NCBI RefSeq assembly: GCF_014132355.1
Contig: NZ_BLZO01000099.1
Location: 1-34,146, forward strand
Reading direction: 5' to 3'
From: Okeania sp. KiyG1
Lineage (GTDB): Bacteria; Cyanobacteriota; Cyanobacteriia; Cyanobacteriales; Microcoleaceae
DNA length: 34,146 bases
The notes under the pieces were generated by a model that saw nothing but the letters and a program-made list of their open reading frames with translations, had not been told where the DNA came from and searched no databases. The position numbers were made by a program, and so were the translations under genes. Of this stretch, positions 1 through 34,146 are shown piece by piece (the stretch's first letter is position 1; every line of letters begins with the position of its first letter).

Positions 1-138
1 GGTTCGCGATCGCTCACTCTTTATCAGAATAATTATTATTATGAGAAAACATTTAATTCTTGGAAGGGGATTATATATTTTTAAACCCTTACCCCACAAT
101 ACTTTTGAGGCGCTTGTCACCCCGTGAGCTATAACTGT

Positions 139-955
139 TTAACCGGATTTGATATCATTAAGATGATTTGTTTGAGAAAGACTCAACTCTGTACCACACA
201 TTTTACAAAATTTGGCATCTATATCGTGGTTAGAAAAACCACAACCACTGCATACTTTTTTCTCTTTTTAGCTGTTTTTATAAGTTGTTTAATTAAACTC
301 CAAGCTGAGAAGGAATTAAACTAATACCTGTTAATATCATTAAAACAGTTAATAAACGACCATTTTCTGAAGCAGGAGTGACATCGCCAAATCCAACAGT
401 TGTCATTGTAACAACCGAAAAATATACAGCATCTAAAAAAGTCTTAAATGATTCAGAGTTAACACCATGCTCTACTTGATAAATTAAGCCAGAAAAGATA
501 AAAATAATTGTAAATAAAGTAAATAATATTCTCGTCAGAATCACTCCATCTTCTGTATTAATCTGAAAATAGAAATTTTGAATTTGAGAAATCTAATTAG
601 CCTGAGAATTCGCAACCATCTGATAAGTCTAATAAAACTCAGTTCTAAAATTCCTGGAAAAATAGGTAAAATTGCCAATAAATCAATAATAGAAAAAACT
701 AAAAACAAACTTTATTTTTTTTTCTGCGCACCAGAATCTCAGTAAATATTCAATGGCAAAAATACTAAAAATAACACGATCTATTAGTTCTAGTTTGATA
801 AAAATTTTATCTGGAATTGGATAAGTTTCGGCAACAAAGATAGCTGAAGAAAAGAAAATCAAAAATAGCAGAATAAAATTAATAGCTTTACCGATAGGAG
901 TTTCAATATCCTCCAGATAAAATGCTAGAGTTTTTTTTGTGAGTTCAAGTAACAT
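139..955 (-). pseudogene. Voltage-gated potassium-type channel gene, frameshifted
   Basis: Joining pieces in different frames on the minus strand gives one recognisable voltage-gated cation channel. Bases 955-683 encode the N-terminus with S1-S2 (LLFLIFFSSAIFVAETYP, then a hydrophobic S2). The next frame gives S3 (SIIDLLAILP) and an arginine-rich S4 (FIRLIRWLRILRLIRFLK). Bases 544-293 return to the first frame with S5, the pore helix and the selectivity filter TVGFGD. Past the stop at 293, other frames still read LIKQLIKTAK and then a zinc ribbon with two CxxC pairs (CSGCG...CKMCG), ending at a TAA at 141-139. The breaks lie near a nine-base A/T run at 715-723, near 560-580, near 295 and near 265. 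K+ selectivity is inferred from the filter. At least four frame changes make real decay likelier here than in genes with a single change, but base-calling error is possible. Confidence 0.75.
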
Positions 956-986
956 AATTTCTCATTTTCTGCTTGAGAGCATTCAA

Positions 987-1017
987 GAATTCAGAATTTA
1001 GAATTTAGAATTTAGAA
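987..1017. repeat. Heptamer tandem array (GAATTTA)n
   Basis: About four copies of a 7-bp unit run directly into the AATTACCTCT end of the hairpin repeat that follows. The same arrangement, with a different heptamer, is seen at most other copies of that repeat in the window. Confidence 0.85.
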
Positions 1018-1189
1018 TTACCTCTTCTTATAAACTTAAGAGGATTGGATAAAAGGATTTTTTTTCTTCTCTTGGTCGATTGGATATGGCGAGGAGACCG
1101 CTCTTATCAGAGCCGCTCCGAATTGCGCCATCCCTCGACCGCTTTTTTCTCCATGAATGGAGAGGCTTTATACCTGAATTTTTCGGTAA
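1016..1189 (+). repeat. Dispersed hairpin repeat, copy A
   Basis: It starts AATTACCTCT and ends TTTTTCGGTAA. The central part holds CTTGGTCGATTGGATATGGC and, on the other side, CCATCCCTCGACCGC, so GGTCGA and TCGACC can pair. It belongs to a family with seven other clear copies in this window. With its heptamer array it fills most of the spacer between the channel remnant and the PLD/pentapeptide gene. The remaining bases, 1190-1368, hold no feature I can support. Confidence 0.8.
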
Positions 1190-1368
1190 CTATCAAACTA
1201 AATTGTCATTATAATGTTTTATAATGAATGTGCCAATTATCTACAAATTACAGCACTTTTGAGGATAGTGAGGTACATTTATAAGACTATTTATTCCTAT
1301 ATTCTCTGTTGCCTGTTGCCTAGAACAATAAAACTTTGTACCTCATCCACTAGAAAACTGCTGTAATT

Positions 1369-3744
1369 ATGTCTGACCTAGAATCAAATTTATCTGCTCT
1401 AGTTGCTAAGGTTTCACAATTGGAAAAACAACAAGTTAGTCTCAAAAGATATGTTGTTAAATTGAAACATACTTTAGATGAGCAGATAGAAAATTTTAAT
1501 CATCGACCGGAAATACAAGATATCGAAAATTTACAGAAAAATTTTGTTGCTTTAACTCTACGTTTAGATGAATTATTAGCTTTAAATAATCCCATAAAAT
1601 CAACTACAGAAACTCAAGATAAATCTCCGGATAATTGGCAAAAAACTGAAGAATATCAAAATCAATTAGTATTTAACCGTACTGATAGTCGTGATGTATT
1701 AATCGAAGCATTAGAAACAGCTCAAGCACGATTAATTATTGTTTGCCCTTGGTTAAACTTTAATAGTATTGATGAACATTTACTGAAGAAATTAAAGAAT
1801 TGTTTAAACCGCAATTGTCAGATAGATATTGGTTGGGGATATTTAGGCGATCGCTTGAATATTGGCAAAGGTTGGAAATATAATGCTTTGCGAGATTTAC
1901 AAGATTTGGAAGAAAGTTATCCTGGTCTATTTCGGCTGAAGTTGTTAGGAACTCACGAAAATTTCTTGGTGTGTGATGAGAGGTTTGCTTTTGTGGGGAG
2001 TCATAATTTTTTAGCTTCTGGCAATCAAAGTTTGGAAAGAGAAGTGGGAGTTTTGACGAGTGATTCAGAAATTATTCAAGGATTAATTAACCGTTTTGAT
2101 GATGGTGAAGGTTTGGATGAGGTGGAAATTAATCGTAGATTTGCAGCAAGTGTGAAAAGTTTGGATGAGGTGGAATATTTGCCTGGAGTTATTGATGAAA
2201 GTGAAATGGAGTTTAGGGATTTTTCGATGGTGGTAGGTGAAGATGAGGAGGAGGAAGAAGAAGTGGAATATTTGCCTGGAGTTGTTGATGAGAATGAAAT
2301 GGAATTTCAGGATATTTCGATGATGGTAGATGAAGATGAGCAGGAGGAAGAAGAGGAAGAAGAAAGTCAAGAACCTGTGGTTAGTGCTGAGGAATTTTTG
2401 CGTAGATATAGTGAAGGAGAGCGAGATTTTACTGGGATTAATTTGTCTGGTGTTGATTTGAGTGGAAAGTCTTTTAGTGATTCAAAATTAAATTTGAGTA
2501 ATGCTAATTTTAATGGTGCAAATTTGAGTGGTGCAGATTTAAGAGACTTGAACTTGACAGGAGCAAAATTTCAAAGTGCTAACCTCTCTGAAATTAAGTT
2601 GTATTCAGCAAATTTAAGTCAAACTAAGTTTATTAATAGTAACTTGAACAAAGCAAACCTTTATAACACTAAACTAGAAAAGGCAAAGTTCAGAAATGTG
2701 AATCTCAGTGAAGCTAATTTAGAGTCTGCAAATTTTACTGAAGCTAACTTAAGTGGAGTTAACTTTAGTAATTCTCAACTATCAAATGATGCAAATTTCA
2801 GTAGTGCAAATCTCAAAAAAGCAAATTTGAGTAGATTAAATTTGAGGAATGCAAATTTTACTAACGCAGACTTGAGTCAAGCTGATTTGAGTAAAGTAAA
2901 TTTATTAAACGCAAAATTTGAAGGAGCAAAGCTGCAAATGGTAACAATGAATCAAGCTCTTTGTAGCGAAACAACTGTTTTTCCAAAAGGTTTTAATTTT
3001 ACTAAATTAGGTGTTTATTTTATTGCTCCTGCTGCTTCATTATCAGAAGTAAATCTAGCTGGTCGTGACTTGAGTCATGTACACTTAAGAGAAGCAAACT
3101 TACAAGGAGCAAACCTAAATTAAACTAATCTTAATAACTCCGATTTAAGTGATGCAAATTTAAGCAATGCTCAGTTAAAGAAAGCAAATTTAGTTAATAC
3201 AAAATTTGTTGAGGCAAATCTTAAGAAAGCTAATTTGAGTAAAGCATCTATAAAAGGTGCAGAACTAAAATTAGCAGACCTGAATCAAACAAATTTTGTC
3301 TTTGCTAAATTACATGGTGTTAATCTAACAGCAGCAAATCTTAGTCAAACAAATTTTGCTCATGCCAATTTATATGATGTTAATTTAACAGCAGCCAACC
3401 TTAGTCAAACTGACCTAAAAAATGTACAAAATTTTAATCAAGTTAACCTTTGTGCTGCCAACCTAACTGGTGCCAATTTAGTCAGCTTATCTTTGTCTAA
3501 TAATCAGACACTTACTGGTGTTAATTTAAGTGAAGCAAACCTTTGTGGTACAAACTTGAGTCACACTAATTTAAGTAATGCTAACCTAACTTTAGCAGAC
3601 TTGCGTGGGGCAATTTTGATGAATTCCAATTTAGAAAAAGCAAACTTAAAAGAAGCAAATATAACTGGTACAAACTTTGGTGAAGGAAATACTAAAGCTA
3701 ACTTGAAAGGCGCAACAATGCCAGACGGTTCAACCCACGAATAA
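1369..3744 (+). pseudogene. PLD-like / pentapeptide-repeat fusion with an in-frame stop
   Basis: One frame of 791 codon positions is interrupted by a TAA at 3121-3123; the pentapeptide pattern continues unchanged on both sides, so this is one gene. Residues 1-70 look like a coiled coil. Residues 100-240 resemble one phospholipase D-like half: HENFLVCD (196-203) stands where HxKxxxxD is expected, with Asn for Lys, followed by GSHNFLASG (210-218). A duplicated acidic linker follows (EYLPGVIDESEMEF at about 269, EYLPGVVDENEMEF at about 300, each with a run of Glu). From about residue 350 to the end there are dozens of A(D/N)LxX pentapeptides, which in known structures form a right-handed beta helix. 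Known PLD proteins cleave or transfer phosphodiesters, but the Lys-to-Asn change and the single motif suggest a binding rather than a catalytic role. The stop could be a real nonsense mutation or a sequencing error; the product to 3120 would keep all domains with fewer repeats. Confidence 0.8.
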
Positions 3745-3752
3745 TATAAATA

Positions 3753-3782
3753 GTAGGTTGGGTTGACAAAGGAAACCCAACT
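3753..3782 (+). repeat. Short GTAGGTTGGGTT palindrome
   Basis: GTAGGTTGGGTTGA is followed after a short loop by AACCCAAC, giving a hairpin of about seven base pairs just downstream of the pentapeptide gene. It shares its end sequence with the larger palindromic element at 18083-18230. It might help end transcription, but no T run follows it. Confidence 0.6.
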
Positions 3783-3812
3783 AAAAAATTTGGTAGACCC
3801 CCATAGTAACGT

Positions 3813-3859
3813 TATATCAAATCAGGTAGCATCAGTGTAATTAGATAAAGAGGGTGGAG
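3813..3859 (+). repeat. GGTAGCATC dispersed repeat, copy 1
   Basis: About 45 bp matching 13243-13288 (shared core GGTAGCATC, then TGTAATTAGATAAAGAGGGT). Both copies lie downstream of a plus-strand gene. No function can be assigned. The other parts of the 3745-4648 spacer are the tandem hairpins at 3948-4163, the hairpin repeat at 4398-4602, and otherwise featureless AT-rich DNA. Confidence 0.7.
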
Positions 3860-3947
3860 AGTTTGGATATATGGGTAGATAAAGAAAGATGTGGCAATGG
3901 CGCGAGGATGGAAAATTTTTTATACCGAACCCGAGCGGACTTGATAT

Positions 3948-4163
3948 TAGAAAAATTATAGACAGAACTGACTCATTTTTCCCAGAAAAACACTATATAT
4001 ACCATAGTGCTATAGTTTTTCTCTACTATATATAGTGCTTTTGCTTAAGTCCTGATAGAAAAATTATAGACAGAACTTACTCATTTTTCCCAGAAAAACA
4101 CTATATATACCATAGTGCTATAGTTTTTCTCTACTATATATAGTGTCTTTCCTTAAGTCCTGA
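3948..4163. repeat. Two tandem 108-bp hairpin units
   Basis: Two nearly identical direct repeats, 3948-4055 and 4056-4163, start TAGAAAAATTATAGACAG; a third start at 4164 quickly diverges. Each unit contains CACTATATATA and, about 25 bases later, TATATATAGTG, which can form an 11-bp AT-rich stem. No ORF is present. The units differ at only a few positions, so the duplication is recent or maintained. Confidence 0.9.
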
Positions 4164-4397
4164 TAGAAATATTACAGCAGTCGCCATTATTATTAGGACA
4201 TTCTCGCTCCTCTCAAATTGACAAATTTATTCCGTACTGCAAGTTTAACTTTAGACTTCAGATAGATGGGAATGCTCAACTTAAGGGAGCAAGATTCTCC
4301 CACTCTCATGCTCTATAACCAAAATAATTACAATACACTACACTACCAAAAATGTATCTATATACTTTTTTCTCTTCTCCTGACTCCTGACCAAAAA

Positions 4398-4602
4398 GTA
4401 AGGTAAATAGCTTCCTCTTTTAAGGGGATGAAAAAGCGGTTGAGGGATGGCGAGGTCCCCTCGCCATATCCAATCAACCAAGACAGCGGTCGTTAGCGGA
4501 GCTTTCCCGTAGGGTGGGATGGCGAGGAAACCTGTGACATATCCAATCGACCAAGAGAAAATCAACTTCAGTATTTTCCTAGCCTCCCTATTCCATGAGG
4601 TA
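4398..4602 (-). repeat. Dispersed hairpin repeat, copy B (double core)
   Basis: Read on the minus strand this is the same family as copy A, but it holds two cores in tandem. One has GGTTGA and TCAACC as the stem (about 4438-4482). The second has the variant insert CCCGTAGGGTGGGATGGC and ends ATCCAATCGACC (about 4490-4555). The AATTACC-type end reads GAGGTA on the plus strand at about 4597-4602 and runs into the heptamer array. Confidence 0.7.
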
Positions 4603-4634
4603 CTGATAACTGATAACTGATAACTGATAACTGA
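4603..4634. repeat. Heptamer tandem array (CTGATAA)n
   Basis: Four to five copies of a 7-bp unit abut hairpin-repeat copy B and end just past the stop codon of the minus-strand gene at 4649. Confidence 0.85.
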
Positions 4635-4648
4635 AATGACTTCTGACT

Positions 4649-6265
4649 TCATAACACTCCTCCTCGCTGAATTCTCTGCTGCTGTATAGTCTCCTTCTTA
4701 GCAAAAGCAGCATCTAATTGATCCAATAACTTCCCAATCTTTTCCTTTGCCTCCTCGCTAGTCTGAGGTTGCCTATTTAACCACGACATTGCCCTTCTTC
4801 GCCCATTTTGACTAGCCACAATTAAAGCACCCCAAGCCATAGCATTAGTTTCAGCTTGATTTACCCTTAAAGCAGCATCAACTCGACTACGGAGACGACC
4901 AGTATCATTTTGCAGTAATTTACCAATCTCATAAGTGCTGCTCACATTATTTTCAAACACACTGAGACTTTCTTGCCAACGACCATCAATTAAACCAGCC
5001 AAAACCTTTTGACTTGGACTTGCCCAAGAAGCGATCGCCTGAGCTTCCGTAATCTTGGCATGAAATTTGATTAAATCAAATTGAGCTTGTGCTTTTTCAG
5101 GCCATTGAGATTTATCCATTAAATTCTGTCGCAGAGGTTGAATTAAAGCAAAAGCACCAGACCATAAACCATTACGAGCTAATCTCAGAGTATCTTGATA
5201 ATACCTATCTCCAATAGGAGCTTCTTGTAAAGAAATTTTCTCTAATTCAATCGGATTAAGTATAAACTTTCGTGGTTGAACCCAATAAATATCAAAATCA
5301 GGATCTAATCCCACAGTTTGCTCAACCACCAACTCTGGATCTCCTCCTCCAGTCATTTCCTGCCAGATGGGAGCTTGACCAGCAGAACTTTTCCATTCCA
5401 ACATCGAACTCAAGTAATTTTTTTTGGGATTGTAATTGACAATTTGCCCATAAGGAATAGTTTTATTGTTTTGTAATCTTTGACCACTGACACTAAACCA
5501 AACTCCAGCAGTGGGAACTTTGCCTTGAAAACGACGTACCGTTGTTAAAGGTAAAGGTTTATTTGAGCCTTGGGGAGCAGAAGTAGACTTAATAGTAGAT
5601 GAAATGACAAAAGACTCAGCAGGACCTTGGAGTGGTAAAGTATTAACTAATCGAAAATATGGTTTACTCCCTTCTCGTTGGTTAACAGACAAAATTGATT
5701 GATAGACTCGCAACTCTACTAATTTCCGACAAGGAGTTTCACAGGGTAAAGAAGCTCTAGAATCAATCTGCTTCATTACTGGCACTAATACATCTAAAAT
5801 AGAATCTCCTGCTGTGCTAGGAAGAGAAAAAGTTTCTCCGGCACTAAACCCTTCCTCTTTGACACTATTCTTAATCTGGTCAAGAGTTTGCAAAGATTTA
5901 TTCCCGGATATATAAAATTGAGTCCACTGTGGCAATAATTGATTAAACCAAACTATAGCATTAGGGTCAGAAATTAACTTTACACTAATCCATGCCCCCA
6001 TTGCCATCAAACCAGAGCCACCAAATAATAAAGTTATCCCTACCCATTCAAGCATCCATTTTTTCCAAGGTAAGGATGTTAAAGAAAACTTTTGAGATTT
6101 AGATAATCTCCTCTGACGCCTAGATTTAGAGACAGAAGTTATCCGGCTAATTTGTGGAGTTTTCTTAGTTCTAGGATTATCAGATTTCTGAGCTGTTTTA
6201 GCAACTTTAGGAAACTTAGCTTGATTGTAACTAGCTTTAGAGTCGTAAATCTTCTTTTTCATCAT
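4649..6265 (-). CDS. Unknown protein with one membrane segment and a basic N-terminus
   Basis: 538 aa. I do not recognise a family beyond the impression of a conserved cyanobacterial hypothetical protein. Residues 1-70 are rich in Lys, Arg, Ser and Thr and probably cytoplasmic or disordered. One hydrophobic segment follows at about 73-97 (WVGITLLFGGSGLMAMGAW), then a large soluble part that would face the periplasm or thylakoid lumen. That part contains a CETPC pair and, near the C-terminus, a helical region rich in Ala and Gln. Its start ATG (6265-6263) overlaps the TGA of the upstream glycosyltransferase in an ATGATGA sequence, so the two are probably translationally coupled. A second ATG follows at once (6262-6260). 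A role in exopolysaccharide or envelope biogenesis is inferred only from that coupling. Confidence 0.8.
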   Translation of the reverse strand: MMKKKIYDSKASYNQAKFPKVAKTAQKSDNPRTKKTPQISRITSVSKSRRQRRLSKSQKFSLTSLPWKKWMLEWVGITLLFGGSGLMAMGAWISVKLISDPNAIVWFNQLLPQWTQFYISGNKSLQTLDQIKNSVKEEGFSAGETFSLPSTAGDSILDVLVPVMKQIDSRASLPCETPCRKLVELRVYQSILSVNQREGSKPYFRLVNTLPLQGPAESFVISSTIKSTSAPQGSNKPLPLTTVRRFQGKVPTAGVWFSVSGQRLQNNKTIPYGQIVNYNPKKNYLSSMLEWKSSAGQAPIWQEMTGGGDPELVVEQTVGLDPDFDIYWVQPRKFILNPIELEKISLQEAPIGDRYYQDTLRLARNGLWSGAFALIQPLRQNLMDKSQWPEKAQAQFDLIKFHAKITEAQAIASWASPSQKVLAGLIDGRWQESLSVFENNVSSTYEIGKLLQNDTGRLRSRVDAALRVNQAETNAMAWGALIVASQNGRRRAMSWLNRQPQTSEEAKEKIGKLLDQLDAAFAKKETIQQQRIQRGGVL

Positions 6266-7470
6266 CCTAGCAATACCTGCTCATAGCGCTGACCTTGAAC
6301 TTCCCAAGTATACTCCGTTTCTATGAGCGATCGCCCATTTTCTGACAAACTCTGTCTCAACTGCTCATCCTCAAATAACCGACTAATGGCCTCTGCATAC
6401 TCTGCTATTTGATTTGCTCTTAATGCTCTGAGTGGTGTATTTGCACCATCAACTGCTAGACCTTCTAAACCACGGTCACTGGCCACAACAGGTGTACCTG
6501 CTGCCATTGCTTCTAAAGTTTTATTTTTAATTCCAAAACCAGTACGCATCGGAATCACACAAACGGTCGCTTGATGTAAATATTCTGCCATGGAAGGTAC
6601 GCGACCTGTAACTTTTACTCCTGGGTAATTTGAAAGTTCCTGTACTTCTGGTACTGGTCTTGCCCCTACCAGAGCTAAAGTTGTATCTGGATAACGCTCT
6701 TGTACCTTAGGTAATATTTCCAAAGTCAGAAAGCGAACCGCATCAATATTAGGAAAATTATCCATAGCTCCCACAAAAATTAATTGATGTCCCCCGGGGT
6801 CGTTACTTCGATAGGGAAATTGACTAAAATCTACCCCATTAGGAATAACTGATATTTGACTATTGGGGTTAAACTCTTGTAGTTGTTTCCCATCTTCCTC
6901 AGTTGTTGCAACTATACAGGAAAATTTTGAGCAGTAGCGTTTTTCATAACGAAGCAGTAAAGGTAGATTCAGTCTATCTCGCAATGGTTTTTCTGCTGTG
7001 CCAGTTTCTAACTGTTGCCTACAAGTACCATAAACCGAACTATGGACATTAACTAGAGTTTTTAGTTGTTGTTGCCATTCCGGGCGAATATAAATTTCAT
7101 TCACACAATGTTCGCAAGTAATGGCCTCACATTTACCTGCTGCCACAAACTCATCCACCCAATTTTGCATTGCTGGAGAATATATAGAAAGAACACTTGG
7201 TGGAGTACCTTCAATCAGAAAATTACTAAAACGTCTTAGTTTTACTAATGTTCCTTTTGTTGGTTCTTGGGGGCGTGGAAATACGGCCAACTCTTCCACA
7301 TAAGACCGCAATGAATCTATTTCTGAATCATTGACATCTGGAGACCGTTGTGTTACCAAAGTAACAGAGTGTTTTTGACTCAAATATTTGAGTAGATTAA
7401 AAGTTCTAACTTGAGTACCACCTCGGCTAGGAGGATAGGGAAAGGTGGAGGAAAGCATTAGGATTTGCAT
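6262..7470 (-). CDS. GT4-type (GT-B fold) glycosyltransferase
   Basis: 402 aa from the ATG at 7470, chosen because MQILMLSSTFPYPPSRGG is the typical beta1 strand plus glycine loop of GT4 enzymes and GAGGAA lies about 13 bases upstream. The frame stays open 21 codons further up, to 7533, but that extension looks non-coding. The C-terminal half has the usual second Rossmann domain: IFVGAMDNFPNIDA, then VKVTGRVPSMAEYL, then KNKTLEAMAAGTPVVASDRG, which carries the nucleotide-sugar-binding E-x7-E type region. Known relatives transfer a sugar from a nucleotide donor to lipid or polysaccharide acceptors at the inner membrane. It is first in a two-gene operon with the membrane protein at 4649-6265, and divergent from the sulfotransferase/GT2 pair. 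Donor and acceptor cannot be read from the sequence. Confidence 0.88.
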   Translation of the reverse strand: MQILMLSSTFPYPPSRGGTQVRTFNLLKYLSQKHSVTLVTQRSPDVNDSEIDSLRSYVEELAVFPRPQEPTKGTLVKLRRFSNFLIEGTPPSVLSIYSPAMQNWVDEFVAAGKCEAITCEHCVNEIYIRPEWQQQLKTLVNVHSSVYGTCRQQLETGTAEKPLRDRLNLPLLLRYEKRYCSKFSCIVATTEEDGKQLQEFNPNSQISVIPNGVDFSQFPYRSNDPGGHQLIFVGAMDNFPNIDAVRFLTLEILPKVQERYPDTTLALVGARPVPEVQELSNYPGVKVTGRVPSMAEYLHQATVCVIPMRTGFGIKNKTLEAMAAGTPVVASDRGLEGLAVDGANTPLRALRANQIAEYAEAISRLFEDEQLRQSLSENGRSLIETEYTWEVQGQRYEQVLLG

Positions 7471-7590
7471 ACAGTTAGTAAGTTCCTCTAGATTTTTCTT
7501 TATATACAGGTGATTTATTATATTTAATAACAATATTATATTATTAATTTTAGTTAGGCTCTAAATATTTTAATTTTACAAATAAATTTT

Positions 7591-8523
7591 ATGGTGGAAA
7601 AATCCAAGATAGTTAAAGCATTAAAAAAACCCGATCTAGCCTTGAAGAAAGGTAAGCGTTTTCTAGCACATAATGTTGAAGATTTTATCAGACTTATTAC
7701 CCAGCAACACAAACTTTCAGAAATAGTTAATCAAAAGGAAATTCGAGTAGCAGGCATGAAACGCACTGGGAATCATGCCATTATTAACTGGGTTAAAAGT
7801 CAACAGAATGGTGATGTAGGATTTATTAATAATGTATTAGCCAATCAAAACCCCTATCGGTACAAGTATGAAAATCTTCGAGATAAATTTCCAGAGCATA
7901 AATGGGCAATAGAAAATAACCACCAACAAGCTAAGGGAAACTTTATTAAAAGAGATTGTTTGATTTACAGCTATGAAGATTTTCCCCTGGAGCAGATAGC
8001 AAGCAATAAATTCGAGCGTAATCACGATCTATACTTAGGAAAAAGTGCTATGAGGTACGATTTACTTATTATTAGAGACCCTTTTAATCTGTTTGCAAGT
8101 AGACTAAAAATATCTTCTAAGGCGACACATTTTTTATCAGTAAATTCTCCGAATAAAACCATGATTGATTTATGGATTGATTATGCAAAAGAATATTTAG
8201 GAGAAACAAATTATCTCAAGCACAACAAAATTTGTATAAATTATAATCAATGGTTTGCTGATGTTGAATATCAGTGAAACATTGCTGAGAAACTGCAAAT
8301 AGAATTTTCTGATGCAGGAATAGACCGGGTAACGAGTTTTGGTGGAGGTAGCTCCTTTGAAGGAAAACAATTTGATGGCAAAGCAACATCAATGGATGTC
8401 TTAAACCGATGGCAAAAAGTAGCCGATGACCCTAAATACAAGCAGTTTTTTAATCAGGAAATATTTGAATATTCAGAGCAAATATTTAGTCATATTCCCG
8501 GGGCTGAATCTTTAATGAATTAG
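7591..8523 (+). pseudogene. Sulfotransferase-like protein with an in-frame stop
   Basis: The frame reads from ATG 7591 to TAG 8523 (310 residues) with one TGA at 8275-8277; protein-like sequence continues after it (NIAEKLQIEFSDAGIDRV, then SFGGGSSFEG), so a sense codon such as CGA was probably lost. VAGMKRTGNHAIINWV (about residues 53-68) sits where sulfotransferases have the PAPS 5'-phosphosulfate loop, and LLIIRDPFNLFASR (about 155-168) matches the 3'-phosphate-binding motif. Known relatives move sulfate from PAPS to a carbohydrate. The neighbouring glycosyltransferases fit sulfation of a surface glycan. The GMKRTGNH loop differs from the classical PKSGTTW, so the exact subfamily is uncertain. 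If the stop is real, the product is 228 aa and lacks the C-terminal helices. Confidence 0.72.
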
Positions 8524-8602
8524 GAGAAATAACTGTAACAATTTAACCATTATTTATAATTCAATACTGGGCTAATTATCTATTGAAATTATTTAATTTA
8601 TT

Positions 8603-9592
8603 ATGACAAAAGTTAGCGTTTGTATCCCCACTTATAACCGAGCAAATTTGCTGCCTTATGCAGTAAATAGTGTTTTGAATCAAACTTACAATGATTTTGA
8701 ATTAATCATAACTGATGATGGCTCAAAAGATAACACTGCTGAAGTAGTTAGTCAGTGGAATGATTCCAGAATTCACTATATTCAGCATCCTCAAAATATT
8801 GGACGTAGTAAAAATATGCGTTCTGGTTTTGATGCTGCTACAGGAGATTATTTCATCAAATTTGATGATGATGATGCCTTGACTCCAGAATTTTTAGAGA
8901 AAACTGTGGCAGTATTAGATGAGATGCAAAATGTAGATTTTGTCTGTACAAGTCATTGGGTTATTAATGAAAAAAGTGAACGAGAGGAAGTTGCCACGAG
9001 AGAGAATGCTGCTAAGTGGGGAAAGGATAAGTTGGAGCAAGGAATTATCCCTAACTTACTTAAAGAAACATTTCAATACCAAAGTTTGCAGGTGGGTTCA
9101 ACTTTGTTTCGTCGTTCTTGCCTACAAGAAGTTGATTATATGCGGCCTGAAGCAGATGGATGTGAAGACTTTGATTTACTGGTCAGATTAGCAGTAATCG
9201 GAAAAGTTGGATATTTTATTCCAGAATATCTTATGGAATATCGTTTTCATAATCGTCAAACCAGTCTAAGACAAGATATTCACTTTTTATCTGCTAAAGC
9301 TTTCTGTATTAATAGTTATAAATTTGACGACCAGAAATTGGAAAAATCACGTTTATTTAAGTTAGCACAGACGAAACAAATTCTAGGAATTAGATTAATT
9401 GAAAAGGGTGAAAGTGTTAAAGGGAGAGAATTATTACAACAATCAAGCCAAATACTAGGAACTTCATTCAAGACTAAATTTGCTTTAGTATTATCTTACC
9501 TACCTCTAAATTTACGACAATTTGCTTTGCAAAGTTTTAGGAAAATTCGCCCTCAAGACTATGCCGATCGAGTTAGAAAAGCAACTACTTAA
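8603..9592 (+). CDS. GT2-family glycosyltransferase (GT-A fold)
   Basis: 329 aa. The N-terminus VSVCIPTYNRANLLPYAVNS and ELIITDDGSKDNT are the classic GT2 nucleotide-binding strands. IKFDDDDALTPEFL carries the metal-binding DxD motif. The expected acceptor-side region follows (SLQVGSTLFRRSCL, then DGCEDFDLLVRLA, an ED motif typical of the catalytic base). The C-terminal 90 residues are helical and without membrane segments, so the enzyme is probably a soluble or peripheral protein that acts on a lipid-linked glycan. It lies 79 bases downstream of the sulfotransferase-like gene on the same strand and ends just before a MITE. The sugar is unknown. Confidence 0.92.
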   Translation: MTKVSVCIPTYNRANLLPYAVNSVLNQTYNDFELIITDDGSKDNTAEVVSQWNDSRIHYIQHPQNIGRSKNMRSGFDAATGDYFIKFDDDDALTPEFLEKTVAVLDEMQNVDFVCTSHWVINEKSEREEVATRENAAKWGKDKLEQGIIPNLLKETFQYQSLQVGSTLFRRSCLQEVDYMRPEADGCEDFDLLVRLAVIGKVGYFIPEYLMEYRFHNRQTSLRQDIHFLSAKAFCINSYKFDDQKLEKSRLFKLAQTKQILGIRLIEKGESVKGRELLQQSSQILGTSFKTKFALVLSYLPLNLRQFALQSFRKIRPQDYADRVRKATT

Positions 9593-9605
9593 GTTGGAAA
9601 TAACT

Positions 9606-9823
9606 AGGGTTTGCTGAATAAAATTGTAATCAATACCTGTAAAGGTTTCCAGGGTTAAATATTGCTGAGGGGGTGCAAGGTTTTTGGCTCTTTTTGTCTA
9701 AAAATGCTAATATTTTTCCCCTAACTATCAGAAAATTTTGCCGTAGCAGATAGTCTAAACTGTTGCCTGTTGCTTTCCGGAGCTGTTGCTTATCATCACC
9801 ATCAGACTTTTTCAGCAAACCCT
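9606..9823 (+). mobile_element. MITE, copy 1 (AGGGTTTGCTGAA ends, TSD AACT)
   Basis: 218 bp with terminal inverted repeats AGGGTTTGCTGAA and TTCAGCAAACCCT, flanked by the direct repeat AACT (9602-9605 and 9824-9827). There is no transposase ORF. The left end matches the other two copies (14276-14502 and 28942-29216); the interior differs. The parental insertion sequence is not in the window. Confidence 0.88.
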
Positions 9824-9901
9824 AACTAGGTATAATTTTTTAGCGATCGTCACTCGATCGATCTTCCTAGAAGATGATGATTACTCGATATTGGCTTGTT
9901 C

Positions 9902-9936
9902 AATAATTGATAATTGATAATGGATAATTGATAATT
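9902..9936. repeat. Heptamer tandem array (AATTGAT)n
   Basis: About five copies of a 7-bp unit, one with a G substitution, leading into the AATTACCTCT end of hairpin repeat copy C. Confidence 0.85.
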
Positions 9937-10030
9937 ACCTCTCCCTAAAAGGAAGAGGATTGAATCAAAGGAAAATTTTTTCTTGTTTCTCCTTAAAAGG
10001 AGAGGCTTTAAACCTTAATTATTCGGTAAT
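9933..10030 (+). repeat. Dispersed hairpin repeat, copy C (core deleted)
   Basis: Both ends of the family are present (AATTACCTCTCCCTAAAAGG and TTAATTATTCGGTAAT), but the GGTCGA core hairpin is missing, leaving about 98 bp. It shows that the ends and the core can be separated. It sits in the 9593-10539 spacer with MITE copy 1 and the TATACCAG element. Confidence 0.8.
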
Positions 10031-10114
10031 AATACAGGCCATTTTTTTGGCCCAAGTCCTGTTTAGGGCATAATTGCTAAAACCAAAGAAACATTACGGT
10101 AATCAATATCAATT

Positions 10115-10340
10115 TATACCAGTCGAAGGAAAGGTTAGGACAGATCAAAAGGTTAAACTAAGACAACGTCATTTCAGTTAGCCTCCTAGGTCGGAGCTAC
10201 GCTGACAGTACCTCTAGCTGTTTGCGCAGAATTCTGCAGGAAAGCCTGATGCTTGACATCAAGAATATTCTCTTTTCTCTTTGTAAGATTTTTCCTTCTT
10301 CCTTCTTCCTTCTTCCTTCTTCCTTCTTCCTTCTGGTATA
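10115..10340. repeat. TATA(C/G)CAG-ended element, copy 1
   Basis: About 226 bp bounded by TATACCAG and CTGGTATA. Next to its left end is TCGAAGGAAAGGTTAGGACA; the reverse complement of this recurs at about 20991-21019 inside a similar element. The right part holds a TTCCTTC heptamer array (about 10290-10334) and a copy of the GCTGTTTGCGCAG short repeat (about 10217). No ORF. It may be a MITE-like element or a compound of smaller repeats. Confidence 0.6.
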
Positions 10341-10539
10341 TATTGTTTTCATTCAAATCAAAAAAGTCATAGCAATATAGTCAAAAGTCACTCCTACTAT
10401 CTTCAACAGGTTTACCAAACGGTGATTTCAGAACTCCGTAAATTAAACGATATTGTAATGAGCAACTTTTGACTTAATCTTTGACGCAGGCTAACTACCT
10501 GCGCTATGTTACACTACCGATCCTCAGATTACACTCATT

Positions 10540-11667
10540 CTAACTAGCAGCAGCGTCAGCTTCTCGAAGAGCTTTGAGAATTTCAGGACGTTTCATACGC
10601 GCATAGCCACGAAGTTTCCGCTCTTGGGCAATTTTCTTCAGTTGCCTGAGTGACTTGGTATCATAATCATCCATGGGAACTTCCGGCTCTACAGGAGCTG
10701 CTTGAGCTTTAGTCTTTCTAGCAGTAGTTTTTGTTGTACTCGCCTTAGACCTCGACGATCCTGTAGAACTTGATTTACTCTTGGTTGTTGTCTTACGTGG
10801 TGTCTCAGTTTTAGCTGCGACTTCTTCAGTAGAATCAACATCTGGTATTGTCTGTAATTGACGCCGAACCGCAGATACTTGAGTTTTTAAGTCATCTTCA
10901 ATATCTTGAACTGACTGGGAGAACTGATTAATTGTTTTGACAATCCCTTCGAGTTTTTTCTCTATTTGTTTATCGAGATCGTCAAGTTGTTTTGATAATA
11001 AGTCCACATTCACTCCTGATAAAGAATTAGAAGTTGTTTTTTTTGTTGTTGAACTTGTGATTTTTCTTGCCAATTTTTCTACCTTATCGTTAACTGAATT
11101 TTCTAGATTTGTAATCAAATTTTTGAGCTGTTCAATTTGAACAACATCCGTCCCTCGATCCTGCAAAGATTTTACTTGTTTTTTGAGTACCTCCTCATTT
11201 TTCTTGATAGATTGATCGATTTTTTTCGTGAGAGAATCTACTTTTTTATCGAATGATACCTCAAGTTGCTTCATTAGATGCTCAAAGTTTGGTGTTTCTA
11301 TAACAGGTGGTTTAGTTAACTGCTCTATTTCTGCCACAGCTATCTTTGCTTGTTCATCTGTCATTTCATAAATCCAGGCCCATAGTTCCTTGATTTCAGC
11401 TTCTTTTGCAACTTGATACCAATCAGCACCACGAACGATTTCGTACTGCTGCTCGGAATCGTCATTCTCTGTTAATCTGACAATTAATGGGATTAAGTTA
11501 CTGCCTTGTTCAGAAAGACTCTTAACTAAGGCTTCATATCTTTCTGTAGGAATATCTCTCACCTGAGAGTCTGGTACAGTAATTTTGGATATGGGAGTTA
11601 ACTCCAAACTTACTGGTTGTACTGGTAAATCTTCTTGTCGATTTTTTCGCTTCGTTGATGAAACCAT
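10540..11667 (-). CDS. ParB-like N-terminal domain, coiled coil and SAP/Rho-N-like C-terminus
   Basis: 375 aa. Residues about 25-115 look like a ParB/sulfiredoxin-fold domain: an ISKITVPDSQVRDIPTERYE lead, LIPLIVRLTEN, then YEIVRGADWYQVAKEAEI at the place of the ParB nucleotide-binding GExRxxA region. Residues about 125-275 are predicted coiled coil (repeated KKID and LKNLITNLENSV patterns). A low-complexity Ser/Thr/Lys stretch follows. The last 45 residues (SLRQLKKIAQERKLRGY, then MKRPEILKALREA) resemble a SAP or Rho N-terminal nucleic-acid-binding helix pair. There is no helix-turn-helix of the classical ParB kind and no adjacent parA. The same architecture recurs in the gene at 18274-19197, next to a ParA fusion, so this may be a second partner. 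It is transcribed away from the winged-helix gene at 12422, with 754 bp between them. Confidence 0.75.
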   Translation of the reverse strand: MVSSTKRKNRQEDLPVQPVSLELTPISKITVPDSQVRDIPTERYEALVKSLSEQGSNLIPLIVRLTENDDSEQQYEIVRGADWYQVAKEAEIKELWAWIYEMTDEQAKIAVAEIEQLTKPPVIETPNFEHLMKQLEVSFDKKVDSLTKKIDQSIKKNEEVLKKQVKSLQDRGTDVVQIEQLKNLITNLENSVNDKVEKLARKITSSTTKKTTSNSLSGVNVDLLSKQLDDLDKQIEKKLEGIVKTINQFSQSVQDIEDDLKTQVSAVRRQLQTIPDVDSTEEVAAKTETPRKTTTKSKSSSTGSSRSKASTTKTTARKTKAQAAPVEPEVPMDDYDTKSLRQLKKIAQERKLRGYARMKRPEILKALREADAAAS

Positions 11668-12421
11668 TTGCTTACAACTTTTCCTTGGTTCCTAAAATCA
11701 AATAAAGGTTTTGGGCTAATACTGCCTAGATAGCATTCTCCCGGTGACATTTTCTTTGTGACTCCTCTTTATCACTTTTGAGAAATTCAAGATTTTCAGC
11801 TGTTACAGCTATTGGGAAAATCAGAATTTCATCACAGTTTGATAAAATAGAATTAGGTGCTGGGAGTTCGCAAACTGTTTAGTTCTGCCAAACAGGACTT
11901 ATGATTATTGCATAATCTGGGAAACTATAATTAATTTTTAGGCTAGAAATTCATACAGCTATAAATAAGTACGATCTCCAACATTACTTTTTTGGCTTGT
12001 TGGTTTTTACTCTGCCTTAGTATATTTTTTTATTACCCAGATTTTACTTTCACAAAATTACTTTAGCATACTTTCATTTACTATGGAAGACAATTAATTA
12101 CGATCTTAAGTAGCAATTGATTTTTTGCTCTGAACTCAGCGAACACTTACTACCTTTTGTTGCAGTTATCACTTTAATACTACAATTTAACTAGGTATTG
12201 CCCAGTTTGGACTGTAGGAATGGCGATCGGCTTAAATTGCTCTGAACTGAATTAACTGATGGCAGTAGATTTTCTGGCCATATCAGGGAGCGATCGCGTA
12301 ACTCCATTCTGGTGTCTGAAGTTATTTTTTAACTTTTTTGCACAAAATAGTCAAGGGGTACCTATCAGATTAATAATAATATTAATTTGCTGATTTTTGC
12401 AAGCGAGGAGCAGACGATCGC
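11668..12421. other. 754-bp divergent spacer
   Basis: AT-rich DNA between the minus-strand ParB-like gene and the plus-strand winged-helix gene; it must hold both promoters. It contains a HIP1 site near 12290 and a short inverted motif near 11874-11898 (AAACTGTTT then AAACAG). A GAGGAG ribosome-binding site lies about 13 bases before the ATG at 12422. I see no RNA gene, ORF or dispersed repeat here. Confidence 0.6.
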
Positions 12422-13243
12422 ATGGATGTTAAAGATTTAAAATTTCTGTTAAAATTACTGAGTTATCCAAATTATCAAGTATCTATTACTAAAATTAACT
12501 TAGAGTCTGACATGAAGGTCTCTGAGAAAAATCAAATTTGCTCCAGACTTGGCGATCTAGGGTTGGTAAAATTTACTCGAGAAGTTACAAAAATTAATAT
12601 AAAACCCAAAGGAAAATCACTCCTAAATAATAAAAAAGCTGTTAATTCACTCACCACAGAAGAATTGAAAGTGTTGAAAGCTACTGCTAAAGGTGCTATT
12701 TCTCCAGCGGAGACTGGTCTTGATAGTAGCTATAGGAAAGCTGTTATCACAGACTTACTAGAGCAAGGTTTGATTAAAGTTATCGATCAAAAAATCAAAG
12801 ATGTCTGGTTAACAGAAAAAGGAAAGCAATTTTTGTGCCAAGAATATTCTTCTGGCAGTACTGCAAAAGAGATATCTTTAAAAATGTTAAGCGACTATCT
12901 TGATTTAATGCGTAGCAACTGTTGGCTTTACCTCCCTCAACAAGAAAAACAACCGTTCTCCCAAATGCCTAACAAACCTAAGGACTCTGAGATTTTAGCT
13001 GTGATTCGAGACTTAGACCAAAATCTAGGCACAAATAACTATCTACCTATTTTTCATCTGCGACACAAATTACAACCTCCTTTATCTAGAGAAGAACTAG
13101 ACCTAGCACTTTACCGTCTAGAAAAAAGTGACCAAATAGAATTAAGCTCCTTACAAGAGGTAAGTTCCTACACTCCAGAACAATTTGAAGCAGGTATCCC
13201 TCAAGATATTGGCGGAAGTTTATTTTTTATCATTCCCTACTAA
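12422..13243 (+). CDS. Multi-winged-helix protein
   Basis: 273 aa. Three winged-helix-like units can be read: residues about 5-68 (ISRLGDLGLVKFTREV-type recognition region ending KPKGKSLL), about 78-140 (LTTEELKVLKATAKG, then VITDLLEQGLIKVID and VWLTEKGKQFL), and about 185-273 (LPIFHLRHKLQPPLSREE, LDLALYRLEKSDQIEL). The last unit ends SLFFIIPY, which resembles the end of the ATPase at 14927-16922 (LVCFIPSY), where a winged-helix-like segment also closes the protein. The two may therefore belong to one system. Known winged helices bind DNA or proteins; whether this one is a regulator or a structural subunit is not visible. The intervening 1.7 kb is full of repeats and mobile-element remnants, so an original operon may have been split. 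Confidence 0.75.
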   Translation: MDVKDLKFLLKLLSYPNYQVSITKINLESDMKVSEKNQICSRLGDLGLVKFTREVTKINIKPKGKSLLNNKKAVNSLTTEELKVLKATAKGAISPAETGLDSSYRKAVITDLLEQGLIKVIDQKIKDVWLTEKGKQFLCQEYSSGSTAKEISLKMLSDYLDLMRSNCWLYLPQQEKQPFSQMPNKPKDSEILAVIRDLDQNLGTNNYLPIFHLRHKLQPPLSREELDLALYRLEKSDQIELSSLQEVSSYTPEQFEAGIPQDIGGSLFFIIPY

Positions 13244-13288
13244 TATCATCTCCGGTAGCATCGATGTAATTAGATAAAGAGGGTGGGG
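13243..13288 (+). repeat. GGTAGCATC dispersed repeat, copy 2
   Basis: It matches 3813-3859 and runs into a G-rich tract at about 13285-13368, partly an 8-bp tandem repeat (GGGGAGGT). Short ORFs on the minus strand here are products of the tandem repeat. Confidence 0.7.
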
Positions 13289-13389
13289 GATGGGAGATGG
13301 GGGATGGGGAGATGGGGGGGATGGGGAGGTGGGGAGGTGGGGAGGTGGGGGAGGTGGGGAGTAGGGAGTAGGGAAAACCTAAAAAGCGT

Positions 13390-13866
13390 CGGGAGGAAGT
13401 ACGCAGCGCCCGTTTTAACGGCTGGTTGAATAACGACACGCGGGTAATAAAGCAAATTAAAAGTCTGCTATACTAGCGGAATAAGGAACAAGGTTTGTCG
13501 CCATGACATGAGCGCGCTTTGCGGTGAAATTCCGGTGGACAGGAGACGGGGAATTAACTTCCTACGACGGCTGTTAGCTCCGCATTCGGCACCGAAAAGC
13601 AAGTAGGCAGCTAGAGCAGCGAGAAGATTGCTCCAACCAGTGCGAGTAAAACCACTCGTGAAAGCTAACAAAAAAAAAAGTAAACTCACAGCTAGATTTC
13701 TGTCTATCTAGAGGAGCTTAGGAGTCCGTTGACAGGCTTTAAGCAAATGTGGATTTATGAGAGGCTGCGTGCGGAAGTAAATTCCTCACATTTATTCGCC
13801 CCGTCCCAAATGGGGGTGGACTAACCACAGAATCCAGGGTGTTTCAACCCCTGGAGATGTCAACCT
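13390..13866 (+). other. GC-rich, hairpin-rich ORF-less block; possible IS200/IS605-type remnant or structured RNA
   Basis: This block is visibly richer in G and C than its surroundings and carries many local inverted repeats. Examples are AATTCC (about 13529) with GGAATT (about 13549), GAGT-x6-ACTC near 13643, GGAAGTAAATTCC near 13773, and a C-rich/G-rich pair around AAAT near 13810. It closes with CCAGGG-loop-CCCTGG followed by AGATGTCAAC (about 13835-13864), which resembles, from memory, the right end of IS200/IS605 elements. In such elements the guide-type RNA of TnpB (omega RNA) is made from this end. No tnpB lies next to it. The assignment is inference; a different structured RNA is possible. 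Confidence 0.35.
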
Positions 13867-14156
13867 TGCTCTTGATTTAATTTTTCCGGTAGTCCTGTAG
13901 ATGTAGTGATATTCATAAATAAACCCCTTTCACCGTAAGGAGTTTAACTGCAAAAACCACTACTTGTACACCACTAGCATTTTTCCATAAGGCAAAATCA
14001 AGATATTCCCTAACTATAGCGCTACGCAAATATTTTAGGACATTTCTCTATTCCCAGATCTGGTGTTCCCTTACAGCTAAAATTTTATTGTCAAACGCCA
14101 AAAGACTTCGTGCTATACAAAAAAACTTACAGCGGTTTTCATTTGGGTAGACTACA

Positions 14157-14184
14157 GTAGGGACGTTCCATGGAACGTCCCTAC
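14157..14184. repeat. Perfect 28-bp palindrome
   Basis: GTAGGGACGTTCCA followed by its exact reverse complement. A diverged relative with the same outer arms lies at 22420-22447, so it is a dispersed family and not a chance palindrome. Confidence 0.9.
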
Positions 14185-14234
14185 AAAGTTTGATGTGTGA
14201 AGATGTGGTTCATCAATGAGCAAAAGCGCTTTCA

Positions 14235-14275
14235 ATAATTGATAATTGATAATTGATAATGGATAATTGATAATT
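14235..14275. repeat. Heptamer tandem array (AATTGAT)n
   Basis: About five copies, one with a G substitution as in the array at 9902-9936. The MITE at 14276 is inserted at its right edge. Confidence 0.85.
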
Positions 14276-14502
14276 AGGGCTTGCTGAATAAATCTAAAAC
14301 CTTTACCTGTAAATGCTTTAGACTTTTTAGGTCTTGAAATTGTACCTGGTTTTCAGCTCTTCATGCTCAAAGAAAGAGCGTATTTTGGGCAAGAGTTGGG
14401 CAAAAAAATTCTCCCCTACTCCCCTACTCCCCTTTTCCCTCCACCGGAGGGGTTAGGGGTGGGTCCCCTACTCCTTAAAAAAGACTTTTGAGCGCAAACC
14501 CT
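14276..14502 (+). mobile_element. MITE, copy 2 (TSD AATT)
   Basis: 227 bp with ends AGGGCTTGCTGAATAAA and GCGCAAACCCT, flanked by AATT on both sides (14272-14275 and 14503-14506). The locus 9902-9960 is the same array-to-repeat junction without the insertion, so the window contains an empty-site comparison. Inside are CTCCCCTA-type repeats. No ORF. Confidence 0.88.
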
Positions 14503-14741
14503 AATTACCTCTCCCTAAAACGGATAGGATTGAATAAAAGGAAAATATTTTCTCTCTTGGTCGATTGGATATGGCTCCGAGACCATTCCCTCCGGGACGC
14601 TTTCCGTTCCGGAATGCTACCGCAAACGCGTTAACGTAGTTGTGCGCTAGCAAACGCCATCCCACCCTACGGGAAACTGCGCTACGACCGCTTGTTTCTC
14701 CACAGCGAGTGAGAGGATTTTTACCTTAATTATTCGGTAAT
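14503..14741 (+). repeat. Dispersed hairpin repeat, copy D (large insert)
   Basis: It starts AATTACCTCTCCCTAAAA and ends TTAATTATTCGGTAA. The core GGTCGATTGGATATGG and the far arm CGACCGCTTG are separated by a GC-rich insert with CCCACCCTACGGGAAAC, the variant seen in copies B, G and H. Confidence 0.8.
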
Positions 14742-14742
14742 G

Positions 14743-14827
14743 TATAGCAGAAGGCAGAGGGAAAAATCTTACCTGGTCTAAGTTGTAGGTTATTGAGCTG
14801 TCCGCGCCCTTTGCTTCAACTGCTATA
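14743..14827. repeat. TATAGCAG-ended element, copy 2
   Basis: 85 bp bounded by TATAGCAG and CTGCTATA, with CTTTGCTTCAACTG next to the right end as in the copy at 20922-21026. It follows hairpin repeat copy D directly and lies about 100 bp upstream of the ATPase gene. Confidence 0.65.
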
Positions 14828-14840
14828 GCAGTATTTTTTG

Positions 14841-14921
14841 AAACTGGTATAAATTTTCCTATATCTGCTCCTATATCTGCTATCGTAATTCTCTAACCAG
14901 TCCAAAAAATATTACCAGTTT
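14841..14921 (+). promoter_or_regulatory. Inverted and direct repeats upstream of the ATPase gene
   Basis: AAACTGGT (14841-14848) and ACCAGTTT (14914-14921) form an inverted pair that ends five bases before the ATG. CCTATATCTGCT is directly repeated between them. They could be an operator, or a stem that affects translation; neither is shown. Confidence 0.3.
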
Positions 14922-14926
14922 ATACT

Positions 14927-16922
14927 ATGGCATCTATAGATCGGATTATTCAAAGAGAAGTTAATCCTTTTGACCCAGTCAGTCTATATACTATTAATTT
15001 TTGGCAGGAGCAACAAAATCCTACCCTAAATGTTGATTCTATCCATCAAAATATTATCTGTGATATAGAAATAGTGCTAGAGCAGGTTGCCCAGGAACAT
15101 CGTCCCCGAACATTGATACTGACTGGTGACTCTGGTTCTGGTAAAAGTTATCTTTTAGGGAGAATCAAAAAATTATTCAATACAAAAGCCTTTTTTGTGT
15201 ATATCGATCCCTGGCCTGATAGTGATTACATCTGGCGTCATATTTTGCGTCAAACAGTAGATTCTCTGATGAAAACTCCGGAGGGTCAAATAGATTCTCA
15301 GTTGTTACTATGGTTAAAAGGTCTATTGGCTTTCCACAATAGTAGTTTACTGAAAAAATTATTGGTGAAAGAAGAGTATTTATTAGAAATCTCAAAGGTA
15401 TTTATGCTTCTGGCATTTATAATCCTAATGATTTTTTTAGTGCCCTTTATTATCTGTTAAATCCAGATTACATATCGATTGCCTGTGAGTGGTTACGGGG
15501 GGATGATTTGGACGAAGATGATTTAAAATCTTTGGGGATTAAAAGTAGTATAGATTCTGAAGATTCTGCTCAGAAAATTATGACTAATTTGGGTATTATT
15601 TCTGCTGCATCTCAACCTATTGTTTTATGTTTTGATAATCTTGATAATATTCCTCGGTTATTAAATGGTTCTTTGGACTTGCAAGCTTTATTTAATGTTA
15701 ATTCTAATATTCATACTCATTGTCCACAAAATTTTCTAATAATTATTAGTATTATTACGAGTACCTGGAAACAAAATTTTGAATTGATTCAACCTGCAGA
15801 TAAAACTAGAATAAATGCTGGATATTTTCATTTAAAGCCGATTACTTTAGCACAGGGAGAATGTTTATTAGCGGCTCGTTTGAGTCCTTTGCATTCTCTG
15901 GCTACACCCCAGCCTAAATCACTTATATTTCCTTTGTCAACAGAAATATTAGAAGAAAAGTTTCCTCGGGGTAAAACTCTACCTCGCAATATCTTAGAAT
16001 TGGGACGTAAGGAATACGATCGATATAAAAATAAATTATTAGATGAGCCAGAAAATTCTCAACAGTTAACACCTGAAACACAATTAGCGACTTTTAAGTT
16101 GATTTGGCAAGATAAATATAGAAAGACTCAGAAAAAATTAATAAAATTACTGATTTAGCAGCACCAGAATTGATTAGAATGCTACAAGAAGTATTAAATG
16201 CTGTGAAATTTCAGCAGGTAAAAACTAAATTATTAAGTGGGAAGTATGCTAGTCATTCTTTGAGTTATAAACAACAAAATAATGAGGAAATAATTGGTGT
16301 AATATGGACGGAAGATCCAAATATGAATAGTTTTTATAATACAATGAATGGTTGCCAGAAAGTGGTGGATCAAAAGTTATGTCAAAGTTTATATTTAGTG
16401 AGAGCTGCTGAGGTGGGAAATGCTAAAAATATGAGCAATAAAATATATAGAAAAATTTTTAAAGGTAGATTGAAAAATTGTCATATTCAGCCAAACCTGG
16501 AATCTGTATATTTTTTGGCTACATACCATAGTTTGGTGAATGCTGCTCTCGCTAATGAATTAACGATTGAAGGTAAGATTATTAGTCTCAAAGAGTTAGA
16601 AGAAATAATTTGTGAATCACAAATTTTAAACAATTGTAGCTTATTACAAGATTTATCTGTAGTCGCTCCAGTAAATAGTCAAGAACAGCAAAGTGATTTA
16701 GATTTGAATGAGGTGAAGGATTTTGTGGTAAATTTAATTGAAACACAATGTTTTATGGAGCGCAAAAACATAATTGAGAATATACTAAATAAATTTGTCA
16801 ATATAGAGCAGTCAAAAATTGATTCAATTATTGAAGAGCTTGAAGGAGAACAGAAAATAAAAAATATTACTCCTACATCAAAATTAGATCGACAATTAGT
16901 TTGTTTTATTCCTAGTTACTAA
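14927..16922 (+). pseudogene. Large AAA-type ATPase with C-terminal winged helix, two frameshifts
   Basis: Three frames join into one protein of about 665 aa. Frame 1 (14927 to about 15375) has the Walker A LTGDSGSGKSYLLG at about residues 65-78. Frame 2 (about 15377-16140) continues RVFIRNLKGIYASGIYNPND and contains a probable Walker B, IVLCFDNLDNIP. Frame 3 (to 16922) continues NKITDLAAPELIRMLQEV and ends in a winged-helix-like segment (NIIENILNKFVN, IIEELEGEQKIK, LVCFIPSY). Each shift equals loss of one A: GAAAGA read as GAAGA near 15374, and seven A read as six at 16132-16137. The fold resembles ORC/Cdc6- or BrxC-like P-loop proteins in general plan, but I cannot name the family. The nuclease-like gene at 17051 follows on the same strand after 128 bp. 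Confidence 0.75.
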
Positions 16923-17050
16923 TGAACATATAATGAAAATTAGGAACGATAAACAAAAATCAATATTTATGTAGATAAAACTAATAATTTTTGAACAATT
17001 TTTAGCGTTCTTAACTGCTTAAAAACCTGGAAAATCAGGATAGTTTGTCA

Positions 17051-17971
17051 ATGCCAATAATTAATAAACCTCAACTACAGTCTCCCCCATTCAGTGTTAC
17101 CAATGTTAAAGTTGCTTTTGAGTGCCCACGTTTATTTTATCTGAAACAACGTTTTGGGGGCGAGCATCTATTTTTGTCAAAAGATTATATCCAGGAAATT
17201 GATAGTGCTTTTCTCGGTTTAGCTAATCAGTTGATGAATATGATTAGGCAGGAATCTAAGATTCAAGCTTTGTTTGAGGGACAGTTTGAGGAATTGATGG
17301 TAGAGGCGATCGCTCATCAAATACAACAATTATTTTATGAGTCGATTTTCTTTCCTTATTTAGACACAATAATTACAAAGGATTCTAGTCTAGCAACAGC
17401 ATTCTATCAAATTTGGCAGCTATTAACTAAACTAATTTTAAATATATCTAAAATTATTGTTAAAAATCGACGTTATTGTCATGAAAATGTTGTAGTTCGT
17501 CGCACATTAATTACAAGGGAAATACTACTAGATTATACTTTTAAAATAGCAGATGGTAAGACTCAAAAGTTGACGGGGAAAGTTAATAATTTAATTTTTG
17601 ATTTTGAATCTCGTCGTTTATGTGTGGTTAATTATCAGACTTATGAAACTGTGGAAGTATCGTCTCAGTTAATGGCGGTTGCTTTGTATAGTTTTCTACT
17701 GAAGCAAAAGAAAAAAGTGCCTGTTGATGCGGTTGTTTATTGGGTTTTACCTGAGTTGGGAGAGTATTATTATTTGTGGGAAAAGTTAGAGAATGTGGTG
17801 GAGAGTTTAGTTCCTGCTAAGTTACAGGAGATGCGAGAGTGGTTAAGGTGGGAGGAGTCTCAACCTGACCCACCTCCACGGACGGAGCATGAGTATTTGT
17901 GTGATATTTGTCCTCAGAGGGAAAGGTGTCAGAGTTTTTTTGATGGGGGTGATTCAACAATTAATAATTAA
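17051..17971 (+). CDS. Cas4/RecB-like PD-(D/E)XK family protein with Fe-S cysteines and altered catalytic positions
   Basis: 306 aa from ATG 17051 (AGGA at 17037-17040); an in-frame TTG at 17045 is an alternative. VKVAFECPRLFYLKQ near the N-terminus and YLCDICPQRERCQSFF at the C-terminus give the one-plus-three cysteine pattern that holds a 4Fe-4S cluster in Cas4 and AddB-like nucleases. The middle region has the layout of the family, TGKVNNLIFDFESRRLC then VVNYQT and SSQLMAVALYSFLL. The usual G-x-x-D and D-Y-K-T are here G-K-V-N and N-Y-Q-T. Both metal-binding Asp positions read Asn and the catalytic Lys reads Gln, so nuclease activity is doubtful, although the Q-x6-Y motif is kept. It probably forms one module with the ATPase upstream and perhaps the winged-helix gene at 12422. 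Confidence 0.78.
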   Translation: MPIINKPQLQSPPFSVTNVKVAFECPRLFYLKQRFGGEHLFLSKDYIQEIDSAFLGLANQLMNMIRQESKIQALFEGQFEELMVEAIAHQIQQLFYESIFFPYLDTIITKDSSLATAFYQIWQLLTKLILNISKIIVKNRRYCHENVVVRRTLITREILLDYTFKIADGKTQKLTGKVNNLIFDFESRRLCVVNYQTYETVEVSSQLMAVALYSFLLKQKKKVPVDAVVYWVLPELGEYYYLWEKLENVVESLVPAKLQEMREWLRWEESQPDPPPRTEHEYLCDICPQRERCQSFFDGGDSTINN

Positions 17972-17992
17972 TAATTAATAATTAATAATGAA
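17960..17992. repeat. Heptamer tandem array (AATTAAT)n
   Basis: About four copies covering the stop codon of the nuclease-like gene. A weak, degraded hairpin-repeat relative may follow (18000-18075, with CCTTAAAAGGCGGGG and TTTTAGACTCAATTATT). Confidence 0.75.
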
Positions 17993-18082
17993 ATTGTTTT
18001 TATAATGGGGATGCGTGAGCAATCCTCCAAAAACATTTCACCTTAAAAGGCGGGGTTTTAGACTCAATTATTTTGAGAGATA

Positions 18083-18230
18083 GTAGGTTGGGTAGAACTA
18101 AGTGTTAGCGGAGCTTATTCGTTGGGATAAACATAACTTGTAGGTAGGATTGATTCAACATATCATCTTGGTACGAGTTGGGTTTATCCTACGGATAAGC
18201 TGGCGCTAACGTTACCTCAACCCAACCTAC
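18083..18230. mobile_element. Palindromic MITE-like element (GTAGGTTGGGT ends)
   Basis: About 148 bp with ends GTAGGTTGGGT and ACCCAACCTAC. A second inner inverted repeat pairs GTTAGCGGAGCTTATTCG with TCCGTAGGATAAAC-type sequence on the opposite arm, so almost the whole element folds on itself. No ORF and no clear target duplication. A short relative lies at 3753-3782. Confidence 0.7.
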
Positions 18231-18273
18231 AGATATTTGGTATTTTTGGGGGTGGGAATGCGACCGCTACTTT

Positions 18274-19197
18274 CTATTCTGGTATATATGCTATTTTTCT
18301 GAGTTTTTCGTAGGTTGTTTTCCCGAAACCAATTCCCTTTTTAGTTTGTTTTTTAAGATTTTCCCAAGTTAAGTTTTCTCCAGACTGTTTCCAGTGTTTA
18401 ATTGCTTCCCATGTAGCATTTATCATTGTAGTTGTACCTTTAACTCTTGCAAAAGCTTGCTGAATATCTTCTTTTGTTTCTACTGTTAATAAATTAACTT
18501 TTTGTAGCTGATTAGATTCATTTTTTATAGCTTCAAGTTGTCTATTTAGAGCTATTTGAGTTTTTGTCAACAAAGATAAAGCTTCTTGCTTGGAAAGATT
18601 ACTGATTTTTTGACGTATAACTTCTAGTTGGTTGTTCAGAATTTCCTCAATTTCTCCGCTCTTTGTTTTGGGGACTAACTGGTCAATTTTACTTTCGATA
18701 TTCTCCAGTTTTTCCTCTATGTTCTTATTTTCTATAGGCTGAGAATGAGTAGGAGATTCTATAGTTTTTTGACCTAATTTTGTTATTATTGGTTGCAATT
18801 TTTTGTCTAGTAACTTATCTAACTCACTTAAATTTATTGTACCTTCTTGTATAACTGTAGATTCTTCAGATACAGGAGAAATACTACTTTTTTTCCTGAA
18901 AATTTCCACCTGTTCTTCTAACGCCTCTGCCTTATCACCTTCAATGATAAATGCTCCTATTCTTTCCCCATCACGAGGATTTATTTCTTTTGCTCTAACT
19001 GCTGCATAATACTCGAAATGTCCGTCAACTACTTCGTAAGATTCCCAACCAATAGTACGCACAACTAAAGGTTTAATTGTACCTTCAGCTTTTAAAATTA
19101 ACTGAGCAGCTTGTTCTAAATCTGATTCTGAAAATTCGGAACGAGGCACATTAGAAGTAATTTCTTTTACAAGTACAAATTCTGGAGATAATAACAT
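18274..19197 (-). CDS. ParB-like coiled-coil protein, partner of the nuclease-ParA fusion
   Basis: 307 aa. Residues about 10-95 form a ParB/Srx-like domain (GTIKPLVVRTIGWESYEVVD, then GHFEYYAAVRAKEI in place of the GExRxxA loop that binds CTP in ParB). Residues about 145-245 are coiled coil. The C-terminal 55 residues (MINATWEAIKHWKQSG, then KKGIGFGKTTYEKLRKIAYIP) are short, basic and possibly DNA-binding. Its ATG (19197-19195) shares one base with the TAA of the upstream gene in TAATG, so translation is probably coupled. The plan is close to that of the protein at 10540-11667. Known ParB proteins load on centromere sites and stimulate ParA; here that partnership is inferred from gene order and domains. 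Confidence 0.8.
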   Translation of the reverse strand: MLLSPEFVLVKEITSNVPRSEFSESDLEQAAQLILKAEGTIKPLVVRTIGWESYEVVDGHFEYYAAVRAKEINPRDGERIGAFIIEGDKAEALEEQVEIFRKKSSISPVSEESTVIQEGTINLSELDKLLDKKLQPIITKLGQKTIESPTHSQPIENKNIEEKLENIESKIDQLVPKTKSGEIEEILNNQLEVIRQKISNLSKQEALSLLTKTQIALNRQLEAIKNESNQLQKVNLLTVETKEDIQQAFARVKGTTTMINATWEAIKHWKQSGENLTWENLKKQTKKGIGFGKTTYEKLRKIAYIPE

Positions 19198-20714
19198 TAT
19201 TTTAGTCCGATTTTATTTAATACTTCGTTTGCTAATGACTCAAATTCTTGGCAAGAGGAGGAATCTGGTGCATAGTCAAATATAGAGCTAGGTTCAGGTA
19301 TTAGCAACTCTCCAACTTGGCGAGTTTTATCAATACACCTTGCAAGTTCTTCTCTTTGAAATATAACTGTTTCCATAACATTAAGCTCGTAACGTTGGGA
19401 AACTGCTTGGATTTGTTTTGGTAATGTATATTGTACAAATCTAGGATTAGGATTGATTTTACAAGGCAGTACACCTAATATTTCTATGTCTGGTTTACTC
19501 ATCATTTGCTTAAAACTATTAATCTCTTCGTGAAGATAATTTTTAACATTTGATAAACCTTGATTGGCAAATGGTTTTAAGTCTGAAGGAATAATTAAAT
19601 AATTAGCACTAACTAGAGGAATAAACGCATACAAATTAAAAGAGGGTGGTGTATCGAGAAGAACAACATCATATTTTCCTTCTACTGGTTTCAGTTTCTT
19701 TATTAGTGAAGTTAAACTACTTCTAAGGTTATTAAATTCAGTTTCTGCTCGCATTAAACTTATGTGAGAAGGAATCACATCAATTTCAGGATTGTTAAAC
19801 CTAGAAACTCTAGCTACTTCTGGAATACTAGAAGATTCATCATATCTCAAAACATGATAAATATTTGAATCTTTTATATCATCAAATTGCTCATCATTAA
19901 ATTTAATTAAACCTGTAGCAAATGTTGTATTTGCTTGACTATCTAAGTCGATCACCAAAACTCGATAACCTTTTTTACTCAAAGCAGCAGCTAAATTAAC
20001 TACTGTTGTCGTTTTTCCAACTCCGCCTTTATTGTGATACACAGCAATTACTTTCATGGAATTTATCCTACTTTGATTAATTGGATTATAATCTGTTTCA
20101 ATGTTTACTAAATTTGCCCTACTTTCCGGCATATTGCTAACAATTTTATTTATCTCATATTGAGGAGCGATCGCCTGATATTCATTTTTTTCGTTTCCAG
20201 ACTTTTGTGTCTCATCAGTTAATTTAACAGTATTTTCATTAACTTGTTCGTTAGTAATTTCTGTTGTCTGAGGATTAGGATTTTTCCCTAAATAATTTCG
20301 ACCTATTAATACTTTAATGTCTTCTATTTTGTCATCAATATCAATTCCCAAACAACTAAAAACTAACTCAATATCATTTCCTACTCTTTGATAAATTCTA
20401 ATTTCTTTAGCATTAGTTAATAAGCCATATTTAACATTCATACTTGTTAAATAACGCCTGAGTTTTCTTAGATGGCGGTCTAAATTTTCTCTCGGATGTT
20501 TTGCCTCCATAACTAAACTCAATGGAGAATCTCCATCTAAACGAAAAGGTAACTTCTGGGCAGCAAATGATAAAAAGTCTAAACGGATACTACCCAACGT
20601 TACTTCTTGATGCCAATTTTCAATACCGTATCCTAATTTTGGCAGTAGATAACTAACAATTAGTTTACTTTCTACTTCGCTTTCATTGCGACATAAGTCT
20701 GGATTAAAACTCAA
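19197..20714 (-). CDS. PD-(D/E)XK nuclease (HsdR-N-like) fused to a ParA ATPase
   Basis: 505 aa. Residues 1-140 match the type I restriction HsdR N-terminal nuclease plan: acidic helix ESEVESKLIV (11-20), RLDFLSF with Asp46, and LVMEAKHP with Glu70 and Lys72, so the D...ExK core is intact. Residues 140-218 are a polar linker. Residues 220-505 are a complete ParA/MinD ATPase: deviant Walker A HNKGGVGKTT (227-236), DLDSQANT (256-263), and Walker B VLLDTPPSFN (351-360). The start is a TTG at 20714-20712 with AAGGAA eight bases upstream; no ATG gives the nuclease domain. The ParB-like gene follows with a one-base overlap. ParA proteins move DNA or complexes by ATP-driven cycling on DNA. Joining one to a nuclease suggests DNA recognition plus cleavage, as in defence or plasmid competition, which is inference. 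Confidence 0.88.
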   Translation of the reverse strand: MSFNPDLCRNESEVESKLIVSYLLPKLGYGIENWHQEVTLGSIRLDFLSFAAQKLPFRLDGDSPLSLVMEAKHPRENLDRHLRKLRRYLTSMNVKYGLLTNAKEIRIYQRVGNDIELVFSCLGIDIDDKIEDIKVLIGRNYLGKNPNPQTTEITNEQVNENTVKLTDETQKSGNEKNEYQAIAPQYEINKIVSNMPESRANLVNIETDYNPINQSRINSMKVIAVYHNKGGVGKTTTVVNLAAALSKKGYRVLVIDLDSQANTTFATGLIKFNDEQFDDIKDSNIYHVLRYDESSSIPEVARVSRFNNPEIDVIPSHISLMRAETEFNNLRSSLTSLIKKLKPVEGKYDVVLLDTPPSFNLYAFIPLVSANYLIIPSDLKPFANQGLSNVKNYLHEEINSFKQMMSKPDIEILGVLPCKINPNPRFVQYTLPKQIQAVSQRYELNVMETVIFQREELARCIDKTRQVGELLIPEPSSIFDYAPDSSSCQEFESLANEVLNKIGLK

Positions 20715-20921
20715 GGTGATTATTCCTTAATTTTGAATTTTTCCTTGATTAATTTATCCGATCATATCCAACGGATTAATTGATGTCAATCTTGACAATT
20801 TGATTCAGTTGTATTACTTTTTTCAGTATTTTTACAGTTTTATACCAATTTATAAAAGTGGTATTATCAATTAATTTTATTCTGCTTGGGGTTATTTTCC
20901 TAATCCCTTTGAGTATCAAGA

Positions 20922-21026
20922 TATAGCAGAAGAAAGAAGGAAGAAGAAAGAAGGAAGAAGGAAAAACCTTGCTTTGTCTGAGTTTTAAGCTTTTGATCTG
21001 TCCTAACCTTTGCTTCGACTGCTATA
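20922..21026. repeat. TATAGCAG-ended element, copy 3
   Basis: 105 bp bounded by TATAGCAG and CTGCTATA, with GAAGGAAGAAG-type purine repeats on the left and GATCTGTCCTAACCTTTG on the right. The right part is the inverse of the left end of the element at 10115-10340. Confidence 0.65.
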
Positions 21027-21028
21027 CC

Positions 21029-21060
21029 CTATAAAAAAAATCCGGTCAAAATGCCGGATT
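21029..21060 (-). terminator. Rho-independent terminator of desA
   Basis: On the minus strand AATCCGG, an 8-base loop, CCGGATT and then a T run (eight T in all) form a standard terminator about 120 bases past the desA stop. Confidence 0.8.
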
Positions 21061-21181
21061 ATATAAAAATTGATAAATGAAAAATTCGTTGTATGTGTTA
21101 ATGGGGTTTAAATCCCTATTAAAAACCTTGAAAAGCTGATAGCTAATCGCTGATAGCTGACTGCTTTCCTAACTAAAATTA

Positions 21182-22233
21182 CTAGGAAACTTTTTGAGCA
21201 TCATACTCTTTAAAAGTTAGATAAAACTTAGTCTTATCATACAAATGACACTTCTCTGTTATCTCTTTCATTAAAGACCAAGAAAACTTAGTTTCATAAA
21301 GCTTATCTCCCCATTGATCCTTCAAAAATTGATGTGCTTTCCTCAGATTATATGAAGGAATTCCTGTAGAGACATGATGGGGAATATGCACATTAATATC
21401 ATGGCAAAGAAACTCGACCCACCAGGGATAATCACAATGCACTGTACCAAATAATTGAGCCTCTGCCTCATTCCACTCTTCTACAGGAGTAAAAGGAATT
21501 TCTGGTACTGTATGGTGAACAATAGTAAACGTACTCATCCAGAAGTGGTAAACTAACCAGGGCACGAACCAAAACTTGACCAAACCCCACAGACCTACTG
21601 TAGCGATAAGCACAGGAAAAGCGATCGCGCTAAACCCAAAAATTACCAATGCAGAAAATTTAACGTCTTCCCTATCCTTACCTTCAAATTTTCTCCAATC
21701 AAAATGCACAACTGCCCAGTGAGCAATAGAAGCTAACCACCAAAGTTTCCCACGCATAAACCGATACACTGACTGCATCAAGCTACCTGCATTCTCATAA
21801 TCTTCTGGATACCAAGGTTGCCAGGCATTATCCTCACCCATCTTATTCGTATGTTTGTGGTGATAATTATGGCCTATTCGCCAGCCATGAAAGGGATAAA
21901 TTAAAGGCAAAAACGCTAAGTGACCAACTAGGTCATTGACCCACCGACGGTTAGCAAAAGAACGATGACCGCAGTCATGGCCAATAACAAAAAACCCAGT
22001 CAATGCTGTGCCAGTGAAAACCCAGAGTAGGGGCAATAAAAACCAAGGTGTAATTGTTAGTCCCCAGTAACCTAATACGACCATAAAAATATTGACCGCT
22101 ACCATTGTCCATGTTTTCCATTTATCTTTGAGAAAAACTTCACGAGGTAGGGTTTTACAATATCTTTTAGTTTTAGTTGTTCGTTTCTAATCTCAGAATT
22201 TTCATTAGTAGATTCTGCAATTGATATTGTCAT
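21182..22233 (-). pseudogene. desA: Acyl-lipid omega-6 (delta-12) desaturase DesA, one frameshift
   Basis: DesA adds the delta-12 double bond to membrane-lipid oleate, using ferredoxin and oxygen, in the thylakoid and plasma membranes. The three histidine boxes are present: HDCGH, HNYHH and HIPHH, with the DesA-typical [15 protein letters not shown] and [12 protein letters not shown] between membrane segments. The usual length is about 350 aa. From ATG 22233 the frame reads [20 protein letters not shown] to DIVK. The conserved [15 protein letters not shown] then appears in the next frame, which matches the loss of one A in GTAAAACCC (about 22152-22155). The longest open part, 22105-21182, starts inside the first membrane region. 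Total length is 1052 bases, one short of 351 codons. As the gene is normally needed for membrane fluidity, a base-calling indel is a strong alternative to real loss. Confidence 0.88.
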
Positions 22234-22502
22234 AAATTATTTGAATTCTCCGTATTTTTTGTGGTTATACCAATTTAAAAAAGAATGCTACGAAAAGGTA
22301 GATATTGATCGGATATGCTTAAAAATAGCTGCTCCAGTTTATTTTAGATAGTTATTTCTATCGTTTTCCCCTTTTTTCCAATATTTACCCCTTATTCCTT
22401 CTTCCCTCTTCCTTCTTTCGTACGGACGTTGCATGCAACGTTCCTACCATTTGTAACAAATATTTATCACCCTTGGTATTATGCAGTAGATTTATGATTC
22501 CG
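22234..22502. other. desA upstream region
   Basis: It must contain the desA promoter; I cannot point to -10 or -35 boxes with confidence. It carries a TTCCTTC-like pyrimidine tract (22397-22418) and the palindrome at 22420-22447. Confidence 0.45.
22420..22447. repeat. ACGTTGCATGCAACGT palindrome
   Basis: A 16-bp perfect palindrome with outer arms GTACGG and TTCCTAC that match, with a few changes, the 28-bp palindrome at 14157-14184. The paired inner bases differ between copies on both arms, so the symmetry is kept. Confidence 0.8.
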
Positions 22503-22541
22503 AAAAAAAACGCCAGCGCAAGTATTTTGCTGGCAGTTTTT
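22503..22541 (-). terminator. Terminator hairpin downstream of the small conserved gene
   Basis: On the minus strand GCCAGC, an 11-base loop and GCTGGCG are followed by eight T. On the plus strand a shorter T run also follows, so it may work both ways. It lies about 240 bases past the stop of the 22780-23019 gene. Confidence 0.7.
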
Positions 22542-22779
22542 ACCACAGAAAGTAGTTAACAGAAATTTTTAAGACATACTACCACTTAGTGAATCTTAGT
22601 CAATTTTGTACACAACAGCACTGTAGCAAAACCTTTCTTTTTATATCACAGTCTTGTCATTATTAGAGTAAATTAATTGATTTGATTACTGCTACTATTT
22701 GATTTTTTATTCGTCAAATTTAGCAATAATTTATTTGTTCACGATTTTTATTGATTGAATTATTTTTCAACTTTTGAGA

Positions 22780-23019
22780 CTAAGTTGCTAAGTGTCTCTC
22801 TTTGATAGTCCGCAATTCTAAAAGTAGAGTTTCTACTTCTGCCTCAAGATGGAGCAACTTAACTTGTTGATCCGTTTGATACAAAGATTTCATCTTTTCT
22901 GGAGTATAGTTTTGATTGCTTGATACTCCTGAAACATTTACCCTTTTAGTAGTATCTACAGAAATAGATGCACTGGACAAAGTGGATACGCTGTTAGACA
23001 TCAGTAACTTACTAGCCAT
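22780..23019 (-). CDS. Small conserved cyanobacterial protein of unknown function
   Basis: 79 aa. The N-terminal half is Ser/Val rich and looks disordered. The C-terminal half (KMKSLYQTDQQVKLLHLEAE, then VETLLLELRTIKERH) is one amphipathic helix with heptad spacing, so it may dimerise or bind a partner by a coiled coil. There is no membrane segment or signal peptide. The LHLEAEVETLLLELR pattern gives me the impression of a protein seen in many cyanobacteria, but I cannot name it. It stands alone, with a terminator at 22503-22541 and more than 500 bases of upstream DNA shared with thrC, which is transcribed in the opposite direction. Confidence 0.7.
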   Translation of the reverse strand: MASKLLMSNSVSTLSSASISVDTTKRVNVSGVSSNQNYTPEKMKSLYQTDQQVKLLHLEAEVETLLLELRTIKERHLAT

Positions 23020-23560
23020 TTATACTTACTTGACTTAATTTTTTATTGTAACCGGAATATTAAGATAAATTACAACAAATTAAACTATCTAACTTCCGGC
23101 ATTAAAAAATTGGAGTACAATCTCCAACACTAAACATTTGGATAATACAATAACATTAGTAAGGTTTGGTATCCTTATTAACCATAGATTTGATTAAGTT
23201 TTGATTGTAAAAATTCGGTAAGTGGGAAAAGTGCCAGTTTGAATGGCTCGATGGAAACGACGTGACAAGTAATAAAGCGCAAAATATGAAATAATCAAGG
23301 TATCATAGGCATTCAACATATATATAGTCTTATGTAGTTAAATATAGTCATATAGTCTCCAGAAATTAGGATGAATATTGACATAACCTGACAATATCTG
23401 TGATAATAAAAGGCTGAATAGCCTCAAAAGTCAACAATCTGAGTTCAATAGGGTAAAATTCCTGGGCTGATACGCTACCTCAAATTGACCAAAAAGTTAT
23501 TTATAGCTTTGGCCTAAGGTAAAAAACTAAAACTTTACAGTAAAAATTCAAAACTTAAAA
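23020..23560. other. Divergent spacer upstream of thrC
   Basis: 541 bp of AT-rich DNA between the small gene (-) and thrC (+), presumably with both promoters. Repeated TATAGTC motifs occur at about 23325-23360. No ORF, RNA gene or dispersed repeat was seen. Confidence 0.5.
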
Positions 23561-24651
23561 ATGACCTTAACACGGCCCTTTTCTCAGTCAAAATTACAAG
23601 GCTGGCCTGGTTTGATTGAGGCATATAGATCCTATCTACCAGTGACAGAAGAAACTCCTGTAATCACATTGCATGAAGGTAATACTCCTCTCATACCTGT
23701 GCCGACGATCGCCCATCAAATAGGCAGCCAAGTAGAAGTCTTTGTCAAATATGATGGCCTTAACCCCACAGGTAGTTTTAAAGATAGGGGCATGACTTTA
23801 GCTATATCCAAAGCCAAAGAAGAAGGGGCAAAAGCAGTAATCTGCGCTAGCACAGGCAATACCTCAGCTGCCGCTGCTGCTTATGCTAGACGAGGTGGGA
23901 TGCGAGCATTTGTCTTAATCCCAGATGGTTATGTAGCTCTAGGAAAGTTAGCGCAGGCTTTATTGTATGGTGCAGAAGTCTTAGCTATCAAGGGAAATTT
24001 TGACCAAGCCTTAGAAATTGTCCGAGATGTGGCCGCTAAATATCCTGTTACTTTAGTTAACTCAGTTAATCCCTATCGTCTAGAAGGCCAAAAAACGGGG
24101 GCTTTTGAAGTAGTGGACGCTTTGGGTGATGCCCCGGATTGGTTATGTATTCCTGTGGGAAATGCCGGAAATATCACAGCATATTGGATGGGATTTTGTC
24201 AATACCATCAAATCGGAAAATGCGATCGCCTACCAAAAATGATGGGATTCCAGGCAGCAGGGGCAGCACCCATTGTTCAAGGTCATCCTGTAGTCCAACC
24301 GGAAACAGTGGCCAGCGCTATTAGAATTGGCAATCCTGCCAGTTGGGAAAAAGCTGTAGCAGCTCAACAAGCTAGTCAAGGAAGTTTTACAGCAGTTACT
24401 GATGAAGAAATATTAGAGGCTTATCGTTTATTGGCGTCCAATGAAGGAATTTTTGCGAGCCTGCAAGTGCTGCTTCTGTTGCGGGTTTATTGAAAGTCAA
24501 AGATCAAGTTCCCAGAGGAGCGAAAGTAGTTTGTGTACTTACTGGTCATGGTCTCAAAGACCCAGATGTGGCGATTAAACATAGCAATAATCTGTTTCGG
24601 CAGGGAATAGAGCCGAATATAGAGGCAGTAGCTGAAGTGATGGGGTTTTAA
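23561..24651 (+). pseudogene. thrC: Threonine synthase, one frameshift
   Basis: Threonine synthase converts O-phosphohomoserine to threonine with PLP. Residues 1-302 are clearly Thr[11 protein letters not shown], the PLP lysine in [11 protein letters not shown] (Lys74), [15 protein letters not shown], and the phosphate-binding [16 protein letters not shown]. After ASNEGIF the frame changes. The expected [18 protein letters not shown] and [18 protein letters not shown] appear in the next frame to a TAA at 24649-24651. This equals one T lost from a T run at about 24450-24454 (five T where six are expected). As the gene is normally essential without external threonine, a homopolymer sequencing error is the likeliest cause; a second thrC elsewhere would allow real decay. 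The longest uninterrupted product would be 310 aa, without the C-terminal part. Confidence 0.9.
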
Positions 24652-24688
24652 TTTACATTCCGCACTTCAAAATGTAACATAGAAGAAG

Positions 24689-24715
24689 GAGTCAGGAGTC
24701 AGGAGTCAGGAGACA
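24689..24715. repeat. Heptamer tandem array (GGAGTCA)n
   Basis: Nearly four copies of a 7-bp unit downstream of thrC. It is the only heptamer array not next to a recognisable hairpin repeat. Confidence 0.85.
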
Positions 24716-24940
24716 GAATTTAGGATAAAATCATAGCTGCCAAGTAAGTATTTATGATTAATTATTTAGTTGGAATTTGATGAACGAAAAAAGTAATTGA
24801 GATGATTTGCATGGTATAAATACTTACCAAGCTACCGAACTTTTATACTACTTTTAATGTTACGAATTGACGTGGGGAATGTGGGTTTTAAAGGAAGGAA
24901 AAAGGAAAATTCTTTTTGTCCCACTTTTAAGCTTTTCTCT

Positions 24941-25564
24941 CTAATCTTTACTACTCGGTAAGCGGGGCAATTGCTTTTCATTGGGCGGTAACTTAGCAGC
25001 ATTGGGAGATAAGCTTTCCTCTAGTTGGATTTGATTTTGAGCTTGAATATTGGCTTCTGTTTTTGACTGAATATCAAGAGTAATTTCCGATTTTTGTTGT
25101 TTGTTTTCTTTTGCTTTGGCCAGAATATCTACTGCATCTGCCAAAGCATTTGTTAAGCTTGTACGAGTATTTGTATGATTGACTTTCTCTTGTTTGAGGG
25201 CTTCTGTTAATTTTTGGACTTGTGCAAAAGCGCGGTCACGTTCTTGGACTACTTCAATGATTTTGGCCTTAAGTTCAGCCAAAGTTTGTAAATTTTCGAT
25301 TTGCTGTTCAATAGTCGTCGCAGTTTCATCTATACTTCCTTCAACAGATGGAAAACCTTGTAATTTCTGAGCCTGGGCTTTTAAAGTCTGAATAGTTTCT
25401 TGAGCCAGTTGAGTTTCAGTTCGTCGTTGTTGAGCTTCAGTGTTATAGAGTTGACACCACTTAGAAGCACTATCCTGGGCGGCATTTAATTCTGTTTGAA
25501 GTTTTACTATTTTCTCTTGAAGAGCTTTAATTTCATTTAACCACGGGGTTATGTCCTGAGTCAT
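24941..25564 (-). CDS. Coiled-coil protein of unknown function
   Basis: 207 aa. Almost all of residues 5-160 has heptad spacing typical of a long coiled coil (IKALQEKIVKLQTELNAAQD, QTLAELKAKIIEVVQERDRA, VQKLTEALKQEK), with Gln and Glu prominent. The C-terminal 45 residues are polar and proline-containing (LSPNAAKLPPNEKQLPRLPS) and probably disordered. There is no membrane segment, signal peptide or catalytic motif. It converges with thrC, with 290 bases between the two ends, and its 5' side faces hairpin repeat copy E. Function cannot be inferred; a scaffolding role is the general expectation for such proteins. Confidence 0.78.
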   Translation of the reverse strand: MTQDITPWLNEIKALQEKIVKLQTELNAAQDSASKWCQLYNTEAQQRRTETQLAQETIQTLKAQAQKLQGFPSVEGSIDETATTIEQQIENLQTLAELKAKIIEVVQERDRAFAQVQKLTEALKQEKVNHTNTRTSLTNALADAVDILAKAKENKQQKSEITLDIQSKTEANIQAQNQIQLEESLSPNAAKLPPNEKQLPRLPSSKD

Positions 25565-25597
25565 ATCATACTTTAGATTATAGAGTGTTCATGTGAC

Positions 25598-25786
25598 TTA
25601 CCGAATTATTAATTATTAATTATTAATAATTAAATAATTCTGGTTTAAAGCCTCCCCTTTTAAGGGGAAAAAAGCGGTTGAGGGATGGCGAGGTCCCCTC
25701 GCCATATCCAATCAACCAAGAGAAGAAATAATATTTCCTTATATTCAATATATTCAATTCCGTAACGGTTTTAACCAGAGGTAATT
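25598..25786 (-). repeat. Dispersed hairpin repeat, copy E
   Basis: On the plus strand it begins TTACCGAATTATT, includes a short heptamer array (25604-25636) and ends CAGAGGTAATT. The core hairpin is long: GGTTGA...ATGGCGAGG pairs with CCTCGCCAT...TCAACC. The GGTTGA/TCAACC pair replaces GGTCGA/TCGACC of other copies, a compensatory change. Heptamers (TTATCAA-type, 25782-25816) follow the AATTACC end. Confidence 0.85.
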
Positions 25787-26870
25787 ATCAATTATCCATT
25801 ATCAATTATCAATTAATGAACTACACCGACGCATCTGCTTTCTGTGTAGGCATAGAAATGCCTTTTCAAGACTGTCAGAACTTCCTGAGAAACAGAAGTG
25901 GTTTTAGATTTAGCAATAACCACTTTGTTTTGACGGCGGTTTATAGTCACCGAACAAGTCCAGCTCGACTCGTTTCAAATTGATGGCAGCATTTATATCT
26001 CTGTCAATTTTAAACTGTAATTCCTCATCAAAATATTCTCTGATACTGCAATCTGTAAACACTATTTCATCTCTATAACAAAGCAATTGAGATGTATAAT
26101 TTGGTTTAACTTCAACAACACTGGCGTTTGCTTTTGTGGCTACCTGACCCAGCACTTCAAAGAATTGACTAAATGCAGCATCAAGCCAAGATTTATTTAA
26201 CCCCGACTTAGTAGATTGACTATTAGGCAAATACTTTCCATTTTCATCTTTTTTGGTTTGATTTCTGCGAGTTAATCCTGCTAAATTTAACTTTTCATGG
26301 AAAAATACTTTTTTACCTGTTTGAATCAATTTATAAGCTGTTTTGTACTGGAAATCTTTACGAATTCTGGCTATTTTTTGATAGATTTTACTTTCGCGTT
26401 TTGCTAGTTTTCGTCTTGATTTACTACCATGTTTACGTTTGTTCTTGCGTTGGGATACTTTAGCTAGTTTTTCTTGATTTGTTCTTAAAGGTTTCACAGA
26501 AGGTAATTTGTTTCCTTCTGATGTGGCTAGATAAATATCTTTATCTAGGACGGCATCTAAACCTATTGAGTTTTCCCATGTAGGTTGAATATTGTAAGTT
26601 TTCAACTCAGGGATTGACTTATCTTCTAAACTTAAATTTATCCACCAACCATCAGTTTTTTTTTTGTTAATGAAATTTATTTGATTTTGGCTAGCTCTGG
26701 TATTGGTCTATGGGTTCTGAATTTTATTAAACCTGTTTTAGGAATTGATATATATAACCATTTACTATTAATTGATGAAAATTTTAACCAAGAATCATCA
26801 GCACTCTTGAAAGTTCAATGAACGATATCTAGATTTGCTTTTAAATATCGGTTGGCCACTACGATTACCT

Positions 26871-27019
26871 TTACCGAAAAATTGTGCTTTAAAGCCTCCC
26901 CTTTTAAGGGGATAATAAGCGGTCGAGGGATGGCGAGGTCTCGGAGCCATATCCAATCGACCAAGAGAAGAAAATTTTTCATTATTAGTCAATCCTCTTC
27001 TTTTCAAGGAAAGGTAATT
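26871..27019 (-). repeat. Dispersed hairpin repeat, copy F (inside tnpB)
   Basis: It starts TTACCGAAAAATT and ends AAAGGTAATTATT on the plus strand. The core stem GGTCGA/TCGACC and ATGGC/GCCAT is intact. A heptamer array (ATTATTC)n follows at 27015-27050. Confidence 0.8.
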
Positions 27020-27097
27020 ATTAATTATTCATTATTCATTATTCATTGTTGAAGATCGCCTGCTACAAATATAGAAAATGTTGTTTCTACTCTTTTT

Positions 27098-27263
27098 CCG
27101 AATAATTAAGGTTTAAAGCCTCTCCTTTTAAGGGGATAAACAAGCGGTCGTAGCGCAGCTTCCCGTAGGGTGGGATGGCTAGGAGACCTCGCCAGATGCA
27201 ATCGACCAAGAGAGAAAAATTTTTCCTTTGAGTCAATCCTATCCGTTTTCTTTTGAGAGGTAA
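27098..27263 (-). repeat. Dispersed hairpin repeat, copy G (inside tnpB)
   Basis: It starts CCGAATAATTAAGG and ends GAGAGGTAATTG on the plus strand. It carries the CCCGTAGGGTGGGATGGC insert. It lies 78 bases from copy F in the same orientation; the pair interrupts tnpB. Confidence 0.8.
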
Positions 27264-27321
27264 TTGTTAATTATTAATTATTAATTATTAATTATTAATT
27301 ATTAATTATTAATTATTAATT
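27261..27321. repeat. Heptamer tandem array (TTAATTA)n, longest in the window
   Basis: About eight near-perfect 7-bp units joining copy G to the left half of the interrupted tnpB. Its end overlaps the apparent stop of the tnpB N-terminal fragment. Confidence 0.9.
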
Positions 27322-27783
27322 GTTGAAAGACATCTTGCCAAACTGTTGAATAAACTTGGGAAAAATCCAGATGCTCGCCTGAGTGTTTGACTTCTACTAT
27401 AGCCTTTTTCAATTCTGGTAATTGCTTTTTCTGGTTATAGTAATTTGGTTTGTCTTTTAATTCAGGTAAATGAGAAATTAGAGGACAAGCATTTATAGGA
27501 CATCTGTTTTGCTCCCACCAGTTAAAACGTTCTCCTAGCATTCTGTTGTACCAATACCGACAAATTCTGAGCCAGTTGTTTAGTGCTAACTTCTGGCACG
27601 TTTGCTGGATATATACGATATTGGTAAGTATACTTCATAAGTGATACAGTTTGAATATACACTGATTATAACACAATATTCTATAATTTATAAATTTATA
27701 ATTGTTGTTTTTAAGTTTTTGTTAATTGACAAATTATTCTCTACTAAAAGTAACTCAGATAATCCTTTTTGCCTAAAAGCCCT

Positions 27784-28911
27784 ATGAGCTTTTTCCACTT
27801 TTTACGTCACTTTAATTCTGCCACATTGCGAGAGGTTTTAAACCACTCCAATAGGCAGCGATTTTTCAACTTATTAACTCCAATTGCTAAACGTGGTTAT
27901 GGCATAATATTGACGATATTAAAAAGGATCGTCAAACATATACTGAAGCGAATTATTCGTTTTTTTCAGTTCATCCTTCATCTAAACTTTAATACTATTA
28001 AACAAGTATGTATTTGTGCTGGCAAAAGTAGATTAGCAGGTTTATCAGCGGAGATGGCCTATAATGCAATGCTCGCTTTATTTCCGGGATTATTAACAAT
28101 AATTTCAGCAATTGGATTATTTGAATCTTTGCGATCGCCTCTATTACAAATGGGTGGTTTACTAACAGATATAGTACCTAATCAAGTGCGATTTTTAATT
28201 AGCAGTGCTGTTGATGAAATTCTGAGAACCCCCAACAGAGAAATATTTTCTTTCAGTTTTATTGGCTCAATATGGATATTTTCTAGCGTACTGAGTTCTG
28301 CTATGGCAGCTCTTGACGAAATTCATCAAGTTCCTCTTGAGAAAAAACGACCTTTTTGGAAAGCAAAATTAGTTTCTTTAGGACTAACTATTGGTACTCT
28401 CATACTATTAATTATTGCCTCTGGATTAGTATTAGTTAGTGACTTAATTGTAGACATGATTGCTCGGCAAAGTTGCTTACTAGAAACTCTACCAAATTGT
28501 CCCCCTGACCAGGTTGCTAGTTGTTTATTTCAAGAACCAGTTGATAATTGTGTGTTGAAGTCACAATTATTAGAAACTTGGGGTCAATTAAGATGGCCGA
28601 TTACTTTAGGAATAGTTTCTACAGCTTTTGCTTTTGTTTATCGTTTTGGTCCGAGTCGTAGACGGAAAAGTACACCTATTATGCCTGGTGCAATTATATC
28701 AGCATTAATGTGGGCAGGAGCTTCTAATTTATTTCGTTTATACGTTTTTCATTTTGGTAACTATAACCGAACTTATGGAACTATTGGTACTTTTATTATT
28801 TTATTGTTGTGGTTATATATTAGTTCATTGGTGGTATTAATTGGGGCACAATTAAATGTAACAGTAGGGGAGGCAATGGCACGGGATAATGAAGTTAGAA
28901 GTCTTCAATAA
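27784..28911 (+). CDS. YihY/BrkB (UPF0761) family membrane protein
   Basis: 375 aa from ATG 27784; the frame is open to a TTG at 27769. After a basic N-terminal region (residues 1-75) come the family's features: LAGLSAEMAYNAMLALFPGL, the amphipathic GGLLTDIVPNQVRFLIS region, then membrane segments (SFIGSIWIFSSVLSSAMAAL, LGLTIGTLILLIIASGLVLV, PITLGIVSTAFAFVYRFGP, PGAIISALMWAGASNLFRLY). It ends with FGNYNRTYGTIGTFIILLLW and SLVVLIGAQLN, which are highly characteristic. About six membrane helices place it in the inner membrane. It was once misnamed ribonuclease BN; its biochemical role is not settled. A Cys-containing insert (residues about 235-265, LPNCPPDQVASC) between helices looks like an added loop. 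The stop codon runs into a heptamer array. Confidence 0.9.
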   Translation: MSFFHFLRHFNSATLREVLNHSNRQRFFNLLTPIAKRGYGIILTILKRIVKHILKRIIRFFQFILHLNFNTIKQVCICAGKSRLAGLSAEMAYNAMLALFPGLLTIISAIGLFESLRSPLLQMGGLLTDIVPNQVRFLISSAVDEILRTPNREIFSFSFIGSIWIFSSVLSSAMAALDEIHQVPLEKKRPFWKAKLVSLGLTIGTLILLIIASGLVLVSDLIVDMIARQSCLLETLPNCPPDQVASCLFQEPVDNCVLKSQLLETWGQLRWPITLGIVSTAFAFVYRFGPSRRRKSTPIMPGAIISALMWAGASNLFRLYVFHFGNYNRTYGTIGTFIILLLWLYISSLVVLIGAQLNVTVGEAMARDNEVRSLQ

Positions 28912-28941
28912 TTAATAATTAATAATTAATAATTAATAATT
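28908..28941. repeat. Heptamer tandem array (AATTAAT)n
   Basis: About four to five units starting within the last codons of the YihY-family gene and ending at the MITE insertion point. Confidence 0.85.
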
Positions 28942-29216
28942 AGGGTTTGCTGAAAAAGTCTTATGGGTGAAGGTAGGAGACAACCCACCCTAACCCCTCC
29001 CAGGAGGGGAGGGGAAGACAGGAGACAGGAGACAGGAGAAAAGGGAATTTAGAGGAGGTAGGAGTAAGAATGTAAGAATGATTTTTCTGCCCAACTATGA
29101 GCTTAAAATACGCTCCTTTTTGAGAATTAATAGCTGAAAAACAGGCACTTTTCAAAGGCTCCAAAAAGGCTAAAATCTTTATCTGTAAATACTTTTAGAT
29201 TTAATCAGCAAGCCCT
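28942..29216 (-). mobile_element. MITE, copy 3 (TSD AATT)
   Basis: 275 bp, ends AGGGTTTGCTGAA and ATCAGCAAGCCCT, flanked by AATT (28938-28941 and 29217-29220). It is inverted relative to copy 2: its right end, reverse-complemented, aligns with the left third of copy 2 (TTTTTCAGCT, GAGCGTATTTT). It contains a GGAGACA heptamer stretch. It again separates a heptamer array from a hairpin repeat. Confidence 0.88.
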
Positions 29217-29223
29217 AATTAAC

Positions 29224-29486
29224 AATTACCTCTCCTTGAAAAAAAGAGGATTGACTAATCATAAAAATTTTTTCTTCTCTTGGTCGATTGGATATGGCTC
29301 CGAGACCTCTCCATCCCACCCTACGGGAAGCTGCGAAGATAGAACTCCGTTCCGCTGACGCGAAACGCGACAGCGTTGCGTTGCGCCAGCTTTGCGTTGC
29401 GCCAGCTTTGCGAAGCAAAAGCAAAAGCAAACGACCGCTTGTTTCTCCTTTAAAGGAGAGGCTTTAAACCTTAATTATTTAATAAG
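29224..29486 (+). repeat. Dispersed hairpin repeat, copy H (longest, expanded loop)
   Basis: It starts AATTACCTCTCC and ends GCTTTAAACCTTAATTATTT. Between GGTCGATTGGATATGG and CGACCGCTTG the loop holds CCCACCCTACGGGAAGC and then GC-rich short repeats (GCGTTGCGCCAGCTTT twice, and GCAAAA repeats). Confidence 0.8.
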
Positions 29487-29525
29487 TTATAGAAGTATGA
29501 GAAAAAAGGGCAAAAAAAGTCTGAA

Positions 29526-29717
29526 TTAATGTGGTCGTTGTAAGAGGCTAATTACACCAGTTGTTATGGATAAAAAAATTAGAAGTAAAATCACTCCTCC
29601 TGGTAAAAATGCCAGAATTTTTAAGCCTCTGAGGAGCCATATTAATAGAGTTATAATTGTGAGAATGCCACAAATATAAGAAAATTGGGGAATTGGAAAA
29701 TTAGAATTTTTACTCAT
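29526..29717 (-). CDS. Small two-helix membrane protein
   Basis: 63 aa. Two hydrophobic segments, SYICGILTIITLLIWLL (about 13-29) and ILAFLPGGVILLLIFLSIT (about 33-51), are joined by a tight RGLK turn and followed by a short polar tail. The LPGG turn inside the second helix gives me the impression of small conserved membrane proteins in cyanobacteria. No enzymatic motif. It is a single gene between a hairpin repeat and a repeat-rich spacer. Function unknown. Confidence 0.6.
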   Translation of the reverse strand: MSKNSNFPIPQFSYICGILTIITLLIWLLRGLKILAFLPGGVILLLIFLSITTGVISLLQRPH

Positions 29718-30036
29718 GGAGTTTGGTTAATATTTATATGGATTTAACTATCAAAAATATTGTGACTATTTTAGTAAGTATTTCCTGCGGAATGCTGCGC
29801 AAACAACTATTAGCATTTCCTGAGGAATGCTGCGCAAACAGCATTTTCGTTTGTCATGTGCTCGCATTCAGATGTATGAACATACAGGACTTACTAAAGT
29901 TAGCTTGTTACCTTTTTCTTTCCTGCGGAATGTGGAAGCAAACATAATTTTGAATTCTCCTTCTAAGACAATAAGTTAATAGCTGAATGCTGAATGCTGA
30001 CTGCTGTTTGCGCAGCATGACCTAGGAAATTCTTAC
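29718..30036. repeat. Spacer with TTTCCTG(C/A)GGAATGCTGCGCAAACA repeats
   Basis: The unit TTCCTGCGGAATGCTGCG...AAACA occurs at about 29783 and 29817 and, partly, at 29921. An inverse partial copy (GCTGTTTGCGCAGCATG) lies at 30003-30019. A relative is inside the element at 10115-10340. CTGAATG heptamer-like repeats are at 29979-30003. No gene seen. Confidence 0.7.
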
Positions 30037-30984
30037 CTATTTTAGCTTAAGACCTACATAACCAATGAGAATTTTTCCAGGTCCTAATTCTTCTGAAAAA
30101 TAAAGTCGCCAAGCACCAGGAGTCATGCGTAGATGCCAACTAAAAAGACGTTTTTTACCATCAGGACATTTAATAGTTAGTTGTTGTCTAAACTGTTGAA
30201 TTCTTGAGTCACTTTCTGGGGTTGTTTTGCTAGGGAGAAGGTTTTTATTAAAAGCTCCAGTTTTCCAAGTTTTACAGTATTGTTCTAATTCCAATAATCG
30301 TTTCTTTACCTGTTGCAAAATGTGGTCGCCAGTGTTTAGGTTTTGTAACTGTTGCTCTAGTTGTTCACAGAGGATTAAATTTGGCAAAAATTCTTGTCTC
30401 CTTTCCCATAGTACTTCTCCATCAACTTGCCTATCAAATAATTTATTTTCGATGCAGTTTTTAATCCATTCAGTATGTTGTTTTACATGACTACTTCGAC
30501 TAGCATGAACATTTTTTTCGGACTGGTAAATTAACTCTTGATTTTTACCTAACTCTGTTAGCTGAAGTTCTAGAAAATCTGTATCCCATTGTGGTTGGGA
30601 TAATAAGCTAATCGCAATATAATCACTAATTAAAGCTAAACGAAGACCTTCTGCTAATTTTCCTTGATGCCAAACTTCAGACAAATCAAATTTACTTTTA
30701 ATTTCTTCAGTAACATCACTCCAAAGAGGAACTTTAGTGATAAGAGAGCGAAAAAATCTACGCTCCTCTCTGTCTACTTCCCGGTCGTTACGCCAACTTG
30801 CTATAGGATAATTAGGAGCAAGTTCTATATAGTTAAGGTCTCTGTCAGTCCGAAGTATTTTTACACCTAATTTCTTTGTTTGGATTAAAGTTTGAATTAA
30901 CTCTGACATTAATTTTCGCGCTGTGGAAATATCAGCAACAGGAGTTTCTAGGGAAAGTTCATTCAGCACCATTTCTAAATCCAT
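30037..30984 (-). CDS. Unknown protein, third gene of the DUF262/DUF3696 operon
   Basis: 315 aa; family not recognised. The N-terminal 100 residues are mixed alpha/beta (LGVKILRTDRDLNYIELAP, PIASWRNDREVDREERRFFR). The middle is helical with charged coiled-coil character (LCEQLEQQLQNLNTG, QQVKKRLLELEQYC). The last 45 residues (KRLFSWHLRMTPGAWRLYF, then KILIGYVGLKLK) form a compact, conserved-looking block with His, Arg and a final GYVG strand, which could be an active or binding site. No signal peptide or membrane segment. It starts three bases after the stop of the ATPase gene, so it is surely co-transcribed. In operons of this kind the last gene often makes the effector; that is inference. 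Confidence 0.75.
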   Translation of the reverse strand: MDLEMVLNELSLETPVADISTARKLMSELIQTLIQTKKLGVKILRTDRDLNYIELAPNYPIASWRNDREVDREERRFFRSLITKVPLWSDVTEEIKSKFDLSEVWHQGKLAEGLRLALISDYIAISLLSQPQWDTDFLELQLTELGKNQELIYQSEKNVHASRSSHVKQHTEWIKNCIENKLFDRQVDGEVLWERRQEFLPNLILCEQLEQQLQNLNTGDHILQQVKKRLLELEQYCKTWKTGAFNKNLLPSKTTPESDSRIQQFRQQLTIKCPDGKKRLFSWHLRMTPGAWRLYFSEELGPGKILIGYVGLKLK

Positions 30985-30987
30985 ATT

Positions 30988-32103
30988 TTACTCTTCTCTG
31001 GGTTCTAAAAGTGCTTCTAAACTATTATCCCACTCGTCAAAAAAACCTTCTGGCCATTTATCTATTCGTCCGTTCCGGTCTATCTGGGGGGATATTATTT
31101 CAGTGACAAATTCTGTTCCTTGTTTTCGGCGTTCAAAATAGCGTAATTGAACTTTTTCAGGGTCAAGTTTTCCTCTATAAACTGTTATTCTAATACCATT
31201 TAAAACATGGTCACTATGAGTTTCAACTACAATTTGTACTCCACAACTAGCAGCGAGAGCTAATAATTCTCCCATTTTTGATTGACCTTTTGGATGAAGA
31301 TGTGCTTCGGGATTTTCAATGAGAATTAAAGTGCCAGGTGGAGAAGAAAGAATTGCCACAATAATTGGTAAAGTGTAGCTAATTCCAAATCCAACATTAG
31401 TAGAACGATAAGGATTACTATCTCCATAATAATATTGAAGACTCATTAAATCTATATCTTGTTTTGCATTAATTTTTAGTCGCGTACCTGGGCTAATTTC
31501 TCCCATCCAAGCTTCGACTTGCTCTCTTAAAATTAGTGAGTCTGCTTCTGGATGTCCTAAGCTACAATTTGGTATGGTTTGATTTTCATTAATAAATAAA
31601 AAGTGTGCTGTATATTCACCTTTTGCTCCTAATTGTTGGAGTTGTTGTACTTGGAAATCTGACATTTGAGAAAATAAACGCGGACCTAAACGTTCAGCTT
31701 GAAGATAATGGAATTTTTGATTAAAAAGACTAAGTTTATAGATATCAGGGGTAACAGATGTTGAGGCAAGATTTAGAACATCTTTTTCTCGGTCATAGGA
31801 GAAATTCCAGATTCCTTTTTTGTCATTTCGCCAAACAATTTCAAAGCTAATAAAATCATCTTGTGCTCCTTCAAATAGTGCATCTTGAGCAGTACCAATA
31901 CAGACTAAATCGCCGTTAAGGGCTAAACCTGGTTTTTGATTTTGTAGTAGACCTTGTTGATAAGATTGACGCATTAAAAGTAATGCTTGTAAGACAGAAG
32001 ATTTGCCCGTACTATTCAGACCAGATAGTAAAGTCAGTGGTTTAAATTATAGGGATTGATTAGCAAAAGGTTTAAAGTTTTTTAAATGTACTGAACTAAT
32101 CAT
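30988..32103 (-). pseudogene. DUF3696-type AAA (RecF/SMC-like) ATPase with an early in-frame stop
   Basis: From ATG 32103 (directly after the TAA of the DUF262 gene) the frame reads MISSVHLKNFKPFANQSL, then TAA at 32049-32047, then FKPLTLLSGLNSTGKSSVLQ with the Walker A. Downstream are VGFGISYTLPIIVAILSS, the Walker B region LILIENPEAHLHPKGQSKMG and the H-loop VVETHSDHVLNGIR, all typical of DUF3696 ATPases. The total is 371 codon positions. Restart at the ATG at 31974 would give 328 aa without Walker A, so it could not bind ATP normally. The stop may be a real nonsense change (CAA or GAA to TAA) or an error. It is the middle gene of a three-gene operon. Confidence 0.85.
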
Positions 32104-33264
32104 TTATAACTGATCTGATAATTTTTCAATGGTTTCAAAACGATATTCTATCTTATCTTGAGCTTGAGAGATAGACTTGGTAAATTCTTTGTCTTTATCT
32201 ACATATTCGATAAATTTATCTATTAAGTCTTGCTTCCTCATTATAAGTTTTTGAATTTCTTGACTGTTAAGCTGACTAATATGAAATGACAAGGTTTCAA
32301 ATAATGCTTTATTAGAAAGTAACAAGGTTTCAGATAATGTTTTATCAAGTGAATATCTTCTTAATTTATTAGATTGACGAATATGTTGATTGCCAAATAT
32401 TTTTTGATAATCAACCATAGTTTTTTTGAATTTATTAGCAAGTTGTTTAATTTCATAATCAGATAAACTATTAATTTTTTTCATGGCATTATCTAAAAAT
32501 TCTTCTCTTTTATATCTTGCATAATCTTTGTAAGAATCAGATGTAAGCATCACTGCTAAAGCACCTAGCACAAATTCCCGATCCTCCATACGCTTAATTT
32601 TTGTTTCACTAATCTGAATAACATTAGTAAATTCTGGAGATTTAGCAAGTTCAGCTAATAATTTAACTGCTTTACCAGGATTAAGAGTATGACGTATTTC
32701 TTGAAGAGTTAAAAGTCCTCCTCCTGTATTAATACGTTTAAAAATGTTGTACTTAACTTTAGCTGGTGTACCTGGTGTAATTAGATATACTTTAACCTGG
32801 GTTTCTTCAATACGACGTTGATATTTACGGTCTAATTCTTTATAGGTTTTACCATCAAGTTCAATGTCTAGATATTCTAAACCAGTTAAACATAAAGTAT
32901 TATCATTAATAAATTCTTTTAAAGCTGACAGCCTTTGTAATCCATCCACTACTAACCATTGCTTTTCATTGGTACCATCAACATAAAAAGCTGGTAAAGG
33001 AATTCTAATAATAATAGATTCAATCAATCTACTTTTAACTGCATCGTTCCATATATCGGTATAACCATGAAAATCAGAGGCTAAATCAATAAAATTTTCA
33101 CCTATTTTTCTCAATAACTCTTTAATAGTAATTTCTCGAGTAATAATATTAATTTGATCGGGGTCGTAAATTAAGTTATCCCTTTGATAAACCTCCTCCT
33201 TATAATTTTCTTCTTCTTGATATTTGCTTGGTAGTTTTCTTCCCGTTGGTGTTTTTCTTGCCAT
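32104..33264 (-). CDS. DUF262 (GmrS-like, ParB-fold) protein
   Basis: 386 aa. Residues about 25-190 are a DUF262 domain: RLIESIIIRIPLPAFYVD, the signature DGLQRLSALKEF (107-118; usually DGQQR) and FKRINTGGGLLTLQEIR. DUF262 is the nucleotide-handling ParB-like half of GmrSD-type modification-dependent restriction enzymes and occurs in several defence operons. The C-terminal GmrD-type HNH nuclease (DUF1524) is absent; instead there is a helical region (LRRYSLDKTLSETLLLSNKA, then coiled coil to the end). AGAGGG lies eight bases before the ATG. It is the first gene of the operon; its TAA directly precedes the ATPase ATG. Confidence 0.88.
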   Translation of the reverse strand: MARKTPTGRKLPSKYQEEENYKEEVYQRDNLIYDPDQINIITREITIKELLRKIGENFIDLASDFHGYTDIWNDAVKSRLIESIIIRIPLPAFYVDGTNEKQWLVVDGLQRLSALKEFINDNTLCLTGLEYLDIELDGKTYKELDRKYQRRIEETQVKVYLITPGTPAKVKYNIFKRINTGGGLLTLQEIRHTLNPGKAVKLLAELAKSPEFTNVIQISETKIKRMEDREFVLGALAVMLTSDSYKDYARYKREEFLDNAMKKINSLSDYEIKQLANKFKKTMVDYQKIFGNQHIRQSNKLRRYSLDKTLSETLLLSNKALFETLSFHISQLNSQEIQKLIMRKQDLIDKFIEYVDKDKEFTKSISQAQDKIEYRFETIEKLSDQL

Positions 33265-33388
33265 AAAATTTACCCTCTTGTTTTAATTTTAATTGTATCA
33301 TTTTGGACTAAAGCATATTTATAAAAGTTATTTTAAATTGACAACTGTGAAAAAGAATTATAGTATCAAGTACTAATCCTTAATCTTA

Positions 33389-33756
33389 GCTATTGATATT
33401 TAGCTCAATTATCAATTTATCGTTGTGAGCGATCGCTCAAACATCAACAAATTTAATTTCTCTCAAAATATCATCTATAAATCTCAATCAATTTCCCGAA
33501 TTATCTCCCTAATCCTAATTTCAATTCTTACTAAAAATCTAGATAATTGAATCTGAGGTTTTTCAGCAAAACGCTATTGATATTTAGCTCAATTATCAAT
33601 TTATAGTTGTGAGCGTTCACTCAAACATCAACAAATTTAATTTCTCTGAAAATATCATGTATAAACAAAAATAAATTTCCTGAATTATCCCCATAATACT
33701 AATTTTGATTCTCACCAAAAATTTAGATAATTGAATCTGAAGTTTTTCAGCAAAAC
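33389..33756 (+). repeat. Two tandem 184-bp copies of a gene-start region
   Basis: Units 33389-33572 and 33573-33756 both run GCTATTGATATTTAGCTCAA ... CAGCAAAACG. Each contains GTGAGCG-x-TCAC/CGCTCAAACATCAAC and then a stretch matching the start of the gene at 34095. In unit 1 it reads IYKSQSISRIISLILI in an open frame without ATG; in unit 2 it has ATG but stops early. Confidence 0.85.
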
Positions 33757-33879
33757 GCTATAGCGTTTATCAAATTAGTGAGATACAGTTATTTTTTTGT
33801 CTTTTTATTCCCTGTTCCCAGCTCCGGTGTTCCCTCAAACCTAAAATTTTGTACCTCACGCTTTTTGGGAATTGTTATA

Positions 33880-34040
33880 TTTATATTTGCCTCAATTATC
33901 AATCTATGGATATTGGCAAATTATCAACAATTAACAAATTTAACCTTTCTCAAAATTTCATGGTTAAATCAAAATCAATTTGCCGAACTATCCCCTAATC
34001 CTAATTTCAATTATCGCAAAAAATTTAGATAATTTAATCT
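33880..34040 (+). repeat. Third degenerate copy of the gene-start region
   Basis: It contains CTCAATTATCAATCTATGG, ATCAACAATTAACAAATTTA and ATGGTTAAATCAAAATCAAT, which reads MVKSKSICRTIP and then TAA. It is closer to the gene at 34095 than units 1 and 2 are. Bases 33757-33879 between them hold no supported gene; a short ORF there looks spurious. Confidence 0.75.
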
Positions 34041-34094
34041 TATAATCTGAGCGATCGCTCAAATATCAACAAATTTAATCTCTCTCAAAATCTC

Positions 34095-34146
34095 ATGGTT
34101 AAATCAAAATCAATTTACCGAACCATCGCCCTAACACTAATTGCAG
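34095..34146 (+). CDS. Start of a secreted-protein gene, cut by the window end
   Basis: 17 codons are visible: MVKSKSIYRTIALTLIA. A basic start followed by a hydrophobic run is typical of a signal peptide. There is no clear Shine-Dalgarno sequence; GAGCGATCGCTC (HIP1 within a palindrome) lies about 45 bases upstream. The upstream DNA carries three older copies of the same region, which supports this as the working member. The mature protein is outside the window. Confidence 0.5.
   Translation, partial: MVKSKSIYRTIALTLIA

Follow-up and report, generated by a model that had tools for sequence, protein, structure and literature searches.

A nuclease-ParA fusion and its ParB-like partner form a conserved chromosomal pair in cyanobacteria

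A nuclease joined to ParA, and its partner

The sequence analysed in this work, referred to as the window, is the whole 34,146-nucleotide stretch of contig NZ_BLZO01000099.1 of Okeania sp. KiyG1. Two adjoining genes on its minus strand are the subject of this report: one (19197..20714), with a TTG start, encodes a 505 aa fusion of an HsdR_N nuclease of the PD-(D/E)XK type to a ParA ATPase, and the other (18274..19197) encodes a 307 aa ParB-like protein made up of a ParB_N domain, a coiled coil and a C-terminal module. Coordinates, strands and lengths agree with those of the initial annotation, which had been made from the sequence alone.

The ParA domain of the fusion (19326..20057, minus strand, residues 220-463) matches CbiA and, over residues 220-400, the Pfam family AAA_31 (E 7.5e-52); the best PDB match of a profile of the fusion family is the Soj structure 6iub (E 2.1e-39). 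The nuclease domain (20385..20666, minus strand, residues 17-110) matches HSDR_N_2 below threshold, with 20.2 bits (E 6.4e-4) against a Pfam cut-off of 25, a cut-off passed by two distant relatives, L131 (33.0 bits) and L181 (25.5 bits). Its putative catalytic residues, D46, E70 and K72, are invariant in all 54 aligned nuclease-bearing sequences, as are P74 and T100, and the deviant Walker A motif KGGVGKTT is found in 62 out of 62 aligned ParA domains. The earlier claim of an intact nuclease core fused to a complete ParA is thus borne out. Judged from the sequences, the nuclease-ParA architecture is far beyond chance, because it recurs in many cyanobacterial families. The PADLOC candidate PDC-M28B was rejected as the identity of the fusion, since its matches centre on the P-loop, extending into the nuclease part in L085; a literature search gave no paper on PDC-M28B.

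The nuclease is not a constant companion of the ATPase. In a ParA tree of 60 rows, from which seven fragmentary rows had been removed beforehand, it was gained or lost at least four times: eight rows lack it, and the ParB-like gene is still present in six of these eight, so that cutting appears to be dispensable to the pair. In one case, the position of the nuclease is taken by an SF1 helicase that weakly matches PD-(D/E)XK.

Stop and start codons of the two genes overlap in a TAATG (19195..19199, minus strand; the plus strand reads catta), as initially reported. This arrangement is shared by the relatives: the nearest ATG lies between -8 and +20 nt from the fusion stop in 54 of the 57 loci measured, and the ParB-like gene, whose adjacency had been proposed as a check, follows the nuclease/ParA gene in 59 of 63 loci. 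These 63 were selected from homology matches, a few of them (L128, for example) having entered via the ParB-like gene itself, and leave out four genomes with matches (G097, G235, G237 and G357).

Canonical ParB proteins have an NTPase fold with a phosphate motif of the GERR type, arginines included. The ParB-like domain attributed to the second protein is confirmed by a match to ParB_N (18991..19152, minus strand, residues 16-69; E 4e-7, 30.4 bits, cut-off 26.3), which is also found in 51 of 55 ParB-like proteins. The canonical GERR arginines were not found in the 55 aligned rows of the family: G59 is present in all of them, while an arginine occurs at position 61 in two and at position 62 in none, with a gap there in eight. 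The reported lack of a helix-turn-helix (HTH) also stands, as none was matched in the window protein, nor in the homologues L096, L085, L123, L105 and L131; for the remaining members, the analysis covered the best 25 of 134 matched families. What had been described as a short basic tail is, however, part of a conserved C-terminal module of about 85 residues (18277..18540, minus strand), perhaps a diverged pair of helix-hairpin-helix (HhH) motifs. Its LTWxNL signature is carried by 12 of the 55 proteins; the tails of other relatives match HHH_6 (18/55), Rho_N (5/55), SAP (4/55) or HeH (3/55; all at E <= 0.1). Sequence comparison thus marks the tail as a swappable module. The LTWxNL module has no significant match in either Pfam or PDB; its comparison to the HhH-type tails, with a hhalign probability of 67%, is suggestive of kinship between the two.

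Distribution and genomic setting

Nuclease-bearing ParA loci were found in 56 of 386 genomes, typed by hand and including a distant type as well as broken or cut copies (G013, G060, G080, G286 and G300); a first census at E <= 1e-15 (94 genomes) also took in plain ParA genes and did not serve for counting fusions. Together with the ParB-like gene, the fusion makes up a conserved, often syntenic chromosomal pair of cyanobacteria, not a one-off. In assemblies of at most 10 contigs, 22 of 23 loci, nuclease-free variants included, lie on the main contig (2.6-7.1 Mb). A fatty acid desaturase gene (21182..22105, minus strand) is the conserved upstream flank, outside the system. Some copies of the pair are broken (L011, L118 and L119), and in two instances the pair has been replaced in place by an allele only 27-30% identical, with conserved flanks.

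An origin-linked chromosomal parABS is ruled out: none of 20 loci lies within 5% of genome length of dnaA and three lie within that distance of dnaN, with no linkage to either gene (KS p 0.25 and 0.88, respectively; n=20). The search for parS-like repeats near the pair, in 17972-21181, yielded just two-copy repeats. Location at an origin with parS sites and a decayed nuclease, which had been named as evidence against a DNA-cutting role, is thus not what the relatives display. Nor is the pair a substitute for canonical ParB, as the latter is also present in 28 of the 56 fusion genomes (odds ratio 6.5). A core ParA gene falls within the fetched stretch in 19 of the 63 loci.

No defence island is evident around the pair, and neither a methylase or other self-marking gene nor HsdM/HsdS was found among the proteins scanned, which cover 17 of the 29 window ORFs reaching 80 aa. 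A phage or plasmid origin of the main type was also rejected: tblastn with the nuclease domain gave no match in 50,697 phage records, and 7 partial matches in 72,556 plasmid records, none of which reached 80% query coverage or was annotated as ParA. A sister type with the same architecture, reached solely via a contig from a viral collection (L142), is present on that contig and on two plasmids of Nostoc sp. UHCC 0870 (55 and 36 kb). Both plasmids also carry ParM and one, unnamed4, additionally features two ParAB pairs. In Leptolyngbya boryana, a ParA encoded on plasmid pLBA weakly matches HSDR_N (E 0.0033).

An FtsK-type operon as alternative occupant

The pair and a three-gene operon are alternative occupants of one chromosomal locus. 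The operon encodes an FtsK-type protein, in which an FtsK translocase (FtsK_SpoIIIE, E 4.2e-41; FtsK_alpha, E 7.4e-8) is joined to both a 3'-5' exonuclease and a PD-(D/E)XK nuclease, together with an AAA ATPase and a winged-helix protein. In the window, the middle part of the FtsK-type gene stands alone, convergent with the pair (17045..17971, plus strand); its 308 aa product matches PDDEXK_1 (E 1.4e-5) and, at 43%, residues 199-500 of the complete protein. The AAA/KAP ATPase gene (14897..16922, plus strand) is split over three reading frames into overlapping pieces, which match at 90-95% the protein of locus L010; in Okeania relatives it is a single frame of 669-677 aa. The winged-helix protein (12422..13243, plus strand, 273 aa) features weak winged-helix matches.

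The alternation is clearest in family f6, presumably the Nostocaceae. Of its 42 genomes among those listed, 20 carry the fusion, 21 the FtsK-type protein, one both (the fusion being broken) and two neither (Fisher p=8.6e-9); counting unbroken copies alone, 19 and 18 genomes show no overlap (p 9.5e-8). Across the full set of 386 genomes, exclusion is weak (p 0.018), and relatedness is ignored in all these tests; the count of 37 genomes with the FtsK-type protein takes in truncated or broken copies (G101, G121, G131, G159, G278 and G305). In four mixed genera (g10, g13, g19 and g41), 12 genomes have the fusion and 10 the FtsK-type protein, without a single case of co-occurrence. Traces of exchange are visible at single loci: ends of the FtsK gene persist beside the pair, on one side in L099 and L109 and on the opposite side in L085 and L091, and G129 carries an intact FtsK-type operon at the site where family relatives carry the pair.

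An ATPase gene with a single uninterrupted frame lies near the pair in nine loci (about 10 kb away in L229, and next to a broken pair in L011). The ATPases of three pair genomes form a 100/100 clade, apart from the one found with the FtsK-type protein of a congener. A close copy is kept in four of the 13 pair genomes checked; hence, the ATPase is not an obligate partner of the pair.

A possible role in defence, and its rivals

Several known systems share features with these genes. HerA/FtsK capture is a published group of counter-invader systems, for which exonuclease, REase, FtsK-alpha and FtsK domains are named (PMC10853773), all of them present in the FtsK-type protein; the operon resembles it also in its AAA ATPase (Orc/CDC6-like by weak matches, TIGR02928 E 0.0013), winged-helix protein and REase. 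The pair shares with it the idea of linking a nuclease to an ATPase of the segregation type. The motor, however, is ParA with a ParB-like partner, the HerA/FtsK translocase being absent. Those systems have an active REase, and nuclease activity is predicted for the fusion from its conserved PD-(D/E)XK residues. ParA does not occur as a whole word in the main texts of that paper and of a 2026 BREX paper extending the theme. SspFGH and DndFGH are restriction modules, SspF and SspH belonging to an antiphage system demonstrated by experiment (PMC8092258). The best PADLOC matches of the FtsK-type protein are the restriction protein SspH (E 1.3e-69) and mad8, FtsK and RNase D profiles matching too, and the Okeania ATPase matches SspF (E 4e-5); the pair itself is without an SspH-like part. 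Like Type I HsdR, the fusion has the HsdR_N core D, E and K; unlike HsdR, it has ParA in place of the SF2 helicase motor. In conflict systems of multicellular prokaryotes, the MinD/ParA-like effector domains are predicted to be inactive (PMC7159879); they are alike in being ParA-type domains in a proposed conflict role, but here the Walker A motif is intact throughout. Similarity to ParABS is confined to a ParA with deviant Walker A and a ParB_N protein in the adjoining gene: the nuclease on ParA, the window partner devoid of HTH and GERR arginines, the lack of parS nearby, the chromosomal copies not linked to the origin and the plasmid members coexisting with other partition systems all set the pair apart.

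Since it displaces a different nuclease machine at the same spot, the pair probably represents a new type of foreign-DNA defence, made from partition parts. It is nearly an even question whether it is, specifically, a chromosomal restriction-like defence module with partition machinery in place of a DNA pump. The initial annotation had proposed a DNA-sensing system which cuts foreign DNA by means of ParA cycling. A system of this sort fits, because the fusion is real, its partner is co-made and the predicted nuclease core is strongly conserved; the recurrence of the pair on cyanobacterial chromosomes, often in synteny, the alternation at the locus, the swappable tail and the loss or replacement of the nuclease had been missed.

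A housekeeping role would fit a chromosomal, often syntenic pair as well, and the core ParA gene in part of the fetched stretches hints at a role in the chromosome. The pair might position or segregate nucleoids, spreading or separating polyploid cyanobacterial chromosomes, with HsdR_N as a part processing or holding DNA. The main-contig location and the reported lack of classical ParABS in these organisms agree with this reading, and the displaced FtsK is itself kin to segregation pumps. We consider it rather unlikely, however, given the lack of linkage to dnaA or dnaN, the presence of two-copy repeats at most and a canonical ParB which is not replaced; moreover, patchy distribution, breakage and swaps of such divergent alleles would be odd for a core function.

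Alternatively, a nuclease-ParA system of plasmid derivation, now often chromosomal, could attack or exclude plasmids with foreign partition complexes. The sister pairs, residing on L142 and on plasmids which bear further partition genes, and the ParA of pLBA would suit such replicon competition, which the initial annotation had also named. It is nonetheless improbable, as plasmid cases are few in the records searched, members are mostly chromosomal, although the census was one of genomes, and the link to the FtsK-type operon suggests a broader target. To a similar degree, we doubt a role of the pair and the exonuclease/FtsK protein as alternative engines of resection or recombination, serving DNA end-processing or repair of the chromosome. 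Repair systems commonly employ HhH and SAP modules, 3'-5' exonucleases, Cas4/RecB-like nucleases and FtsK motors, and 40 of the 42 listed f6 genomes carry one or the other protein; but an unsystematic inspection showed no recombinase next to the pair, its alleles undergo turnover and decay, and SspH and mad8 rank first among the PADLOC matches of the FtsK-type protein, its FtsK and RNase D matches notwithstanding.

ParA-type ATPases are positioners of chromosomes, plasmids and organelles. For a defence role of the pair, we tentatively propose a mechanism in which cycling of ParA and the ParB-like protein, rather than a helicase or pump, might locate and gather foreign or misplaced DNA and license cutting by HsdR_N. 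ParA-ATP dimers would coat DNA with no sequence specificity; the ParB-like protein would grip it through its HhH, SAP/Rho_N or LTWxNL module, an exchangeable DNA reader, oligomerise by the coiled coil that precedes this module and stimulate ParA turnover. Complexes would then collect on DNA without a 'self' property, such as DNA which is small, has newly entered or is being replicated or segregated, and the gathering would unite HsdR_N domains, whereupon the DNA would be cut. Distribution of the complexes over the many copies of the chromosome, or else the AAA and winged-helix partners, might provide self-protection. Thus constituted, the pair would be the ParA counterpart of FtsK capture, swapped with it at a fixed immunity locus. 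The best reading of its relation to published counter-invaders is that of a partition-ATPase version of HerA/FtsK capture, predicted to cut the DNA it intercepts.

If this holds true, spatial pattern-forming ATPases can serve as the sensing or gathering part of a DNA-destroying system. Cyanobacteria, which according to a review lack a classical ParABS (PMC7766704), feature here a chromosomal ParA/ParB-like pair. In culturable filamentous strains, both the role of ParA in polyploid cyanobacteria and the possible capture of partition parts for defence become testable.

The fusion gene and its ParB-like partner

In the gene at 19197-20714 (minus strand) an HsdR_N-type PD-(D/E)XK domain and a full ParA ATPase are fused into one protein of 505 aa. 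Directly after it, and overlapping it through the sequence TAATG, comes the gene (18274-19197, minus strand) for a ParB-like protein of 307 aa, built from a ParB_N domain, a coiled-coil region and a module at the C-terminus. The HSDR_N_2 match of the window fusion falls below the Pfam curated cut-off, which is passed by two distant relatives; among PDB entries, a Soj protein (6iub, E 2.1e-39) is what the family profile matches best. The genome carries one copy of the fusion, all remaining matches being ParA segments. A nuclease-bearing ParA locus was found in 56 of 386 sampled cyanobacterial genomes, a list compiled by hand, which takes in broken copies and distant relatives (the distant type). 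In the alignments, the core residues D46, E70 and K72 are invariant in 54/54 nuclease domains, as is the Walker A sequence in 62/62 ParA domains. Median identity to the window protein, over 51 rows, is 66% for the N-terminal domain and 56% for the ParA domain, so that the nuclease is no decaying appendage.

The nuclease is absent from 8 of 60 ParA rows, six of which (L092, L093, L103, L115, L120 and L127) adjoin a ParB-like gene, and its distribution on the ParA tree requires at least four gains or losses. At locus L102 (10276-13503, minus strand), ParA is joined in the nuclease's place to an SF1 helicase that weakly matches the REase MTES_1575 family; this variant consists of two open frames with a single in-frame stop between them. 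Next to it lies a fragmentary pair of the distant type.

The ParB-like protein was detected in 56/386 genomes at E <= 1e-5. Its gene is the next one in 59 of 63 loci examined, and in 54 of 57 loci measured its ATG nearest to the fusion's stop lies -8 to +20 nt away. A ParB_N fold match was obtained for 51/55 members. Canonical ParB proteins feature a GERR motif, whose arginines are missing here: R is found at position 61 in 2/55 and at 62 in 0/55, with a gap there in eight rows. Neither the window protein nor any of five individually scanned relatives showed an HTH. The C-terminal tails, which are exchangeable, give weak and mutually overlapping matches to HHH_6 (18/55), HHH_3 (6/55), Rho_N (5/55), SAP (4/55) and HeH (3/55), and the L085 tail matches a ComEA profile below cut-off (E 5.3e-4). 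Twelve of the 55, the window protein among them, carry instead an LTWxNL module, whose collinear alignment with HhH-type tails (hhalign probability 67%) is no more than suggestive of kinship. A ParB_N fold lacking the GERR arginines and a detected HTH, together with tails of DNA-binding type, makes the partner look like a ParB-fold protein holding DNA without sequence specificity.

A further protein of 375 aa (window 10540-11667, minus strand) features ParB_N, coiled coil and Rho_N regions, with no adjoining ParA; proteins clustering with it lie just past the pair in L075-L078, and past an FtsK-type operon in L213.

Replacement of an FtsK-type operon

In the window the pair is adjoined, in opposite orientation, by genes for a winged-helix protein (c11), an AAA ATPase (c10; 14897-16922, plus strand) and the PD-(D/E)XK part of a third protein (c9). 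The window c10 lies in three frames, by either decay or assembly error, and in one frame in Okeania relatives. In relatives without the pair, a c11-c10-c9 operon occupies the same place, c9 being mostly 840-940 aa long with 3'-5' exonuclease, PDDEXK_1, FtsK-alpha and FtsK domains. This operon (L185-L192, L194, L196, L197, L200, L213) is a little-described cyanobacterial chromosomal system. A highly conserved, stand-alone core ParA gene, often the divergent neighbour of the pair, was found in 97/386 genomes (for example L085:7438-8322, minus strand); the 12 listed genomes from the window's family contain no match to it at E<=1e-40.

Sixteen stretches were fetched around the core ParA gene in one family, f6: twelve contain c9 with c10 and c11, two (L193, L195) have copies that are incomplete or have decayed, and in two (L198, L199) there is no operon, the pair lying elsewhere in both genomes. 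Among 42 listed f6 genomes, the fusion is present in 20 and the FtsK-type c9 in 21; two have neither and one has both (Fisher one-sided p 8.6e-9, a statistic that ignores relatedness). In the latter, G300, the fusion is split in two frames and c9 is open. Dropping broken copies leaves 19 and 18 genomes with no overlap (p 9.5e-8), and over all 386 genomes the figures are 56 and 37, with an overlap of one (p 0.018). Four mixed genera (g10, g13, g19, g41) contribute 12 fusion and 10 c9 genomes, none of those listed having both or neither. Remnants of c9 persist next to the pair: L099 and L109 retain its C-terminal end between core ParA gene and fusion, and L085 and L091 its N-terminal end on the far side of the ParB-like gene. 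Within the family to which the window belongs, the operon is intact in G129, where relatives hold the pair, and G262 has neither. Helicase-type or nuclease-free ParA is present in two further c9 genomes, G121 (c9 partial) and G360.

Partner genes accompany the module. At nine loci (L009, L010, L011, L229, L091, L094, L108, L113, L118) c10 is found in one open frame near the pair, with the exceptions that it is about 10 kb off in L229, the pair is broken in L011, and c9 is also present in L118. The c10 of G072, G231 and G306 form a clade (support 100/100) that excludes the FtsK-type c10 found in four G072 congeners. Partner labels require 4 changes on the c10 tree; shuffled labels average 7.5, and 0/200 shuffles gave so low a number. 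The c10 of G199, however, clusters with its congener's FtsK-type c10, and a close c10 is kept in just 4 of 13 pair genomes checked, so the pair does not require c10.

Genomic location and turnover

Where the assembly has no more than ten contigs, and with the variants that carry a helicase or no nuclease counted in, the pair lies on contigs of 2.6-7.1 Mb at 22/23 loci, the exception being L131, on a contig of 334 kb. None of 20 pairs lies within 5% of genome length of dnaA (median 22%) and three of 20 do so for dnaN, near which the pair is, as a rule, not located. No parS-like repeats flanking the pair were found in the window, which also contains a 584-aa protein (1369-3123, plus strand) matched in PADLOC by MkoB (E 1.9e-25) and by DrmC (E 3.8e-5), and a short OrfB_IS605/TnpB-like reading frame of 231 aa (25910-26605, minus strand).

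A sister type, composed of a fusion and a ParB/Rho_N partner, is found on a viral-collection contig (L142) and on two Nostoc sp. UHCC 0870 plasmids; both plasmids also encode ParM, and unnamed4 adds two ParAB pairs. Canonical ParB (TIGR00180, E<=1e-10) occurs in 72/386 genomes, many listed copies being on small contigs, consistent with plasmids.

At its fixed place the pair turns over and diverges strongly. In congeners L081 and L126 flanking genes are 66-95% identical, the fusions 28%; L125 and eight relatives repeat the pattern (fusions 27-30% identical). Families are intermixed in the ParA-domain tree, and broken copies occur, as in Okeania hirsuta (L011), where the fusion runs across three frames and the ParB-like gene is mostly gone. 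Such a pattern, in which highly divergent alleles are exchanged at one constant site, resembles that of the enterobacterial hsd locus for type I restriction and is unlike that of a core partition gene.

Possible functions

Chromosome positioning in polyploid cells is a live alternative, its strongest hint being the core ParA gene present in the fetched stretch at 19/63 loci. Replicon competition and DNA repair are live alternatives too.

HerA/FtsK capture systems are proposed by Rakesh, Aravind and Krishnan to counter invaders, and comprise an Orc/CDC6-like ATPase, a REase, HerA/FtsK, winged-helix proteins and sometimes a 3'-5' exonuclease, with FtsK-alpha in one set (PMC10853773); the operon replaced by the pair fits this makeup. 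In addition, c9 matches SspH (E 1.3e-69), of the SspFGH module, for which phage restriction and damage to non-modified DNA are reported (PMC8092258). On these grounds the pair is best read, tentatively, as a ParA/ParB-like version of a capture-type counter-invader system. What the data establish is how the pair is built, its conservation, the coupling of its genes, and its exclusion and replacement of the FtsK-type operon; that it cuts DNA, selects targets and serves in defence is inferred. No description of the HsdR_N-ParA fusion was found in titles or abstract openings of the open-licence PMC literature, among the matches listed, and HSDR is absent from the main text of a ParB-fold survey (PMC12704722). 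A bolder proposal, which we advance tentatively and with slightly more doubt than confidence, is that restriction is driven here by partition dynamics, with ParA/ParB-like cycling licensing the HsdR_N nuclease.
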